In this document: positions 1-60,102 of the stretch, piece after piece
Layout: each line of letters starts with the position of its first letter
Position numbering within the stretch: the first letter of the stretch is position 1
IMG/VR virus record: IMGVR_UViG_3300032286_000443
Coordinates: 1 to 60,102 of that record
Reading direction: 5' to 3' (one strand)
Origin: a virus
DNA length: 60,102 nt
The notes under the pieces: generated by a model
The model's database searches: none
What the model was told of the DNA's origin: nothing
The model's input: only the letters and a program-made list of their open reading frames with translations
Position numbers and translations under genes: made by a program

Positions 1-1553
1 AATGGATCTGTAGATTCATTTGCTGCAATTCTTCTACTGAAGTAATCGTTTATACTCTTATTGCCTGTTGACCAAAATCTAATAACAGTTGTGCAAGAAT
101 TAGTTGATTGTACGTTGTCGTCAAGGTATGGACCGTTACCTACTCTAATATAACTGTTGCCTTCGCTTACATGATATGTAGGTTTATCATCTGCATTCTT
201 GTCAACATGGAAACCTTCTTTTAGAATGTTTTGAAATCTATTCTTTAGTACATGTGCATTAGTTGGCGCAGGTACAACTAGGTCTGGACTCCAAAATCTA
301 ATTCCGCTGTCTAAGTTATTGAATGTATTATTTTCAATCAAGATCTGCATGACAGAACCGTAGCCCTGGACACCGTTCTTTAATCCGTCAAATATACAAT
401 CTTTAATTTTAATATTTTCGCACAGGTTAACGTCTCCAGTGATGCCGCCACCTGTACCTCTTAATTGAATACCTACACCGTGTATGGCAAATCCATAGGA
501 AGTGAAATAATCGTCTATCCTAATAGTCCAGTCAGAATAAGTACCTACTCCAAATTGCTGAGTTGCACCGTTTGCCGCAACTACCAGCGCTCCAGTTCCT
601 GTATTATAACTAACTACTTCTCCTCTTAAGAAATTATCACCGTCGTAGGAAATAATTAACTGTTGGCCTTCAAAGTAATTAACATTTATATTTGATGTAT
701 AGAAAGTAGCAGTATTACCAGAATGCAGAACGTAGGTACTGGTGCTGCTATTTTCAAATTGACTTGCAACATCTGATTTTAACACACAATTTTCAACTCG
801 TGCATTCAGCACATTGTCTAAACTGATAAGAGAATTATTACCGCTAGTAGCTGTGCTAAATTGCAAGGTCATATTACCAATATAGACTTCTCGCGCTCTT
901 ATTGCGCCGCTTTGCATGTCGTTAGAATCGTAGTCATTTCCCGCTAGATCTATTGTCTCAAAAAGATTACTTACGGTATTATTAAAAATAAGTGTTGTTC
1001 TATTTGGACCTGCACCCACAACACTAGCATAAGGTGGTAATTTTACAGTGTCGTTAACTATGTATGTTCCAGCTGGTATAATTAACTGGCGTCTAAGATC
1101 TTGTGCATTACTACCTAACCAGTCCGGTCCAATGCCTTCATTTCTAAATAAATCTCGAACTGCGTCTTTTAATTCTTGAGTAATATCGACTACTGTAGAT
1201 GTACTAACAACACCAAAATCATATAAGCTAGGATTTAGGCTGTCTAATTTTGTTTGTATAGTGCTTGTCGATGTGTGAGATAGATAATCATTGCCTAGTC
1301 TATAGGTATAAAGAGTATTGATAGTCGCAGTAGTATTAATAGAACCTATTAGAGAAAAGACATTTTGCAGGTCTGGTTCTGTTAACACTCTTGTAGGTGC
1401 GTTGCTATCTGCGCCTTCTGTTATACTTTTACCAATATACAGGTGCTCAGTATCTTGCGCCCAGCCAAATTCACCCGGATCTAAGTTAGGTGTCCCTGTT
1501 ATTAGTTCTTGTCCGCGTCGGATCTGTATCTTGGCTATCTCAATAATCGACAT
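1..1553 (-). CDS. Tail spike / receptor-binding protein with beta-helix domain (partial)
   Basis: An open minus-strand frame runs from an ATG at 1553 off the left edge without a stop, giving 517 visible residues. The N-terminus (about residues 8-40) has the IQIRRGQ...PGEFGWAQDTEHLYIG pattern seen at the start of many phage fibres that bind the tail. From about residue 130 the sequence resembles a right-handed parallel beta-helix: a pectate-lyase-like entry (LRRQLIIPAGTYIVNDTVKLP) is followed by repeated short strands with N, G and V such as ENCVLKSDV and IENNTFNNLDSGI. Such spikes bind or cut surface polysaccharide. The start is supported by AAGGAC just upstream and a late-promoter hexamer 20 nt away. 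The C-terminal catalytic or trimerisation part is outside the window, so enzyme activity cannot be judged. Confidence 0.75.
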   Translation of the reverse strand, partial: MSIIEIAKIQIRRGQELITGTPNLDPGEFGWAQDTEHLYIGKSITEGADSNAPTRVLTEPDLQNVFSLIGSINTTATINTLYTYRLGNDYLSHTSTSTIQTKLDSLNPSLYDFGVVSTSTVVDITQELKDAVRDLFRNEGIGPDWLGSNAQDLRRQLIIPAGTYIVNDTVKLPPYASVVGAGPNRTTLIFNNTVSNLFETIDLAGNDYDSNDMQSGAIRAREVYIGNMTLQFSTATSGNNSLISLDNVLNARVENCVLKSDVASQFENSSTSTYVLHSGNTATFYTSNINVNYFEGQQLIISYDGDNFLRGEVVSYNTGTGALVVAANGATQQFGVGTYSDWTIRIDDYFTSYGFAIHGVGIQLRGTGGGITGDVNLCENIKIKDCIFDGLKNGVQGYGSVMQILIENNTFNNLDSGIRFWSPDLVVPAPTNAHVLKNRFQNILKEGFHVDKNADDKPTYHVSEGNSYIRVGNGPYLDDNVQSTNSCTTVIRFWSTGNKSINDYFSRRIAANESTDP

Positions 1554-1573
1554 ATTTTTGTCCTTCAGTACTC

Positions 1574-1579
1574 TATTTA
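1574..1579 (-). promoter_or_regulatory. Late promoter hexamer for the tail spike
   Basis: TAAATA on the minus strand, 20 nt before the ATG at 1553. AAGGAC lies between, so this gene has a normal leader. It is divergent from the plus-strand motif at 1618. Confidence 0.55.
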
Positions 1580-1617
1580 TCGTACCAAACTCGTTTGCCG
1601 TCGACTAGGACAACTGA

Positions 1618-1625
1618 TATAAATA
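1618..1625 (+). promoter_or_regulatory. T4-type late promoter TATAAATA
   Basis: Perfect TATAAATA octamer 60 nt upstream of the HNH gene, back to back with the minus-strand motif at 1574-1579. Confidence 0.6.
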
Positions 1626-1685
1626 AAAGTGCCAGTCGCGACACGCCAATGTCCACTGACTCTAACGCTTTCAAGGAGCATCAGC

Positions 1686-2342
1686 ATGATATTTATAGAC
1701 AACAAATATACTCGTTGGTATTACAGTATTGTAACTAACGCTAACTCTCGTATACCTACAGGATATACCGAAAAACATCATATTATTCCTAAATCTTGCG
1801 GTGGAAACAATTCAAAAGAGAATTTAGTTAAGTTAACACCAAAAGAACATTTTATATGTCATTTGTTACTTACTAAAATGGTTAATGGACATGACAGACA
1901 TTTAATGGTTTATGCATTCCATGGATTGAAGGCTAAACAAGTTAGGCAACATAGGCATTCAAGTAAGTTAGAAGTTACTGCTAAGATCTATCAGAAATTA
2001 AAAGAAGAACTTAGCATAATTAAAAAAGCTCAAACACCTTGGAATAAGGGAAAAACAGGGCTACCTTCATCTTGGAATAAGGGAGTAGCACCGTCTGAAG
2101 AAACTAAACAGAAAATTCGAGATTCTCGTGCTAAACAAGACATGACTTATCGAAAAGGGGTTTCTCCTAGTGCAGAACAACGAAAAAAGATAAGTCAAAC
2201 TCTTAAGGGCAATATTCCTTGGAATAAAGGTAAAGCAGGTACCGGGAGCTTTGCTACAAATAATCCTATGAAGAATCCCGAATCTATTAAAAAAATGTTA
2301 GAAAGTAGGCGACTTAATAAAGAGAAAAAATTACTTGAATAA
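1686..2342 (+). CDS. HNH homing endonuclease with NUMOD3 repeats
   Basis: 218 residues. The ATG at 1686 is preferred over an upstream in-frame ATG at 1629 because AAGGAG precedes it. An HNH nuclease core is visible at residues 29-60: EKHHIIPKSCGG, then ENLVKL and KEHF. The C-terminal half carries three W-N-K-G motifs (about residues 119, 130 and 179) with basic linkers, typical of the NUMOD3 DNA-binding repeats of phage homing endonucleases. It lies alone on the plus strand between minus-strand genes, and its last 12 bases overlap the end of the nuclease gene at 2331. That is the usual arrangement for a free-standing homing endonuclease that spreads between related phages. No intron is visible. 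Confidence 0.88.
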   Translation: MIFIDNKYTRWYYSIVTNANSRIPTGYTEKHHIIPKSCGGNNSKENLVKLTPKEHFICHLLLTKMVNGHDRHLMVYAFHGLKAKQVRQHRHSSKLEVTAKIYQKLKEELSIIKKAQTPWNKGKTGLPSSWNKGVAPSEETKQKIRDSRAKQDMTYRKGVSPSAEQRKKISQTLKGNIPWNKGKAGTGSFATNNPMKNPESIKKMLESRRLNKEKKLLE

Positions 2343-3053
2343 TCTGTAATACTCTTCTACTTTTCCTAGCCACATATCTTGATATTTGTTAAAGTCTTCA
2401 GGTTTTAAGTCGAATTGTTGATATATTTCGCCACCTGGCTTCATCGCATCATCACCACGACTGACCATAAAGATATGTCCTTCACGCATATCTGTACCGT
2501 ATACTTCATTATGTGCTAATGTGTATGCCATTAGTTGTAGATAATAATCTTCAACCCATTCTGCTTTTTTAGGTTTGTTAGTTTGTTTGTAGTCAGCAAT
2601 ACAAGGTTTACCTTTGTATACACATACTAAGTCTGTTGTTCCGCTGTATAATCCTGGAAAATAAAGACTCTGTTCCATAGCCCATACTTCTTCAACATCT
2701 TTCAATCCTTTTTCAATAATAATATTTGCCATTGCGTTAGCTTTAATATGAACTGGATTGTTTCCAGGTTGTCGTTGTTCGCCGATAAGAAATCGTTCTA
2801 GATTAGCATGAAGTCCTGTCCCAACTCCGGCTGCTTCTGTGGTAATCTGCTGTGCTTTTTCTACACCAATGCGTTTCTTCCATTCGTTCAAATGAGTCAT
2901 GTCCTTAGTGCTACTAAGGATAGTAGTTACGCTTGGAAGGCTTTCTCCGTCAGGAGTGCGATATACTCGTTTACGAGTTACAGGATCATTGACCTGTACA
3001 CAGTTTTTGTATTGGAATCGTTCAACGAACGGAGGAGGGGAATAGGTTGTCAT
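2331..3053 (-). CDS. PD-(D/E)XK family exonuclease
   Basis: 240 residues. A RecB/Cas4-like nuclease core is visible. GxGLHANLE at about 79-86 resembles the G-x-x-x-H...E motif. D141 (SGTTDLV) and D154-x-K156 (IADYKQ) form the metal-binding PD-(D/E)XK site, and YLQLMAY at 171-177 matches the conserved Q-x-x-x-Y motif. Similar single-domain nucleases are common in T4-like marine phages and are thought to process DNA ends in replication or recombination. The gene has its own perfect sigma70-type promoter (3061-3089) whose -10 box ends 7 nt before the ATG, with no Shine-Dalgarno sequence. This suggests early expression from a nearly leaderless mRNA. Confidence 0.8.
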   Translation of the reverse strand: MTTYSPPPFVERFQYKNCVQVNDPVTRKRVYRTPDGESLPSVTTILSSTKDMTHLNEWKKRIGVEKAQQITTEAAGVGTGLHANLERFLIGEQRQPGNNPVHIKANAMANIIIEKGLKDVEEVWAMEQSLYFPGLYSGTTDLVCVYKGKPCIADYKQTNKPKKAEWVEDYYLQLMAYTLAHNEVYGTDMREGHIFMVSRGDDAMKPGGEIYQQFDLKPEDFNKYQDMWLGKVEEYYRLFK

Positions 3054-3060
3054 AAACTTA

Positions 3061-3089
3061 ATTATAACAGCCCATTACCTATATGTCAA
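3061..3089 (-). promoter_or_regulatory. Consensus sigma70 promoter for the PD-(D/E)XK gene
   Basis: Minus strand TTGACA (3084-3089), 17-nt spacer, TATAAT (3061-3066). Only 7 nt separate the -10 box from the ATG at 3053, so transcription should start at or next to the start codon. Confidence 0.8.
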
Positions 3090-3430
3090 ATATCTGGAGT
3101 TAATTTCTTTGAGCCACTTTTGGCCATTTGATCTACGCTTTGACCTGTGGGCTGATCCATTGGTTTATCTTGCACATTACTTTCTTTGTTGGTCTTTAAC
3201 ACAACGGTGCCGTTATCCAAAATGTCTTTAATAACATCTCCGGCTGGATCAACGTTGTTTTTAAGTGCAATAAGTCCATCCGGTGTACTGATGCCCAGAG
3301 CGAATGGTCGAAGAATATTCATCACAACTGGAAAAGGCAGTTCTGATGACTGCCCTTCCTTGTTAGCTAATCCTTGGAATACTGCTAGAACGTCTCTAGC
3401 AGATCCCAAATCTACTTCAAATAATCTCAT
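3086..3430 (-). CDS. Small protein with MR-x-x-E N-terminus, unknown function
   Basis: 114 residues with no recognised domain. The N-terminus MRLFEVDLGS belongs to the group of MR-x-x-E starts repeated in this window. Residues 30-75 are hydrophobic and probably folded; the C-terminal third is polar and repetitive in M, D, Q and P. Its ATG overlaps the stop of the upstream scaffold-like gene (TAATG at 3430), which suggests translational coupling and a role in the same head or structural assembly. No promoter of its own is visible. Confidence 0.65.
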   Translation of the reverse strand: MRLFEVDLGSARDVLAVFQGLANKEGQSSELPFPVVMNILRPFALGISTPDGLIALKNNVDPAGDVIKDILDNGTVVLKTNKESNVQDKPMDQPTGQSVDQMAKSGSKKLTPDI

Positions 3431-5049
3431 TACTTTGCTAGTCTTGACATAATGCTGTGACTTTCGGCCAGTTTGCGAGCAAACTTGCTTTCACGAACTT
3501 CACGGCTAGTACCTGGACCTTCGGCAGCGCCAAACTCGTCGCCCATCTCTGGCTCATTCATCATGTCTGGCTCAGTTGGCTCCATTCCTGGCTCCATTTC
3601 TCCGCCCATGTCAGGTTCCATTCCCATTGGTTCTTCAGGAGTAGTTTCACCTGCCAATACTGCAACTGCATTACTGATAGCTTCTCGCTGTTGTGTTAAT
3701 GTTTCTAAAGTAGCAGCAAGTGCCGGAGCAACTGACTGTTTGAACTGTTCTGCTTCTGAAGCTCCGAAGTCTGCACGGATAGCATCTGCCAGTTCAATAA
3801 TAGCCTTGGTCTGGTACTGGCCAACACGTTGCATCCAGCTGGTAAAGTCATTGACCATATCGCTAGCTGCGGTAATGGCTTTGGCCTTGCCTTCTTCGTC
3901 TTCGTTAATCATCCTACGTAAGTTTTCGTTTACAATTACAACATTTTGTTTAAAGGCAATGTTTGCTTCTTTTAATTTAGCAGCTTTTTTGGCTTTCTTT
4001 GTATCACTGTCATCACCACCATCAGTGAATGTGCTGGCTTTACGGGTATATTGTGTACCGGTGCTAGTTTTCTTTACATCAAACTTACCAGTAGTCTTTT
4101 CTTTTTCAGCACGAGCTTTTGCATCGGCTACTGTTGGGAAAGCTTCTTTAACTTTCTTTGCTTTTGGTTTTTCTTCAGTGCCATTGTCAAATGTGCTAGA
4201 CTTACGTGTATATTGTGTCACACCTGGCTTGATTTCTTTCTTGTCAAACTTACCTGTAGTTTTTTCTTTTTCAGCACGAGCTTTTGCATCGGCTACTGTT
4301 GGGAAACCTTCTTTCATTTTACTATCTGCTTTTGCCGCACCTGCTGCACGACTTGCGGCTTTCTTAAACATCGTCGGTGCAAAATCTCTTTCATCTGGGT
4401 CACTATCATAAGCATATCCAGCTTTTTTATGTTCTTCTGAATCTTTCTTTGCTTTGGCAGAATAAGATTTTAATGTGTCATTGCTTAGTTCGCTGATTCT
4501 AGTTTCTTTGACTTTAGCATCTTTAGCAGCTTTCTTCATTGGCTCTTTCTTGTTGCCATCTTTGTCCATGTCAAGGAAATCAGGCTTTGCTGATTCTTCA
4601 AATGGCTTGCCTGCTTTCTTTGCAGCTTTAGCACGGCTACCCCAGACTTCGTCTTTAGGGCTTTCTATCTTACCATCGCCGTCGTAATCTTTAGCAGAAG
4701 TACCCTGGGAATGAATCTTGTACTTGGGTGACTTGACACCTTTTTTGGCTTCACTTAACTCTACCATTCTGTCTCTTAATTTTTTGATGTCTTCGCCTAG
4801 CATTTCTTTAATCCTTGTGTTTAGTAGCTTTAGTAAAGCCTGGTCTTTCTGATACGTTTCATTAGTAAGTAGATCGTTGAATCCGGCAGTACCTTCTTGT
4901 TGGAACACTTTGGTACGTAGTTTGTTACGCATGTCTTCGAGCTGCTCACGATTATATTTGTCAAAATTGAGTTTTGAGCCAAATTGCTTTTCAAAGCTCT
5001 CTTTTAGTTGTTTGCTGTTAACAGATGTAAAAAAATCTACAGTTTTCAT
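3430..5049 (-). CDS. Scaffold / internal head-like protein with 55-residue tandem repeat
   Basis: 539 residues, highly charged, mostly helical or disordered. The middle (about 100-360) is rich in K, A and D. A calcium-loop-like segment DYDGDGKIESPKDE lies at 121-134, with a second D-x-D-x-N-like loop at about 160. Residues 246-356 contain a tandem repeat of about 55 residues beginning (G/A)FPTVADAKARAEKEK. The C-terminal 150 residues are a better ordered helical domain followed by an acidic Met/Pro/Glu-rich stretch. Composition and position among small structural genes fit a prohead core or internal virion protein of a T4-like phage. The N-terminus MKTVDFFTS is reminiscent of T4 capsid-targeting leaders. 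The exact role is not established by sequence alone. Confidence 0.6.
   Translation of the reverse strand: MKTVDFFTSVNSKQLKESFEKQFGSKLNFDKYNREQLEDMRNKLRTKVFQQEGTAGFNDLLTNETYQKDQALLKLLNTRIKEMLGEDIKKLRDRMVELSEAKKGVKSPKYKIHSQGTSAKDYDGDGKIESPKDEVWGSRAKAAKKAGKPFEESAKPDFLDMDKDGNKKEPMKKAAKDAKVKETRISELSNDTLKSYSAKAKKDSEEHKKAGYAYDSDPDERDFAPTMFKKAASRAAGAAKADSKMKEGFPTVADAKARAEKEKTTGKFDKKEIKPGVTQYTRKSSTFDNGTEEKPKAKKVKEAFPTVADAKARAEKEKTTGKFDVKKTSTGTQYTRKASTFTDGGDDSDTKKAKKAAKLKEANIAFKQNVVIVNENLRRMINEDEEGKAKAITAASDMVNDFTSWMQRVGQYQTKAIIELADAIRADFGASEAEQFKQSVAPALAATLETLTQQREAISNAVAVLAGETTPEEPMGMEPDMGGEMEPGMEPTEPDMMNEPEMGDEFGAAEGPGTSREVRESKFARKLAESHSIMSRLAK
4095..4310 (-). repeat. Imperfect 165-bp tandem duplication inside the scaffold-like gene
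   Basis: Two copies offset by 165 bp (the AAAGCTCGTGCTGAA segment recurs at about 4107 and 4272) encode the 55-residue repeat. The period is an exact multiple of three, so the frame is kept. The copies differ at some codons, so the duplication is not brand new. Confidence 0.8.
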
Positions 5050-5074
5050 AGTGGGTTCCAGAAAATATTTTAAT

Positions 5075-5080
5075 TATTTA
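5075..5080 (-). promoter_or_regulatory. Late promoter hexamer for the scaffold-like gene
   Basis: TAAATA on the minus strand, 25 nt before the ATG at 5049. It overlaps the stop codon of the upstream gene. Confidence 0.5.
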
Positions 5081-5542
5081 TGCGAATCTTTTAAGTTTAT
5101 CAAAAGACCTAAGGATGTCAGATTTGTGCACATCTTTTTTTCTTTTTTTAATTGCGCTCTTGGTAAAGGCAAGTTCCGCACGATCTACGTTTTTATTCAA
5201 ATGTTTACGAGCAATATTTTTGTGATACTCTTCTTCAAAAGCAGCATATCCATAATCTCTGTCCTTGGTCAACAGATCAGTATCAAGATATCGTCCCAAA
5301 GCCAGCCCGTTAGCTAGCATTATGGCACTGTGGGGGAGATTAATCCTATCAACTATAATTTCTTGACTGTAGTCTCGAATTTGATAGTGATTGTGTATTT
5401 TCTTAATTGTATAGCTGCCAATTAAAATAGATCCGTCTTTGTTTTTAACAGGTATGGCAATGCCCTTGCGGTTCAAATTATTTTTAACCTCAAAACTAAC
5501 TTGCTCTAGTTTCTTATATAGGTTTTCAGATATCTGATTCAT
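5078..5542 (-). CDS. Conserved phage structural-type protein, unknown function
   Basis: 154 residues, basic, mixed alpha/beta. A central part (about 45-100) reads like a small beta-rich domain (IPVKNKDGSILIGSYTIKKI). The C-terminus is a lysine-rich helix ending in IRSF-type residues (DILRSFDKLKRF). It overlaps the preceding small gene by 17 bases and sits in the compact run between the scaffold-like gene and the 5526-6222 genes, so it is probably co-expressed with head or neck genes. No catalytic motif is visible. Confidence 0.65.
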   Translation of the reverse strand: MNQISENLYKKLEQVSFEVKNNLNRKGIAIPVKNKDGSILIGSYTIKKIHNHYQIRDYSQEIIVDRINLPHSAIMLANGLALGRYLDTDLLTKDRDYGYAAFEEEYHKNIARKHLNKNVDRAELAFTKSAIKKRKKDVHKSDILRSFDKLKRFA

Positions 5543-5735
5543 TTACGTTTTTCACTAATGTATTACTGTCTTTACTTATGGCGTAAAGCCCCTTACGTAC
5601 AAGATTTTGAGCTAACCATTGATCTCGTTCATTAAGGCTATGAATTTTGACACTGTTGCGATGAGTGCTGATAAATGTCTGTTCTTCGTTAGTGATATGC
5701 GTATTGACGCCCGATAATAACTGAACTATTTTCAT
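5526..5735 (-). CDS. Small basic protein, unknown function
   Basis: 69 residues. The N-terminus MKIVQLLSGV resembles the short leader-like starts of neighbouring genes. No domain is recognised. The reading frame is packed tightly: it starts 1 base after the stop of the 5737-5982 gene and runs 17 bases into the next gene. That packing is the main support that it is real. Confidence 0.55.
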   Translation of the reverse strand: MKIVQLLSGVNTHITNEEQTFISTHRNSVKIHSLNERDQWLAQNLVRKGLYAISKDSNTLVKNVNESDI

Positions 5736-5736
5736 A

Positions 5737-5982
5737 TTAGGCTGTTCTATTCAAATCAGCAAGCTGTTTATTCAGTGCTGCAATTTGTTGCATGATTACC
5801 TGCCTTGACTGTTGTTTCTGTTGTTTTTGATTTGCCAACTGTGCTGCTTGTACTCTAGGATCACTTAGATCCTTAGTGTTACCTGATAGGTCGCCTGCAG
5901 GAGCAGCAGGTAATGTTGGCATAGCAGTAGAAGGCACTGAACCAATTGTTCCAACTTGTTCTGTTATTTCTGCAAATCTCAT
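5737..5982 (-). CDS. Small protein with MRFAEITE leader, unknown function
   Basis: 81 residues. MRFAEITEQ contains an I-T-E tripeptide that fits the known T4 prohead protease preference (I or L, any residue, then E). The rest is a Pro/Ala-rich linker (about 10-35) and a glutamine-rich helix (about 45-80), predicted to form a coiled coil. It may be an internal head or scaffold-associated protein; this is inference. It starts 3 bases after the stop of the upstream gene. Confidence 0.6.
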   Translation of the reverse strand: MRFAEITEQVGTIGSVPSTAMPTLPAAPAGDLSGNTKDLSDPRVQAAQLANQKQQKQQSRQVIMQQIAALNKQLADLNRTA

Positions 5983-5985
5983 ATA

Positions 5986-6222
5986 TTAGGGCATCTTTGT
6001 AATTATCACAGCCAGAGTGGAAAGTATTGCTACAATTACTGTACCAGCTGTGCCCACTAACACTTTTATTGTGCTAAGGTGGCTTTTTTCTATAGTGTCT
6101 TGTAAGGTAGCAACTTTAGACTCAATACTGGTCAATCTTCTATCTAGGGCATCATATCGCTGGGCGCATAATTCTACATGAGCTTCTAAATTTTCTTTCT
6201 CAATATCTGTAGGTCCGGACAT
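5986..6222 (-). CDS. Small coiled-coil membrane protein
   Basis: 78 residues. Residues 5-45 form a charged heptad-like helix (RLTSIESKVATLQDTIEK) and residues 51-75 one hydrophobic transmembrane segment ending ITKMP. This layout of coiled coil then C-terminal membrane anchor resembles small XhlA-type or holin-accessory proteins found in many T4-like marine phages, but lysis function is not proven. TGGAG upstream of the ATG is a good ribosome-binding site. Confidence 0.65.
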   Translation of the reverse strand: MSGPTDIEKENLEAHVELCAQRYDALDRRLTSIESKVATLQDTIEKSHLSTIKVLVGTAGTVIVAILSTLAVIITKMP

Positions 6223-6239
6223 ATGTGTTCTCCAATTTA

Positions 6240-6668
6240 TTATTGATCGTTATTCGACATGAGTAAGATCAAAGTGTTTTTGTTTGCAATATCCTTACAA
6301 TCAAAAATAGCCTTATCGATATTTATCGTTTCCGTTAGACTTTTAATTATTGGAACAGCATGTATGTCCTCAACTAATTTTCCTATTGGATTCTTACCAT
6401 CTAGGTAAACATCGTCTCTATCAGTAAAAATTGTAAATGACCAAACACTGTGAAGACCTTTATATTTTGATCCAAACCCTAGTTCTTCAACATCAACTGT
6501 TTCTAGAGAAGGATTAGTATTATAACTAACAATAGATCTTAGTTCTGTGCACTGTAATAAAGTAATAAAATTCCTGTACTGATCTGCTTCTACGGCTGTA
6601 CCTTGACCCATTCGTAAATTTTTATTTTTTGTAATATCTATAAGAGTTTTAATTTGAACAGTCTGCAT
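6240..6668 (-). CDS. Phage structural-type protein, unknown function
   Basis: 142 residues from the ATG at 6668. An upstream in-frame ATG at 6698 is less likely because the late-promoter hexamer (6686-6691) lies between the two starts. The protein is mixed alpha/beta with a pattern like a small virion protein: SVWSFTIFTDRDDVYLDG about two thirds along, then VEDIHAVPIIKSLTETINI. No enzyme motif is seen. Its position next to the abundant-protein gene at 6745 suggests a head or neck role. Confidence 0.55.
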   Translation of the reverse strand: MQTVQIKTLIDITKNKNLRMGQGTAVEADQYRNFITLLQCTELRSIVSYNTNPSLETVDVEELGFGSKYKGLHSVWSFTIFTDRDDVYLDGKNPIGKLVEDIHAVPIIKSLTETINIDKAIFDCKDIANKNTLILLMSNNDQ

Positions 6669-6685
6669 AAAGTACCTAGTTAATA

Positions 6686-6691
6686 TATTTA
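6686..6691 (-). promoter_or_regulatory. Late promoter hexamer upstream of 6668
   Basis: TAAATA (preceded by CA) on the minus strand, 17 nt before the preferred ATG at 6668. Confidence 0.5.
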
Positions 6692-6695
6692 TGGC

Positions 6696-6726
6696 CAAAA
6701 GAAAAGGGAGTTGAAAAACTCCCTTT
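6696..6726 (-). terminator. Rho-independent terminator after the 6745-7137 gene
   Basis: Perfect 10-bp stem AAAGGGAGTT/AACTCCCTTT (6703-6726) with a 4-nt loop, followed on the minus strand by TCTTTT. It ends the strong single-gene unit at 6745-7137. Confidence 0.85.
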
Positions 6727-6744
6727 AAATTGCTTAATTAAAAA

Positions 6745-7137
6745 TTAAGCGTATGTGAATGTACCGTCACCGTTTAGTGCGCTGCTAACTGTGATAGTAT
6801 AGTTACCAGCTGCGCCGCCAACTGCTGCTACTAGAGCGTCTTTTAAAGCACCGTATGTACCGGCTGTAGTTAGGCCAGCGCCAGTGTTAAATGTAGCTCC
6901 GTCTACAATAGCAGCGATACTGTCATCACTAGCTTCTACGCCACCTAACATAACAATGCTAGCTACTGTCTGTAGAGCACGGATGCCCTTGGTATAACCA
7001 CCTTCAGTGATTTCTGTTGTGCCACCGCCTGTGTCAGCTGTGAAAACGTTTGCTCTTGCGATCTTAACAGCTACTGGCTGTAGACCATAAAAACCTTGTG
7101 CTGCTGGTGCACCATGTACTCTTGCAATTCCTGCCAT
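6745..7137 (-). CDS. Probable abundant virion protein, Ala/Gly-rich
   Basis: 130 residues, rich in Ala, Gly, Thr and Val with almost no charged stretches (GAAGNYTITVSSALNGDG near the C-terminus), typical of a compact beta-rich virion or decoration protein. It is framed as its own transcription unit: late hexamer at 7190, a long leader, strong AGGAG ribosome-binding site, then a perfect terminator. That arrangement suggests high late expression. It is not clearly homologous to a named capsid or tail protein, so head decoration, neck and tail-tube roles all remain possible. Confidence 0.65.
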   Translation of the reverse strand: MAGIARVHGAPAAQGFYGLQPVAVKIARANVFTADTGGGTTEITEGGYTKGIRALQTVASIVMLGGVEASDDSIAAIVDGATFNTGAGLTTAGTYGALKDALVAAVGGAAGNYTITVSSALNGDGTFTYA

Positions 7138-7189
7138 AATATATTCTCCTAATCGTTTGTGAGATTCCCTATGAATCTCTTAGTGTAGT

Positions 7190-7195
7190 TATTTA
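7190..7195 (-). promoter_or_regulatory. Late promoter hexamer, long leader
   Basis: TAAATA on the minus strand, 52 nt upstream of the ATG at 7137. The leader contains AGGAGAA next to the start. Confidence 0.55.
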
Positions 7196-7227
7196 TCAAT
7201 TTGGAGAAAAATACTGTCTTACTGGTC

Positions 7228-7527
7228 TTAATCTAAGTCTTCTAGATCGCCTTTGATAATCTTTAAACCTTTGGCAGTTTCTTTGTTATCACGTAGCTTA
7301 CGAATACTGCGTGTAAACTTGGCGGAATCGCCACCTTTAATGCTGTTAAGGAAACGCCTCTCTAGTTCATACGACTGTTCCGGTGGATAGTTTTCTTTGA
7401 TTAATCTTAATAGATTTATAGCACTATCAATAACATGGGTAGCTCTGCTTTCGATCACAGCTTCGCTATCCTTTTTAACAGGTATGCTGTTAAGCTCTTC
7501 TAAAAGACTTCGTGTGGCTCGTTTCAA
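7228..7527 (-). CDS. Helical phage protein, unknown function (TTG start)
   Basis: 99 residues, charged and predicted all-helical (SAINLLRLIKENYPPEQ; RSIRKLRDNKETAKGLK). The reading frame opens with TTG at 7527. AAGGA lies 8 nt before it and no ATG is better placed. Proteins of this size and style are common beside structural genes of T4-like phages; function unknown. A late hexamer lies 18 nt upstream. Confidence 0.6.
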   Translation of the reverse strand: MKRATRSLLEELNSIPVKKDSEAVIESRATHVIDSAINLLRLIKENYPPEQSYELERRFLNSIKGGDSAKFTRSIRKLRDNKETAKGLKIIKGDLEDLD

Positions 7528-7545
7528 TTTAACAATCCTTTTTAA

Positions 7546-7551
7546 TATTTA
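7546..7551 (-). promoter_or_regulatory. Late promoter hexamer for 7228-7527
   Basis: TAAATA on the minus strand, 18 nt before the TTG start, with AAGGA between. Confidence 0.5.
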
Positions 7552-7628
7552 GTGGTCTCAGTGAATATTTTAACATACATTTTGGTAAAACAAAACCTTG
7601 TATTATGTTGCGGTGCCGCATATACTAG

Positions 7629-7636
7629 TATAAATA
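7629..7636 (+). promoter_or_regulatory. T4-type late promoter TATAAATA for the 7683 operon
   Basis: Perfect TATAAATA, 46 nt upstream of the ATG at 7683. An earlier TGGTAAAAC...TATTAT segment at about 7583-7606 resembles the early promoter family but lacks a good -35 box. Confidence 0.6.
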
Positions 7637-7682
7637 CTGATAGTAGAAACCATGAGTCTACTTACACTTACAGAGGAAAAAA

Positions 7683-7859
7683 ATGAAAACTATATCAGAA
7701 TTTATGTTAGGACTAATGGAACGATTGGCTGAAATGTTTCCAGGTTCGTCATATCAAACACGCTTAGATGCATATCTAAGTACCAAAGGCATTACCGATG
7801 CCGCACAATTGGAAACTTACATCCGACAATTTAATTCTCAAAAGGAAAACTATCTATGA
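7683..7859 (+). CDS. Small helical protein, unknown function
   Basis: 58 residues. Starts MKTISEFMLGLMERLAEMF, an amphipathic helix with resemblance to T4 capsid-targeting leaders (MKT...EF). The rest is a small helical domain with SSYQTRLDAYLSTKG and a Q/N-rich end. AGAGGAAAAAA precedes the ATG. It is first in a four-gene plus-strand run and overlaps the next gene by 4 bases (ATGA), showing translational coupling. Function unknown. Confidence 0.65.
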   Translation: MKTISEFMLGLMERLAEMFPGSSYQTRLDAYLSTKGITDAAQLETYIRQFNSQKENYL

Positions 7860-7978
7860 AAAAATTACTAGACATTTTATACAAAATCGGCCAAAGCATT
7901 GGTCAGGCCCGTGCTGCTTCTGCCATGGCTCGTGCAGGCATGTACAAAGAAGCACAGGCATTAATGTCTGGCAAGTAA
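7856..7978 (+). CDS. 40-residue helical protein, unknown function
   Basis: Residues 1-14 are amphipathic (MKKLLDILYKIGQSIG) and the rest is Ala/Met-rich helix (ARAASAMARAGMYKEAQ). AAAAGGAAAAC precedes the start inside the upstream gene, and the start overlaps that gene's stop. Such short Ala-rich helices can bind membranes or helical partners; the phasin-like gene next door makes a granule- or membrane-associated role possible but unproven. Confidence 0.6.
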   Translation: MKKLLDILYKIGQSIGQARAASAMARAGMYKEAQALMSGK

Positions 7979-8027
7979 TATTGCATTTTGTCAGATCGCT
8001 TTACAAAGCGTGACACAGTCTATATAA

Positions 8028-8033
8028 TAAATA
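8028..8033 (+). promoter_or_regulatory. Late promoter hexamer for the phasin-like gene
   Basis: TAAATA within TATAATAAATAC, 51 nt before the ATG at 8085. Strong AAGGAG precedes the start. Confidence 0.5.
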
Positions 8034-8084
8034 CTTAGGCAGTAACGATACTGCTTATACAAACATACACACAAGGAGAAAAAT

Positions 8085-8354
8085 ATGTTTTCAATGTTCG
8101 CACCATACCTCACGCTCGAAGCACATATCGATGCGTTTCAAACTACCAAGCGTGGGTTGACAGACAAGGTCATTACTGACCCTACATTAAACAAAGCAGC
8201 ACACGATTTTATCAATGCTCAGACTGTTTTTGCCAAGATGTTGGCCAAAAACTTCACTGATCTTGCCAAATATTCTGTGGACTCTTACGCTAGTAAGGCA
8301 TTTCCACAAACTAAAGAAAAAGCCACTACGGCCCAAGACACACAGGGAGATTAA
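8085..8354 (+). CDS. Phasin-like helical protein
   Basis: 89 residues, almost entirely amphipathic helix with regularly spaced hydrophobics (KAAHDFINAQTVFAKMLAKN, then DLAKYSVDSYASKAF). The length, helix pattern and F/A/K-rich core resemble phasins, the proteins that coat polyhydroxyalkanoate granules in many proteobacteria. No catalytic residues are visible. Strong AAGGAG lies 7 nt before the ATG. It ends 2 bases before the next gene. If it is a phasin, the host likely makes PHA granules; an unrelated helical virion or membrane protein is an alternative. Confidence 0.45.
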   Translation: MFSMFAPYLTLEAHIDAFQTTKRGLTDKVITDPTLNKAAHDFINAQTVFAKMLAKNFTDLAKYSVDSYASKAFPQTKEKATTAQDTQGD

Positions 8355-8356
8355 TT

Positions 8357-8632
8357 ATGACACAATTTGAAACACCAAAACTACCAGAAGTAAAATTCAA
8401 CAAGAACGGCTACGAAATCCGTACAGACATCTTGGGTATGGCCAAGAGCCTAGTACAAGACGATTTCCATGCTAAATTTCAAGGCTGGGAAATGACTGCT
8501 ACTCGTGATGAGAAGACTGGTCAAATCGTTAGTACTGTTGCAATGCCTACTTTTCCAGGACTTGACAAAGTATTGGAAACCGCAGAAAAAATGTATGCAT
8601 TTGTCAATGCTGGCGCAAAGTCTAGTAAATAA
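8357..8632 (+). CDS. Small alpha/beta protein next to the phasin-like gene
   Basis: 91 residues. The N-terminal part is polar (KLPEVKFNKNGYEIR). The middle contains GWEMTATRDEKTG with a beta-hairpin look, and the end is a helix (VLETAEKMYAFVNAG). No family is recognised with certainty. It follows the phasin-like gene after 2 bases, with AGGGAG in the overlap region, and the unit ends at the terminator at 8682, so the two proteins are probably made together. Confidence 0.6.
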   Translation: MTQFETPKLPEVKFNKNGYEIRTDILGMAKSLVQDDFHAKFQGWEMTATRDEKTGQIVSTVAMPTFPGLDKVLETAEKMYAFVNAGAKSSK

Positions 8633-8681
8633 ATTATAATATAATAATAAAATTGGGCGTAGCCTGTATAATATATTTGTA

Positions 8682-8713
8682 GAAAAGAAAGCCCCTTCGG
8701 GGGCTTTTCTTTT
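8682..8713. terminator. Bidirectional rho-independent terminator
   Basis: GCCCC-TTCG-GGGGC hairpin with UUCG tetraloop, flanked by an A-tract on one side and a T-tract on the other, so it works in both directions between converging units ending at 8632 and 8719. Confidence 0.92.
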
Positions 8714-8718
8714 GAGTG

Positions 8719-9192
8719 TTACTCCTTAGGATTAAATGACTCGGGGGCTACTGGCCATATTACATTGTTTGGATCTGGTCTATTGGTAATATCCGCTAAC
8801 GCCTGAAAATATGCATCAAGTTCCTGTAGATTGTCTGTGGTAGGAAGACCCAATCTAGTTTCTCTAGCATGTCTAACGTATTTCCACTCATAGAGTCTAA
8901 TCAACTGGTCGCGTGTGCTACGCAAAATGGCCCATTGCTTGGCCAGATGTCTCCTATTTTCTACTTCAGTTTCGTCTTCAACTATCCATGATGCACCGTC
9001 CCAAGTAGCTACCTGACCGCGAACAGTATCTGGACGATCCGGTGCTCGTGTGTATCCTGCAGACTCTAACTCACTGTCGGGAGTATCCGGAGTAACATTA
9101 ATAACAGTGCTGTCACCAGTTGATATTACAGTGGGTCTGTCTTGTGGGTAGTCACCATTTAGTGAATATAAGTTTTGAATATACGTGGTCAT
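8719..9192 (-). CDS. Tail fibre assembly-type protein
   Basis: 157 residues. The C-terminal half has the pattern W-x-x-L/I-R-x-x-R-D-x-L-I-R (residues about 86-101: AKQWAILRSTRDQLIRLYEW), which characterises phage tail assembly chaperone (Phage_tail_APC-like) domains. Downstream residues contain a conserved P-x-x-x-D turn (GLPTTDNLQELDAYF). The N-terminal half is a small beta domain. It is the last gene of the fibre block 8719-13175, which fits a chaperone or cap for the neighbouring fibres. AGGAT precedes the ATG. Confidence 0.7.
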   Translation of the reverse strand: MTTYIQNLYSLNGDYPQDRPTVISTGDSTVINVTPDTPDSELESAGYTRAPDRPDTVRGQVATWDGASWIVEDETEVENRRHLAKQWAILRSTRDQLIRLYEWKYVRHARETRLGLPTTDNLQELDAYFQALADITNRPDPNNVIWPVAPESFNPKE

Positions 9193-9202
9193 TTGAATTA
9201 TC

Positions 9203-10285
9203 CTATAATGATGGAACTATTATGTCGTAGGAAGTGCTGACTACCAGTGACGGAGTCAGTGTCAATCCCCCAGAGTGATTATAAGTCTGACTAAAAGTTG
9301 GGTAAAGGGTATTATCCAAGCCGCACATACTACTAAAACCGCCAGCGCCGTCGTACTGGTCAGACCAAAGACCTCCAATCCAACTATTAGCATAACGACT
9401 GTCAGTTTTGCAATAATTAACAGAATCAGACAGAAGATCCAACTCTGGAACCATACCTATACTTATAAATCGATCAGCCTGTTGTTGTGCTGTGGTTCGG
9501 CCCGGAATGTCAATATTGAAAATATTGTTATTACGCCAACCATCAATTTGAGCAGGAGGTCCAGCATTAGTTAACCCTACCAAATACTCACCAGTGGATA
9601 TTCTGCTTCTAGTGGATTTTACAAACTGAGTTTTACCCGCCACTGGTTCATAATACGCAGTTGTCAATCTAGCAGTATCCACACCTCTAAAGGCTATAGA
9701 ATATACGTGTCTGGTAGAAGTGCCGGTGCCTCTAGGACCGTATTGAGTATTAACGGTGTACATGCCGGTTTCAGTTACTTGGATTATTTTCAAGGCTAAG
9801 AAACTTCTATATGTTCCCAGCACTGCTGTCTGTCCTGTGACCACACTAGCCCAATCGCCTGCTGCAAAATTACTTGGAGACCATTGATTTTGTCGTGCAT
9901 TTAATATTGCTGCCTCCTGATAGCTAGCAACTGTTTGAGAGCCAGTTCTTACGTTGGATATATAAGGTTGCCACGCACTTCCCCTGCCTTGGTTTGTCAA
10001 AGTAGTGGCTGCTGTGCTACCGGTGGTGCTTCCTATGTAGCCTTCACAGCCTATGATATACACCACATCTCCGGCTTTTAAATACATCGGTGGAGACGTT
10101 AGCCCTGTAGAACTGAGGACTGTTGCACCGTTCACGCTGCATTCATAATAGCCCACTACCTGTAGTGTAGCAGCGTTGGGAATAGGAATTTGATCTGGTC
10201 TAAGCAACATTCCAATTTTTTGTATTCCTAAATTGGCATTGTATCGGTTTGACCGTCTGGAACTCAGTCCTATAAAACCATCCAT
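9203..10285 (-). CDS. Tail fibre / adhesin protein
   Basis: 360 residues, rich in Ser, Thr, Gly, Tyr and Asn with low charge, typical of phage adhesins. It looks like a paralogue in style of the next gene: a short N-terminal tail-attachment part with G-x-x-L...R, then a beta-rich domain. The C-terminus (GGLTLTPSLVVSTSYDIIVPSL) is a hydrophobic beta-strand end as found in trimeric fibres. AGGAGG lies 5 nt before the ATG at 10285. No enzymatic residues are recognised. Confidence 0.65.
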   Translation of the reverse strand: MDGFIGLSSRRSNRYNANLGIQKIGMLLRPDQIPIPNAATLQVVGYYECSVNGATVLSSTGLTSPPMYLKAGDVVYIIGCEGYIGSTTGSTAATTLTNQGRGSAWQPYISNVRTGSQTVASYQEAAILNARQNQWSPSNFAAGDWASVVTGQTAVLGTYRSFLALKIIQVTETGMYTVNTQYGPRGTGTSTRHVYSIAFRGVDTARLTTAYYEPVAGKTQFVKSTRSRISTGEYLVGLTNAGPPAQIDGWRNNNIFNIDIPGRTTAQQQADRFISIGMVPELDLLSDSVNYCKTDSRYANSWIGGLWSDQYDGAGGFSSMCGLDNTLYPTFSQTYNHSGGLTLTPSLVVSTSYDIIVPSL

Positions 10286-10297
10286 GGATGCCTCCTA

Positions 10298-11347
10298 TTA
10301 ATATGGTATTTCAATTAGAATACCTCCAACGTTGTCAAAGAATCCTGTGATAGCAGGGAATGTTCGATTACTAAAATTGTGTCTCTGTAATCTATTATTA
10401 TAGATAGGGGAAGTGCTATACATCCTGGGAATATTGTCGCTGACCCACGAAACATTCCAAGTTTCGTATTGACTATTGTCACTGGCCCAATTACTATGCG
10501 TTCCACTGCCGCCGTTGGAGAAATCGTTAGGTATTACATATCCAATTGCATCTGGATAAGCATCCGGAGGGCTGCTGGTTGTGATAATTTGTGTATATAC
10601 AAAATTTAAATACAGTGTATTATATTTTCCAAAATCTTGTAAGGTGGTCTTTTGTGCGATTTCGTTGGTATCAGCATCACTCCAACTGCCTGTTATGTTA
10701 AGATTTAAGGTCGGGCTACTGGCTGTGGGCACGCCTCTTAAAACATAAACAGTGCCGTCGGTTATATTTTGAACACTGGTAGATGAGCCCATAGCGGCAT
10801 TGGCTAGTACATCGCTGCGGGTGATGAAGGGATACTCGTTCAACAATTGGTCATCTGTGGCATTTTGTGGTATTCGAATCCAGTGAGCAGAAAGACTTGA
10901 TCCCGAGGCTACGCTAAATGCGCCGAAAGTACTCCAGTACGCTAGTTTGTTCTTTGTCGATACATTACTGCCAGTTTGGGGAACATGAAACGCACCGCGG
11001 GCAGAATGCATTATTAATATCATAAGGTCCCCTCGCTTTAATTGTGTTCCAGTAACGTCTTGAGATAAACTATTGAATAACGGCACATAATTAGTGCCAG
11101 GCCATCCTACCCAGAGTGATCGATCGGTGCTGTCAAAGTAATATGCGTTTATATAATTGTTAGTCCGAGAAACTAACTGAGGAGAGTTTATTATGGTATC
11201 TCGACCGCCGGCCAAGTTGTAGTGAGATTTTAAATTCATCATACCACTTAAATTGTTAGTGGAATTCAAAGCACCTGGTGTAAAATGATGCTGTTCGCTT
11301 ACACCCATTTTGCCAAGTGTTAAAGAATTATGATATCTATTAAACAT
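10298..11347 (-). CDS. Tail fibre / adhesin protein
   Basis: 349 residues, Ser/Thr/Asn/Tyr-rich beta protein. The N-terminus YHNSLTLGKMGV and the C-terminus FPAITGFFDNVGGILIEIPY mark two ordered ends. The centre has repeated LNLNITGSW-type strands. It lies between two other fibre genes and shares their composition, so tail tip or fibre is the natural reading. No individual promoter or strong ribosome-binding site precedes the ATG, so it probably depends on the upstream fibre gene. Confidence 0.62.
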   Translation of the reverse strand: MFNRYHNSLTLGKMGVSEQHHFTPGALNSTNNLSGMMNLKSHYNLAGGRDTIINSPQLVSRTNNYINAYYFDSTDRSLWVGWPGTNYVPLFNSLSQDVTGTQLKRGDLMILIMHSARGAFHVPQTGSNVSTKNKLAYWSTFGAFSVASGSSLSAHWIRIPQNATDDQLLNEYPFITRSDVLANAAMGSSTSVQNITDGTVYVLRGVPTASSPTLNLNITGSWSDADTNEIAQKTTLQDFGKYNTLYLNFVYTQIITTSSPPDAYPDAIGYVIPNDFSNGGSGTHSNWASDNSQYETWNVSWVSDNIPRMYSTSPIYNNRLQRHNFSNRTFPAITGFFDNVGGILIEIPY

Positions 11348-11357
11348 AACTATGCAA

Positions 11358-11708
11358 TTAATCAGTAGTAGTTATTTCTTCGTAGGAAACCACAGCACTA
11401 CAGCCAGTTCCGCTTACGGTTAGCACACTGTTATTTGACACCGCATACTGCAAATAAATGCCAGTATCTTTTGATAGGGCTACCAGTGTTGCATTGGCAG
11501 GCACTGTTATACTGTTGGCAATATAGCCAGTGACGCCGCTTATTGCAACACTAACACTGGCTGTGCCGCCGGTAGCGTCGCCAGCTATGACAATGCTGTT
11601 AACTTTGATAACCATGAGAGCCGAACTAGGCGACAGTGTTAAGTTAGAGGCCAGGGTTGACGCTGTTGTTTTTCCTTGAATATTACTTACATTTACAATA
11701 TTAGGCAT
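11358..11708 (-). CDS. Small beta-rich fibre protein
   Basis: 116 residues, nearly all Val, Ala, Ser, Thr, Ile and Gly, reading as alternating beta strands (VNSIVIAGDATGGTASVSVAISG). This composition fits a small immunoglobulin-like or fibre-knob domain. AAGGAAT precedes the ATG at 11708. It sits between the collagen-like fibre and a larger fibre and may act as a cap or connector. Confidence 0.6.
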   Translation of the reverse strand: MPNIVNVSNIQGKTTASTLASNLTLSPSSALMVIKVNSIVIAGDATGGTASVSVAISGVTGYIANSITVPANATLVALSKDTGIYLQYAVSNNSVLTVSGTGCSAVVSYEEITTTD

Positions 11709-11717
11709 TTTTATTCC

Positions 11718-13175
11718 TTATCCAAATACTATTGTCATTGCAATAGCTTTTCCTATACTAATTCCTTCGCCGCCGCCGCCACCGGAGCCTGCACTACCAG
11801 TATAGCCGGTAATACCTAGTCCAACTGAACCAGTATAGCCAAGACTACCAGTATAGCCAAGACTACCAGTATAGCCTACACTTCCAATATAGCCTACACT
11901 TCCAGTATAGCCAAGACTACCAATATAGCCAAGACTACCAGTATAGCCAAGACTACCAGTATAGCCAAGACTACCAGTATAGCCAAGACTACCAGTATAG
12001 CCAAGACTACCAGTATAGCCTACACTTCCAGTATAGCCTACACTTCCAGTATAGCCAAGACTACCTAGTCCAACTGAACCAGTATAGCCTACACTTCCAG
12101 TGTAACCTTGATCTCCGTTAGCACCTTGTGGAATTGTAAAGTTTAATACTGCTGCACTAGCGGTGCCTGTATTGGTCACATTTACATTAGAACCAGCAGC
12201 TCCGGTTGTTACATTACCAATTACTATCGTGCCTGCTGGTCCTTGATCTCCTGCATCGCCCGTTCTTGCAAAAGTAACAATAACTGTAGAACTATTAGCA
12301 ATTGACAACGATCCTGACAGATATGCAATAGGCACAATGAAATGGTTTTCGGGGGGTCCTCCGGCTTCAACATGTGACCCAATAATAGAAAACATAGCTG
12401 AATTAGTTAAGTTTGTTTTTTCTGCTACTGTGAAATGTCCTTTGATAGCACTGGTTGAATCATCAATTGTTTGTAAGAAATTATAGATATACGCACCCAG
12501 TTTATCGTAGTAATTAATGTACAATTCTGTGACTGCTGAAAATGTTAGACTGTTAAATTCAATGGCGCCAGTTGGTGGCTCGGTGCTTGATATGTCAGTA
12601 TTGTAGGTAAATTCAAAGGCAGCACCACCAAAACCTCCATCTACGCCTTTACTACCATAATAACCAACTGACCCAGTGTAGCCAAAACTACCGGTGTATC
12701 CTATATCACCTACGCTACCATAATAACCAATTACGCCAAAACTACCGGTATAACCTTGTGGCCCCGATACCTCGCTTTGACTTCCTGTATATCCATGACT
12801 ACCAGTAAATCCTCCACTACCTATATAGCCTACTGATCCAGTGTAGCCAAGATTGCCTTGACTACCTATATATCCAACACTACCAGTAAATCCTCCACTA
12901 CCTATATAGCCTACTGATCCGGTATATCCTCTACTACCAGTAAATCCAATTGATCCATTGTAGCCAAGATTGCCTTGACTACCTATATATCCAACACTAC
13001 CCCAATAACCCGCTCCGCCGCCGCCTGTAGTAATCGCAATACCACCAGGTGTCTCGCCGTCGGACAAGCGAAGTTCACCAGTATCTTCGTCATAGAAGAT
13101 CTGTCCGTTATTTCCTATGTAATCATCAACACCGGTTGTTAGTACTCTGCCGGATTTTATCTTTTGTACAGGCAT
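11718..13175 (-). CDS. Collagen-like tail fibre
   Basis: 485 residues. Residues 1-55 contain a fibre N-terminal domain (QIFYDEDTGELRLSDGETPG). Residues about 57-185 and 357-470 are collagen-like with Gly at every third position, built from repeats of GYTGS-V/L and GYIGS. Between them lies a globular domain of about 170 residues containing AAVLNFTIPQGANGDQGYTG at its end, probably the trimerisation or knob unit. The protein ends in a Gly-rich linker and SIGKAIAMTIVFG. Collagen-like repeats in phage fibres give long thin trimers. The late-promoter hexamer ends 5 nt before the ATG inside a 6-bp dyad (13176-13193), with no Shine-Dalgarno site. Confidence 0.88.
   Translation of the reverse strand: MPVQKIKSGRVLTTGVDDYIGNNGQIFYDEDTGELRLSDGETPGGIAITTGGGGAGYWGSVGYIGSQGNLGYNGSIGFTGSRGYTGSVGYIGSGGFTGSVGYIGSQGNLGYTGSVGYIGSGGFTGSHGYTGSQSEVSGPQGYTGSFGVIGYYGSVGDIGYTGSFGYTGSVGYYGSKGVDGGFGGAAFEFTYNTDISSTEPPTGAIEFNSLTFSAVTELYINYYDKLGAYIYNFLQTIDDSTSAIKGHFTVAEKTNLTNSAMFSIIGSHVEAGGPPENHFIVPIAYLSGSLSIANSSTVIVTFARTGDAGDQGPAGTIVIGNVTTGAAGSNVNVTNTGTASAAVLNFTIPQGANGDQGYTGSVGYTGSVGLGSLGYTGSVGYTGSVGYTGSLGYTGSLGYTGSLGYTGSLGYTGSLGYIGSLGYTGSVGYIGSVGYTGSLGYTGSLGYTGSVGLGITGYTGSAGSGGGGGEGISIGKAIAMTIVFG
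11807..12112 (-). repeat. 18-bp repeat array encoding GYTGS-L/V (block 2)
   Basis: About fifteen near-identical 18-bp units (plus-strand look ACCAGTATAGCCAAGACT) encode six residues each. The very high nucleotide identity, including silent sites, suggests recent expansion or contraction by slippage or recombination. Confidence 0.9.
12655..13010 (-). repeat. Degenerate collagen-type repeat array (block 1)
   Basis: Second G-x-x array of the same gene with more varied units (GYIGS, GFTGS, GNLGY, GVIGY). Longer segments of the array (IGSQGNLGY) recur twice, showing duplication of multi-unit blocks. Confidence 0.8.
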
Positions 13176-13180
13176 GACAA

Positions 13181-13186
13181 TATTTA
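13181..13186 (-). promoter_or_regulatory. Late hexamer adjacent to ATG of the collagen-like fibre
   Basis: TAAATA ends 5 nt before the ATG at 13175. It is centred in the perfect dyad TGACAA-6 nt-TTGTCA (13176-13193). No Shine-Dalgarno sequence. Confidence 0.55.
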
Positions 13187-13196
13187 TTGTCAGCTA

Positions 13197-13484
13197 TTAT
13201 CTTGACATCAGTGCTCGTAACTGTTGAATAATGTCGTTTTGTTCAGGAGGTTCTTCTCCTACTGTTTCCTGGTCAGTTAATTTGTCAATAACTGGACTAT
13301 CTTTGCCTGCGGCAGCTTTGGCAAGTTCTAGTTCTTGCTGTTGCGGGCTAACCATTACAGGGTTTTGTTGTAATTCTGTATCGGGTTCAGAGGGTGTTTG
13401 CCCAGCAGCATTAATCACAGGATCTTCGTCACCATTAATAGAAATTGTGATTGGCACATTAATAGTGAATTCTTTTGCTCTCAT
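13197..13484 (-). CDS. Small MRAKEF-leader protein, unknown function
   Basis: 95 residues. The N-terminus MRAKEFTINVPITISING begins with the MR-x-x-E(F) pattern shared in this window. The rest is acidic and Pro/Gln-rich with a helical Q-rich end (EQNDIIQQLRALMSR), likely disordered. AGGAA lies upstream of the ATG. The position among fibres but with a head-type leader is odd; function unknown. Confidence 0.6.
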   Translation of the reverse strand: MRAKEFTINVPITISINGDEDPVINAAGQTPSEPDTELQQNPVMVSPQQQELELAKAAAGKDSPVIDKLTDQETVGEEPPEQNDIIQQLRALMSR

Positions 13485-13550
13485 AGTGGTTTACTTCCTA
13501 GATATTTGGGATAGCGTTTGTTAAGGTTGTACATAATAACTCCTGCAATC

Positions 13551-14096
13551 TCATATGCGTTGATTAATTATATTCCAGTCTATTATTTTCCACTGGTTAA
13601 GCAGATAAGCTTCTTTATCGCTTTGATAGTCTAAGGCCCATGCATGTTCCCACCAATCAATTATCAGCACAATGTCGTTTTTAATTTGATGATTTTTTAT
13701 GGTTTTTATCTTGCCATCACGAGCCAAGTACGCCCAGCCGCTGCCTTGTATGGCCATTGCTGCTTGCTTAAAATCTTCTTTAAACTTTTTGAAGTTATCA
13801 AAATGCTGATTGATAAATTCAAGACTAGCACCAGTTGGCTTATTAACAGCCACCGGAGTTTTAAATTGACTAAAATATTTCGAGTGTAGGAAGGCACCTG
13901 CTTGGTTAAATTCCACATCGCCTTCCTTCTTATTGAATCTATCACAATAAGCCTTGTATAGTTGACCATAATGATAGTTCATTGTCCCCTCGCCGACACT
14001 GGGGCCGAATGCAGTTAATTCATCCGCCAATTTGACACGTTCTAGAGTCGTTGGTTCAGTATTTTCTATTAGAGTTTTAAGAAATGAGTAAGACAT
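13551..14096 (-). CDS. Fe/Mn-type superoxide dismutase
   Basis: 181 residues. All metal-site motifs of Fe/Mn superoxide dismutase are present. H42 is in NYHYGQLY, H71 in FLHSKYF (the H-x-x-x-F ligand region), GSGWAYL is at 118-124, and D147-W-W-E-H151-A-W gives the third and fourth ligands. The enzyme converts superoxide to oxygen and hydrogen peroxide. The N-terminus is shorter than bacterial SodA/SodB and starts directly in the first helix region, so it may be a compact version. It has no clear ribosome-binding site and follows the zinc-peptidase gene after 4 bases, suggesting co-translation. Whether it acts in the cell or is packaged is unknown. Confidence 0.88.
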   Translation of the reverse strand: MSYSFLKTLIENTEPTTLERVKLADELTAFGPSVGEGTMNYHYGQLYKAYCDRFNKKEGDVEFNQAGAFLHSKYFSQFKTPVAVNKPTGASLEFINQHFDNFKKFKEDFKQAAMAIQGSGWAYLARDGKIKTIKNHQIKNDIVLIIDWWEHAWALDYQSDKEAYLLNQWKIIDWNIINQRI

Positions 14097-14100
14097 GATA

Positions 14101-14526
14101 TTATGTCAGTATATCAGATTCTGCAATCAACGGCTTGACTACTAGATATTGTGGATAATTTTTATTAAAATGTCTCATTACTATGCCAGCAGTTGCGTTA
14201 GCTTCATTTTCGTGGGGGCTACCTGTTTTGCCGCTGTTGGCCTGTAATTGGTGTTCGGTATCTTGCTTGTAATGAGTTAGCTCGTGAGCAATAGTTCTCA
14301 GTATATCGTTTGGGTGACGATTGGCCAGTGTAACATACAGAGTTTTCTCATCATTTACATAGCGGCCAAATGTAGGCTGCTCGTCATCGTCAAGTTTGTG
14401 CAGAAACACCATCTTAGGCAAGCCTTTAAGGCCAATGTAGTGCATGGCCAAGGGAAGAAACTTCTTGAACATTTCTAAAAAAGTATCTTTCTGCTGGGAT
14501 TCGGATAAAAACTCGTTAGCTCGCAT
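14101..14526 (-). CDS. Zinc metallopeptidase with capsid-targeting-like leader
   Basis: 141 residues. HELTH at 81-85 is the zincin H-E-x-x-H site and E108 in the downstream HENEANATAG segment is the likely third ligand, as in SprT/DUF45-like or minimal gluzincin-type peptidases. The N-terminus MRANEFLSESQQ matches the MR-x-x-E-F pattern. L-S-E fits the T4 prohead-protease rule (L or I, any residue, then E), so the leader could be a capsid-targeting sequence and the peptidase an injected internal protein. The late hexamer ends 4 nt before the ATG and there is no Shine-Dalgarno site. Confidence 0.82.
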   Translation of the reverse strand: MRANEFLSESQQKDTFLEMFKKFLPLAMHYIGLKGLPKMVFLHKLDDDEQPTFGRYVNDEKTLYVTLANRHPNDILRTIAHELTHYKQDTEHQLQANSGKTGSPHENEANATAGIVMRHFNKNYPQYLVVKPLIAESDILT

Positions 14527-14530
14527 GGTG

Positions 14531-14536
14531 TATTTA
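14531..14536 (-). promoter_or_regulatory. Late hexamer adjacent to ATG of the zinc peptidase
   Basis: TAAATA ends 4 nt before the ATG at 14526 (TAAATACACCATG). No Shine-Dalgarno sequence, so the mRNA should be leaderless. Confidence 0.6.
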
Positions 14537-14644
14537 GTTGCCGCTTACTTTATACGGCGCTCACTACGCGGAGCAGTTCAATTGCGCGGACGCCTGGGCC
14601 TAAGCCCCCGTGACGACAACGGTCCCTAAGGTGGGTAACTTTAT
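14537..14644. other. GC-rich intergenic stretch with small inverted repeats
   Basis: No open frame of note. It contains GGGC-CTAA-GCCC and other short dyads and is richer in G and C than its surroundings. It may end transcription of the large glycosyltransferase gene, but no T-tract follows, so the function is unclear. Confidence 0.35.
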
Positions 14645-17600
14645 TTATTTGCGAGTAAAATGATAGTCGCCAGCGATATGATCTCCGCTGAATTTATCTC
14701 CAACTAGGTCAAATCCTATGCTTTCTAAATAATCAATAACTTCTTGCTTGAGAGGAGCACCTTTATTATATTCAACTTCTTGTATTTCTACAATAAGGTT
14801 AGCACAGTGCTTTAAAACTTGTTTAGCACCCTGTAGTACATCAACTTCTGCACCCTGTATGTCTAACTTAATCAAGTCTGGCATAGGAAATCCATTTTCT
14901 TTTACTACAGTATCTAATGTTTTAGCCAGTTTCTTAACTCGATGAGCATCGTCGTACAAGAATTGAGCGGCTGGACTGAACTCTACGTTTTCTCTATAGT
15001 AGCTGTTGCCTGCAGGATTTTCTTTATTCTCATAAAAATACAGTTCACGATGATCTTTATCACTTAGAAGATTAACTGCATATTTAACTCCAGCTTCTTC
15101 ATAGAGTGCAGCACACTCTACCATTCCGTCAAATGCAATGTAATCAGCATTACTCCAAACAATTTTTGCACTGTCATACCAATGTAATGTACTTGCACCA
15201 ATGTCGTAAACGACCTTAGGGTTGATACCTAGTGCATTCTTCATGTGAGATAGATATTGTCTATGGTCTTCTGGCATAGACACAGCATGTCGAATTTCTT
15301 TTAATCTCAACAGAATTTTGTCTACAGGATTTCTTGCTGGCATGTTCATATCTACTTTGAATGTCCAACTGCCTGTGTGATCACAGATTATATCGGTGTC
15401 GGCCCACATGGTGAATCCTCTATCACGTGCCTGATTGCAAAAGTGCACATCTTCACTAAGAGTATTAGAGTGATCAATAGCACTGTGATATAAGAAGTGA
15501 GGATAAGGAATAGCCTTATATACTTCTATTTTAACCAATACACAGCCAAATCCACATCCGTCAATAGGAACAAGTCCTTGACCTTTAATGTCTGACCAAT
15601 CAACATGAGTAACTCCGCCGTGTGCATTTTTACGCATTAACTCAATGCAATGTCTACCGGGAATACGCTGAATATAAACACCGCTAACGATATCTTTATT
15701 ATGCGACAACATCTTTGCCAGTGTGTCTGGTGCAAAACTAATATCACTGTCTACACTAAAGATATAATCATAGCCGTTTTGTATACCCCAATGTGCAATT
15801 AAGTTGCGAACTTGATCAACTTGATATCCCCAAAAGTATTGGAAATCAACAGTATAGCCATCTGGTATAATTAAATCATAGATACTCTTAAATGTAGTGG
15901 CTTCAATATTTCTATTGGTAGGAACTGCAATTAGTATTCGTTTTGGTTTGTTATATGAAGGTTGTGTCATTTCTACTACAGGGTTAAATGTTTTTAATTC
16001 AGCTATCTTGCCCACAATAGTTGCAATAGCTCGATCTTGTGCGTCTTTGTTTACTTTGTAATCATTAATAGGACTTATATCATTATAGTTGTAAACAATA
16101 TCTGAAACAACATAAACTTTATCCGACTCGCAGTTAGATAACGCACTATAGAATGTAGCATTATCGCCGCCTGCCTTAAACCAATTGCCCTCGCTATCCT
16201 GGAATTTATTATCAGGCTCGCCTTGTACTAATCTTGCTTTAAATGTACGCAGATGAGTGTAGGGCATATTCCAATTAAATCTATAATCTTTATAGGCCTT
16301 GACTGATTTAACTTCGGGAGGATAAGGTTGGCTTACCAAAGGAATGCTATCAACCATACTCCAGCATGAGCCATAGGTAAAGTCCGCATCACAGTGTACT
16401 CTATTGTAATAGGTCAATATGTCTGGTTGATTGACTAGACTGTCATCGCCGTCGAGCAGCATGATAATAGCATCAGGGTCTTGATCTCTAATTGTAGTAA
16501 TGTGATTATAGACTGCGCCACGATTTTCAGGGTTAGACACCAACATAAAGTGATCGCTTAGTCCGTTAGGTAAATTATCGATATATTTTTCAGCTACATC
16601 ATATCCGTCGTCTGTACTGGCATCGTCAATAAGAATATGCAGATAGTTGTCGTAGTCCTGTGCGGCTACGCTGGCAATACAACTTTCAATATAGTTTGCA
16701 GCGTTATAGAAAGGACTGATAATAACGATCTTTTGTTCAGGACGTTGCTTAGGAGCAAGCCATTCTTCTGGCGTACTATATCTGCGGCCAAATACCTTGT
16801 GATACTTGCTCTTGGTATAGTTTACCTGCTGTGCTTCTTCCTTGCTAAGGTACAGGCCAATCTTACTATAGATATGTTGCTTCCACTCTAGAGCGGTAAC
16901 GTCCCAACCTACTAGGTCTTTGATGTCGTTTAGAGCCAATTGTCTACGACGATATTCGTCTAGGTCGCCCGCTGCATCGACTACCATGTCTACAAACTTT
17001 TCTACTTGTAGCTGTGGATTGATATTTGGAAACAGTCCGTTAGGAGTAATAGCATAATCAATCAAATAGCTGTTATCAGTACTGGTTTCTTCCAGTGCAC
17101 CAAATCGGCAGGTCAACAACGGAGTATTAGCGTATAGTGCTTCTACAGTGCTGATACCGTAAGTTTCTGGCAAACTGGCAGGATAGATAAACCAACCTGC
17201 TTTTGCGCTCAGTTCTGCCACAGTCTTTTGTGGTACAATGCCCGTAAAGGTAATAGTAGGATCATCCATAGAAGGTCCTGCTATCTTCATAAACTCCGAT
17301 TCTTCATCAGCATGAGCAAAGGCAGCACCCAACTTGTAGTGCCCACCGATGACTGTTAAACGTGCATCGGGTAGTCTTTCTTTGACACGTGGCCACACAT
17401 CATTAAGCAATGGAGCAAGTCCTTTACTCATGTTGGCATTAAAGATGTACATGTTAAGATCTTTAGCATCAAGGTCAACTGAATCAAAGTATTTGACAAT
17501 GCCGTTACGAGTAGTCCACATGTGACGACGCAGTACTTCGTAGTTACGCATCTTGGGATGTGAACAGTTCATTACATACATAGCATGGAAGTCACTAAGT

Positions 17601-19402
17601 GTCCATATCTCGTCAATAGGACCGTGCACCACTAGGTCTTCTAGGATGTCGTCGCCCCAGCAGAATGTATCATGCATCCAAAATACTTTTAGCTTGGCTG
17701 TTTCTCTAATGCGCTTAAAGTCCTCGTAGTCAAACTTGCGATTGGTAGTTTGAGGATATCCATACCAAGGCTCGGTGATAAAGGGAGTCACTACTCGACT
17801 GCTGACTACAATGTCGTACCCGCCTGGATCATTTTTAATTTCGCTAAGGGGCTTATATGTTACTCCGTCATAGACACCTGGTTGATAATCTTCTTCATCG
17901 CAGGCATTGTACACTGTTACATCAATGCCTATTTTGGCCAGCTCTTTGCTTACTAAAATAACTGCACTCTCACTGCCGCCCATGCCCTTACGACTCAGCG
18001 TAGCTCCATCATAAGCCATGCCTACAATGTCAATGATGGCCATGCGAGCTGTTCTCTGTACTAATGGCAATACAGGATCAGTCGGCTTAGCTGGCACAAT
18101 AATTTCTTCAGCATTGATAATTCTACGACCGAAGACCTTGTGCACACGATAGTTGATCCAGTCAGCTCGTTCTTTTTCTTCAGCAGCCAGTTCTAAATCA
18201 AATACACTATAGAAGTGCTGCTTCCATTGTAGGGCCACTGTGTCCCAAGTTGAGATATCTTTGGCAGCATTACAAGCATACTGCTTTTGTTGATGTAAGT
18301 AGGGATTGCTTACTACGCCAAGTACAAGATTAACATAACGATCTATTTGCCAATCTGTATTGATCCATGGAAAAAGTCCATTGGGCTCAATAGCATAGTC
18401 AATAAAATAACAGGCAGCATCTGTACCGCTTTCTTCCATGGCACCAAATCGTGTACCTATGATAGGAGTATTATAGTTGATACTTTCGATAGTGCTGATA
18501 CCACTGGTTTCTGGATATGCACCTGGATAGAGATTATAGCTGGCCTGTGCCATAATCTCAGCAATCTTAGGTTGAGGAATAATACCAGTAAATTCTATAC
18601 TCGTATCATGTTCAACGCTCTTCATCAAGTCTATAACTTTCTGTTGTGCTTCGCTTACTATCTCATTTCTAAACTTATAGTATCCGCCAATAACTTTTAA
18701 TCGGGCATTAGGAAGTCGCTGTTTGATTTTTGGCCAAATCTTAGTAACAAGAGGGATCATGCCTTTGGTAATACTGGCATTATAGACGAACAAATTAGGA
18801 TCTTTCTGCTTGATATCTACCCAATCGATCCAGCGATTAATAGCATTTCTAGTTGAAAAGATCTTGTTCTTTAGGACTTCAAAGTTACGGCGAGGACCGT
18901 GTGTACTGTTGCTGGTATAGGAAATGTGCCAATCGCTAATATTGAACACTTCGTCTAGGTGCTTTTCAACTAGAAGTTTTTCTAGTATATGATCACCCCA
19001 GATAAAAGTATCTTGTTGCCAAAGTATTTTTAGTTGATTTGGTTTTTGGACCTGTGCAAAAATTGCAGGATCGTAATCCCTAGGTGCAGGCTGACGAACT
19101 TCATTATAAAGTTCTAAAGGTGTAAAAGGAATTAGAGTGCGTTGACTGATTACAATGTCAAAACCGTAATCTTCTAGTCCCAGTGCACGAATAGGACGGT
19201 AAGTGACACCGTCGTAAATACCAGGTTTAGTTTCTTCACTGTCACAATCGTTAAAGATCGAAACGTCAAAGCCCAATTTTACCAATTCTACTGCTATTGA
19301 TATAATTGAGCTTTCTGAGCCGCCGATTCCTTTTTTCTTGAGTGTAGTACCGTCGTAGTTGAGACCGATACAGTCAATAATGGCAATTTTAAGTTTGTTC
19401 AT
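14645..19402 (-). CDS. 1585-residue multi-domain glycosyltransferase with FkbM methyltransferase domain
   Basis: Five units can be read. Residues about 1-440 and 455-890 are two tandem GT4-like glycosyltransferase domains, each with an IAIID...GGSES start, an E-x-x-G-like PE-T-x-G-I-S-T-x-E motif and a FGA-x-EE segment. Residues about 895-1130 are a GT2-type domain (IVIISPFYNAANYI; LLDGDDS). About 1135-1350 is a second GT-A-like domain with YIFSVDSDISFAPD. About 1385-1585 is an FkbM-type methyltransferase with VVYDIGAS and DLIKLDIQGAEVDVL. Such a chain would build and cap a surface or virion glycan. The tandem GT4 copies point to internal duplication. The promoter lies in a perfect 23-bp dyad at the start. 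The fused architecture is very large for a phage enzyme. Confidence 0.85.
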   Translation of the reverse strand: MNKLKIAIIDCIGLNYDGTTLKKKGIGGSESSIISIAVELVKLGFDVSIFNDCDSEETKPGIYDGVTYRPIRALGLEDYGFDIVISQRTLIPFTPLELYNEVRQPAPRDYDPAIFAQVQKPNQLKILWQQDTFIWGDHILEKLLVEKHLDEVFNISDWHISYTSNSTHGPRRNFEVLKNKIFSTRNAINRWIDWVDIKQKDPNLFVYNASITKGMIPLVTKIWPKIKQRLPNARLKVIGGYYKFRNEIVSEAQQKVIDLMKSVEHDTSIEFTGIIPQPKIAEIMAQASYNLYPGAYPETSGISTIESINYNTPIIGTRFGAMEESGTDAACYFIDYAIEPNGLFPWINTDWQIDRYVNLVLGVVSNPYLHQQKQYACNAAKDISTWDTVALQWKQHFYSVFDLELAAEEKERADWINYRVHKVFGRRIINAEEIIVPAKPTDPVLPLVQRTARMAIIDIVGMAYDGATLSRKGMGGSESAVILVSKELAKIGIDVTVYNACDEEDYQPGVYDGVTYKPLSEIKNDPGGYDIVVSSRVVTPFITEPWYGYPQTTNRKFDYEDFKRIRETAKLKVFWMHDTFCWGDDILEDLVVHGPIDEIWTLSDFHAMYVMNCSHPKMRNYEVLRRHMWTTRNGIVKYFDSVDLDAKDLNMYIFNANMSKGLAPLLNDVWPRVKERLPDARLTVIGGHYKLGAAFAHADEESEFMKIAGPSMDDPTITFTGIVPQKTVAELSAKAGWFIYPASLPETYGISTVEALYANTPLLTCRFGALEETSTDNSYLIDYAITPNGLFPNINPQLQVEKFVDMVVDAAGDLDEYRRRQLALNDIKDLVGWDVTALEWKQHIYSKIGLYLSKEEAQQVNYTKSKYHKVFGRRYSTPEEWLAPKQRPEQKIVIISPFYNAANYIESCIASVAAQDYDNYLHILIDDASTDDGYDVAEKYIDNLPNGLSDHFMLVSNPENRGAVYNHITTIRDQDPDAIIMLLDGDDSLVNQPDILTYYNRVHCDADFTYGSCWSMVDSIPLVSQPYPPEVKSVKAYKDYRFNWNMPYTHLRTFKARLVQGEPDNKFQDSEGNWFKAGGDNATFYSALSNCESDKVYVVSDIVYNYNDISPINDYKVNKDAQDRAIATIVGKIAELKTFNPVVEMTQPSYNKPKRILIAVPTNRNIEATTFKSIYDLIIPDGYTVDFQYFWGYQVDQVRNLIAHWGIQNGYDYIFSVDSDISFAPDTLAKMLSHNKDIVSGVYIQRIPGRHCIELMRKNAHGGVTHVDWSDIKGQGLVPIDGCGFGCVLVKIEVYKAIPYPHFLYHSAIDHSNTLSEDVHFCNQARDRGFTMWADTDIICDHTGSWTFKVDMNMPARNPVDKILLRLKEIRHAVSMPEDHRQYLSHMKNALGINPKVVYDIGASTLHWYDSAKIVWSNADYIAFDGMVECAALYEEAGVKYAVNLLSDKDHRELYFYENKENPAGNSYYRENVEFSPAAQFLYDDAHRVKKLAKTLDTVVKENGFPMPDLIKLDIQGAEVDVLQGAKQVLKHCANLIVEIQEVEYNKGAPLKQEVIDYLESIGFDLVGDKFSGDHIAGDYHFTRK

Positions 19403-19409
19403 AGATACA

Positions 19410-19415
19410 TATTTA
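19410..19415 (-). promoter_or_regulatory. Late hexamer inside 23-bp dyad before the glycosyltransferase
   Basis: TAAATA ends 7 nt before the ATG at 19402. It is the loop region of a 9-bp-arm dyad (TAGATACAT...ATGTATCTA, 19402-19424). TATAAT also occurs just upstream, so early and late use are both possible. Confidence 0.55.
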
Positions 19416-19457
19416 ATGTATCTATATTATAACAGATAGATAGTTTGGTTGTCTAGT

Positions 19458-19898
19458 TTATTGGCACCAACTTTGCTTTGCTTCGCCGTAGTATTCACGG
19501 GCAAATCCGTTGGCAATCAATCCTTGACGAACACTTTGTCCGTTGACTAGAATGTCTCCTAGCACACGACCACCAAACTTGTCCCAGGCATACATAGTGA
19601 CTTGAATCTTTCCGCCTTGAGCAATAAGTTGGCTAGTGAACTTGCTGGCTAATTGTGCTCGTTGGTCTTCTTGCGGGCACTGAGCACGGAAGCCTTTTTC
19701 CGGAGTATCAACACCAAAAATACGCACTGCCAGTTCTGGCTTTAATGGTGCTGGTAGAAATGGTGCTGCGATAACAATGGTGTCACCGTCGCTGACACGC
19801 AGAATCTGTGCGTCATAGGTTACGCCTTTGGGTGTTTTTTGTGCTAGAGCTGGTAATGCTGCGGCAGCAATTAGTAGGGTTAATAATAGTTTTTTCAT
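19458..19898 (-). CDS. Secreted staphylococcal-nuclease-like protein
   Basis: 146 residues from the ATG at 19898; an earlier in-frame ATG at 19988 lies in the fibre gene and is not used. Residues 1-20 are a signal peptide (MKKLLLTLLIAAAALPALAQ). SNase signature residues are R59 and E67 in VRIFGVDTPE, with D64 nearby and R111 in DKFGGRVLG. It would cut DNA or RNA in the periplasm or outside. The late hexamer ends 4 nt before the ATG with no Shine-Dalgarno site. A phage-encoded secreted nuclease could degrade extracellular DNA or compete with other phages, but this is inference. Confidence 0.85.
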   Translation of the reverse strand: MKKLLLTLLIAAAALPALAQKTPKGVTYDAQILRVSDGDTIVIAAPFLPAPLKPELAVRIFGVDTPEKGFRAQCPQEDQRAQLASKFTSQLIAQGGKIQVTMYAWDKFGGRVLGDILVNGQSVRQGLIANGFAREYYGEAKQSWCQ

Positions 19899-19902
19899 AA
19901 TG

Positions 19903-19908
19903 TATTTA
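19903..19908 (-). promoter_or_regulatory. Late hexamer adjacent to ATG of the nuclease
   Basis: TAAATA ends 4 nt before the ATG (TAAATACATTATG). No Shine-Dalgarno sequence. Confidence 0.6.
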
Positions 19909-19923
19909 CTTAATAAATTGTTT

Positions 19924-22900
19924 TTACTGACTACCAAAGCCAAATATCCAAACACCACCGATGGCAGCGGTAGTTGATAATACTTCAATCATCATACTTG
20001 ACTGTGCTACTCCACCGCCGCCTAGCACAAAGGTGATGACACCGTTACTACACTGACTGGCTGTGACTCCGGTAAATGTGAATATGTCCTGGACACGATG
20101 TGGAGTAATAAAGATTTTAACCCTGCGTCCTGCTGTAAAGTTGCTGAGTGTAATAGCTCTGTTACCGTTGGCACCGGGTTGCCAAAATATCATAGTTGGG
20201 CCGCTGGTCATATCAACAGCCAATGTAGTAGTCTGCGTGGTAACGAAAGAAGTAAAACTATCAACGCCAGTTGGTACAGCACTGATAACGCCTGCGTTGG
20301 CTGTGATGGTTGTGCCGTCTACCTTGGCAATACCAAATGTGCTGGTGCTGGCTTTATCTATTGTTCCGCCCAGTGTTAAGTTACCCGATGTAGTGACAGT
20401 TCCCGTTAATGTCAATCCACTGACTGTGCCTGTACCGCTAACACTGGTCACTGTGCCTGTGGCTGTATTAGTAGCATTGATAGTGATAGCAGTGCTTCCA
20501 TTATAAGTAGTGCCCGTGCTAAATGATATGCCTGTACCGGCTGTGAGATTCTGTCTAACATTGTTAGCACTTCCGCTGATACTGCCTACAATCTGATTGG
20601 CAAATGTGGCTACACCCGAAGCATTTACAGTGACAGCATCTGTGCTGCTGTTGTTGGTTACTATGCGAAGGGTGTTGTTGCCCAGTGTACCAATGACTAG
20701 ATCGCTGGATACTGATGCAAGGTAAACAGCATTAGGTAGAGCAAAACTACCAACGCCGCTGAACCCACTTGAGTTCATACCAAACTCACCGTAGTAGGTA
20801 GAGGCTGTGCCCTGATTGTTGCTGACTATGTAGTTGGTACTGGCAGCGGCCCCTGCGCTTCTATTCTGTAGTATTATCTGATTGTAACTGTTGGTTGACA
20901 TGCTAAAGTCAGCCATAATACCTGTATCACTGTAACTCAAATCACCAAAGTTGAAAGGACCGTGATCTGTGCTGAGTGTGGCATCTCGTGTGGCTGAGAA
21001 GTCTTTGGCTATTAGTCCGCCTGAGCCGTCTCTTAATGCTATTGTGTTGTTGGTATCATTAGCAGTAGCATCACTGGTAACTGTGACAGCACCACTGACC
21101 ACACTAGCAGATATATGATTAGTGCCTGTAACACTTAATACACCTGTGTTGGATATTGTAACTGTGCCGGTGCCCGATACACCAATGCCTGTACCTGCGG
21201 ATATACCAACTACACCATTGTTAGATAATGTTATTGATCCACCCAATGCCACTGTGCCACCGCCTAATAGTCCAGTACCTGCTGTAACTGTTATTGAACT
21301 GTTGGTTAGTTTAGCATTGGCAATACTGCCTGTATTTAATGTACTGGTAATGTCTGAACTTTGAACTTGTACCACACCTGTTTGAACTGAACCACCGTCA
21401 AACTGTATGCTAACAACACCGGTAACTGGAGGAATATAATCCCAAGTGGCGCCGTTGAATATGACAAATCCACCTGCGGCATAGGTTACATCCCCTGTGC
21501 CATTGATGTTCTGTGTGCCGCCTGTGCTGATACTGTATTCCCAACCTGATATTAATCCCACAGGAGTTGTAGTACTCAATGCTGGAGAGTTGCCGGATGC
21601 GTTCCAGGATCCTTTGTAGATGATTGGATTTTCTGTAACTGGCAATGCCTGCCACGACATTGTAGATCCGTTTGATTTTAACCATAAGTTAGTCTGCCCC
21701 AGAGGTGTTGGGAAGTAGGTCAGTCTATCACCATTGCGGAATGTAACGCCTGCTGCGGTGTCTACTGCTCCGGCAAAGGTTATGCCAGTGCTGTCGACAG
21801 TGGCTGATACTTGTGTAGCCGTGTTGCCAACAGGAGTAGTAGAAAATACAAACTTAGTGCCTGAGGCAGTATTAGTAAATGGTTCTGCGGCCACAGCATC
21901 AAAGCGGCTGATACCAGTCATATACTGACTTGTACCATATCCTACTGCTGAAAAGCGTGATAGTATGTCTCCACTTTGTGATGCTGTAGGAGCAGTCACT
22001 GTGCCACGGGCCGCACGACCCGCATACAGCGGATAAACATTTGTGCCAAAACTGTCTGAACTTATACGACTGCTTTTACCGTCTTGTGCTGTTAGGTGTA
22101 ACAGTGTACCATCGTAGAGTGCGCCGCGGGGCTGTGTTAGTCCACTGGCAGTACCAATGATGTTTAGTGTGCCTTTGTTGGGGTCAGCACCATTAGGCGT
22201 AAAGATAGAAGTAATACCGTCTCTGTCAACTTCAAAAGCCAGTGCTCCTAGATTATTTTTAACTTTGATAGCACGATTGAATACTACACTGGCTGTAGCA
22301 CCTGTTGAGCCTATGATCATATCACGAGCAGAGTTAGCAATCCTAATCTGATTGTCTATTAAAGTAAACTCGCCCACTGTCAGTCCAGAACCGTTTTGTA
22401 CATACAACAGACCATCACGGGCACCAATGGCAATGTCCTTGCCCAGAGTTTCATCTAGCACATAGATAGTGCCCGGACCGATGTAAACTGACTTCCAGCG
22501 TTTGGTTGGTGAACCTAGATTGCTGATGTTGGTGGTCACTGGCAGTATGTTGGTGTTGACAATAACATCACCTAGTCCAGTGCTGTCAAGGAAGATGTCT
22601 GTGCCCTGAGCACTTTGAATGTTTAGGTTGGCCTTGTCCAGAGGACGAGTAAGGTTGAATACTGCGCCCGGTAAAGGCAGTACCTGTCCCAGTCCTGCTA
22701 GATCTAAGTCAACTATGACATAGGTATTCCAAGTTGAAGTATCGCCACCGCCGGGGCCGCCTAATCCACGATCTTTAACTGTGCTGGGAACAATGCCTGC
22801 TCCAGTTAGTTTGTCGTCAATTTCAATAGCACTGATAGGAGTACCACTGACGCCTGGACTCAGTTCAAATACTGTCCAAGGAGCAGGTACACCGTTGATA

Positions 22901-23412
22901 TTACCGTAGACACCAATGGCCAACGCATCGTTGGTGCCAGTGCTAGAGTCAACTATGCTGGTCAACTCATAGGTTGTGATATAGGATTCAATATTTAAGG
23001 TGGTATTGACTACTGAGCCTAAACTGCCAATTTTAAGAGCAGGTACACGCACACTGCCGTTGAGTGGTTCGAGTACAATGTCAGCGCCGTTGACACTACC
23101 TATGATAGTCTGTAGGTTGGTGTCTGCTGGATCAGCATTGGGATCGTTGCCCACTGATAGATTTTTTAACTCGTTGGCTGGAGCAAATGTAAACACACCA
23201 GTGGTGTTGTCATAACTTAAACTGCCACCATTTGATGCTGTGGTTGTTGTTACACTCAGTGCTGTTAAATCCATTGTATCTCCACCGCTGTATGTTAAGA
23301 CTCGTAAGACTGGCTCACCTGCATCATTGTAGGTCATTGCCTTGTGTACGTTTAGTAGGTTAGGCTCATCTGGGTGAACATAACCGGTGCTGTTAGGATT
23401 TAGAACGCCCAT
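19924..23412 (-). CDS. Large tail fibre protein
   Basis: 1162 residues, rich in Thr, Ser, Gly, Ala and Val with very low charge. N-terminal residues 1-60 contain MGVLNPNSTGYVHPDEPNL, a probable attachment domain. Long stretches of alternating V/T/G strands follow, with a central TKRWKSVYIGPGTIYV segment seen in T4-like fibres. The C-terminus (ITFVLGGGGVAQSSMMIEVL then WIFGFGSQ) resembles a receptor-binding tip. The ATG lies close behind the previous gene's stop and has no ribosome-binding site, suggesting coupling with 23416-24129. Confidence 0.7.
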   Translation of the reverse strand: MGVLNPNSTGYVHPDEPNLLNVHKAMTYNDAGEPVLRVLTYSGGDTMDLTALSVTTTTASNGGSLSYDNTTGVFTFAPANELKNLSVGNDPNADPADTNLQTIIGSVNGADIVLEPLNGSVRVPALKIGSLGSVVNTTLNIESYITTYELTSIVDSSTGTNDALAIGVYGNINGVPAPWTVFELSPGVSGTPISAIEIDDKLTGAGIVPSTVKDRGLGGPGGGDTSTWNTYVIVDLDLAGLGQVLPLPGAVFNLTRPLDKANLNIQSAQGTDIFLDSTGLGDVIVNTNILPVTTNISNLGSPTKRWKSVYIGPGTIYVLDETLGKDIAIGARDGLLYVQNGSGLTVGEFTLIDNQIRIANSARDMIIGSTGATASVVFNRAIKVKNNLGALAFEVDRDGITSIFTPNGADPNKGTLNIIGTASGLTQPRGALYDGTLLHLTAQDGKSSRISSDSFGTNVYPLYAGRAARGTVTAPTASQSGDILSRFSAVGYGTSQYMTGISRFDAVAAEPFTNTASGTKFVFSTTPVGNTATQVSATVDSTGITFAGAVDTAAGVTFRNGDRLTYFPTPLGQTNLWLKSNGSTMSWQALPVTENPIIYKGSWNASGNSPALSTTTPVGLISGWEYSISTGGTQNINGTGDVTYAAGGFVIFNGATWDYIPPVTGVVSIQFDGGSVQTGVVQVQSSDITSTLNTGSIANAKLTNSSITVTAGTGLLGGGTVALGGSITLSNNGVVGISAGTGIGVSGTGTVTISNTGVLSVTGTNHISASVVSGAVTVTSDATANDTNNTIALRDGSGGLIAKDFSATRDATLSTDHGPFNFGDLSYSDTGIMADFSMSTNSYNQIILQNRSAGAAASTNYIVSNNQGTASTYYGEFGMNSSGFSGVGSFALPNAVYLASVSSDLVIGTLGNNTLRIVTNNSSTDAVTVNASGVATFANQIVGSISGSANNVRQNLTAGTGISFSTGTTYNGSTAITINATNTATGTVTSVSGTGTVSGLTLTGTVTTSGNLTLGGTIDKASTSTFGIAKVDGTTITANAGVISAVPTGVDSFTSFVTTQTTTLAVDMTSGPTMIFWQPGANGNRAITLSNFTAGRRVKIFITPHRVQDIFTFTGVTASQCSNGVITFVLGGGGVAQSSMMIEVLSTTAAIGGVWIFGFGSQ

Positions 23413-23415
23413 ATT

Positions 23416-24129
23416 TTAAGGAGGAGTACCTGATCTATACGTAAAGCTAGTTATTGCTCCGCCGGGTACATCAACAGTGTATTCCCACTGTATATCGTTG
23501 GCAGGCGTTGTGCCTCCTGTCAACTGATTACCTGGCATTGTAATCACTGGAACAACACCCTCACCATAGGGATACCCGCCAGCACCATATGGGCAAGTAA
23601 CGTTTTCAAAAGTTCCATTGGCTTTTAGAGTAAAACTGATTGTAGCTTCACCGTAGGTGAATATTAGATTTGTATATACCTGATCAACACCAGTCCAAGG
23701 ACGTCCAATAATCAATGTGCTGGTAGTACCCACGGTGCTGGTATTACTGATATATTTGTCTGCTAGCAAATCTATATCATAGGTGTTGAGTTTTCTATAA
23801 TAGTTTGTAGTTGTACTGCCGGCTGCTTGTCTGCGTAACTGTGCTAGTTCTAGTTTAGCTAACTGTCTATCTACTTTGTTTGTAGCAGTTGAAATATTAT
23901 TACTACTGTAAATTGTAGTAGCAGTGGTGATACCATAAGATCCCAATGTACCACTGACCAATACTGTAGCGGTGGTAGCATCATTCTTAATGTAAAATTC
24001 CATGATAGAGGTGCTGACACCCTCTATAGCATTTACCAATGTTTTTAGTTGTGCAACTGTGGTTGCGGTGGTTGCCGTAGTGGATAAACGTGTAGCACTG
24101 TTAAGGAAACTTTGAACTAGAATAGTCAT
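23416..24129 (-). CDS. Structural / fibre-associated protein
   Basis: 237 residues. The N-terminal half is Thr/Ala-rich helix (TTATTVAQLKTLVNAIEG); the C-terminal half is beta-rich with G-x-x-P turns (GGTTPANDIQWEYTVDVPGG). It may be a fibre-attachment or hinge protein. AAGGAACT precedes the ATG at 24129. It lies between the 24139 leader-type gene and the large fibre with gaps of 3 and 9 bases, so it is part of one operon. Function inferred from position only. Confidence 0.55.
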   Translation of the reverse strand: MTILVQSFLNSATRLSTTATTATTVAQLKTLVNAIEGVSTSIMEFYIKNDATTATVLVSGTLGSYGITTATTIYSSNNISTATNKVDRQLAKLELAQLRRQAAGSTTTNYYRKLNTYDIDLLADKYISNTSTVGTTSTLIIGRPWTGVDQVYTNLIFTYGEATISFTLKANGTFENVTCPYGAGGYPYGEGVVPVITMPGNQLTGGTTPANDIQWEYTVDVPGGAITSFTYRSGTPP

Positions 24130-24138
24130 TGTAGTTCC

Positions 24139-24459
24139 TTATTTTGTTTGGAAGTTTGGATACATGCTCACGCTGTCTGCTCGTATATCAGCGGGATCCT
24201 TGGGGCCATTCCACCCGCCGCCAGCGTGTGTGGTAACTGATTCAATGCCTGCCACCACTTCTGCAGGGCTGTTGTCATACATTTGTGCTCGTTCTGCGCT
24301 TAGAATATCAAAGATCTGTTTAAATCTGTTGGTATCTACACCTGTTTGAACGGGTTCTTCAACAGGTACTATTGCCACAACCTCTGGCTCAGGTTGTTGG
24401 GCACAATCTAGTTGATCAATTAGATCAAGTACACCACGGATAATTTCAGTTGCTCTCAT
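24139..24459 (-). CDS. Small MRATEI-leader protein, unknown function
   Basis: 106 residues. MRATEIIRGVLDLIDQLD forms a helix with the MR-x-x-E pattern. The rest is acidic and proline-containing, probably flexible (EPEVVAIVPVEEPVQTG), and ends NWP-like (YPNFQTK). The late hexamer ends 7 nt before the ATG at 24459. The function is unknown; the leader is the notable part. Confidence 0.58.
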   Translation of the reverse strand: MRATEIIRGVLDLIDQLDCAQQPEPEVVAIVPVEEPVQTGVDTNRFKQIFDILSAERAQMYDNSPAEVVAGIESVTTHAGGGWNGPKDPADIRADSVSMYPNFQTK

Positions 24460-24466
24460 AATCTAC

Positions 24467-24472
24467 TATTTA
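24467..24472 (-). promoter_or_regulatory. Late hexamer adjacent to ATG at 24459
   Basis: TAAATA ends 7 nt before the ATG and overlaps the stop codon of the desaturase gene. No Shine-Dalgarno sequence. Confidence 0.5.
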
Positions 24473-25174
24473 ACCTTTTAACTTGGCTAAACCTACAAAC
24501 TCCAGCCCTTTAATATACATCCAGCCTATGTCAAATTCGTACCATTTACGACTGAACTTGGGATTGGCAATGTCTGCATGGTGATTATTGTGTAGTTCTT
24601 CGCCGCCAATCCATATACCTATTGGCATCAAATTGGTGCTTTTGTCATTGGTCTCAGTATTGCGATACCCCCACCAATGTCCTGCTCCGTTGATAAATCC
24701 AGCGGCCCAGAATGGAATCCATATCATCTGTACGCCCCACACTAAAAATCCCCAAAGTCCAAATAATGCTAGGTCTATGGCCAACATTACAAGAATGCCC
24801 AGTCGATGGTGTGGAATGTATAGTTTACGTTCAATCCAATCTTTAGGAGTACCCATACCGTATTTCATAACCATGCCTGCGTCACTTCCTGCTCGGTTGT
24901 AATACTTAACCCCGCCAAATACTAGATTCCAAATGCCATATATGTGTGGGCTATGTGGGTCACCTTCTACGTCTGTATTTTGATGGTGCTTGCGGTGTAT
25001 AGCTACCCACTGTTTAGTTGTCATACCAGTAGTGAGCCATAACCAGAAACGCATTGCATGTGAAACTACTGGGTGAAATTCTACGCCGCGATGTGCTTGA
25101 CTGCGATGTAAGTATAGCGTAACTGACACTATGGTCAAGTGTGTCATTAAGAGTGTTATTAATATTAGTTCCAT
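24470..25174 (-). CDS. Acyl-lipid / acyl-CoA delta-9 type fatty acid desaturase
   Basis: 234 residues. Three histidine boxes typical of membrane di-iron desaturases are present: HRSQAHR at 23-29, H-R-K-H-H at 60-64, and H-N-N-H-H near 195-199. Several hydrophobic spans fit a membrane enzyme (for example about 5-22 and 125-165). It would introduce a double bond into a fatty acyl chain and so raise membrane fluidity. The late hexamer ends 4 nt before the ATG. It neighbours an outer-membrane protein, a TctC-like protein and a CoA-ligase-like enzyme, suggesting a lipid/envelope cassette. Host origin is likely. Confidence 0.92.
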   Translation of the reverse strand: MELILITLLMTHLTIVSVTLYLHRSQAHRGVEFHPVVSHAMRFWLWLTTGMTTKQWVAIHRKHHQNTDVEGDPHSPHIYGIWNLVFGGVKYYNRAGSDAGMVMKYGMGTPKDWIERKLYIPHHRLGILVMLAIDLALFGLWGFLVWGVQMIWIPFWAAGFINGAGHWWGYRNTETNDKSTNLMPIGIWIGGEELHNNHHADIANPKFSRKWYEFDIGWMYIKGLEFVGLAKLKG

Positions 25175-25178
25175 AGTG

Positions 25179-25184
25179 TATTTA
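25179..25184 (-). promoter_or_regulatory. Late hexamer adjacent to ATG of the desaturase
   Basis: TAAATA ends 4 nt before the ATG (TAAATACACTATG). No Shine-Dalgarno sequence. Confidence 0.6.
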
Positions 25185-25241
25185 ACGTCTTTTAAAGTTA
25201 ACTGTCATGCTAACTCACTGAACAAAATCAAAGATACTGCG

Positions 25242-25271
25242 GATAAAAGAAACCCCAACATTGTTGGGGTT
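25242..25271 (-). terminator. Rho-independent terminator after the outer-membrane protein
   Basis: AACCCCAACA/TGTTGGGGTT perfect 10-bp arms (25251-25271), followed on the minus strand by TTTCTTTTATCC. It isolates the desaturase gene from the upstream operon. Confidence 0.85.
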
Positions 25272-25284
25272 GTATACTGGCAAA

Positions 25285-25839
25285 TTAGAAACTACGTATA
25301 TAGCTCAATACTAGAGTATTTTGATCTTGATCACCTCGAACACGATCAAAACGTAGGTTCACAGCATCCTGCTTGCTGAAATCATACTTTACACCAACTC
25401 TCCAGGTATTAGTGCGATCAGCAAACTTAGCACTGTCTACAGCATCGCGGTATCGATATCCTACTCTGGTGCTAAAACCGTTGCCTAGCGGAACAATAAT
25501 GCCTGGCTCAATACTTGTATAGGTAAAGTTACCTGTAGTGTTGAATTTTTCACCAACAGCAACTTTAGTATATAGTTTGCCAAATCCAAGATTGTAACTA
25601 GGAGTGATACCTAGTTCTAATCGTGTGTTCATCGAGTTCGTGCCTTCTGTTTGGGTAGTTTGATATTGGAAGTCTGCTTCTAAATTTTTGTTTAGAGTTT
25701 TACCATACTTCATTAATACACCGTTGCCATCTTTACCGCCATTTAATCCGCTGGTCCAAGCACGATCAATGACAATGTTGTCTGCAAATGCTAGGGCAGA
25801 TGTTGCTGCCATTAAAAACCCAATTACTAATTTTTTCAT
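25285..25839 (-). CDS. Outer-membrane beta-barrel protein
   Basis: 184 residues. Residues 1-19 are a signal peptide (MKKLVIGFLMAATSALAFA). The mature part shows alternating aromatic/hydrophobic strands (LEADFQYQTTQ, YTKVAVGEKF, FSTRVGYRYRD, NTWRVGVKYDF), and the last residue is Phe, as in barrels inserted by the BAM complex. The size fits an 8-stranded barrel. Strong AAAGGAG precedes the ATG. Such a protein may modify the host surface, for example to exclude other phages or change permeability; receptor masking is a hypothesis. Confidence 0.85.
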   Translation of the reverse strand: MKKLVIGFLMAATSALAFADNIVIDRAWTSGLNGGKDGNGVLMKYGKTLNKNLEADFQYQTTQTEGTNSMNTRLELGITPSYNLGFGKLYTKVAVGEKFNTTGNFTYTSIEPGIIVPLGNGFSTRVGYRYRDAVDSAKFADRTNTWRVGVKYDFSKQDAVNLRFDRVRGDQDQNTLVLSYIRSF

Positions 25840-25873
25840 AAATTCTCCTTTTGAATTGTATAGTATATTTTAC

Positions 25874-26776
25874 TTATTGTTTTATTTTTGTCAACCGAAT
25901 AATCTCGGCAAACTCTCGTTGTTGTTGTATGCGTAGTTTGAGTATGGCTTCGGCAGATCCAGATTCTGGTAATATGTATGTCTTTGTGTACAGATCGTGA
26001 TCTCGAGATACCTTACGGAATAGGTCTGCAATCTGCCCCAGTGTATTTTCATCTGCTGTAGCATTACTTACTATCATCCAATGTGTACTGGCCCCTGCTC
26101 CAGGATAGCCTAGTTCTGTAAAAGTTGGCATGTTAGGTGCTAAGGGTAATCTGCGTGTGCTTAGATTAGCAATAAACTCAATCTTACCTGCTTGTTCAAA
26201 GGGTAATAGTGTAGCAACACTACCCCACATGGCATCAATACTGCCGTTCATTAGATCATTTAAGGCAGGTGCTATGCCTTTGTAGGGAATGGCTTCTAAA
26301 GGCAAATTCATGCTCTTGGCTAAACTATAAGTGTAGTAATGATGCGGGCTACCTATGCCGTTGGTTCCTACATTGATAGGACGAGGCACTGTTTTCCAGT
26401 ATATTAAATTCTTATATGGACTACCTTTGACCACTGCCAGTGCTGTTGATGTTGAGCCTAGTAGTCCTAGAAACTTAAAATCTGCTAGGTCTAAGTTATT
26501 GCTGACCACAACATTGGCCAGTGCATTAGCATCTATAAACATCAGTACGACTTCATTGGTCTTTGTGCGGGCAACACTGGTAATGCCTATACTAGATCCA
26601 GCACCTAGTCTATACTCTACAGCAACAGGTCGTTTCATTTCTTGTGTGACAATCTTTTCTGCTTCACGAGTAATAATATCAACTTGACCGCCTGGGCTGA
26701 ATGGCACAACCATTTTAATAGGCTGTGCTGTTGCTGACGCACAGAATAACAATCCAAAAATTAATTTACCAAACAT
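25874..26776 (-). CDS. TctC/Bug-family solute-binding protein
   Basis: 300 residues with a signal peptide (1-17, ending CASATAQ). It shows the characteristic pattern of tripartite tricarboxylate transporter binding proteins: PIKMVVPFSPGGQVDIITR near the mature N-terminus, and a central GSPHHYYTYSLAKSMNLPLEAI segment. These periplasmic proteins bind carboxylates and are especially numerous in Burkholderiales, so the gene probably came from such a host. No TctA/TctB membrane partners are visible, so it could work with host transporters or act alone. GAGGAG precedes the ATG, which overlaps the upstream gene by 16 bases. Confidence 0.88.
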   Translation of the reverse strand: MFGKLIFGLLFCASATAQPIKMVVPFSPGGQVDIITREAEKIVTQEMKRPVAVEYRLGAGSSIGITSVARTKTNEVVLMFIDANALANVVVSNNLDLADFKFLGLLGSTSTALAVVKGSPYKNLIYWKTVPRPINVGTNGIGSPHHYYTYSLAKSMNLPLEAIPYKGIAPALNDLMNGSIDAMWGSVATLLPFEQAGKIEFIANLSTRRLPLAPNMPTFTELGYPGAGASTHWMIVSNATADENTLGQIADLFRKVSRDHDLYTKTYILPESGSAEAILKLRIQQQREFAEIIRLTKIKQ

Positions 26777-28071
26777 ATACTCTCCTCAAACTTACCACCT
26801 GCATTTGGCGGAATACTGTCTTTGTACCAAGTAACTCGCACAGGAGCAAATTCTTCAATAGCATTGCTAAAAACTTCTGCTAGATCTTCTCTCTGTTTAT
26901 CAGTTAGAGGTTCATCTGTAACCACACGGAGTTCAATATCGTCTAGAGCGTGTTGTACAATTTGCCATTGTCGCACAGGTGCTACTTTTTGCATTTCATA
27001 ACGGCCCGCTCTAGGCCAGAACTTGTCGCCATTGGGCAGTTTAAGCAGATTACGCTCACGACCTAACACTCGGGTAAATGTCCTGTGATTACGACCGCAG
27101 GCACAATCTCCGCCCACAATGGCATAATCACCTATGTCGTAGCGTATAATAGGATTAGCTGTATTATACAAGTCCGTGATAACGATGCGACCTTCTTCAC
27201 CTTCTTGACAAGGATTACCGTCTTTGTTTAGAACTTCAACTATCAGCGTTTCCATCATAGTATGATAAAGTTTGCTAACAGGACACTGAATAGCCACAGT
27301 TCCTGTTTCGCTACAGCTATAATTGTCTTCGATCTCTAACCCACTAAGGGCTCTAAATCTATCTCTCAACTCGTCACTAACGGTATCACTGATGTTACGG
27401 CAATGTTTTAAGTTAGTCAGTGTGTAGCCTTTTCGCTCCCACAGGGTAACAAATCCCATGAGCACACCAGCGTGTAGGATCATAATATCTGGTTGAAATT
27501 CTTCAACTGCTTTTAATTGTTCTTCTGTGGTTAGCCACACCGGTAGGCCTTGACTTGCGCCTGTGTTAACAAAAATACTCATCGGAGCACCCCACATGCT
27601 GTGTTCTACTCTTATCTTAATACCTGCTTTGATAGCAGTGAGTTTTTGATCTTTGGCATTGCGTCCCCACCAACTGTGATCACGCATGGTCATAGCATGC
27701 CAAATGATATTATCTAGTTGTGTCTTTAGTGTAGTAATGGGTTGTCCCGTTGATCCGCTGGTACTAATTTCTCTAGCAGGTTTGTGTACATCTGGCACAT
27801 TTACGGCAAAAAAATCCTTGCCGGCATCTTGTATATCACGTTTGGTCATAGGGCGTAGTTTTTTTAGCCCTTCCAGTGTGTACAAGTCTTTAGGAGATAG
27901 TCCTTGATCAGCAATGTACTTTTTGAACCAAGGACTTTGTACTGCATGGTGTAGTACAATCTTCTTCAAACCCATCTCTTGTATCTTTTCTAAATCTGCT
28001 AGGCTGTACCACTGTGTGCGGTCTAGATAGCCTGCCCAGTCTTTGATTTCTTTTGCTAGTTCTTGTGTCAT
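26761..28071 (-). CDS. Phenylacetate-CoA-ligase-like adenylate-forming enzyme (CapK type)
   Basis: 436 residues. The P-loop STSGSTGQP lies at 103-111. An SCSETG motif is at about 256 and IRYDIGDYA at about 325; both are conserved in phenylacetate-CoA ligase / CapK proteins. A C-A-C-G-R segment near 338 is typical of the metal site of this family. The enzyme would activate a carboxylic acid by adenylation and pass it to CoA or another acceptor. It is preceded by a methyltransferase-like protein and followed by a TctC-like binding protein, which hints at a pathway that takes up and activates a carboxylate. The substrate is unknown. No Shine-Dalgarno sequence precedes the ATG. Confidence 0.87.
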   Translation of the reverse strand: MTQELAKEIKDWAGYLDRTQWYSLADLEKIQEMGLKKIVLHHAVQSPWFKKYIADQGLSPKDLYTLEGLKKLRPMTKRDIQDAGKDFFAVNVPDVHKPAREISTSGSTGQPITTLKTQLDNIIWHAMTMRDHSWWGRNAKDQKLTAIKAGIKIRVEHSMWGAPMSIFVNTGASQGLPVWLTTEEQLKAVEEFQPDIMILHAGVLMGFVTLWERKGYTLTNLKHCRNISDTVSDELRDRFRALSGLEIEDNYSCSETGTVAIQCPVSKLYHTMMETLIVEVLNKDGNPCQEGEEGRIVITDLYNTANPIIRYDIGDYAIVGGDCACGRNHRTFTRVLGRERNLLKLPNGDKFWPRAGRYEMQKVAPVRQWQIVQHALDDIELRVVTDEPLTDKQREDLAEVFSNAIEEFAPVRVTWYKDSIPPNAGGKFEESICLVN

Positions 28072-28072
28072 A

Positions 28073-28843
28073 TTATTTTTTAAATGTTAATATTGGGCAA
28101 CAGTAGGCTAGGTCATAATTGCCTACATCAAGGAACTGTACTTCTCTTGCTCTGCTAGGAATAATCTGTTCTAGTTCTTTGCGTGTGGGCAAACAACTTT
28201 GTAGTTTGCTGTTAGCGTAAGTATCAATCATTTCTAGTTCTTGCTGTGTCCAAGGCAGTATACTACGATCTGGAAACAACTCATCAAATACTGCTGTGAT
28301 GTTGCGTGTATGTATAGTCTGCCCTTCTATTTCTGCTAGGTACATGGTTAACAAACGACGATATGCTGACCAATTAATTGTAGGATTAAGTCCTTCTCTA
28401 CGTAGGTCATCCAAGGTGACGGGTGTATCTGGACGAGTGTACATACGGCAGGCAAAGACGCCTCCGGGTTCTAACCAGTCTAGGATACGATCTAATAACT
28501 CGAGTTGATCGTGTGGAAATGCCACTTGATTGATACTGCCATCTCCCACAGCACCGCCAAAGCGTTCGTGTGGAAACTGTACCTTTAACCAATCGTTGTG
28601 TATTACTCGTTTGGTTGTTGTGTCGCCTAGCCAAACATTACTGATCATGCCTGTCTCGCGTTCTACTGCTACTAGATTTTCAAATGCTTGAGTTAGTTCA
28701 CGGGTAACACCCAGCAATAAGATATCGCTGGTGGTATTACCAATTAGGTCTTGTATTAGCTGTACGGCCGCAGGATCGGGTCGTAGTGGCGGTTGGCTGC
28801 GGTTCCAATGTTGGCTGCGTTGAGCCCAGTGTGAGGTTGTCAT
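28073..28843 (-). CDS. Putative SAM-dependent methyltransferase
   Basis: 256 residues. The fold reads like a class I methyltransferase: DILLLGVTRE (motif I-like, GxT rather than a GxG loop) at about 39-48, then DQLELLDRILDWLEPGGVFACRMYT, a motif IV to VI pattern with L-x-P-G-G. The N-terminal HWAQRSQHWNRSQPPLRP is characteristic of methyltransferases of this type. It lies 1 base before the CoA-ligase-like gene and is the first of the envelope cassette. The substrate is unknown. The motif I deviation means activity should be tested. Confidence 0.68.
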   Translation of the reverse strand: MTTSHWAQRSQHWNRSQPPLRPDPAAVQLIQDLIGNTTSDILLLGVTRELTQAFENLVAVERETGMISNVWLGDTTTKRVIHNDWLKVQFPHERFGGAVGDGSINQVAFPHDQLELLDRILDWLEPGGVFACRMYTRPDTPVTLDDLRREGLNPTINWSAYRRLLTMYLAEIEGQTIHTRNITAVFDELFPDRSILPWTQQELEMIDTYANSKLQSCLPTRKELEQIIPSRAREVQFLDVGNYDLAYCCPILTFKK

Positions 28844-28848
28844 AGCAG

Positions 28849-28854
28849 TATTTA
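28849..28854 (-). promoter_or_regulatory. Late hexamer adjacent to ATG of the methyltransferase-like gene
   Basis: TAAATA ends 5 nt before the ATG (TAAATACTGCTATG). AGCAG/CTGCT arms flank the hexamer as a short dyad (28846-28860). Confidence 0.6.
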
Positions 28855-28893
28855 ACTGCTATGATAACTCCCTTTACAAATTATTGATATCTA

Positions 28894-31800
28894 TTATGGA
28901 TTTAGTGGATTAATGTCGTAGGCAGTGTAGGCGTTATTGCCATTGACAATCCAACGACTACCGTTGCTGTGGCTTTCTTCCACTTTTAATAGTGTAATAA
29001 AGGCGCTGCCGCCGCTGTCATAGAATCTAAAACCGTTGATATTGTTATCACTGCCTTCGTTGCCATCTAATGGTGGGCAATATAGGTTAGTTCTGTAGTC
29101 GTCTTGTGCCGCTACAATATACACACTGCCACCACTGATATTAACCACAGTGATCATTGTGCCCACTGGGAATTGTACTTCACTGTAGGTTGGAACCTCA
29201 ATGATCTGGTCGTTGTTTTTTACATACAGGTGCTTGCCAGAGTCGCTGAGTTTCAACTTGGTGTATTTGTTATAACGATTTAGTCGAACTTGTGGCAAGC
29301 CCTGTCCACTTGTGGTCTGTACTGTACCGTCACCAAATACAATACCAGCATCACTCTTGGTATACACTGGGTAGTTGCTGACAGGATCAGATACAATCCA
29401 ACTTCTGATGTGTTCTCTGTCTGTGATCGATGATAGCAAACTTGTAGCAGTAGTCACTTCATATGATCTAGTCACAGGAGCATCAAAACTACCATCGCCG
29501 TCGCCACCATTAACGTTGTAAGATACTGCATTTACAGCAAACGGTCCGTGATGAGTGTCTTCTGCACTGCCATCTGCTGGTAATGCCACTGCCAGGGCAT
29601 TGCCTTCAGTACCATCCATGTCAAATGTGTAATGTCCAACATAATACTTGTCATTGTCTACAGCAATAGATCCGGTATCATTCTGAAAACCTGTATATAT
29701 GTCTCGACCTTCATGAGAAGTTTCTTGTTGCCAAATTGTGTCACCATCTTGAATGTCCAGTTTAGCAGTCCAGGAAACAGAATCTTGACTATCATAGTTG
29801 ATCGTATTAACATAGATGTTGTCATCGTTGTCTAGAGCCAATCCACCTCCAGCGCCTTCACCGCCATCTAATTGGAATTGCTGAGTCCATAAAGCGCTAC
29901 CGTTAGAATCCAATCTTTTAACTGTTTGATTCCATTGTGAGTTGTTGTTATCCCAGTTTAAAAAAGATATGACTACACGGTCTTCACTGTCTACTTGTAG
30001 GCCACTAGGGTTGCCTTCGTAGCCGTCTATATTGTAAGATTTGCTCCATACTGCGGTACCGGTACTGGATAGTTTAGTAACCACAGCACGCTGATCATAA
30101 TTGGTGTCTGTACCTACAACTTGTTCGTCATAGATACTGCTGAACCAGTATAAGTTTCCTTGACTGTCATAATCAACTGCTCTACCTTGGTCATAGAAAG
30201 ATTTTTGTATCCACTGAGCCCAAACTAGACTAGTACTGGTTGTGGCTGTGGACACAAACTTGGCCAAGAATGAGTTGGCATCTGTGAAGTGATCTAGCGT
30301 GTAGTTAGGACCGCCTGCGGTAAAGTTAGCACCAGTAAACTTCAATCTAATATAGGTTAATGGGCTTGTACCACGAGCCGTTACAGCATAACCAGTGTTT
30401 TCGACTGGCTGTACATCGCCCGTAAATCCCCCAACCTGTAGAGCTGTGATCACAAGATCTGTAGCGGTACTGGTACCGCCGAACTGTGTTCCGGGGAATG
30501 TAATCACATCGCCTGCTACATAGTTAGTGCCACCGTTACCGTGATAAACTATTAAGTTATTAGTTGAAGTATTGGCGTTAACTTGTACACCAATGGTAAA
30601 TCCACTACCTACTTGATAGTTAGTACCTGTGACTATTGTGTAAGTGCCCGTAGAGCCACCACCGCTGCCATAATAACCAGCAGCCACTGTTTCAATAACA
30701 CCGTTTGTTGCTGATGTGACTGTAAGGATAATGTCAGCATTGGTGTCAGTACCGCTAAATGCTGTGTAAGGCAATAAAATCTTATGTCCTGTTCGATAAT
30801 TTGTACCACCAGCATTTACAGTAGAACTGGTAATAACGCCGACACCGTCGATAGTTATATCAAATGCAGCACCGCTACCTTCTTGGACTACGCCTGTAGC
30901 AGTAGTATAATAATCAATCTGGCTAAGATTATTGCCAAGAGCTAGTTGCCAACCTTCAGTGCCTCGACTCCAGCTTGGAGCTTCTTCCCCGTCAAATAAT
31001 GTTCTAGGGACCATTACAGTATCAACTGTGCTAGTTGATGCTAGCATGGTGTTGGTCAGTGTAAAGGATATAGAGTTATTGCCTTCTATACTACCAGTGA
31101 TGAATCTTTCACCTAGAGTATTGATTGCCATGCCTCTGACAACAATGTCAGCTGGTCCACTATAACGATGATCTTCAACAACACTGCCATCAAGAGGATT
31201 TAGGTCAACAATCAACATCTGTTCGCTATTGCCTTCGCCTGAATCTGCACATACAACCACAATGTTGCCACTGGCTGGGTCGTAGGCCACTGTTGTAGCC
31301 GGTCCATACACAGCATCATTTGTATATAGATAGTTATTGCTTAGGCGAACTTTCCATTCTACCTGTCCTTGAGCATTGACTTTGACCACCAATGGCATGA
31401 ATGAGTTGCCATTTGGGGTGCTGTTGTCGTGCCAATTCCACACACCGACATAGTATTGATTACCATCAGCATCTGTGGTTACACTATTAAAATAGTTGCC
31501 AATATTGTTGATGTTGTAGCTGTCAAAATAGCCAACAACATTAACACTGCCGTGTGCAGGGCGAGTAATTTCAATGTTACCGCCAACCGGTAATGCTAGG
31601 TCACCGTTGGGTTTAAAGTCCCACTGATTGGCACCCGAGGCAAACAATTCAACAACAACGTTAGTTGCTGTATTTGTTGGTAGATATTGGTCGGTGCCGG
31701 TCACTGTGATAGTTGTAGTGGTGTTTATGGTATAATCAGTGAAGTCTTCTATCTGGGCTTGTGCATATGCACTACCATGTTTGGTTTTCTTGTAGGACCA

Positions 31801-33303
31801 CCCTGCTAGGTCCATTTCTAGGCCATTGGCCGGAAGTTGTGCTAGGAAACTGTAACTGCGTATTTCATTGTCTTCAACACGACTATATTCGCCTGCCTGA
31901 CCTGCTACTGTAACATAATCGCCGTGAACAGCAATCAATCTACCAAAACGTGTTTCCTCATCTTGACTGTTGTCTGCATTGCCGTTTGGGTTAGCATAGC
32001 CCCATAGCATTTCTGGGCCAAAGTTGTTGCCCCATAGGACCTTGCCAGTATCTGCTTCATAGCAGGCTAAGACAATTTCTTGTGTAGTATATCCCTCAAA
32101 GTTATTTCTTGTAAAATCTTTCTTGTAGTACTTGCGTTCAGTTTGGAATGTGGCATACAATTTGCCTGCCTTGTAGACCACTGATGCGCCTAGGTCGTTA
32201 CAGTCACCGGGTCCTACGATTCTGCTCCACTGAACAACACCGCCGCTGTTCATCTTTAAGATCAATCCAGCACGACCGTCTTCTGTATCACCTTGTATAT
32301 CTACAACAAAGTTAGGAACTACATAACTGCCCACAAAGTAGATGTTTCCGTCTGCATCTGCATCAATACTGCCCAAAGTTAGTTCATAGCCATTCCACTC
32401 GCTTTCTTGGTTGCGTAGAGTCTTGCTCCAGACCGGACTACCAGATGAAGTCAATTTAGCAATATTAGCCTGTCCATTGTTGTCATCATCGTCCATACCG
32501 GCAATGACAATATTATCAGCACCGTCGATAGCCAGGCTAGGTTGCCAGGCATTAGAATTTCGACCCATGGTCTTAGTCCAACTCACAGCACCAGTGGTAC
32601 CTACAACCTTCATAGCAAATACAGCTTCATAATTGCTGTTATTTGGATCGTCTCTTAGGCCAATAACGACGATATCATTGTTGCTGTCAACGGCCACATT
32701 TCCGCAGTCTACATTTATATAGCTGTCAGTGTAGGTCTTTTGCCAAATTACCTCACCTTCCGATGTATACTTGGTAATGAGGAATTTATCACTGTCCCAA
32801 TCATTTGTGGTTACGATAACATTGTCATCGCTGTCTACAGCCACGCCTTCATTACTAGAGTAGCCCTCTACTGATAAATTGCTTATATATTTGTCCCATA
32901 ATACAGCGCCTTGACTGTCGAATTTGATTAGGTATCCTATGCCGGCACCACCACCATTGTTTAGGTCATAGCCAGTTTCTTCCCAACCGCATAGGTACAG
33001 GTTACCTGCACTGTCATAAGCAACACCACGAGTACCTGCCCAGTTTGATTTAGCTTTGACCTTGCTGATCCATGTTTCTGGATCTTGACTAGCAATGCTG
33101 ACACCTAGTTCACCGTTGATTTTTTTACCAGTGACTTCTAAATCACCAAAAGTGTATTCTAGTCCGTTCCAAGGTGTAAGACCATCACCAATTTTAGTTC
33201 GGCGTGTGCCTGATTCAAGACCCATTTCACCTGCGGCTAATATAGGATTTACATTAGCCCAGTTTGCTTTGGTATCTCTGCGTAATTTGATTCTTGTTGT
33301 CAT
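28894..33303 (-). CDS. 1469-residue tail fibre with beta-propeller-like repeats
   Basis: Residues 1-52 (TTRIKLRRDTKANWANVNP, then GEMGLESGTRRTKIGDG) form the MTD/hyaluronidase-type fibre N-terminus. From about 65 to 520 and again from 590 to 1320 many repeats of the form D-(S/A)-x-x-N-(L/I)-Y-x-x-G ... W-x-K/Q occur, the signature of SBBP-type beta-propeller blades (for example YDSAGNLYLCG and VDSEDRVVISF). The C-terminal 140 residues contain GSVYIVAAQDDYRTNLYCPP. Very long fibre with propeller domains is consistent with carbohydrate or protein receptor binding. GGAG precedes the ATG. It follows the short 33307 gene. Confidence 0.8.
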   Translation of the reverse strand: MTTRIKLRRDTKANWANVNPILAAGEMGLESGTRRTKIGDGLTPWNGLEYTFGDLEVTGKKINGELGVSIASQDPETWISKVKAKSNWAGTRGVAYDSAGNLYLCGWEETGYDLNNGGGAGIGYLIKFDSQGAVLWDKYISNLSVEGYSSNEGVAVDSDDNVIVTTNDWDSDKFLITKYTSEGEVIWQKTYTDSYINVDCGNVAVDSNNDIVVIGLRDDPNNSNYEAVFAMKVVGTTGAVSWTKTMGRNSNAWQPSLAIDGADNIVIAGMDDDDNNGQANIAKLTSSGSPVWSKTLRNQESEWNGYELTLGSIDADADGNIYFVGSYVVPNFVVDIQGDTEDGRAGLILKMNSGGVVQWSRIVGPGDCNDLGASVVYKAGKLYATFQTERKYYKKDFTRNNFEGYTTQEIVLACYEADTGKVLWGNNFGPEMLWGYANPNGNADNSQDEETRFGRLIAVHGDYVTVAGQAGEYSRVEDNEIRSYSFLAQLPANGLEMDLAGWSYKKTKHGSAYAQAQIEDFTDYTINTTTTITVTGTDQYLPTNTATNVVVELFASGANQWDFKPNGDLALPVGGNIEITRPAHGSVNVVGYFDSYNINNIGNYFNSVTTDADGNQYYVGVWNWHDNSTPNGNSFMPLVVKVNAQGQVEWKVRLSNNYLYTNDAVYGPATTVAYDPASGNIVVVCADSGEGNSEQMLIVDLNPLDGSVVEDHRYSGPADIVVRGMAINTLGERFITGSIEGNNSISFTLTNTMLASTSTVDTVMVPRTLFDGEEAPSWSRGTEGWQLALGNNLSQIDYYTTATGVVQEGSGAAFDITIDGVGVITSSTVNAGGTNYRTGHKILLPYTAFSGTDTNADIILTVTSATNGVIETVAAGYYGSGGGSTGTYTIVTGTNYQVGSGFTIGVQVNANTSTNNLIVYHGNGGTNYVAGDVITFPGTQFGGTSTATDLVITALQVGGFTGDVQPVENTGYAVTARGTSPLTYIRLKFTGANFTAGGPNYTLDHFTDANSFLAKFVSTATTSTSLVWAQWIQKSFYDQGRAVDYDSQGNLYWFSSIYDEQVVGTDTNYDQRAVVTKLSSTGTAVWSKSYNIDGYEGNPSGLQVDSEDRVVISFLNWDNNNSQWNQTVKRLDSNGSALWTQQFQLDGGEGAGGGLALDNDDNIYVNTINYDSQDSVSWTAKLDIQDGDTIWQQETSHEGRDIYTGFQNDTGSIAVDNDKYYVGHYTFDMDGTEGNALAVALPADGSAEDTHHGPFAVNAVSYNVNGGDGDGSFDAPVTRSYEVTTATSLLSSITDREHIRSWIVSDPVSNYPVYTKSDAGIVFGDGTVQTTSGQGLPQVRLNRYNKYTKLKLSDSGKHLYVKNNDQIIEVPTYSEVQFPVGTMITVVNISGGSVYIVAAQDDYRTNLYCPPLDGNEGSDNNINGFRFYDSGGSAFITLLKVEESHSNGSRWIVNGNNAYTAYDINPLNP

Positions 33304-33306
33304 TGT

Positions 33307-33513
33307 TTATGCTCCGGCACCGTCTATGGTGTTATCTGTTAAATCGTTATATACTGTAAAGGCATCGCCGCCTTCTGCCACTGAATTTGCTTGCCCGTGT
33401 ACTACAGGCCATGCTGTGCTCCATCTATTCCCTACCCAGACATAAACTGCTGCGTTATTGGGAATGTATTCCTGCCCTACTGTGGGATTTTGTGGAAATG
33501 TTATTGCTGTCAT
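33307..33513 (-). CDS. Small fibre-associated protein
   Basis: 68 residues from the ATG at 33513; a longer reading from 33558 starts inside the neighbouring gene and lacks a ribosome-binding site. The sequence TAITFPQNPTVGQEYIPNN then YVWVGNRWSTAWP is a short phage fibre-type domain also found at fibre N-termini in T4-like phages. The late hexamer ends 5 nt before the ATG. It may connect the two neighbouring fibres. Confidence 0.6.
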   Translation of the reverse strand: MTAITFPQNPTVGQEYIPNNAAVYVWVGNRWSTAWPVVHGQANSVAEGGDAFTVYNDLTDNTIDGAGA

Positions 33514-33518
33514 ATCTG

Positions 33519-33524
33519 TATTTA
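33519..33524 (-). promoter_or_regulatory. Late hexamer adjacent to ATG at 33513
   Basis: TAAATA ends 5 nt before the ATG (TAAATACAGATATG). No Shine-Dalgarno sequence; the motif also supports the shorter start. Confidence 0.55.
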
Positions 33525-33529
33525 CCCTA

Positions 33530-34270
33530 TTATAGTCCGAATCTTGCTCGTAGAACATTATAGTTATGTAGTTGTTCTTGGTCTGTTAGCACTCTGTCAT
33601 ACATTAGAACCACTGCAATCTTACCTTGAAAGCCGCGATTCTGGTACCAACTGGTACCAATCCTTAAATCTGAAGGCTCGGGGAATCCTACGTTGTTTTT
33701 TGCTCCGCCCATGATGTTCCAGCCTGCCACTGTGGTGTCGCTGACCTGACCGTTTATGTAATAGGTAGTTGGATTGTCGGCCCAATCGTCTCCGTTGCCT
33801 GGATTGGCCGCAACCCAAGGTCCTGTACCGTTGACACCAGTGTAGAATCGCATACTCTTGTCTGTGGTCATGCCAAATAGCCCACCAAATCCATTGGCTG
33901 CAAAATCTGGTTGGAATACTATGGTAAAGACTCTATAGATGCGTTGTTCAGTTATATTGATGAAATCATCAGCATAGGTATTGCTGGGCCAGGTAAAGTA
34001 ACTGGCTGCTCCAGCATCAGTCCAGGTTATACTGTAACTTGGATTTTGAACATAGCCGGCTTGGGCATAGGGATAACCCGCATAGGTAGACAAATCATCA
34101 ATTGGGTTTAGATGTGGTACTATACCTGTTGCTCCGGTATAGCAGTAGGGGTTGCTGGCATCTAGATGTAGCACCAATCCACTGCTGACAACGGATGGCG
34201 GGATATAAGGATTAGCATCTAGTACTACGCCCGGGCCTATGGTAAATCCTGAATTTAATATTAGAGACAT
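33530..34270 (-). CDS. LamG / concanavalin-like lectin domain protein
   Basis: 246 residues. LVLHLDASNP at about 32-41 is a classic start of a LamG/concanavalin-A-like lectin domain, and WNIMGGAKN...PSDLRIGTSWYQNRGFQGKIAVVLMYDRVLTDQE shows the final strands, including the conserved G-K-I-A-x-x-x-x-Y-D-R-x-L motif. Such domains bind carbohydrate and are common in phage fibres. AAGGAT precedes the ATG. It lies between two giant fibres and is probably their lectin component. Confidence 0.83.
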   Translation of the reverse strand: MSLILNSGFTIGPGVVLDANPYIPPSVVSSGLVLHLDASNPYCYTGATGIVPHLNPIDDLSTYAGYPYAQAGYVQNPSYSITWTDAGAASYFTWPSNTYADDFINITEQRIYRVFTIVFQPDFAANGFGGLFGMTTDKSMRFYTGVNGTGPWVAANPGNGDDWADNPTTYYINGQVSDTTVAGWNIMGGAKNNVGFPEPSDLRIGTSWYQNRGFQGKIAVVLMYDRVLTDQEQLHNYNVLRARFGL

Positions 34271-34273
34271 TAA

Positions 34274-37200
34274 TTATCCTTGTGCCACACGTTCAATATT
34301 CACTGACCATTTATTATTTGTAGCGCCGACATAAGTTATACGATATAAACTACCCGTTCCACCTAATTTGAACACGCTGACCGTGGCAACTTCAAACTCG
34401 TTGTCTAACGGAGTAGCACTGATATCTAACCAGTCACCTGGCATTACCCAGTTTGTGCCGCCTTGTCCAAAACTACTCATAGTAGCACCTTTATTTCTAA
34501 CACCGTTCCAAGCAAATGCTGAACCTTGTCCAATTGTTTCTACAATAGTTGAACTAATCTGCATAGTGCCGGTGCTGTTAATTCTAGCAAGTAATGTATC
34601 TAGTTGAACCACTGTTCCCGCGGCCTTGAACCACCCTGTGTAAGTAGATGTGTAAGTCGGTGTAGGAGCGCCTGTTATATTACTGTAGGCAACGGTTCCG
34701 GTATAGGCTGTGGTCTGTACTGTGCTATCAGGGAATCTCATATTACCGTTGGGCAAGAAAGTCCAAGCGGAACCAACCTGAGAGCCAACATCAGTGCCGG
34801 TAGTGGCTGTGATAACAGCTCCAAAAGCACCTACTTCAAAACTGGATTGAGTTGGATGTAATGCGATGGTGCCAGTTGTTGCCCACTGTAATGCCACGCT
34901 GGTATCACTCTGTATGATGAGATATTCACCAGGAGGTGATTGAAGTGTATTATCTGGAAACGCTGTTGTACCATCTGAGTCAAGGGTCCAAGTTCCGCCA
35001 CCTGGAACTGTTAAGTCAATGCGTTGAGCAGTTACAGTGTAAGGAACATATCCGTTCAGTGCGTGATTGAGAGCATCGTTGGCAATGCCATATGTGGCAT
35101 CGCCTGTGCCTATACCAAATACACTACCAGCACCGCCACCGTTGGCAATCTTTAAGGTATAATTGGTACTAGAAGAATGGTCGGTTAAAGTCTGTCCATC
35201 AAACTTTGAATTGTTAGGGAATGTTAAATTACCATCTGTGCCAAAGTTCCAATAATAAAGATTAGATCCTAGAGAAACGTTGCTAAATGATTCAATTGTT
35301 ACAATGCTCGGGCTACCGGCAAATGTTGGTAATGTTAATGTACCATTGGCACCAAATACCCAAGTGCTAGTATTAGTACCATCACTAGCAATGACTGTAA
35401 CATCAGTACCTGTGCCGCCACCTCGAATTACAGGTGCGTTGTCTGGTAATGTTAGTTCACCATCAGGGCCAAAGAGCCATTGTTTATCAATTACTTCTAC
35501 TACGATACCTCCGTCACTGGAGATGGTGAAACCTTGTAACGCTTGTATTTGGCAGTTATTACCGCCAAACAGTATTGGACCACCATCTGGCAGTGTTAAA
35601 CTACCATCTGTGCCAAAACGCCAAACATATTGTTGGCTAGTTCCTGTGCTTAAATCTCTAGTGCCAATTTCAACACCGTAATCGTTCGTATGTCCTGCCA
35701 ACTCTGACATAGAATTGCCACGCTGTAGCACATAGTTGTAGTCATCACCAAAGTATAGATCTACATCAGTAGATGATGATGCCTTCATAATATGGAAGTG
35801 ACTTGGTCCGCCCGGTTCTGGTAATGCGCCAAACTCTATATTTCCACGACTCGTTGCCATTGTGACAACACCACTATCAACTATAGATACGCTGTAACTA
35901 CCTGAATTTATAGAATTAGTAGATGCACTACCACCGCCTAACACACTAATGCCGTTGCGTTGGATATCGCCCGCATTTGGTAGCATTAGTACGCCATCTT
36001 TATTAAATTTCCACCTGTATTCATCAGTGCCGTCGTCTGTTTCAACAATAAATCCAGAGTCGTCAACATACGCCCAGTTATATACAGCAGGCCCGTCGTC
36101 GATGTCATCAACAGTTACCACACTGGTATCGGGAACCCACATTAACTGTGCCCACTTCTCACTAGTCAATCCTACTCCGGTGTCATAAGCGTGATCTCCT
36201 GTGATAGAAGTCACACCATCGCCCCCAGAGAGGCCTTCCTGAACTGTGGAATATTCGAAACTAACGCTACTACCACTGCCAGTTACTTCAGCACCATTGA
36301 CCAATAGTGTGCCAGTGTTGCTGATTGTGAGTGTACTACCGTTGATGTTTAGTATATCGTCATCGATAGTAATATTACCGAGATATGTTTCAGGTCTCGG
36401 AACTATTGTAGGACTAGCATCAATCCACTGGCCATTATACTTGATGTAAGTTCGTCCTTCTTCACTGTTGAACCATAATTGTCCGTTGACTCTTGTAGGT
36501 GCTGTGCTGGTAGTTGCTACACGGATTACAGAACCGTTGACATCTTGTATGTCGTCTGGAACTGTTAGGTTACCGTTCGCGCCAAATTCCCAAACGTTCT
36601 GTACTGTTAGACCAGTAGCTAATCCTGTTGCTATTTGTACAGTACCACTGCTTGATGCTAATGGACTATTAAGGATAACTCCCGCAACTTGTGTTTGTGT
36701 GCTTGTTGAACCTATAGTTGAGCGGTTGTCTACCCATACTAAAGAGACCGAACCTCCTGATCCTTGTGCTCCGACGCCTATTGAGGCGTTGTCACTTCCG
36801 TAGATGCCTTGGCCACCGCCCTCGTCACCTATAGTCATGCCACTAGGGACTGTCAGCACACCACTTTTATCAAATTGCCAAGAGTATCCGTCTGCGTTGA
36901 TCTCTACACCCACATTTGTTAAAGTTGAATAATAGGGTAACTTAACATAGTTGTAGTCATCACCAAAGAATAAATCTACAGTGGTAGGGTCATCACGCAT
37001 GATGTGGAAATGACTTGCCAAGGTCGGCACACACTCCGGAGTATTACCAAATAGTACTGTGCCGCGGTCGGTAGTTAGTTTAATACCGTCTAAGGTGCCG
37101 CTACCGATACTCTGTCCATAGGGTAGTGTGAAGGTACCACTGTTGGTAAACTTCCAAGTAAACTGATCTGTACTATATTTTGTACTGATCGTAGCACCAT

Positions 37201-39316
37201 CGTTGTCTACCCACATCCATGAATCTTCATCAGCACCTTGCGGGCCAGCTGTGATACCAGCATAGTTGCCTGCTACAGTTTTTAGTGTAGCACCGTTGAT
37301 AATGCTACCATCCGGCAACGCCACAACACCGCCGTCGGTAACTTCTAATGTGTATTGATTGTTAAGTCCCGGGTTGGGATTTTTATTGTACAGTTTACTG
37401 GTGGTGATCTTTCCATTGTCTAGGTTGTTGACAAAGCCAAGACCAAAGTCGGATATGGATAGTCCGCCACCGCCACTGCCACCGTGCGTTGCAACATAAT
37501 CTATTACATACGACTCTGTAGCAAGATTAGTGGAGGTAGAGAGATTAGTAGATCCAACAATCAATTTGTTAGTAGCAGTATCTATTGTTAGAGGAACCTT
37601 ACCAATATAGATTGTACTAGTTCCTACCCATAGACTGCGCCATTGTGTACTGCTTGAACCTAGATCGTAAGAAAGATTTTCTGCTGGTAATAGGTGGCCG
37701 CCGAATGTGCTGCTACGATCTAACTTGCTCATTACCAGAGTAGCAGTAGTTCCGTTATTGTATCCGCCTGTACTTTCCTCGCTCCAAAACACTAGATTTC
37801 CGCTGCTGCCGATATGTAGCGTAGCAGTAGATCCGTCTATGTGAACAAACGCATCTCTGGGACCAATAGCGCCATAGCTAGTACCGGAATTAGTAGAGTT
37901 AATACCCAACTGTACATAATCACCAATGTTATTCATTGCTTGATAAATGGCCTGTGCCGCACTGTTGTTCAGTGTATTGCGAACTGTAAAGTTCAGCGGG
38001 CCAGGTGTTCCAATAATAGTTTGAACTGCACGGTTGAATACCCAAGCAGAATCATCTAAGTAGCCTGCACTGTCTAGTGTAGTTGATCCCCCTGCATGGA
38101 ATATTAGTCGTTTACCGGGATTCTGTGTACCGATGATTAGGTCTGCATCATTGGTAAAAATGTAAGCGGAACCAGGTGTGTGCACACCAAAATTCTCTTC
38201 TTCTACGTAGTTAGAACTATTGATACCTATGTCTAGTAAACCTGTTGCTGATTCCACACTACCGTTGTTGCGAATAAAGATAATATCACTAGTTGCAGTA
38301 GTACCGGTGTTTATATTCTGCACAGTTACCTGTGTGTAATTAGGCTGATCAGTGTCTATCCTAAATAATGTACCAGGAACTTCTTCGCCGTTGTATGCTC
38401 CCTGTTGATCTAAGGTCAATACGCCTTGACCGGTCAAGACCAGAGCGCTGGTTCCGGATGTTAATCTATCAGATAATCCGGTGATAAGACCGGCGGCAGA
38501 ACCTTGAATTGTTCCGTCAGGGAATACTATACCACCATTGGCATTAAACTGCCAACTGTGACTGGTATTGGCGATGTTAACTCCATCAGGGCCACCGTTA
38601 ATCCAAACACCTCTACTGTTGGCCAACACCCCAGTAAGTTCTGGGCCTCGCAATGATACCAATCCTATTGCGTAATCTTGTGATCGGCCGCTAGTTGTGG
38701 TAATGGTAAAAGGTGTACCAGTGCTAGCTGAATAAACTCCAACACTGGGCATGTAACCGTTAGTAGATACCGCTCCTACGCCAGCTAGGTATGTTGCTGA
38801 ATTAATAATATCAACTGTACCAATAGACGCAACAGCACCCCTGTTATTTCCAGGTAAAGCATCTGTATTCAACAGCATCTGAGATCGGCCAGCAACTACT
38901 CTTGCAGACCCGGTTGTGATACTACTAGAAGTACTAGATACTTCCTCTAAGAAAATCTTAGGAGAATAGATGAATGTAGACGTAGATCCTATCAGCGCAT
39001 TCTTAGGAGTAATCAAGTTATTAAAAACAAACTTGTAACTTCCTAAAATTGGAAAAAAGTTTAATGCTATACCGTTTGTTACCGGATCGTATGATAGACG
39101 TGCACTGCTGGTATTTAAATATACATCACCAAGAAGGGTCGAGGTGTTTATTACTGTTATACTGTCAAATACAGGATCAAGATTAAATGCAGGGGAATTA
39201 TCAATAGTGTTCTGTAAAGATGTAAAGTTTTGATTAACTTTGGTAAAAGCAGTTCGGATGCTGTCGCCGTTGCCCGAGTTGCTGTTGGTACCTGTATTGA
39301 TGTAGAGAATTGGCAT
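34274..39316 (-). CDS. 1680-residue tail fibre with repeated WxFGxDGxLxLP motifs
   Basis: The largest gene of the window. The N-terminus LYINTGTNSNSGNGDSIRTA then FTKVNQNFTSL is the conserved start of T4-like cyanophage/marine phage fibres. About eleven copies of W-x-F-(G/D)-x-(D/N)-G-x-(L/M)-x-(L/F)-P are spread through the chain (for example WRFGTDGSLTLPDG). An HFHIM...DLFFGDDYNYV module occurs twice. The C-terminus WSVNIERVAQG is short. Repeats imply growth by internal duplication. AAGGAA precedes the ATG and the late hexamer lies 22 nt upstream. Receptor unknown. Confidence 0.82.
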   Translation of the reverse strand: MPILYINTGTNSNSGNGDSIRTAFTKVNQNFTSLQNTIDNSPAFNLDPVFDSITVINTSTLLGDVYLNTSSARLSYDPVTNGIALNFFPILGSYKFVFNNLITPKNALIGSTSTFIYSPKIFLEEVSSTSSSITTGSARVVAGRSQMLLNTDALPGNNRGAVASIGTVDIINSATYLAGVGAVSTNGYMPSVGVYSASTGTPFTITTTSGRSQDYAIGLVSLRGPELTGVLANSRGVWINGGPDGVNIANTSHSWQFNANGGIVFPDGTIQGSAAGLITGLSDRLTSGTSALVLTGQGVLTLDQQGAYNGEEVPGTLFRIDTDQPNYTQVTVQNINTGTTATSDIIFIRNNGSVESATGLLDIGINSSNYVEEENFGVHTPGSAYIFTNDADLIIGTQNPGKRLIFHAGGSTTLDSAGYLDDSAWVFNRAVQTIIGTPGPLNFTVRNTLNNSAAQAIYQAMNNIGDYVQLGINSTNSGTSYGAIGPRDAFVHIDGSTATLHIGSSGNLVFWSEESTGGYNNGTTATLVMSKLDRSSTFGGHLLPAENLSYDLGSSSTQWRSLWVGTSTIYIGKVPLTIDTATNKLIVGSTNLSTSTNLATESYVIDYVATHGGSGGGGLSISDFGLGFVNNLDNGKITTSKLYNKNPNPGLNNQYTLEVTDGGVVALPDGSIINGATLKTVAGNYAGITAGPQGADEDSWMWVDNDGATISTKYSTDQFTWKFTNSGTFTLPYGQSIGSGTLDGIKLTTDRGTVLFGNTPECVPTLASHFHIMRDDPTTVDLFFGDDYNYVKLPYYSTLTNVGVEINADGYSWQFDKSGVLTVPSGMTIGDEGGGQGIYGSDNASIGVGAQGSGGSVSLVWVDNRSTIGSTSTQTQVAGVILNSPLASSSGTVQIATGLATGLTVQNVWEFGANGNLTVPDDIQDVNGSVIRVATTSTAPTRVNGQLWFNSEEGRTYIKYNGQWIDASPTIVPRPETYLGNITIDDDILNINGSTLTISNTGTLLVNGAEVTGSGSSVSFEYSTVQEGLSGGDGVTSITGDHAYDTGVGLTSEKWAQLMWVPDTSVVTVDDIDDGPAVYNWAYVDDSGFIVETDDGTDEYRWKFNKDGVLMLPNAGDIQRNGISVLGGGSASTNSINSGSYSVSIVDSGVVTMATSRGNIEFGALPEPGGPSHFHIMKASSSTDVDLYFGDDYNYVLQRGNSMSELAGHTNDYGVEIGTRDLSTGTSQQYVWRFGTDGSLTLPDGGPILFGGNNCQIQALQGFTISSDGGIVVEVIDKQWLFGPDGELTLPDNAPVIRGGGTGTDVTVIASDGTNTSTWVFGANGTLTLPTFAGSPSIVTIESFSNVSLGSNLYYWNFGTDGNLTFPNNSKFDGQTLTDHSSSTNYTLKIANGGGAGSVFGIGTGDATYGIANDALNHALNGYVPYTVTAQRIDLTVPGGGTWTLDSDGTTAFPDNTLQSPPGEYLIIQSDTSVALQWATTGTIALHPTQSSFEVGAFGAVITATTGTDVGSQVGSAWTFLPNGNMRFPDSTVQTTAYTGTVAYSNITGAPTPTYTSTYTGWFKAAGTVVQLDTLLARINSTGTMQISSTIVETIGQGSAFAWNGVRNKGATMSSFGQGGTNWVMPGDWLDISATPLDNEFEVATVSVFKLGGTGSLYRITYVGATNNKWSVNIERVAQG

Positions 39317-39338
39317 GGATGTTCCTTGTGCTTTACCA

Positions 39339-39344
39339 TATTTA
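39339..39344 (-). promoter_or_regulatory. Late hexamer for the 1680-residue fibre
   Basis: TAAATA on the minus strand, 22 nt before the ATG at 39316, with AAGGAA between. It is divergent from the hexamer at 39369. Confidence 0.55.
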
Positions 39345-39368
39345 GTTTTTAATTTTATAATCCGAATG

Positions 39369-39374
39369 TAAATA
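39369..39374 (+). promoter_or_regulatory. Late hexamer adjacent to ATG of the zinc-ribbon gene
   Basis: TAAATA ends 4 nt before the ATG at 39379 (TAAATAACTTATG). No Shine-Dalgarno sequence. Confidence 0.55.
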
Positions 39375-39378
39375 ACTT

Positions 39379-39666
39379 ATGTTTTTAGAAACAAAGCGTA
39401 TAACAAAAACCTACAAACGCTCCAGTAAACAGGGATTAGAACACAGCTACCAACGATCAAGCACGTTGGCTGTATTTCAATGTGATAGCTGCAATTGTCA
39501 GTTCGAAAGAAGCGTGGGACACATGGATAAACGCAGGTTGAATAACAACTATTTCCATGTCTGCTCTAATTGCGATACCAAAAGATTTGCCCAAAGTAAG
39601 GGTGTTGAGCGTAGACTCATTTGGAATATGTCAGTGGACACTGACTTAGATATTAGCAAGATTTAG
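39379..39666 (+). CDS. Small zinc-ribbon protein
   Basis: 95 residues. Two C-x-x-C pairs about 25 residues apart (FQCDSCNCQF and HVCSNCD) form a zinc-ribbon or treble-clef site. The N-terminal 25 residues are basic (TKRITKTYKRSSKQG) and could bind DNA or RNA. It lies immediately before an HNH nuclease gene. It may be a nucleic-acid-binding or regulatory protein; an HNH-like fold without the catalytic histidine is another possibility. Confidence 0.68.
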   Translation: MFLETKRITKTYKRSSKQGLEHSYQRSSTLAVFQCDSCNCQFERSVGHMDKRRLNNNYFHVCSNCDTKRFAQSKGVERRLIWNMSVDTDLDISKI

Positions 39667-39667
39667 G

Positions 39668-39697
39668 TTGACAAAACCATATTGACTCTGTTAAAAT
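39668..39697 (+). promoter_or_regulatory. Probable sigma70-type promoter before the HNH gene
   Basis: TTGACA, 18-nt spacer, TAAAAT. A second TTGACT lies inside the spacer. A TAAATA hexamer (39719-39724) ends 7 nt before the ATG at 39732, so early and late promoters may overlap. Confidence 0.5.
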
Positions 39698-39718
39698 AAT
39701 AGAGTAGAAACACTACAA

Positions 39719-39724
39719 TAAATA
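39719..39724 (+). promoter_or_regulatory. Late hexamer adjacent to ATG of the HNH gene
   Basis: TAAATA ends 7 nt before the ATG at 39732. No Shine-Dalgarno sequence. Confidence 0.5.
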
Positions 39725-39731
39725 TTAAATT

Positions 39732-40247
39732 ATGAGCACACTCTTACTTAATGCTGACGCAAATCCTGTAAGTTGGTTGCCACTGAGCATTATCAACTGG
39801 CAGGACGCTATTCGCTACATGGTATCCGAAAAGGCTATCGTGCTGGATTGGTACGACGATTGGATTGTACATTCTGCAACTTGGGAAACAGCCGTACCCT
39901 CGGTTATGATCCTAACTGAATACCAAAAACCAAAAACCGCAGTTCGCTACTCCAAAGCCAACGTGTTCCTGCGCGACAATTATGTTTGCCAGTACTGCGG
40001 TGATGCTGTTAGCAAAAAGTCTGCCACTTTGGATCACGTTGTGCCAACTAGTCATGGCGGTACTTCAACCTGGGAAAATAGTTCTACTGCCTGCGGCCCA
40101 TGTAACGCCAACAAGGGTAACAACAAGAAGATCGTTCCCAAAGTCAAGCCATGGAAGCCTAACTATTTCCAATTGGTTGAAAGACGCAAAAAGATGGGTT
40201 GGGAACATATTCCACATGATTCGTGGAAAAACTACTTGGAAACATGA
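39732..40247 (+). CDS. HNH endonuclease (CxxC zinc-type)
   Basis: 171 residues. C-Q-Y-C-G at about 90-94, L-D-H-V-V-P-x-S-x-G-G at about 104-114, W-E-N at about 117, and C-x-x-C-N-x-x-K-G at about 124-132 make a complete zinc-stabilised HNH site with catalytic H. The N-terminal 80 residues (LPLSIINWQDAIRYMV) form the domain usual in the phage/bacterial HNH family of this length. It may act as a homing or host-DNA-attack nuclease. It ends at a strong terminator. Confidence 0.88.
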   Translation: MSTLLLNADANPVSWLPLSIINWQDAIRYMVSEKAIVLDWYDDWIVHSATWETAVPSVMILTEYQKPKTAVRYSKANVFLRDNYVCQYCGDAVSKKSATLDHVVPTSHGGTSTWENSSTACGPCNANKGNNKKIVPKVKPWKPNYFQLVERRKKMGWEHIPHDSWKNYLET

Positions 40248-40248
40248 A

Positions 40249-40270
40249 GAGCCCCAAAAGGGGCTTTTTA
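40249..40270 (+). terminator. Rho-independent terminator after the HNH gene
   Basis: GCCCC-AAAA-GGGGC hairpin followed by TTTTTATT. Confidence 0.9.
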
Positions 40271-40333
40271 TTGACTATAATTTAGTCGTTAGTGATTAGA
40301 CCAGTTATCATATGATCATTGGCCTACACTCTT

Positions 40334-40552
40334 TTATTTTGATCGATATACAATGCGACACTTGGTTAGATCGTAAGGGCTCATTTCTACACGAACCTTA
40401 TCGCCTAACAAAATCTGGATTCTGTTTTGCCGCATCTTGCCTGAGATGAATCCCAAGACTTCAGAACCCTGTTCCAACTTTACCCTAAACGTTGCGTTTG
40501 GGAGGCACTCCTCAATTTTGCCTTCGAAGCTAATTGCATCTTCTTTTGCCAC
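40334..40552 (-). CDS. infA: Translation initiation factor IF-1
   Basis: 72 residues, exactly the length of bacterial IF-1, with the family signature throughout: [39 protein letters not shown] and S-P-Y-D-L-T-K. It is an S1-like OB fold that binds the 30S A site and controls initiation fidelity. It starts with GTG at 40552, with AAAAGG 7 nt upstream. A short frame of 18 codons (40555-40611) lies between it and the ligase gene and may be a leader. Phage-encoded IF-1 is very unusual. It differs from the typical host form at [12 protein letters not shown] and TKCRI, so it may be adapted. Confidence 0.95.
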
Positions 40553-40612
40553 GATTAAACCTTTTCTCCTTTTAGTATGTTAATGACCATTTCTTTAGCT
40601 CTCCTGTCCATA

Positions 40613-41905
40613 TTATAGTTTCTCTCCTGCTGTAAAACCACGGAATCGAAGAGCTCGTGGAAAGCGGAGAGAATATACGTCCTCACTATCTTGGCTCTGA
40701 GTGATTGCATCCGCTCGGACTTCCAGGACTTGACCAATGACTTCGTCGTCGATCTCGGCTCTCTGATCGTCTGTCCAGCCGGAGCCAACGTTAACACGAA
40801 TAAACTTGCCGTCCTCTTCGCCTTCGCAGATAACTGCACCCATTTTGCCTTCATTTTTACCTGTTCCCGGTTCAATACCAACAATAGTTAAACTTACTTC
40901 AATAAATGGTTTTTGTTTGAGCCAGGCCACATGGCGCTTGCAGACATAAGGTGCGTCAATGTCTTTGATCATAATGCCCTCAAATCCTGCATCAATAGCG
41001 TCCTTGTTGTATTGTTTGAATTGCATCTCGCCAACGGCGGTGTCTAGATCAACTTCCAGCTGTGGGATAATGTCAATACCGCCAACCTTGTCTAGCACAG
41101 GTTTCATACTGCGTAGAAGATTACTACGTCGACGTTGACTCATGACGCTTTTGCCTTTACGGAACTCACTGAGTGGAATAACATCAAAAGCCATAAGACG
41201 TGCGTCGGCTGCGTCAGCATCACTCTTGCGATGTACCTGTTTCATCAACGCTTGGAAACTTGAACTAACAACTTCTCCATCAATAACAACACTGCGTTCG
41301 AACAATTCAATATTGTCTTCAATACCTCGGGTAATGTGCCCAAAGTTTTCCAAAATCTTGCCATTGCGGCTATAGATTACAGCAGTTTTGGCAACTGCGT
41401 CAATAATCAGCAGGGCCCGAACACCGTCTAGCTTTGGCTCTAGCAGTTTCTTGCCGGAAACTTTGCTTTCGTGGTTGGCACCATCGTGTGCCAACATGCA
41501 TTCGAATACAGGCACCGCATTTTTCTTAATCTTGTTGATAGTCTTTTCACTTACTCCGCAACGAAGATCTTTAATAAGGATACGGCGGTACCAGTCGTTC
41601 CACTGTGCACCTGTGCTGGCTGACAGGGCTAATTCAATTGCCGAACGAGCATCATCACCTGTAAGTTGGCGTGTGCTCAACAGATGACATAGTTCTTTGA
41701 ATGCAGCCCAGGGCAGTCCTTGCCCGTCCGGGCCGCTGTGTTTAGGAACCTTTTTAACACCAAATGTGATATAAGGGCTAAGTGCTAGTTCAAAGCCTTC
41801 AAACAGCTCTGCATTGTCTGTTTGGGCTTCGATGATTGCTTCTTTGTTTAGTCGGCTGGCGTGTTCTTCCAGACTACGGATTACTGCATCGCAAGGATCA
41901 ATCAT
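40613..41905 (-). CDS. ATP-dependent DNA ligase
   Basis: 430 residues. The nucleotidyl-transfer motif EPKLDGVRA gives catalytic Lys at about 158. Downstream motifs are YSRNGK (about 178-183), VIDGEVVS (about 208), GFEGIMIKD (about 312) and WLKQKP (about 330), as in T4 gp30-like ligases, followed by an OB-type domain with GTGKNEGKMGAVICE. It seals nicks in phage DNA during replication and repair. A sigma70-type promoter (TTGACA, 17 nt, TATACT) lies at 41938-41966 with a leader of about 26 nt. It precedes the IF-1 gene, so the two are likely transcribed together. Confidence 0.95.
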   Translation of the reverse strand: MIDPCDAVIRSLEEHASRLNKEAIIEAQTDNAELFEGFELALSPYITFGVKKVPKHSGPDGQGLPWAAFKELCHLLSTRQLTGDDARSAIELALSASTGAQWNDWYRRILIKDLRCGVSEKTINKIKKNAVPVFECMLAHDGANHESKVSGKKLLEPKLDGVRALLIIDAVAKTAVIYSRNGKILENFGHITRGIEDNIELFERSVVIDGEVVSSSFQALMKQVHRKSDADAADARLMAFDVIPLSEFRKGKSVMSQRRRSNLLRSMKPVLDKVGGIDIIPQLEVDLDTAVGEMQFKQYNKDAIDAGFEGIMIKDIDAPYVCKRHVAWLKQKPFIEVSLTIVGIEPGTGKNEGKMGAVICEGEEDGKFIRVNVGSGWTDDQRAEIDDEVIGQVLEVRADAITQSQDSEDVYSLRFPRALRFRGFTAGEKL

Positions 41906-41937
41906 ATTTAGATTTGTGTTGTGTTGAACATGCTACT

Positions 41938-41966
41938 AGTATAACACCAAAAGTGGTATTTGTCAA
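41938..41966 (-). promoter_or_regulatory. Sigma70-type promoter for DNA ligase / IF-1
   Basis: Minus strand TTGACA (41961-41966), 17-nt spacer, TATACT (41938-41943). The spacer contains ACCA-CTTT-TGGT and a TGGTAAAA motif lies just upstream, both possible regulator sites. Confidence 0.75.
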
Positions 41967-41983
41967 TGCCATTTTTACCATTT

Positions 41984-42307
41984 TTACACAGTAAAACTAG
42001 ATCCGCATCCGCAACTGCTGACTGCATTTGGGTTTATAATGGTAAAATTACTGCCCATTAGTTCTTCTTTGTAGTCTATGGTAGCGCCCATCATGTATTG
42101 CATACTCATAGCATCTACTAGAACTTTAAAGGGGCCGACTTCTACTTCAAAGTCATCTTCGTTCTTAACTTCATCTAGGGTAAATCCATATTGGAATCCC
42201 GAACAGCCACCACCTTGAACAAATGTACGCAGGCAGATTGCAGGATTCCCTTCATCATAAAGGATACCAAGTATCTTTTCTCGGGCACGTTCGGTAAGTT
42301 CTATCAT
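41984..42307 (-). CDS. A-type iron-sulfur carrier (IscA/ErpA-like)
   Basis: 107 residues. Three invariant cysteines are present: C35 in GGGCSGFQYGF, and C99 and C101 in SSCGCGSSF. The spacing and length match HesB/IscA/ErpA proteins that receive and pass on Fe-S clusters. The rest (LRTFVQ, VLVDAMSMQYMMGATIDY) is conserved in the family. It may support Fe-S enzymes during infection; such genes are known as auxiliary metabolic genes in aquatic phages. The late hexamer ends 5 nt before the ATG, without a Shine-Dalgarno sequence. Confidence 0.93.
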   Translation of the reverse strand: MIELTERAREKILGILYDEGNPAICLRTFVQGGGCSGFQYGFTLDEVKNEDDFEVEVGPFKVLVDAMSMQYMMGATIDYKEELMGSNFTIINPNAVSSCGCGSSFTV

Positions 42308-42312
42308 ATTAT

Positions 42313-42318
42313 TATTTA
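42313..42318 (-). promoter_or_regulatory. Late hexamer adjacent to ATG of the Fe-S carrier
   Basis: TAAATA ends 5 nt before the ATG at 42307. It is divergent from the hexamer at 42324, with only 5 bases between them. Confidence 0.55.
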
Positions 42319-42323
42319 CGCCA

Positions 42324-42329
42324 TAAATA
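42324..42329 (+). promoter_or_regulatory. Late hexamer for the 42354 gene
   Basis: TAAATA, 24 nt before the ATG at 42354. Together with 42313-42318 it makes a compact divergent pair. Confidence 0.5.
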
Positions 42330-42353
42330 TTTTTATCAATGAAAAGAGGTCAT

Positions 42354-42692
42354 ATGAAGCCCTGGACTAGAGACGATACCAAGTGTTGGATTGAAGTACT
42401 TGAGGGTCGGTTGGATGATATTAACTATTATTTAGATCGCACTACTCATTGGTGCGAAGAAAACTACATCGAAAACGAACGAACGGTATTCATATGCTGT
42501 TTCTTAACCTGCATTTGGGTAAGTCAGTTACGTGGAGAAGACATTACCTATATCGAACTAATGGAGCTATTAGGGATAGAAGATATAGAAACTTTAGAAG
42601 AAAAGATCTTCTCTTTAGATGCTGAATATTTAGAGCTCGAGCACGACGAGTTGCTTAAAGAAGCTGTGGCAAAATTAGAAAGAGATGAGTGA
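42354..42692 (+). CDS. Acidic helical protein, unknown function
   Basis: 112 residues from the ATG at 42354, which has AGAGG 5 nt upstream; another in-frame ATG at 42339 lies before that. Strongly acidic, predicted helical throughout (IEVLEGRLDDINYYLDR; LELEHDELLKEAVAKLERD), with a hydrophobic centre (TVFICCFLTCIWVSQL). Could mimic DNA or bind a basic partner. No family recognised. It ends 6 bases before the convergent 42699 gene. Confidence 0.58.
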   Translation: MKPWTRDDTKCWIEVLEGRLDDINYYLDRTTHWCEENYIENERTVFICCFLTCIWVSQLRGEDITYIELMELLGIEDIETLEEKIFSLDAEYLELEHDELLKEAVAKLERDE

Positions 42693-42698
42693 GATTGA

Positions 42699-42941
42699 TT
42701 ACTTGCTGTCGTAATCTTTAACACGGCCGCCGTGAATCTCACTCTTGGCTTTTTTGCCTCTTAGAGAAACTCCACTGCCCTTAACACCTTGGCGACCTGT
42801 GCCATCAGTATGGCCGCTGTCGTGAGCACGTAGCCCTTGGCTAACGCATTGTGCGTATCGAACGTTGCTTAGACGTTTGACAGCACATTGGCTAGCCGTA
42901 GGAGTGGGTAGTTTCTTTTCTAAAAGTTCTTGGATTCGCAT
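42699..42941 (-). CDS. Small MRIQEL-leader protein, unknown function
   Basis: 80 residues. MRIQELLEKKLPTPTASQCA has the MR-x-x-E pattern and an L-L-E tripeptide compatible with prohead-protease cutting. The rest is basic and Gly/Ser-rich (SGHTDGTGRQGVKGSG), likely flexible and able to bind nucleic acid. The late hexamer ends 5 nt before the ATG and overlaps the stop of the upstream gene. An internal, DNA-associated head protein is a reasonable but unproven idea. Confidence 0.58.
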   Translation of the reverse strand: MRIQELLEKKLPTPTASQCAVKRLSNVRYAQCVSQGLRAHDSGHTDGTGRQGVKGSGVSLRGKKAKSEIHGGRVKDYDSK

Positions 42942-42946
42942 TCAAT

Positions 42947-42952
42947 TATTTA
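42947..42952 (-). promoter_or_regulatory. Late hexamer adjacent to ATG at 42941
   Basis: TAAATA ends 5 nt before the ATG (TAAATAATTGAATG). No Shine-Dalgarno sequence. Confidence 0.5.
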
Positions 42953-43261
42953 TTTGAATAAGATCAGACTCATCAAAACAGTTTGGGCGGCGAAACCTAA
43001 ACAGATTGTTGCAATGTAAAGACTGTTCTTCTCGATAAGAGCTTTAAAGAACAAGGTAATTAGGGCGCTCCACACAAAGACCATAATGTCTACTGGAGGC
43101 AAAACATCACTCTTGGCCATTAGTACTGCAAGCAGTGTAGGAACACTGCTCAAGTGCAGTAGGATAATGGTAATCCAACCTAGTGTGTGGGCACTGATTT
43201 TTCCAAGGTGATCCCTAAAGAAGGTTGCAATAGAGGTCAAAACAAAATCAAAATATTTCAT
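42950..43261 (-). CDS. Membrane protein with about three transmembrane segments
   Basis: 103 residues. Hydrophobic spans at about 26-47, 56-75 and 80-101 are separated by short charged loops (AKSDVLPPVD, EKNS). An N-terminal amphipathic part (FDFVLTSIATFFRDHLGK) precedes them. It follows the cell-wall hydrolase gene by 5 bases, so a holin-type or lysis-related role is possible. No sequence proof of holin function. Confidence 0.65.
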   Translation of the reverse strand: MKYFDFVLTSIATFFRDHLGKISAHTLGWITIILLHLSSVPTLLAVLMAKSDVLPPVDIMVFVWSALITLFFKALIEKNSLYIATICLGFAAQTVLMSLILFK

Positions 43262-43266
43262 GATGC

Positions 43267-43845
43267 TTACTTATAAAAGATGTGACGGCCAATTTTAGCG
43301 ACTTGTTCTTTGCGCCAGCCGGGGTTTACATAATCTGCATGATAGTACAGAGCTTTTTCTAAACTGGGCAAGCGGAAGCCCTCCAGTAGAACCTTCTTGG
43401 CAGCAACCATGCTTTGATCATAGTTGGCCTTGTTGATTGGTCGTAGTGTCGTGGTACGATCACAGTACCAGCTGAACTGGCATACAACTTTTTCGTAAAA
43501 CACATTTTTTTGATAAATGGTTCTACAGACATCGTCTGGGAACTGTCCACTATTAACTCTGTTAAGAGTCACTTGTGCAACAGCCACTTTCCCTTCAAAG
43601 GGTTCGCTACCAGCCTCGTAATAGATATTTTTAGCCAAGCAGGCTAACTGTCTCTCACGGACCTCGGCGGTAATATCGGAACTTTCTGCTACTGTGATGC
43701 TGGACAGTTTTCCATCTACTGCCCACTTCAGTAACGATACAGATGCCATGACGCTCAAGCTCATCAGCGCTACCATGATTGCAGTGGAGACCCACTTTGG
43801 TAGTTTAATCTGTACCTGTTCCCTATCTAGTGCGATTTCGGTCAT
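43267..43845 (-). CDS. Cell-wall hydrolase, SleB/CwlJ (Hydrolase_2) family
   Basis: 192 residues. Residues 19-41 form an N-terminal membrane segment, possibly a signal-anchor. The hydrolase domain starts at about 66: LACLAKNIYYEAGSEP with the conserved catalytic Glu at 77, then VAQVTLNRVNSGQFPDDVC and VCQFSWYCD. The C-terminus ALYYHADYVNPGW is also characteristic. These enzymes cut peptidoglycan, so this is a probable endolysin or tail lysin. AAAGGAGG, one of the strongest ribosome-binding sites here, precedes the ATG. The next gene downstream is a membrane protein. Confidence 0.9.
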   Translation of the reverse strand: MTEIALDREQVQIKLPKWVSTAIMVALMSLSVMASVSLLKWAVDGKLSSITVAESSDITAEVRERQLACLAKNIYYEAGSEPFEGKVAVAQVTLNRVNSGQFPDDVCRTIYQKNVFYEKVVCQFSWYCDRTTTLRPINKANYDQSMVAAKKVLLEGFRLPSLEKALYYHADYVNPGWRKEQVAKIGRHIFYK

Positions 43846-43938
43846 TGTGACCTCCTTTTCTAGTTTCGGTAAGTTAATTTATACAGGAACACTTACTTTA
43901 CATGGAAAAGTGGTAAAAATCAACCGGTTTTGGTAAAA
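43846..43938. promoter_or_regulatory. Intergenic region with two TGGTAAAA motifs
   Basis: Plus-strand TGGTAAAA occurs at 43911 and 43931, 20 nt apart. The same octamer is built into the spacers of four early promoters, so this may be an operator region for the SleB gene. Confidence 0.35.
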
Positions 43939-44136
43939 TTACTTCTGTGATCGAATAAAAACCAATCCCTGCAGGGCTTGATTAGGATTTTTTTTGAGCA
44001 ACCCTAGCCAAGGATGATCAGGCATGATCTTTAAGAACAGATCGACATTAGTTACACACACATGAAACAACTGACTGACCTCGTCATCAGTAAGTGCTTT
44101 TAAATTAGCAGTTGGATCAATAATTTTTTGTGACAT
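43939..44136 (-). CDS. Small helical protein, unknown function
   Basis: 65 residues from the ATG at 44136, which has AAAGGAT upstream; a longer reading from 44181 is inside the preceding gene. Residues 10-40 form a helix (LKALTDDEVSQLFHVCVTNV) and NPNQALQGLVFIRSQ follows. It overlaps the end of the large structural gene by 20 bases, hence coupled to it. Function unknown. Confidence 0.6.
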   Translation of the reverse strand: MSQKIIDPTANLKALTDDEVSQLFHVCVTNVDLFLKIMPDHPWLGLLKKNPNQALQGLVFIRSQK

Positions 44137-47100
44137 TTTTATCCTTTTTATTTTTGATACGCTGGCCCATTGCGCCAACAATAGTTATGAACTTAAACAT
44201 TATACTACGAAGTTTTGGATTCTTCAAGAGCCACAACTTAATTGCCGCCTTCATAAGAAGATTAGACCCAATCTTTCTCATAATTCTGTCAAGGATAACA
44301 CCACCATAAATTGCATTTGGACCGTATTTTTCTGATTCATCAATGATACCGTTTAGTATATTCTGAACTTCATCAAATGTTATAACACCCTGTTCATACA
44401 TTCTGAATGTGGTGGTATCGCCGTCAGCTAAAGACGGAGCACCGTAGTTATAAACTCTAAAAGTAGCATCTCCGTCTGGATAAATGTTGTAGACCTTTTG
44501 ATCGTTTATTTTAGCAATTACCGTATTTTCAGCCTGGTCTACATGACCTATCCAAGGTTGGTAATCCATAGCAATATCCGGACGGGCTGCGGCTAATTTT
44601 CCGTTAATATAAACAGGATGATTTAGTGTAGCAAAAGGTTTGAGCTTGTCTGTAGGGCTCCAGAGTGTATTTGCAAATCCTTTAGAATCCGATATCTGAA
44701 TCATCACAACTCGATTTATTTTAGTTCTGTCATGGTTCATTACAGTATCACCAATTGCAATATCTTCTATTGGCTTAACGGACCCGTCGGCAAGTTCAAC
44801 GGGGGTGCCTTTTGAGAAACAACCAGCAGCTAATGCAGCAGTGATTAAAGTTTCTGCAAGAGTGTAACCAACATAGACTTCGGCTGCGCCAACTGCAACT
44901 GCCCCGACATCGCCGTCCTCAATACCTTCTTTAATCCTGTTAATGCCGTCAACAGTTAATATAACTCCTGCAACGTTTGAGAATGTTAATAATTCGGCGG
45001 CACCAACGGCAGCTCCACCTTCAGCTGCTAGGGCTCCGGTTTCAATAGCAACGTTGGCAGCGGCAGATTCTGCAGTTAGGTATCCAGAGTTAAGGAATGG
45101 AACAGACTCAGCACCCAGGCCCTCTGCTGTAGATTCAAGTAAGAATGATCCAAAATTACCTTCTGTATATACTGTTACGCCTTGGTTAGAAAGGCTTTGA
45201 GCCAGAGATGTAGTGATAGCATCGGCACCGCCTAGTACCTGTACATTAGGAGCAGCAAGAGTGAGAACAGATGTAGCACCTTCAGCGACGACTGCACTTC
45301 CTTGAAAGAATGAACTAAAGTAGTTTACTATGTATCCGCCAACGGTTTGACTTGCGCCAATGTCTATACCTAATTGTGATAACATATATGCACCAAAGCT
45401 GATATTTTGAGACCAAATGATAGTAACACCAACAGCTTCAAGGTACACAATTGAGGTGAATAATCCTAGTTCTATAATAATGTAATCAGTTAGTAAACTA
45501 GACAAGAAGAATGTAATAACTTTGTCTAAAATACTGTTCTTGCCGGATCCGTAACTAAACTGTGTTGGTATTAGTCGCTTGTCAGTTCTTACAGTTCCGT
45601 ACTTGTCAAATCCCAGGAAGTAATCTGTATATGTAGGATCATTGTCAAATCGACCGCCAGTCTTATGAGTGTATCTCGGTATACTTAATTGTTTATAATA
45701 AAAAGACATGTACAGCGATGCAACGGTAACTGTATCGTCTATTTTACCCTCTTGTACAGGAGGAAGTACACTTATTGTAACTTGTCCATAACCGTTGGAT
45801 CTTATTTCAAATATATTGCCGAAATTTTTAGCAGAATATCCAAAGAAGGTACCATAAGGAAACCGTTTATTTTCTGTTGTAGATATTGCAGTAGCAGTAT
45901 CTTTTACACGATAATCGCTACTGTTGAACAATTGAAATTGCCCATCCATGTTGATCGGAATTCTATAAACTTCCCACCAATTTTTATAACTAGGACCAGT
46001 TTGTACAGCGTTTAATGTACTCCAAGTTAAATTGCCTGCTGTATCAACAACAGTCAATGCCATACATAGATTGCCTACAAATCTTATAGCGTGTGTTCCG
46101 GCAGTGAGATTGACAACAGCACTGGTTGTTGATTGATAGTTATTAGAATTGTACGCAGATAGGTTAATTATTTTATTACCATCGATTTCTACATAGCCAG
46201 TTTCGTATACCGAATATTTGATTGTGTAATTTCCATTAGTGGGAATATCAACATTAAAGGTGCACTGAGCATCGTTTGGTCCTATGTAGGTCTGAGGTGA
46301 TACTATTCCGTATGTCGGCAAGAATATATCAGGGTCAGGTGCTAATGCGGTGCCGCGGTTAAAAAGACCAAACAATCCGCCGCCAAGTGATGTTGTAGCA
46401 AGATAAGATTTAAACTTATATCTTGAAGCCGATATTGTGTCGCCGCCCACACCTAAATAATTAACGTCTGCATATCTAGGATCGCCGCCGCCGTTGTCTA
46501 CTGTCGGACTACCGTCCGCACCCATGCCAACTCCGATGGTTACATATCTTGTGCCGCCAATAACGTCATAGCTTACTCCAACGACACTGTTGGTCGCTCC
46601 TAGTGCACTTATCCAATTACCTAGATTTGAATCAACTAAATTCTGATTTACTGTAAATGTAAATGTTTTAGTTGTTGTAACAAAATCTCCAGTAGTGTCT
46701 GATACTTCAACTGTAGCAGTCAAAGTTGCTACGTAGCTGCCATCTGCTGTGTTAAAAGGTTCATAGCTGATAACCACAGACGGATCTGCGGCATTAGGAG
46801 ACTTGGCTAGAACAAAGTTATTTCCGGATTGTGATAGGGTGCAACTGACAATTCTTCTAATTTGGGAAAAATTAGGTACTATGTTTATGGATTGAGTTAG
46901 CTTTTTGTAGGTAGTCAATGCTGTAGAGAATGAACTAGGACTAAAGCTCCACGTGCCTTGAGGTTCTTGTACCAGCACTCTTGTGGGAATAACAACATCG
47001 CCCCTGGTGTTGTTGCTCTTAATGACTACAGGGTTTGAGTGTTCGCCTAGCTCTCTATAAGTGATAGTGGGTTTGTCCCAGTAAAGGCCTACAGTGGTAG

Positions 47101-48214
47101 ACGCTCCGGGAGCAACTGTGATCGGAAAAGGGCTATGAGATAGATACGGAGTAACAACCGTAGACCCTACTTGAATAGCAGTAATTGTTGCGGGATTTGA
47201 AGTGGCATCTATATTAAGGTTATTGATAGTGATCTGTTGTGTAGTACTGGTACTACCTCCAGTCATTGTGTAATAAAGTTCTGTAGGATTGACTGTTAGA
47301 TTTACAGTTCTTCTCACATTGGTAGACGCTACAAAATCATCAAAATCTCTAGTATAGGATCTTTCTGGAGCAACTGCCTGTATTGAACCGGTACTGATAT
47401 AATTGGTCACTGTAACGGTTGCAGTTAGATTGAATAAAGGAACCAATGGTAGTTCCGTTGTTGGTTGTATTTCTGTAGTTACTCTAATGGTAGATGTATT
47501 GTTAGAAACACTGTCAAGGATTTGATAGGTGTTGCTAACCGTAAAAAACGCAGTGAATGCACCTGAACTGGTACTTACTACTGAACTGGTGGTAAATCTT
47601 CTTCCTGGGGCTGTTTTTGTAGTCAGCCAACTGCTTCTATTAAAGGGTGTTCTAATAGTATTTCTAAAATCATTGACCAAGCCCACAACCAATCTATGGT
47701 CATTGTCAACATAACTGGGCGGTATTGGGGCAACCAAATCAGTTTGAATATATCCGCCTAGATTGAAATACCAATCCAAAGTTCTTTCGTCGGGCCACTC
47801 ATATACCACTGTGCTGGTCAAGATATACGTAAACGTGCCTGTGCCGCTGGTAGTGCTGGTAGAATTGTTTGCCAGCTGGGAACTGTCAACAGTGTATTTG
47901 TTTGCTGCTAGATCATCTACTCCTGCAATCAATTGATTTACAAAATCTTGTTTTATAATGCTACCTGTTGCAATTGGATAGGTAACGGTCGAAACAATAT
48001 CAGTTGCAGTACCGTTTTGATGATAGTGTACTCGATTTAGATCGTTATAGAGGTTGGTCCATTCTGCAGGCCTTATTAATGTTCCGGTGCCTATATAGTC
48101 ACTTACAGGTCGAACACCGTAGCCAGTGTTATCCGTTGACAAAACTGTCTTAATCGTGTCTAATATATAGTGGTAACCAGACTGGGTAACTGTGGTGTTT
48201 GGGACTATGGTCAT
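44117..48214 (-). CDS. Large virion protein with C-terminal Hint (intein-like) domain
   Basis: 1365 residues. Residues 1-1000 are mostly beta-rich, low-charge virion sequence, with a DUF-like tail region and an Ala-rich segment near 1010-1130. At 1132, C-F-S-K-G-T-P-V then G-D-T-V begins a Hint domain. TLNHPVYINGK (about 1195-1206) gives the T-x-x-H block B. The domain ends without the usual H-N or C pair (NIYPDGDATFRVYNYG), and about 100 residues follow, including a hydrophobic segment (LKLWLLKNPKLRSIMFKFITIV). This suggests N-side self-cleavage or loss of splicing rather than a full intein. The ATG has no Shine-Dalgarno sequence and the late hexamer lies 22 nt upstream. Confidence 0.78.
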   Translation of the reverse strand: MTIVPNTTVTQSGYHYILDTIKTVLSTDNTGYGVRPVSDYIGTGTLIRPAEWTNLYNDLNRVHYHQNGTATDIVSTVTYPIATGSIIKQDFVNQLIAGVDDLAANKYTVDSSQLANNSTSTTSGTGTFTYILTSTVVYEWPDERTLDWYFNLGGYIQTDLVAPIPPSYVDNDHRLVVGLVNDFRNTIRTPFNRSSWLTTKTAPGRRFTTSSVVSTSSGAFTAFFTVSNTYQILDSVSNNTSTIRVTTEIQPTTELPLVPLFNLTATVTVTNYISTGSIQAVAPERSYTRDFDDFVASTNVRRTVNLTVNPTELYYTMTGGSTSTTQQITINNLNIDATSNPATITAIQVGSTVVTPYLSHSPFPITVAPGASTTVGLYWDKPTITYRELGEHSNPVVIKSNNTRGDVVIPTRVLVQEPQGTWSFSPSSFSTALTTYKKLTQSINIVPNFSQIRRIVSCTLSQSGNNFVLAKSPNAADPSVVISYEPFNTADGSYVATLTATVEVSDTTGDFVTTTKTFTFTVNQNLVDSNLGNWISALGATNSVVGVSYDVIGGTRYVTIGVGMGADGSPTVDNGGGDPRYADVNYLGVGGDTISASRYKFKSYLATTSLGGGLFGLFNRGTALAPDPDIFLPTYGIVSPQTYIGPNDAQCTFNVDIPTNGNYTIKYSVYETGYVEIDGNKIINLSAYNSNNYQSTTSAVVNLTAGTHAIRFVGNLCMALTVVDTAGNLTWSTLNAVQTGPSYKNWWEVYRIPINMDGQFQLFNSSDYRVKDTATAISTTENKRFPYGTFFGYSAKNFGNIFEIRSNGYGQVTISVLPPVQEGKIDDTVTVASLYMSFYYKQLSIPRYTHKTGGRFDNDPTYTDYFLGFDKYGTVRTDKRLIPTQFSYGSGKNSILDKVITFFLSSLLTDYIIIELGLFTSIVYLEAVGVTIIWSQNISFGAYMLSQLGIDIGASQTVGGYIVNYFSSFFQGSAVVAEGATSVLTLAAPNVQVLGGADAITTSLAQSLSNQGVTVYTEGNFGSFLLESTAEGLGAESVPFLNSGYLTAESAAANVAIETGALAAEGGAAVGAAELLTFSNVAGVILTVDGINRIKEGIEDGDVGAVAVGAAEVYVGYTLAETLITAALAAGCFSKGTPVELADGSVKPIEDIAIGDTVMNHDRTKINRVVMIQISDSKGFANTLWSPTDKLKPFATLNHPVYINGKLAAARPDIAMDYQPWIGHVDQAENTVIAKINDQKVYNIYPDGDATFRVYNYGAPSLADGDTTTFRMYEQGVITFDEVQNILNGIIDESEKYGPNAIYGGVILDRIMRKIGSNLLMKAAIKLWLLKNPKLRSIMFKFITIVGAMGQRIKNKKDKNVTKNY

Positions 48215-48236
48215 TGCGTTGGATCTCTAGATGCAA

Positions 48237-48242
48237 TATTTA
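48237..48242 (-). promoter_or_regulatory. Late hexamer for the Hint-domain virion protein
   Basis: TAAATA on the minus strand, 22 nt before the ATG at 48214. Confidence 0.5.
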
Positions 48243-48276
48243 TCCAAGATCACACAGGGCTGCAAATAGCTAAAAT

Positions 48277-48282
48277 TAAATA
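48277..48282 (+). promoter_or_regulatory. Late hexamer adjacent to the GT9-like gene
   Basis: TAAATA ends 8 nt before the ATG at 48291 and overlaps a possible earlier ATG at 48282, favouring 48291 as start. Confidence 0.5.
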
Positions 48283-48290
48283 TGCACATT

Positions 48291-49058
48291 ATGAAAAGAT
48301 TTAAACATTCCGGAGCAATGGGAGACTTGATATACAGTTTGCCCATTGTCAAACATTTTGGTGGGGGCGAATTTTACCTACACCTAAATCAAATGAATTG
48401 GGTTGGTAAACACTATTACGGTAACCTGCCGGCGCCATTCCACAGAGATAGGTTAAATGAACAAGATTTTGAATTCATGCGGGAATTTATGGAGGCACAG
48501 ACCTACATCAGTAAATTCAGTGTACTGGATTCTAAAACAGAAATCACACATAATCTAGATCGTTTTAGAACTGCATTTGTTAGACACCCCGGAAACTATG
48601 TGGACATCTATGCTGACACGTTTGGTATAACAGATGCAGGTATGCAAAAGACAATCCGAAATACTCCCTGGCTTTCTGTTCCTACTCCTAGAGACCTAGA
48701 AGGCAGAACCATTGTGATCAATAGAACAGAACGTTGGTTGCCGACGTCTCTGAATCCAGTTTGGGAAGATTGGAGAACAGATGGATCTGAGGATGCCAGC
48801 CTGTTCGTGGGACTAGAACACGAATATGAACTATTTAAACAGGCCACAGGATGGAATATTCCCTATGTTCCTACCAAAAATCTGTTAGAGTTGGCCAGTG
48901 TGATTGCAGGTGCCAAACGATTTATTGGAAACCAAAGTCAGTGTCTAGCACTGGCCATTGGACTGGGATTAGACTTTGCCTGTGAAGCAAGACAAGATCT
49001 ACCCATTGAACGTAATGAATGTTATTTTCCAGATCATCCAAAAGGGTATTATTTTTGA
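48291..49058 (+). CDS. GT9 (heptosyltransferase-like) protein A
   Basis: 255 residues from the ATG at 48291; the ATG at 48282 overlaps the promoter hexamer. MGDLIYSLPIVKHF near the start is the G-x-x-G-D-(L/V)-(I/L)-x-x-L-P-(I/A)-x-x-x motif of GT9-type heptosyltransferases, and a second-domain motif GAKRFIGNQSQCLALAIGL near residue 205 resembles the sugar-nucleotide-binding part. It could modify LPS or a virion glycan. It is followed by a promoter and a small gene, then by a related GT9-like gene. Confidence 0.75.
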   Translation: MKRFKHSGAMGDLIYSLPIVKHFGGGEFYLHLNQMNWVGKHYYGNLPAPFHRDRLNEQDFEFMREFMEAQTYISKFSVLDSKTEITHNLDRFRTAFVRHPGNYVDIYADTFGITDAGMQKTIRNTPWLSVPTPRDLEGRTIVINRTERWLPTSLNPVWEDWRTDGSEDASLFVGLEHEYELFKQATGWNIPYVPTKNLLELASVIAGAKRFIGNQSQCLALAIGLGLDFACEARQDLPIERNECYFPDHPKGYYF

Positions 49059-49087
49059 TTGACAATCTGGTAAAAGTATTGTATAAT
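49059..49087 (+). promoter_or_regulatory. Early-type sigma70 promoter with TGGTAAAA spacer
   Basis: TTGACA (49059-49064), 17-nt spacer, TATAAT (49082-49087). The spacer holds TGGTAAAA three bases after the -35 box, as in three promoters at the right end. The -35 begins at the stop of the upstream gene. Confidence 0.85.
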
Positions 49088-49118
49088 AATAACATTACTA
49101 ACACACAGAGGAACGACA

Positions 49119-49268
49119 ATGAATACTTATTTGGTTTGGGTCCGTATTAATCAGTTGCAAACTGTACACGTTCGTATTATGGCGGACCATGACTATCAAG
49201 CTAAACAAATTGCCGAAGCCCAATACGGTACAGGCAATGTACTAAACTATACACTTGTAAATGAATAA
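49119..49268 (+). CDS. 49-residue protein, unknown function
   Basis: Residues read MNTYLVWVRINQLQTVHVRI then a charged helix (ADHDYQAKQIAEAQYG). GAGGAAC precedes the ATG at a good distance and a strong promoter lies upstream, so it is very probably expressed. Its last 8 bases overlap the start of the next gene, which suggests coupling to the GT9-like protein. No family recognised. Confidence 0.7.
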   Translation: MNTYLVWVRINQLQTVHVRIMADHDYQAKQIAEAQYGTGNVLNYTLVNE

Positions 49269-50046
49269 AGAAACTGAAAAAAAGATAGGACTAATACAAA
49301 GTAGAGGATTGGGCGATCTGGTGATCGCCCTTCCCATTGCCAAATGGTACGCTGACAACGGCTACGAAATCTATTGGCCTATTTGTGAAGAATTTGCCAG
49401 CAGCATGGACCAGGCAGCGCCTTGGGTCAATTGGATCCCACTAGCAGTAGACGATAGGGGCTTATTCTTTTACGACAAGCCCATGGAAGCACTGCGAGAG
49501 CTGGGCGTCGAAGAAGCAATTTGCCTGTATCAAAGCCTTACAGGACATCCAGAGTTTACCAAACGTCCTGAATTTCAAATTACAGGATTTGATCAAATCA
49601 AATATCACATTGCCGGAGTACCCTTTATGCAAAAATGGACTTTGGCTGATTGCATTATAAGAGATGCCAAACGAGAACAGGACTTTTACAACAGTGTAGT
49701 AAACAAACAGGGCAAGCCCTATGTTGTTGTTCATAAACAAGGCAGCAGTTACACGGCCAAGATAGACAGCTCGTGGATCCCAAAAGAGTGGCAAGTGATA
49801 GAAGTCACAGAACAAACCGACTCAGTGTTTGATTGGTTACAGGTTCTAGAGGGTGCAGAAGCAATTATTGCAGTCGACTCTGTCATTTCCAATATCGTCG
49901 ATCAACTTAAAATTACAGAATCTGTAGACTGCTACTTTATCCCCCGCAGTCATATTCATTTAACACCTGTGCTAGGCGGATCTTGGACTGTACTAGATTC
50001 TGACGCCGAGACGTTGAAAAAGATATCAATCTTTAAGTCGGGTTGA
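49261..50046 (+). CDS. GT9 (heptosyltransferase-like) protein B
   Basis: 261 residues. IGLIQSRGLGDLVIALPIAKWY gives the same G-x-G-D-(L/V)-(V/I)-x-x-L-P-x-A motif as protein A near the start, and the second half contains GAEAIIAVDSVISNIVDQLK with the D-S-V-x-x-x-x-x-x-Q-L nucleotide-sugar region. It could add a sugar to LPS or another glycan. A and B are diverged paralogues (or alternate enzymes) around a small early gene. It converges with the fibre-partner gene at 50033, overlapping by 14 bases. Confidence 0.75.
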   Translation: MNKETEKKIGLIQSRGLGDLVIALPIAKWYADNGYEIYWPICEEFASSMDQAAPWVNWIPLAVDDRGLFFYDKPMEALRELGVEEAICLYQSLTGHPEFTKRPEFQITGFDQIKYHIAGVPFMQKWTLADCIIRDAKREQDFYNSVVNKQGKPYVVVHKQGSSYTAKIDSSWIPKEWQVIEVTEQTDSVFDWLQVLEGAEAIIAVDSVISNIVDQLKITESVDCYFIPRSHIHLTPVLGGSWTVLDSDAETLKKISIFKSG

Positions 50047-50833
50047 TCTGCCAATCCGTCGGATTAACGAAAGGGCGCTGCTCAGACGGATCTAGTAGGG
50101 AGCTGGGTTCCACTGGCATGCTACCAAACGATTGTCCTATATATTTTGTATAGGCGTTTCGAGTATCTTTGGTCACAGTGATATATTGTTGATCTAGATC
50201 GCTTTGATAGTGGTATTTCAGCATGAAGTCAGTGAAGTCAATACCGTCAATATTAAAATTTGAATATAGAGATTGATCGGCTAGATTAGTAGATGAAACT
50301 ACTTGTTGACTATTTAAAAAATTACCCTGGGCACCAAAGCGCTGGCGCACTTCAACACGATTTTCCAAGTTGAACCAATACCACTTGTATTGGGTTACCT
50401 GGCCCGACGCAGGATCAAAATAGAAACCTAATCCTTCTAGTCGAGTCGCAGAAGCAGGGTCTATAGACTCTGCCTCAGTTTGAGGAAATCTAGAATTGGC
50501 CCACTCTCTGTTTAGTTCTCTTTCTCGAACATAGAATCGCCACGGGCCCTGCTGGGTTATAGAATCTAGATCCACAATCAGTGCCTGACAGTTTTGCAAA
50601 AACTCTTCAAATGCAGTAGGCATACTTTGGCCAAGACTGGTCAACAGTACGGACATATCCAAAGTGGGTAAGAACACACTTAGGGTCAGTTGACCATTTC
50701 TTTTAGCCAATAGATAATGTAGATCGCGATCGGGGTTGTTCAATAGTTCGTCGGGTATGAGAGCCAGTTGACTAAATTTGGTCTTGAGTTGGCCAGTGAT
50801 GGCAGCTATGTTGTATTGTTTATCTTGTTGCAT
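50033..50833 (-). CDS. Adhesin partner protein A
   Basis: 266 residues from the ATG at 50833, chosen over an ATG at 50851 that overlaps the end of the upstream adhesin. The central part (DLDSITQQGPWRFYVRE, then RLEGLGFYFDPASGQVTQYKWYWF) matches the equivalent part of the 54311 protein, including the D-L-D-S-I-T motif and Y-K-W/Y-Y-W ending. So the two are paralogues. Both lie next to a tail adhesin, and probably connect it to the tail or help it fold. No enzyme motif. Confidence 0.65.
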   Translation of the reverse strand: MQQDKQYNIAAITGQLKTKFSQLALIPDELLNNPDRDLHYLLAKRNGQLTLSVFLPTLDMSVLLTSLGQSMPTAFEEFLQNCQALIVDLDSITQQGPWRFYVRERELNREWANSRFPQTEAESIDPASATRLEGLGFYFDPASGQVTQYKWYWFNLENRVEVRQRFGAQGNFLNSQQVVSSTNLADQSLYSNFNIDGIDFTDFMLKYHYQSDLDQQYITVTKDTRNAYTKYIGQSFGSMPVEPSSLLDPSEQRPFVNPTDWQINPT

Positions 50834-50837
50834 ATGA

Positions 50838-51818
50838 TTAAGTAGCCACAACAGTGATTAAAGGTGTAGAATTGTTGTACCATCCAAAACTGTTGTTGCC
50901 GTAGCCTGGATCTGAATCTCGTCTAAAATCACAACTGTAGTAGACTCGGTAAGTTCTTCCAGCTGATAGACTCACCAAGCCTGAGGGCACATTATATGTA
51001 TTAAAGGTACCAGTGTATGAATTCACGTCAGTGGTATTTCTTATGTAACCAACAGCGCCGCCGCCTGTTACATCGTATACCATAATTCCAAAATAACGTT
51101 GATAGTCGTAATAATAATCAGTTCCATCATACGGTCCGGGGTCATACCAGCTGTAGCCACAGGCCAATTGGACTTGCCAAGCCGATGCTGAAAGAACTAC
51201 ATTGTTGTAGCCCGAAGGCACGGTAAAACTGTAGTAGTCGTTGGAATTTCTATTGATAAAGGCGAATTCCCTAGGTATATCGCCGCCGAAGTAATTGTCA
51301 TCGGCGAGGCCGCCACTAGTTTCATAGATTCCAAACATATAGAAATTGGTTCGCCACTCGTCACTGGCTCCGTAAAAATTGCTGAGGTTGATCCGGCCAC
51401 TGCTGGGTATATAGGTAGCTACTCCGCCAGGGTAACCAATGGTACCAGCTGGCACATAAGAACCCCCTGCGTAATAATTGCTCAGGGAGTTTGAACCAGC
51501 AGGAAGAACCTTCCAGTCAGATCCGCTCGTAGGTGTGCCGCCTGCCATGGTAAAGGTCACGCGGTAGTAGTCTTCGTAGTCTCCCCGGACAAACACCTGA
51601 TAATCTTCATAATTGGTGATGACGCCTGTGCGATTGCCACCCGATTCAAGTATTGTGCGACCAATATCGGCCGGAGACAGAACCAGATAACCAGGGCCGT
51701 ATAGGTACCAGGTAGGTCCAGTGCCGGCAATTTCGCCCGGGGGCAAGGTAATAACACCGGGGGCAAATTCTCCCTTGATGTTTGCTATACCAATTTTGCC
51801 CGAAGATTTTATAGTCAT
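50838..51818 (-). CDS. Tail adhesin A
   Basis: 326 residues. The module YYAGGSYVPAGTIGYP (about 115-130) and INLSNFYGAS (about 144) are shared with adhesin B. The rest is Gly/Tyr/Ser-rich (CGYSWYDPGPYDGTDYYYD). Such proteins form the distal tip of tail fibres. No Shine-Dalgarno sequence; the TATAAATA late motif lies 24 nt before the ATG at 51818. The following gene is partner A. Confidence 0.7.
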   Translation of the reverse strand: MTIKSSGKIGIANIKGEFAPGVITLPPGEIAGTGPTWYLYGPGYLVLSPADIGRTILESGGNRTGVITNYEDYQVFVRGDYEDYYRVTFTMAGGTPTSGSDWKVLPAGSNSLSNYYAGGSYVPAGTIGYPGGVATYIPSSGRINLSNFYGASDEWRTNFYMFGIYETSGGLADDNYFGGDIPREFAFINRNSNDYYSFTVPSGYNNVVLSASAWQVQLACGYSWYDPGPYDGTDYYYDYQRYFGIMVYDVTGGGAVGYIRNTTDVNSYTGTFNTYNVPSGLVSLSAGRTYRVYYSCDFRRDSDPGYGNNSFGWYNNSTPLITVVAT

Positions 51819-51842
51819 AATGTGTTGCGTTGAATTATATGA

Positions 51843-51850
51843 TATTTATA
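51843..51850 (-). promoter_or_regulatory. T4-type late promoter TATAAATA for adhesin A
   Basis: Perfect TATAAATA on the minus strand, 24 nt before the ATG at 51818. Confidence 0.6.
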
Positions 51851-51876
51851 CAACAGGGTTTTGATCAAAAACTCGA

Positions 51877-52236
51877 TTAAAGTGCTCGAGCAATTCCAGA
51901 TTCTAATGGATTAACTACACCTTTTGGTATCATTGACGGATCCAATATATCTTCTTCACGTTCGCCCGTGCGTAATGCGTGTATACAATGAGCAATGGTA
52001 TTGTCTTCCAATGCCTCCAAGAAATGCTGCTTTCCTTTACTGATATAAATCATTTGGGGTGCTTTGAAGGTGGTCACTTGGTCATCTACGTATACATTTA
52101 CACTACCGAGGGATAGCAAAGTAATGTGATCAAAATTGTGTACGTGTCCTTCATTTCGATCACCTGCTTTGGCAAATGTCATTTGTCTAACCCAAAGGTT
52201 GCTGACACAGGCCATTTTTGTTTCTGGATAACTCAT
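51877..52236 (-). CDS. Cupin-domain protein
   Basis: 119 residues. G-H-V-H-N-F-D-H-I-T (about 29-38) is a metal-binding cupin motif 1 (H-x-H...), and APQMIYISKGKQHFLEAL (about 58-76) is motif 2 with H. Small cupins of this type occur beside fibre genes of several marine and freshwater phages; function may be structural or sugar-related. It overlaps no neighbour and follows the assembly-type gene after 3 bases. Confidence 0.8.
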   Translation of the reverse strand: MSYPETKMACVSNLWVRQMTFAKAGDRNEGHVHNFDHITLLSLGSVNVYVDDQVTTFKAPQMIYISKGKQHFLEALEDNTIAHCIHALRTGEREEDILDPSMIPKGVVNPLESGIARAL

Positions 52237-52239
52237 AAT

Positions 52240-52755
52240 TTAAAGTGTTGCCACAGGAATCTCTGTTGGGTCTGTTTCAAGCAAACCAAATTTGATTAAA
52301 GTTTTGGCCAATTTTTTTTCAAACGATATATCTTCCCGCATTATAAACCCTTCAGTACTGGTAGATATTGATGTTGTTACGGTACTGGCAGGGGCGCTGC
52401 CCGGTAATGGTGGATACAGTGGTGCAGGCGGCAACCACGGCAATCCGGGATTCTGCACAGGTCTAGAAGATACAACCAGTAATTGATCTGCGGCTGCATA
52501 CGCCTCAGTTACTTGATCTGCCATTCCGTCTGCCGTAATCCAACTAATCACTTGTTCTTTAGTCAATTGATCGTAAGCAGTAAATTCATCAGCAGGAGGT
52601 TGGCCACTTACATCAAACACATACTGCAATCCAACTCCGTGGCCTGCATCATTGTGAACAGATACGTTTGCTGCTATTCTAACTACATTTTGCGGATACT
52701 CAGGTTGGGTGTTGTCAACCAAAAGTTGTATTGGTTCAATTGTATATTCATTCAT
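52240..52755 (-). CDS. Tail fibre assembly-type protein
   Basis: 171 residues. The first 90 residues (IEPIQLLVDNTQPEYPQNV, then EQVISWITADGMADQVTEAY) are like small phage fibre-associated proteins that act as chaperones. A proline-rich linker (LPWLPPAPLYPPLPG) follows, and the last 35 residues are a helical tail (FEKKLAKTLIKFGLLE). AGGAAT precedes the ATG, and the late hexamer lies 17 nt upstream. It sits between adhesin A and B, so it may serve both. Confidence 0.6.
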   Translation of the reverse strand: MNEYTIEPIQLLVDNTQPEYPQNVVRIAANVSVHNDAGHGVGLQYVFDVSGQPPADEFTAYDQLTKEQVISWITADGMADQVTEAYAAADQLLVVSSRPVQNPGLPWLPPAPLYPPLPGSAPASTVTTSISTSTEGFIMREDISFEKKLAKTLIKFGLLETDPTEIPVATL

Positions 52756-52772
52756 ATATTTTATTCCTATTT

Positions 52773-52778
52773 TATTTA
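52773..52778 (-). promoter_or_regulatory. Late hexamer for 52240-52755
   Basis: TAAATA on the minus strand, 17 nt before the ATG at 52755. Confidence 0.5.
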
Positions 52779-54314
52779 TGGGTAAGTGCTATCGTAAAAA
52801 TCATTAGTGACTTTAAGCCAAGCGGCTCCGTCTAGGCCCGAATTAGCCGGTATAGCTGCCGTGGCGCCTACACCAGTTCCACTACCGTAAGTGGCGGCAC
52901 TGCCTACACCGGTGCTATAACCATAACCTGTATAATAGTTAAAGTTTACATACACAAATCCTTGGCCGCCGCCCTCTCCAGTAAATTCATATGCCGGATA
53001 CCAAGTGCCTTTGTAGTTTGACCATACGATGGTGCCGTCAGCAGAGCCTGTTAGGCCGCCGCCGTATCCGTTTCCGCCGCCTCCACCTCCACCAGCACCA
53101 CCATCATACCCGGCGTAGGCTTCGGCACCAGGTGGATAATAGTTGGTCATGGTGTTCCACCCTTGACCGTCGCTGCCGGAGCCCGCACGTCTATAAGCAC
53201 TTTTCCCTGCACCACCCTGCCATATATCTGGTTGTTGATTTAGTGTAATAAGGTCGGGAATGGAGCTTGTGAAAAATCTATTTCGTTTGTTGGGCCAGGC
53301 AACTGTTTCAGGATAGCCAACAATAAGACTGCTTTGGCCAGCACCTGAGCCACCACCGCCACCGCCAGCAAAGGCTAAAAGTTCAGCAGTATTGGTGTCA
53401 CTACTGTCCTTGGTCCATATTAAACAGGATGCAGCACCACCACCACCCCCAAATCCACTGGAGCCAGCTGGCCCAGGAGTCCCGCCGTGGCCACCATTAA
53501 ATATATTATCATAGGCTCCGCCAAATTGGCCCGCAGCCGCGCTTTGGCCACCGTTGAATGTGGCGGTGGTGCCCCCACTCCCGCCAAATGTGCCGCCCCT
53601 ACCCACATATATTGTGAGATACCCGGATGTTGTAGCATTGAGATAAAATGTGGCTACCAATCCAGCGCCGTCACCGCCTCCAGCGCCGCCGTTGCCGTCA
53701 GCACCCCCACCCCCGCCACCCCCGCCCTGCAGACGAGTCATGACTCTCCAAGGCCCAGGGGGTATATATATTACATTTGATCGACTAACAGAACCACCTA
53801 GATTAGTGTAGGGAGCTGCCACAGAGAAAGACTGTATTGTGTAGGCACCACGGAACGCTCTGTAGCTGATGGGATTGCCCGAAGTGGGTATAAAACTTCT
53901 AGTACCAACCGTGGGAAATCCATAGGTTCCAGCAGGCACAACGCCGCCGCCTGCATAGTATGAGCCCAGCCCGCCGTTGCTGATGGGGGGAAATATTGAG
54001 TATCTGGGTCCAACGCCCAGCAGGCCAGCGCCGCCGCCTGGCTTGGCACCCGGCATGGTAAAAGTCACTGTAGCCGTGCTAAAGCCATAATACCCGCCGC
54101 TGTAAGTGGTGGCGGTAATGGTGCCAACTCGTCCCGCAGTACTGGGTTCCCGTATTTTATAACCAATGTAGGCGGACAAATCGCCGCCCAGGAATGAAAG
54201 GGTCCATTCTGGATCAGTGCCGGTTACGGTACCGCTGAGAGTGGTTACAGTCGGGCTGAATTCATTCCATATGTCAACGGCGCTGACTGGGAGTGGTGAT
54301 GCGGGGGTGGTCAT
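52776..54314 (-). CDS. Polyglycine tail adhesin B
   Basis: 512 residues. Residues 119-134 carry the shared module YYAGGGVVPAGTYGFP. From about 197 the sequence is unusually rich in Gly (GGGGGGGGADGNGGAGGG, with further G-rich runs near 260, 285 and 430). This resembles the polyglycine type II helices of gp38-like adhesins of T4-group phages, which present receptor-binding loops. Gly codon bias raises GC locally. AGGAA precedes the ATG, which overlaps partner B's stop (ATGA), so translation is coupled. Confidence 0.82.
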   Translation of the reverse strand: MTTPASPLPVSAVDIWNEFSPTVTTLSGTVTGTDPEWTLSFLGGDLSAYIGYKIREPSTAGRVGTITATTYSGGYYGFSTATVTFTMPGAKPGGGAGLLGVGPRYSIFPPISNGGLGSYYAGGGVVPAGTYGFPTVGTRSFIPTSGNPISYRAFRGAYTIQSFSVAAPYTNLGGSVSRSNVIYIPPGPWRVMTRLQGGGGGGGGADGNGGAGGGDGAGLVATFYLNATTSGYLTIYVGRGGTFGGSGGTTATFNGGQSAAAGQFGGAYDNIFNGGHGGTPGPAGSSGFGGGGGAASCLIWTKDSSDTNTAELLAFAGGGGGGSGAGQSSLIVGYPETVAWPNKRNRFFTSSIPDLITLNQQPDIWQGGAGKSAYRRAGSGSDGQGWNTMTNYYPPGAEAYAGYDGGAGGGGGGGNGYGGGLTGSADGTIVWSNYKGTWYPAYEFTGEGGGQGFVYVNFNYYTGYGYSTGVGSAATYGSGTGVGATAAIPANSGLDGAAWLKVTNDFYDSTYP

Positions 54315-54991
54315 GACAGGGGGTTCCTATGTTGCATTATGGTCAAATATTGACGATCCTGGTCCGGCTCACATCGAACCACGCCAATGTGCCTGTATGC
54401 ATCGGGGCTGACATTTTCTATGCCAAACTGGGCAATAAAAGCAGGGTCAACAGTGACCCGCTGTTCGGTCCAATGCGCGGCCCACTGGCCACTGCTGTCA
54501 AATCTCGTGCTGTGCAACAGGGCTTGCTGGGGTCTGTGCCAATAGTATTTGTAATAATCCACTGTGTTGTTGGCCGTGTTGACCAAAAAGCCCAGGCATT
54601 CTAGACCGTGATCCCGGGCCAGGGGGTCATGATAGGCCGCGGTCTGTTCACTGTCGACCCAGGGATACAGTTCAGTGTAGACACGTTTATAGTCTGTGTC
54701 AAAGTCCGCATCCGATGGAAACACATAAAAACGCAGTTCAGGACCAGTTATTGAATCCAAATCAATCAGTACAAACTTGAATCGATCCAATATGGGCTGT
54801 ATACAGGTGGGCACCGATCTGTCCAGCGCCGAAAACAGCAGGGGCAGTTTTAATCTGGGTATCAGTACACTGGTAGTGACCACAGTATCTCTGCGGGCAA
54901 ATACCACTCGGGGATACTGATGAGCATAGAGCCAAGGACGGGCCACCCTCAGCAGGGGAAATTGGGGTTCTAACGGTTTGGTAAAATTCAT
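54311..54991 (-). CDS. Adhesin partner protein B
   Basis: 226 residues. VLIDLDSITGPELRFYVFP and LECLGFLVNTANNTVDYYKYYW show it is a paralogue of partner A (50033). The shared D-L-D-S-I-T and Y-K-Y-Y-W motifs and the final DQDRQYLTI segment support this. It comes before adhesin B, in the opposite order to the A pair, and is coupled to it by an ATGA overlap. A possible late promoter hexamer lies at 55016. Confidence 0.68.
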   Translation of the reverse strand: MNFTKPLEPQFPLLRVARPWLYAHQYPRVVFARRDTVVTTSVLIPRLKLPLLFSALDRSVPTCIQPILDRFKFVLIDLDSITGPELRFYVFPSDADFDTDYKRVYTELYPWVDSEQTAAYHDPLARDHGLECLGFLVNTANNTVDYYKYYWHRPQQALLHSTRFDSSGQWAAHWTEQRVTVDPAFIAQFGIENVSPDAYRHIGVVRCEPDQDRQYLTIMQHRNPLS

Positions 54992-55015
54992 ATTATACGG
55001 GGATCAATGTAAAAT

Positions 55016-55021
55016 TATTTA
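55016..55021 (-). promoter_or_regulatory. Late hexamer for partner B / adhesin B
   Basis: TAAATA on the minus strand, 24 nt before the ATG at 54991. Confidence 0.5.
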
Positions 55022-55066
55022 TGGTGATTTTATATGTGTGTGTCATGGATACGGTGTGTTGGTGTT

Positions 55067-55531
55067 TTATTTGTCCGCTGGCTGCTGGGGATAATTTTCA
55101 TAGATCCACCAAATACTCACACCCAAGACCAAGGGCGACGCGGCTACCAAAGCTGATTTCTTGGCCAGTACGACAAAGACATTGTTGACACTGCCCCCAA
55201 GCCACATGCTGGCCACTATTCGATCCGATTCATACAGCTCACGGGCATCACTGATCCAGGGCCTAAAGCCATATATGTAAACAGCTTTGGCAGCATGAGC
55301 GCCCAAAACTCCAAGAGGATTCAACTCCCGTACACCTTTGACAGTTTCCATGCCTATTTCAGTAGTGACCATGTCGGCAGCAGCACCGTACAATAACCCC
55401 TGTGGAATTTTAGCCTGTTGATTGTTGATATTGGGATCAGCATCAGCAGCAGTGGTAGCACAGGCAGATAACAGACCGGTAAAGGTCAAAAGACCAATAA
55501 GTTTAATAAGTCTATTTGATCTTTTGAACAT
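55067..55531 (-). CDS. Lipoprotein, unknown function
   Basis: 154 residues from the ATG at 55531; an earlier ATG at 55600 lies upstream of the promoter motif. Residues 1-23 are a lipoprotein signal peptide with lipobox L-S-A-C at 21-24. The mature part has a short helix-rich domain (AAADMVTTEIGMETVKGVRELNPLG) and a hydrophobic segment near 125-148 (SALVAASPLVLGVSIWW). Such proteins could modify the host envelope, for example as superinfection-exclusion or spanin-like factors. The late octamer TATAAATA ends 7 nt before the ATG; no Shine-Dalgarno sequence. Confidence 0.72.
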   Translation of the reverse strand: MFKRSNRLIKLIGLLTFTGLLSACATTAADADPNINNQQAKIPQGLLYGAAADMVTTEIGMETVKGVRELNPLGVLGAHAAKAVYIYGFRPWISDARELYESDRIVASMWLGGSVNNVFVVLAKKSALVAASPLVLGVSIWWIYENYPQQPADK

Positions 55532-55538
55532 GGTACAA

Positions 55539-55546
55539 TATTTATA
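55539..55546 (-). promoter_or_regulatory. T4-type late promoter TATAAATA adjacent to ATG of the lipoprotein gene
   Basis: Perfect TATAAATA on the minus strand, 7 nt before the ATG at 55531. No Shine-Dalgarno sequence. Confidence 0.65.
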
Positions 55547-55630
55547 AGCAACAGTGACACAGGTACAGTACCATATATATACAATACACTCAACACACAC
55601 TCACACGTACATATACGTACATACACGCAT

Positions 55631-55770
55631 GTATACTAAGAATACCCCGCTGTAGCTGATCAGAGAATCACAGTGTGCGTAGAACAGTGTATATAAGAAA
55701 ACCCCGCTGTAGGCGTCCCCAGTTTCCCATAGTGAGTGTAACTGTGTATATAAGAATACCCCGCTGTAGG
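55631..55770 (+). repeat. Three 25-bp direct repeats, iteron-like
   Basis: Copies at 55631-55655, 55689-55713 and 55746-55770 share a core AAGAA-x-ACCCCGCTGTAG preceded by GTATA; starts are 58 and 57 bp apart. Copies 2 and 3 are preceded by similar sequence (AGTGTATATAAG and TGTGTATATAAG). Confidence 0.9.
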
Positions 55771-55806
55771 GGGGTGAGTTAGGCTGTGTAGAAGCTGTGG
55801 AAAGGT

Positions 55807-55836
55807 TGTGGATAACTTGAGAAAAACTGTGGATAA
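55807..55836 (-). other. Two perfect DnaA boxes, 21 bp apart
   Basis: TGTGGATAA occurs at 55807-55815 and 55828-55836. Its complement TTATCCACA is the consensus DnaA box. The spacing is two helical turns, so both are on the same face. Their position beside the repeats supports a replication or DnaA-control function. Confidence 0.75.
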
Positions 55837-56024
55837 CTTGGGAGATTTGGTTGGCACCATTATACGATAGCCTCTCATCCCCACGGCCTTGCCTCAGATT
55901 TTCACGCTAGATCTACCGTGAACCGCAGCAATTTGGCGGTAAAAAGGGCCAAAAAAGCACCATTTTCTCACCGTTTTTGTCACTTTTTCGCCACAGTATT
56001 CCACCGTAGACCACACACTCCAAC

Positions 56025-56053
56025 TTGACCCGCCCCCGGTTCTAGTGTATAAT
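56025..56053 (+). promoter_or_regulatory. Sigma70-type promoter for tRNA and downstream RNA
   Basis: TTGACC, 17-nt spacer, TATAAT. Transcription would start near 56060, about 45 nt before the tRNA. Confidence 0.8.
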
Positions 56054-56093
56054 AAGTACATAGTAGAGTAGAGTATATAGTAGAGTTAGTGTG

Positions 56094-56190
56094 TATATAC
56101 TGTGGGCCGTTAGCTCATGTTGGTTAGAGCAGTGGACTCATAATCCATTGGTGCTGTGTTCGACTCACAGACGGCCCACCACAGTATATA
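56094..56190. repeat. 12-bp inverted repeat flanking the tRNA
   Basis: TATATACTGTGG (56094-56105) is the exact complement of CCACAGTATATA (56179-56190). It would extend the acceptor stem in the precursor RNA, around the encoded CCA. Confidence 0.85.
56104..56181 (+). tRNA. tRNA with CAT anticodon, probably tRNA-Ile2 (lysidine type)
   Basis: Complete cloverleaf. The acceptor stem is GGGCCGT/ACGGCCC, the D stem GCTC/GAGC and the anticodon loop CTCATAA. The T arm is CTGTG-TTCGACT-CACAG, and CCA is encoded. The anticodon CAT could be Met or Ile2. C4-G69 and C5-G68 acceptor pairs and the AGCAG...GACTCATAATC...TTGGT context match tRNA-Ile2, whose C34 is changed by TilS to read AUA. So it probably supports AUA codons of AT-rich phage genes. 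Confidence 0.95.
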
Positions 56191-56461
56191 GTGTGTATAT
56201 AGAGTTTGATAAACCGTAGGATGCACGATATATACTATGTAGTATAGTGACAGGAGCTAGAAGTCTGGGAGTCACTGAAAGGTAGTTGAGGCTCACTCGT
56301 AGAGTGACCGTAAGTGCGCCGAACCTGTAACCATGCGCTTCTAGTGGTTAGGGCTAATTATCGAGAGATAATAGGAATAAGCAGGGCGGGATTATATAGT
56401 GTCACCTGCACATATATAATACTGAATAATGGGGATAATGTTTGTGCATTATCCCCATTAT
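56182..56461 (+). ncRNA. Candidate structured non-coding RNA
   Basis: No open frame of note. Stems are: TATACT-ATGT-AGTATA (56231-56246); CTAGAAG/CTTCTAG (56257-56263 with 56338-56344); TCACTC-GTA-GAGTGA (56293-56307); and ATTATC-GAGA-GATAAT with a GNRA loop (56357-56372). Outer GTGAC/GTCAC (56247-56251 with 56401-56405) could close the whole. TAACC (56328-56332) can pair with GGTTA (56346-56350) beyond the stem, making a pseudoknot. It appears cotranscribed after the tRNA and ends in the terminator at 56427. It does not match RNase P, tmRNA or group I intron hallmarks. Function unknown. Confidence 0.55.
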
Positions 56462-56466
56462 CTTTT
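56426..56466 (+). terminator. Strong hairpin terminator
   Basis: TAATGGGGATAATG/CATTATCCCCATTA perfect 14-bp stem (56427-56460), 6-nt loop, then TCTTTT. It ends the tRNA-RNA transcript and lies just beyond the stop of the convergent 56465 gene. Confidence 0.93.
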
Positions 56467-56716
56467 AAACAAACTCAATATTATCTGTACGCAGAGTTTG
56501 TTTTGCAGTAGAGATAATACGATCTTTATCTTTTTGTATAGTTTCCCAAACAAAATCTCCGCTGACAAAGTCGCATTTTGCACGAGGGGGAAACTTCCAA
56601 GCACCTTTATCTGTTTGTTCTGTTACATTAAAAGCGCAGATAATAGTATAAACTTCTTTTTCTTTATTATATACGATTTTAGCTTTTGCAGTGTTTGCAG
56701 TATATACTTTTGACAT
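56465..56716 (-). CDS. Small alpha/beta protein, unknown function
   Basis: 83 residues from the ATG at 56716 with AAAGGAGC upstream. A small beta-rich domain is visible (KAKIVYNKEKEVYTIICAFN; CDFVSGDFVWETIQKD). It is the only minus-strand gene in the right-hand early region, with its own promoter (56742-56770). No family recognised. Confidence 0.68.
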   Translation of the reverse strand: MSKVYTANTAKAKIVYNKEKEVYTIICAFNVTEQTDKGAWKFPPRAKCDFVSGDFVWETIQKDKDRIISTAKQTLRTDNIEFV

Positions 56717-56741
56717 GTGTGCTCCTTTTGTGTATGTGTGT

Positions 56742-56770
56742 ATTATACTGTCTTTTGGAGTGCCTGTCTT
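56742..56770 (-). promoter_or_regulatory. Sigma70-type promoter for 56465-56716
   Basis: Minus strand AAGACA (56765-56770), 17-nt spacer, TATAAT (56742-56747). Confidence 0.7.
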
Positions 56771-56808
56771 GTTGTATTTTGAACACAGTCTGTGTGTAGG
56801 GTCTTTGG

Positions 56809-56837
56809 TTGACACTGTGGTAAAACCTTGCTATAAT
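56809..56837 (+). promoter_or_regulatory. Early sigma70 promoter with TGGTAAAACC spacer
   Basis: TTGACA-CTG-TGGTAAAACC-TTGC-TATAAT. The -10 box ends 6 nt before the ATG at 56844, so the mRNA would be leaderless. Confidence 0.88.
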
Positions 56838-56843
56838 ACACAC

Positions 56844-57182
56844 ATGAACAAAGAACTTGCAACCCGTAAGAAGCGTGTCGATCGCAACCACATCATATAC
56901 GAGCTGGTTGTCAACGGCAAGAACTACATTGGCGTCACTGCCAAGACTGAAAGCACTGTGAACAAGAGCGTGCTGTCGCGTGCGGCCAAGCACTTCTACA
57001 GAGCAAAGACTGAGACTAAGAACTGGCTCTTGTGTGCTGAGTTGCGTACACTGAGCGACAAGAGCGAGATAGAGGTCTACGTGCATGAGGTCATACGTGG
57101 CAAGGCGGCTGCTCACAAGCGGGAAGTTGAGATCCGCCGCATGGTCAAGCCCGTGCTGAACACTGATACCCGTGGCGATTGA
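56844..57182 (+). CDS. GIY-YIG-like nuclease-fold protein 1
   Basis: 112 residues from the ATG at 56844. The GIY-YIG pattern is visible: I-I-Y at 17-19, then NGKNYIG at 24-30, R46 in the first helix, E94/E96 in KREVEIRR, and a final P-V-L-N. The first motif is IIY rather than GIY, so it may be inactive or divergent. Such proteins are present in T4-like phages as DNA-processing or repair nucleases. No Shine-Dalgarno sequence; the start is only 6 nt beyond the -10 box. Its stop overlaps the next promoter's -35 box. Confidence 0.68.
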   Translation: MNKELATRKKRVDRNHIIYELVVNGKNYIGVTAKTESTVNKSVLSRAAKHFYRAKTETKNWLLCAELRTLSDKSEIEVYVHEVIRGKAAAHKREVEIRRMVKPVLNTDTRGD

Positions 57183-57207
57183 CGGGTCTTTGATTTGGTG
57201 TTATAAT
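57179..57207 (+). promoter_or_regulatory. Early sigma70 promoter, copy A
   Basis: TTGACG, 17-nt spacer, TATAAT, then ACATACAT. First copy of the 60-bp repeat (57179-57238). Confidence 0.88.
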
Positions 57208-57238
57208 ACATACATGTTGAACAGGAGCACACTATGAA
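57179..57238 (+). repeat. 60-bp promoter/leader repeat, copy A
   Basis: Identical to 57738-57797 over 60 bases, covering promoter, AGGAGC ribosome-binding site and ATGAA start. Confidence 0.97.
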
Positions 57239-57728
57239 TCCAGCACTGAACATCAACACCTACGCAGCCGACGGTTTTGTCAAGGTCTGCAATGTGCGTA
57301 GGGATCTTGAGAACCGTTGGTTTTACGAAAACATCAATGAAGCCATGATGTTCAGCGAGCACCGTAGTTGGGTCTACTTCATTGTAGTAGACGAAGAGAT
57401 CGTCAAAGTGGGCGAAACTGGCAATCCTTTGGGTGTACGCATGAAGACCAGCGACCAGCCCAAATTTGGCACTGAAGGGCGCTTTGGACGCTATCGTGCA
57501 GGAGATGCTACGGACTGGTACATTCGCGACGAACTGCGGAAAGAGGTGCGCCAGGGTCGTGTCTCACTGTGGGCTCGTCGTTGCGAAATGGTAGCGCTGT
57601 CTGTGTCTGTGGCCGGGTGCGAAGACTCTACAATGACCAGCTTCCACAAAGATCTTGAGATGCGATACATGGACTACATCTTTAGCCAAACGGGAAATTT
57701 GCCTCGTTTGAACAAGGCTCGCAAATAA
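57234..57728 (+). CDS. GIY-YIG-like / T5orf172-type nuclease protein 2
   Basis: 164 residues. V-Y-F-I at 47-50 and VKVGETGNP at 58-65 with R69 match the N-terminal motif of T5orf172/MUG113-type GIY-YIG domains. Glu in the FHKDLEMRYMD segment (about 145) and the final LPRLN complete the set. It may cut or repair DNA. AGGAGC precedes the ATG. It follows a first GIY-YIG-like gene and may be its distant paralogue. Confidence 0.72.
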   Translation: MNPALNINTYAADGFVKVCNVRRDLENRWFYENINEAMMFSEHRSWVYFIVVDEEIVKVGETGNPLGVRMKTSDQPKFGTEGRFGRYRAGDATDWYIRDELRKEVRQGRVSLWARRCEMVALSVSVAGCEDSTMTSFHKDLEMRYMDYIFSQTGNLPRLNKARK

Positions 57729-57737
57729 CCTTAGAGG

Positions 57738-57766
57738 TTGACGGGTCTTTGATTTGGTGTTATAAT
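57738..57766 (+). promoter_or_regulatory. Early sigma70 promoter, copy B
   Basis: TTGACG, 17-nt spacer, TATAAT. Identical to copy A. Confidence 0.88.
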
Positions 57767-57797
57767 ACATACATGTTGAACAGGAGCACACTATGAA
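57738..57797 (+). repeat. 60-bp promoter/leader repeat, copy B
   Basis: Exact second copy of 57179-57238, 559 bp away, in front of a different gene. Confidence 0.97.
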
Positions 57798-58065
57798 ACA
57801 GAATTGGACCATGTACGTATACAAGCGGGATCGCCGTACTAAGAGCGGCGAGCGGCTGTTCAGTACACAGGTGTTCACGGACTCGACACTGGCTGAAATG
57901 CAAGCCGTAGTGCAGGTGGGCACCCGTATGGATCCCCTATGCCGCTTTGAGTTCGTGCCCACTACCAAGATCGTGAAGAACTTGATGACGGGCGAGCAGG
58001 TTGAGATCGCGCACGACACGCCCCGTAGTTGCGATCCAAGTTCGGAACTCTACTGGTCAATGTAA
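57793..58065 (+). CDS. Small protein, unknown function
   Basis: 90 residues, with basic N-terminus (YVYKRDRRTKSG), a short helix and C-terminal CDPSSELYWSM. AGGAGC ribosome-binding site as in the previous gene, from the duplicated leader. No family recognised; its early promoter suggests a host-takeover or regulatory role. Confidence 0.7.
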   Translation: MKQNWTMYVYKRDRRTKSGERLFSTQVFTDSTLAEMQAVVQVGTRMDPLCRFEFVPTTKIVKNLMTGEQVEIAHDTPRSCDPSSELYWSM

Positions 58066-58068
58066 TGG

Positions 58069-58097
58069 TTGACAGAGTGGTAAAACCGTGTTATAAT
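58069..58097 (+). promoter_or_regulatory. Early sigma70 promoter with TGGTAAAACC spacer
   Basis: TTGACA-GAG-TGGTAAAACC-GTGT-TATAAT. Confidence 0.9.
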
Positions 58098-58123
58098 TGT
58101 TCTACACTAACAAAGGAGCTGAT

Positions 58124-58417
58124 ATGAGTATTCAAACAGTCAACGCAGAGATCCTCGCAGGCAACTTCACTAACGATCAACTGTCCAGCATCATCGACGC
58201 TGTCAAGTTCGCTCGTGCCAAGCTGGGACGACAGAGCATCCGTGCGCTCAGCATCGGCGACAACGTCAACTTCAATAGCACCAAGCTGGGCCGCAACGTC
58301 ACTGGCGTTGTGACCAAGATCGCTATCAAGTATGTCACAGTTCGCACTAGCCAGGGCTTGTGGAAAGTGCCTGCTAACATGCTCACAGTGATTGCTGACG
58401 AGCACGAATACGCATAA
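58124..58417 (+). CDS. Small protein with possible SH3/KOW-like core, unknown function
   Basis: 97 residues from the ATG at 58124 with AAAGGAGC upstream. The N-terminal helix part (NDQLSSIIDAVKFARAKLG) is followed by a small beta domain (SIGDNVNFNSTKLGRNVTGVVTKI then YVTVRTSQGLWKVP), reminiscent of SH3-like or KOW-type nucleic-acid-binding folds. Not assigned to a family with certainty. Confidence 0.72.
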   Translation: MSIQTVNAEILAGNFTNDQLSSIIDAVKFARAKLGRQSIRALSIGDNVNFNSTKLGRNVTGVVTKIAIKYVTVRTSQGLWKVPANMLTVIADEHEYA

Positions 58418-58428
58418 AGACCCAGTGG

Positions 58429-58457
58429 TTGACAGGGATCAATGTCCCTGTTATAAT
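58429..58457 (+). promoter_or_regulatory. Early sigma70 promoter with dyad spacer
   Basis: TTGACA, 17-nt spacer, TATAAT. The dyad ACAGGGA-TCAATG-TCCCTGT (58432-58451) fills the spacer. Its centre is the exact complement of the one at 58849. Confidence 0.92.
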
Positions 58458-58483
58458 ACATACATCGCAACAAGGAGCAGACG

Positions 58484-58840
58484 ATGACAGTAGTGTACAA
58501 AGCAGGTGAGCAGACATTTAAGGCCGTTGAAGTGCTGTGGGCAAAGCGAGAGCTGGTCAACGCCATTGTAGAGCAGGCCTTGATCAGCCAAACAGAGGCG
58601 TTCATTGACATGATGCTGGACGGGCAAGAGGACTTGTCGCGTAACGGGATCAATGAAACGCTGAAAGGCGTTAAAGACAGCGCCACGGACTTCATTGGCG
58701 ATATGGTCGGCGATCTCGAAAGTATGCTGAGGGAGCGCATGAAGGCAGTGAACTACGGCGCGGCAGTTACTGGGATCAAATACGATCTCGCTGGCGACGT
58801 TACAGACATTGAGGTCAATGTCACTGTGGGTGTTGAATAA
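58484..58840 (+). CDS. Acidic helical protein, unknown function
   Basis: 118 residues with strong helical and acidic character (EAFIDMMLDGQEDLSRNGIN, DFIGDMVGDLESMLRERMK). AAGGAGC precedes the ATG. It could form a coiled-coil or mimic DNA. The dyad promoter suggests that it is regulated in the early region. Family unknown. Confidence 0.72.
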   Translation: MTVVYKAGEQTFKAVEVLWAKRELVNAIVEQALISQTEAFIDMMLDGQEDLSRNGINETLKGVKDSATDFIGDMVGDLESMLRERMKAVNYGAAVTGIKYDLAGDVTDIEVNVTVGVE

Positions 58841-58848
58841 CCCTTCGG

Positions 58849-58877
58849 TTGACAGGGACATTGATCCCTGTTATAAT
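58849..58877 (+). promoter_or_regulatory. Early sigma70 promoter with mirrored dyad spacer
   Basis: TTGACA, 17-nt spacer, TATAAT. The spacer holds ACAGGGA-CATTGA-TCCCTGT (58852-58871), the exact reverse complement of that at 58432-58451. Confidence 0.92.
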
Positions 58878-58908
58878 ACATACATCGACAACGCACTAAG
58901 GAACTAAG

Positions 58909-59157
58909 ATGACTTCATATGCAAAGATTCGCCCTGCAACTACACGGATGCTGGAGATGATGGATGAGGGCTTGCTGGACGCACACGCTGTGGCAGAAAT
59001 GTGCCTCAGCTGGCTCAGCGAGAGCGATGTGCATGAGATGATGCTGGCTAACGACTTGGTGGAGGACGAGCCAGAGGACGAAGAAGACGAGCCCACAGAA
59101 GAGTGGACTCCGGATAACGCAGACTTCAACGATCCCGGTTCACGTCACCACTATTGA
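58909..59157 (+). CDS. Acidic protein, unknown function
   Basis: 82 residues. The N-terminal half is a helix (TRMLEMMDEGLLDAHAVAEM then CLSWLSESDVHEMMLAND). The C-terminal half is extremely acidic (EDEPEDEEDEPTEEW), likely disordered, and could act as a nucleic-acid mimic or bind host proteins. AAGGAACT precedes the ATG. No family recognised. Confidence 0.72.
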   Translation: MTSYAKIRPATTRMLEMMDEGLLDAHAVAEMCLSWLSESDVHEMMLANDLVEDEPEDEEDEPTEEWTPDNADFNDPGSRHHY

Positions 59158-59158
59158 C

Positions 59159-59187
59159 TTGACAAGCAGGCCTACGCCTGCTATAAT
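59159..59187 (+). promoter_or_regulatory. Early sigma70 promoter with different dyad spacer
   Basis: TTGACA, 17-nt spacer, TATAAT. The dyad AGCAGGC-CTAC-GCCTGCT (59165-59182) covers the spacer and the first -10 base. Confidence 0.92.
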
Positions 59188-59216
59188 ACACACTTGAACA
59201 ACACAAAGGACTGAAC

Positions 59217-59594
59217 ATGCAATATTTTGATACCCTTGCAGAATTTGAACGTGACGGCTTTACTGTGATCGTGGACATTACAAGCGAAGACCTGAACCCA
59301 TATAACTGTTTCGACGACTCATGCCACGACATTGCGCAAATCTGCCGGGACATTGAGGAAGGCAACTTGGACTGGTTCATGTTGCGTGTACGTGTAATGG
59401 TTGACAGCCTTGAGATGGGCTCTCACTACCTGGGCGGGTGCCTGTACAAGGATGCCCGTGAGGTATTGACAGACGGCACCGCAGAGGACTGCATTGGCGA
59501 AGCACTGCATGAGGCCAAACGTGAAGTCTACAAGTACAAGCAGAAGTTCGCTGAGTTGAGTGACATGGTTGACAGAGAAGGTATCGATGTATGA
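59217..59594 (+). CDS. Acidic helical protein, unknown function
   Basis: 125 residues. FDTLAEFERDGFTVIVDITS at the start has a small alpha/beta look. The middle contains DDSCHDIAQICRDIEEGN with two Cys and a His, and helical segments follow (CIGEALHEAKREVYKYKQKF). AAAGGACT precedes the ATG. Overlaps the next gene by 4 bases (ATGA). Function unknown. Confidence 0.72.
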   Translation: MQYFDTLAEFERDGFTVIVDITSEDLNPYNCFDDSCHDIAQICRDIEEGNLDWFMLRVRVMVDSLEMGSHYLGGCLYKDAREVLTDGTAEDCIGEALHEAKREVYKYKQKFAELSDMVDREGIDV

Positions 59595-59818
59595 AGCTGA
59601 ATGAAGTACTACAGTGGGCGGGCACTGCCTTCATCCTGGCAATGTATGTTGTATCAAACTTCTTTAAAGGCGAAGATGATCTGAGAAACTCCCTAGCCTT
59701 GTTGGGTGGACTGTGCTATGCAACATGGGCATACCGTGTTGCAAATAAGCCACAGATGCTAGTTAACATCGTAGCGATAACCCTGTGCGTCTTAGGGTTA
59801 TTTCGAGTTCTTGGTTGA
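59591..59818 (+). CDS. Small membrane protein
   Basis: 75 residues with hydrophobic spans at about 6-25, 33-48 and 57-74 (WAGTAFILAMYVVSNFF; LLGGLCYATWAYRVA; VNIVAITLCVLGLFRVL). Small charged loops (KGEDD, NKPQ). Likely an inner-membrane protein, perhaps for superinfection exclusion or lysis control; unproven. Translated by coupling to 59217-59594. Confidence 0.72.
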   Translation: MKLNEVLQWAGTAFILAMYVVSNFFKGEDDLRNSLALLGGLCYATWAYRVANKPQMLVNIVAITLCVLGLFRVLG

Positions 59819-59843
59819 CAAAGTGGTAAAACCTCTATATAAT
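59815..59843 (+). promoter_or_regulatory. Early sigma70 promoter with TGGTAAAACC spacer
   Basis: TTGACA-AAG-TGGTAAAACC-TCTA-TATAAT. Confidence 0.9.
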
Positions 59844-59869
59844 TAAGGCTTACACACTAAGGAGCAGAG

Positions 59870-60070
59870 ATGTTTACTACACAAGCCCAGCAAGAGTTCA
59901 AGCAGAATCTCAAAGCATTCACAGCCGCTAAAGAAGCAGAGTACTCCCATGCGTACAATGCGGGCTACTGCGAGAGCATGGTCGTTGAGATGTTCGGCTA
60001 CTTGACTAAGCGGCAACAGAAGTTCTTTGCAGAACAGATACAAAAAGAACTTGACAAGTTGGCTGTTTGA
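59870..60070 (+). CDS. Small helical protein, unknown function
   Basis: 66 residues, charged and helical throughout (QAQQEFKQNLKAFTAAKEAE, KRQQKFFAEQIQKELDKL). AAGGAGC precedes the ATG. The stop lies inside the next promoter. Family unknown. Confidence 0.68.
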   Translation: MFTTQAQQEFKQNLKAFTAAKEAEYSHAYNAGYCESMVVEMFGYLTKRQQKFFAEQIQKELDKLAV

Positions 60071-60079
60071 TCGTATAAT
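60051..60079 (+). promoter_or_regulatory. Early sigma70 promoter for a gene beyond the right edge
   Basis: TTGACA, 17-nt spacer, TATAAT, ACATACAT, then AAAGGAGC at the edge. It starts inside the coding end of the 59870 gene. Confidence 0.9.
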
Positions 60080-60102
60080 ACATACATAGCAACAAAGGAG
60101 CA

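Follow-up and report, generated by a model that had tools for sequence, protein, structure and literature searches.

The pRNA of phage phi29 is a small phage RNA whose loops pair between molecules and which has no link to tRNA. Phage T4 makes two stable RNAs, rnaC and rnaD, which are transcribed with its tRNA cluster and whose role is unassigned (PMC3014915, PMC9697503; NC_000866 annotation). ROOL is a phage and prophage RNA near tRNA islands that has a conserved kissing loop and no known function, and the GOLLD RNA studied by cryo-EM sits downstream of a Met-tRNA (PMC12286853). In both GOLLD and ROOL, loop interactions were first found by covariation and then shown by cryo-EM to be intermolecular (PMC12286853).

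The window, that is, the whole stretch of DNA analysed here, is an IMG/VR virus record of 60,102 bases. Its segment 56182-56461 had been proposed to hold a new structured RNA behind a tRNA, in a transcript starting at 56060 and ending in a strong terminator. ARAGORN and Rfam place that tRNA at 56104-56181 (plus strand, as are all features of the unit), with the anticodon CAU (called Met) and an encoded CCA; it forms the 5′ part of the predicted transcript and is dispensable for the RNA. A sigma-70-like promoter, TTGACC-17-TATAAT, lies at 56025-56053 with 11 of 12 consensus matches and would serve both tRNA and RNA; its expected start near 56060 is compatible with the proposed one. The terminator was likewise recovered, as an intrinsic 14-bp stem at 56427-56460 that is followed by TCTTTT, with a T-rich tail starting at 56461. 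Promoter and terminator calls are consensus matches throughout, that is, predicted signals. The extent originally proposed holds for a conserved core of about 215 nt at 56211-56425, which runs from AAACC at the 5′ end to ACUGA at the 3′ end in our alignments A3, A4 and A5 and models R1 and R2, and fails for 56182-56210, which is a spacer of variable length between tRNA and core. By its sequence, the RNA is joined with the tRNA in a shared promoter-terminator unit. The tRNA appears to resemble tRNA-Ile2, in which CAU reads AUA after lysidine modification, more than elongator tRNA-Met, and a BLAST comparison with E. coli did not separate tRNA-Ile2 from tRNA-Met.

Isolated phages share just the tRNA with this locus, and neighbouring proteins were therefore taken as bait for homologous loci, namely the convergent 82-aa protein, the 261-aa protein (A1) and a 97-aa protein (A2). 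In the bait loci, the intergenic DNA that follows tRNA(CAU) carried the same series of motifs with compensating changes. Between distant members, BLAST alignments span the RNA and end at its edges, leaving the flanks unmatched; in these comparisons the RNA is an island of conservation. In total, 40 distinct homologues were recovered from IMG/VR phages, with one RNA copy per phage record. Alignment A4 holds 27 members and a structure that was hand-written from compensating changes; alignment A5 holds 38 and was built around the nested structure, which biases its counts for nested pairs that way. Model R1 scored members outside its training at 128.5 bits (L064), 103.8 (L076), 61.2 (L068) and 24 (L043), and further held-out members at 96.6 bits (L186), 135.7 (L204), 109.8 (L210), 79.9 (L217), 66.1 (L218), 173 (L192) and 112.7 (L187). 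Two more, L230 and L273, were recovered later with model R2. L231 (14.8 bits) and L232 (9.4 bits) scored too weakly to be counted as members. A looser viral pattern gave 21 further loci, none of which was confirmed, which shows that the model is specific; L267 was likewise unconfirmed.

The tRNA(CAU) lies upstream in 30 of the 40 members, at 2-71 nt from the RNA in homologues, and at 133 nt with a tRNA-Leu intervening in L117. The remaining 10 have no tRNA within 400 nt, so the RNA is an independent gene. Among the 34 members scanned for signals, most tRNA-bearing homologues have promoter-like sites 120-220 nt upstream of the core, the tRNA-less L003 and L008 have them 45-47 nt upstream of the RNA, and most have terminators about 33-42 nt past P1. 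Downstream in the window, the gene at 56465-56713 lies on the minus strand and is convergent with the RNA unit, so that here the RNA is not the leader of the downstream gene; most members also have a terminator immediately behind the RNA, and a riboswitch or mRNA leader is disfavoured.

The consensus fold consists of eight helices, with two three-way junctions inside a third one and an additional 3′ hairpin. P1 closes the molecule, P2 surrounds P3 and P4, and P5 surrounds P6 and P7. P1 (56214-56217/56386-56389) is paired in 94.7% of cases and has two pairs with two-sided changes, reading CCGU/GCGG in the window and CCCG/CGGG, CCUU/AAGG or CCGU/ACGG in other members. P2 (56219-56226/56314-56320) is paired in 80-87%, with two-sided changes in all six pairs. 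P3 has an outer part (56234-56237/56283-56286), a middle part (56247-56251/56271-56275; 94.2% paired, two-sided changes in all five pairs) and an apical part, P3c, of 3 bp (56253-56255/56264-56266). P4 (56290-56309) is a hairpin with an NUA triloop, in which U56300 and A56301 are near-invariant and the apical 3 bp are 99.1% paired. P5 (56324-56328/56381-56385) is paired in all 38 of 38 sequences (100%), with 4-5 pair types per position, and P6 (56330-56333/56345-56348) in 96.7%, with versions that include ACUG/CAGU and GGCC/GGCC. P7 (56354-56374; 92.1% paired, two-sided changes in all 8 pairs) is the GNRA tetraloop hairpin that had been noted at the outset, with the loop GAGA at 56363-56366 and the conserved flanks AGGGCU/AAGGCU and AGGAAYAAG. 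Following P1 on the 3′ side come P8 (56391-56420), ACUGA and the terminator. P8 folds in nearly every homologue while its stem sequence changes, and its loop is conserved, of the type GANACYUGC. The conserved unpaired junction nucleotides are AAACC, GAUAUA, UUGAG, the NUA triloop, AGGAACAAG and the P8 loop.

The proof of this structure is comparative, and we regard the structure as well supported. In A5 (38 sequences), 93.6% of pair cells hold standard pairs and 43 of 46 pairs show two-sided changes, with a covariation score of 0.747 against 0.215 after shuffling and 0.079-0.133 with slid partners. A4 (27 sequences) gives 90.2% standard pairs, two-sided changes in 41 of 48 pairs and a score of 0.606 against 0.197 for shuffles and 0.083-0.125 for slid partners. 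None of 500 shuffles reached any of five covariation measures. RNAalifold without a given structure found P1, middle P3, P4, P5, P6, the base of P7 and P3c; it did not recover P2 on its own, and the kissing helix described below is beyond what it can show. On the RNA tree, parsimony reconstructs 180 two-sided changes for nested pairs and 25 for the kissing helix; since the tree was built from the same alignment, these figures serve as a guide and not as a test. Folding energy alone is weak evidence, with z = -4.8 for 56182-56465 (terminator included) and just -2.0 without it. In the window, the minimum-energy fold recovers 27 of the 46 consensus pairs and nothing of P1, P2, P3a or P3c, so the comparative route was needed.

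The loops of P3 and P6 are joined by a further helix. CUAGAAG in L3 (56257-56263) pairs with CUUCUAG in L6 (56338-56344), with 98.1% of cells paired. All seven pairs are present in 36 of the 38 members and in 11 of 11 held-out members, and the 7-bp complementarity is kept across 16 different L3 sequences. When L3 and L6 were swapped between members with different L3, full pairing resulted in just 41 of 1230 combinations. Unlike the nested pairs, the kissing helix was never part of the covariance model. The original prediction had mentioned a potential pseudoknot, which is real, and the covariation in homologues that it had named as a check is strong in A4, in A5, by parsimony and in the kissing helix. 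The L3-L6 covariation would fit pairing within one molecule as well as between two. An intramolecular kiss that closes P2-P3 and P5-P6 seems geometrically possible.

Known families do not account for the RNA. An Rfam 15 cmscan of the window with all 4227 families returned only the tRNA at the gathering threshold; for the region, at E up to 10, it added just a spurious antisense match on the tRNA, and for six homologous loci, at E up to 1, it gave tRNA and chance matches only. RNase P, tmRNA, SRP, group I and II introns, self-cleaving ribozymes, phage pRNA and HEARO, all of which we take to be included among the models scanned, gave no Rfam 15 match. The GOLLD and ROOL covariance models matched nothing in the window, the region or the six homologous loci. 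Neither ARAGORN nor Rfam finds a cloverleaf in 56182-56461, and the only tRNA is the one upstream. Both the suspected lack of known-family hallmarks and the proposed new structured RNA behind the tRNA are thus supported, the latter together with the covariation. A search of the open-licence literature found no publication on this RNA.

Coding capacity is sparse. The sole sense ORF of at least 60 aa across the region is a 65-aa GTG frame at 56314-56511, and none of the 38 homologues has a sense frame that stays open across the core, in agreement with the open frame having been reported absent; antisense frames are open through it in 3 of 114 cases. A peptide gene is disfavoured, and the RNA does not look like an antisense RNA either.

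All members belong to one phage clade that shares neighbouring genes. Some member contigs reach 140-259 kb; the terminase encoded by the 259-kb record shares 54.8% identity with its counterpart in PA5oct-like phages (Arenbergviridae), the nearest cultivated relatives. Model R2 found no match in T4, PA5oct, Phosso, PBECO4, Hallingskeid or Va1, and neither T4 (rnaC and rnaD included) nor PA5oct nor any of five other large phages has the RNA. A 12.9-bit match in Vibrio phage 2.275.O was rejected, being inside a coding gene with the core missing. Among isolated phages, blastn with 55501-57100 matched at the tRNA only, and searches with the neighbouring proteins gave no matches. A pattern scan of bacterial and archaeal genomes (84,980 species) produced 8 pattern matches and no confirmed member. 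Many related records have no detectable RNA copy, through loss, divergence or the fragmentary state of the record. When the close relative L003 (5249-5560) is compared with the window (56182-56461), the flanking genes are 87% identical (56448-57154), the RNA is much diverged and the tRNA is absent, a pattern such as a recombinational swap of the RNA segment would leave.

None of the neighbouring genes is present at every locus. The commonest encodes a downstream protein of 112-125 aa, represented in the window by a 112-aa protein at 56844-57182; in 29 of 38 loci its homologues are no more than about 1.4 kb from the RNA. It has no match in Pfam, and its start, IYELVVNGKNYIGVT, recalls GIY-YIG endonucleases. 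Many relatives keep a 261-aa protein (49261-50046 in the window) close to the RNA, and in L016 and L017 it lies directly before the tRNA; it matches nothing in Pfam or PHROG, and by eye we take it to resemble a GT9-type glycosyltransferase. A near-perfect promoter cassette, TTGACA-17-TATAAT with an extended -10, occurs at 56797-56857 and also stands before many small genes, in L003, L008, L014 and L017. Upstream of the unit, TAAGAATACCCCGCTGTAG is present three times at 55637-55769 with a spacing of exactly 57 nt, and a related CCCCGCTGTAG-type repeat is found near 5850-5980 of L003 on the other strand. Two DnaA-box-like TTATCCACA sites lie at 55807-55836, and arrays of five or six occur in L117 (5142-5259), L120 (5903-6053) and L122 (2566-2704).

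Taken together, these analyses favour, with a probability of about 0.62, a stand-alone noncoding RNA of phages that forms a new class, is freed by tRNA processing and acts in trans through its fold. For its expression, partner and function we infer the following. The primary transcript would start near 56060 and end at the terminator, and host RNase P and tRNA 3′-processing enzymes would cut out the tRNA and thereby release the RNA; in tRNA-less phages, the RNA would be started from the promoter just upstream. By elimination and by analogy, the RNA would then act in trans through its three-dimensional surface, on which the conserved junction nucleotides, from AAACC to the P8 loop, are the likely partner contacts. 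Candidate partners are proteins of the phage or its host, the ribosome, and further copies of the same RNA.

The last of these partners defines a sub-case, doubtful but conceivable, in which the L3-L6 kiss forms between molecules and yields a head-to-tail ring or cage, like phi29 pRNA or the nanocages of GOLLD and ROOL. Such a homo-oligomer would be consistent with the 7-bp complementarity being kept through so many L3 sequences, and with the precedent of GOLLD, downstream of a Met-tRNA, and ROOL, whose covariation-found loop contacts proved intermolecular (PMC12286853). However, the RNA is only about one third of the length of ROOL (659 nt) and one quarter of that of GOLLD (>800 nt), and the kiss could apparently close within one molecule. 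Somewhat more speculatively still, the RNA of about 215 nt in the tRNA transcript might be a miniature, unrelated counterpart of the GOLLD and ROOL assemblies or of phi29 pRNA, self-assembling via L3-L6.

An unlikely alternative to the trans-acting RNA of this general kind is a decoy or inhibitor aimed at a nuclease or defence system of the host, that is, an RNA anti-defence factor. The free variation of helix sequences with the shape kept is what would be expected of a shape mimic, and the RNA adjoins a run of small, presumably early genes on its 3′ side, but no defence gene or target was identified and Rfam shows no likeness to a known RNA family. It is a little less probable that the compact pseudoknotted core is a self-cleaving ribozyme or one that processes the attached tRNA. 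While a pseudoknotted fold with several junctions, whose unpaired nucleotides are conserved and which sits 2-71 nt from the 3′ end of a tRNA, would suit such an activity, no Rfam 15 ribozyme family matches, the tRNA is absent in 10 of 40 members, and its distance varies, with another tRNA intervening in L117.

We consider it quite improbable that the RNA is an origin-associated transcript, serving as a replication primer or regulator. This idea draws on the window genes mainly switching from the minus to the plus strand here, on the two perfect boxes at 55807-55836 and on the box arrays of L117, L120 and L122. Yet the 3 boxes in the window are fewer than the 4.6 expected by chance, GC skew shows no single sharp turn, L120 and L122 have the tRNA(CAU) and boxes but no RNA, and most homologues lack a TTATCCACA box near the RNA, so the idea does not generalise. 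A cis-acting role in the processing or stability of the tRNA, as the direct adjacency of the two in 30 of 40 members could suggest, is largely refuted by the 10 of 40 members that keep the RNA without a tRNA and by the variation in spacer and neighbouring tRNA. Guide-like RNAs of TnpB/IscB-type nucleases and Y RNAs of the Ro protein are compact and are carried by some phages, but both are disfavoured to the point of being barely credible here, as neither has an Rfam match and as the TnpB zinc-ribbon (PF07282) and Ro/TROVE (PF05731) domains were each found in 0 of 10 related phage records, some of them fragmentary.

The stand-alone, trans-acting RNA that we favour can be set beside the phage RNAs already described. 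Like GOLLD, it is a phage-borne orphan structured RNA beside tRNA genes with loop-loop interactions, whereas GOLLD exceeds 800 nt and has another fold; that the RNA is far smaller, at about 215 nt, had been anticipated. With ROOL, which measures 659 nt in the solved structure, it shares proximity to tRNAs and a conserved kissing loop. T4 rnaC and rnaD are tRNA-linked phage RNAs as well, a link that is here read from sequence, but they are 139 and 119 nt long, and R2 matches neither the T4 tRNA region nor the T4 genome, so they represent a different family. The phi29 pRNA is similarly a small phage RNA with loop-loop pairing, but its loops are known to pair between molecules, it has no tRNA link and its family has no Rfam match here. 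The RNA is therefore new at the level of the RNA class; its secondary structure is defined, it counts 40 distinct members and its covariance model works, while there are precedents for the broader kind, an orphan phage RNA next to a tRNA. It joins T4 rnaC and rnaD, GOLLD and ROOL among the tRNA-linked phage RNAs without a known job, and, since about 215 nt is a tractable size, the long-standing question of what such RNAs do becomes testable, with the strict L3-L6 pairing rule supplying ready break-and-restore mutants.
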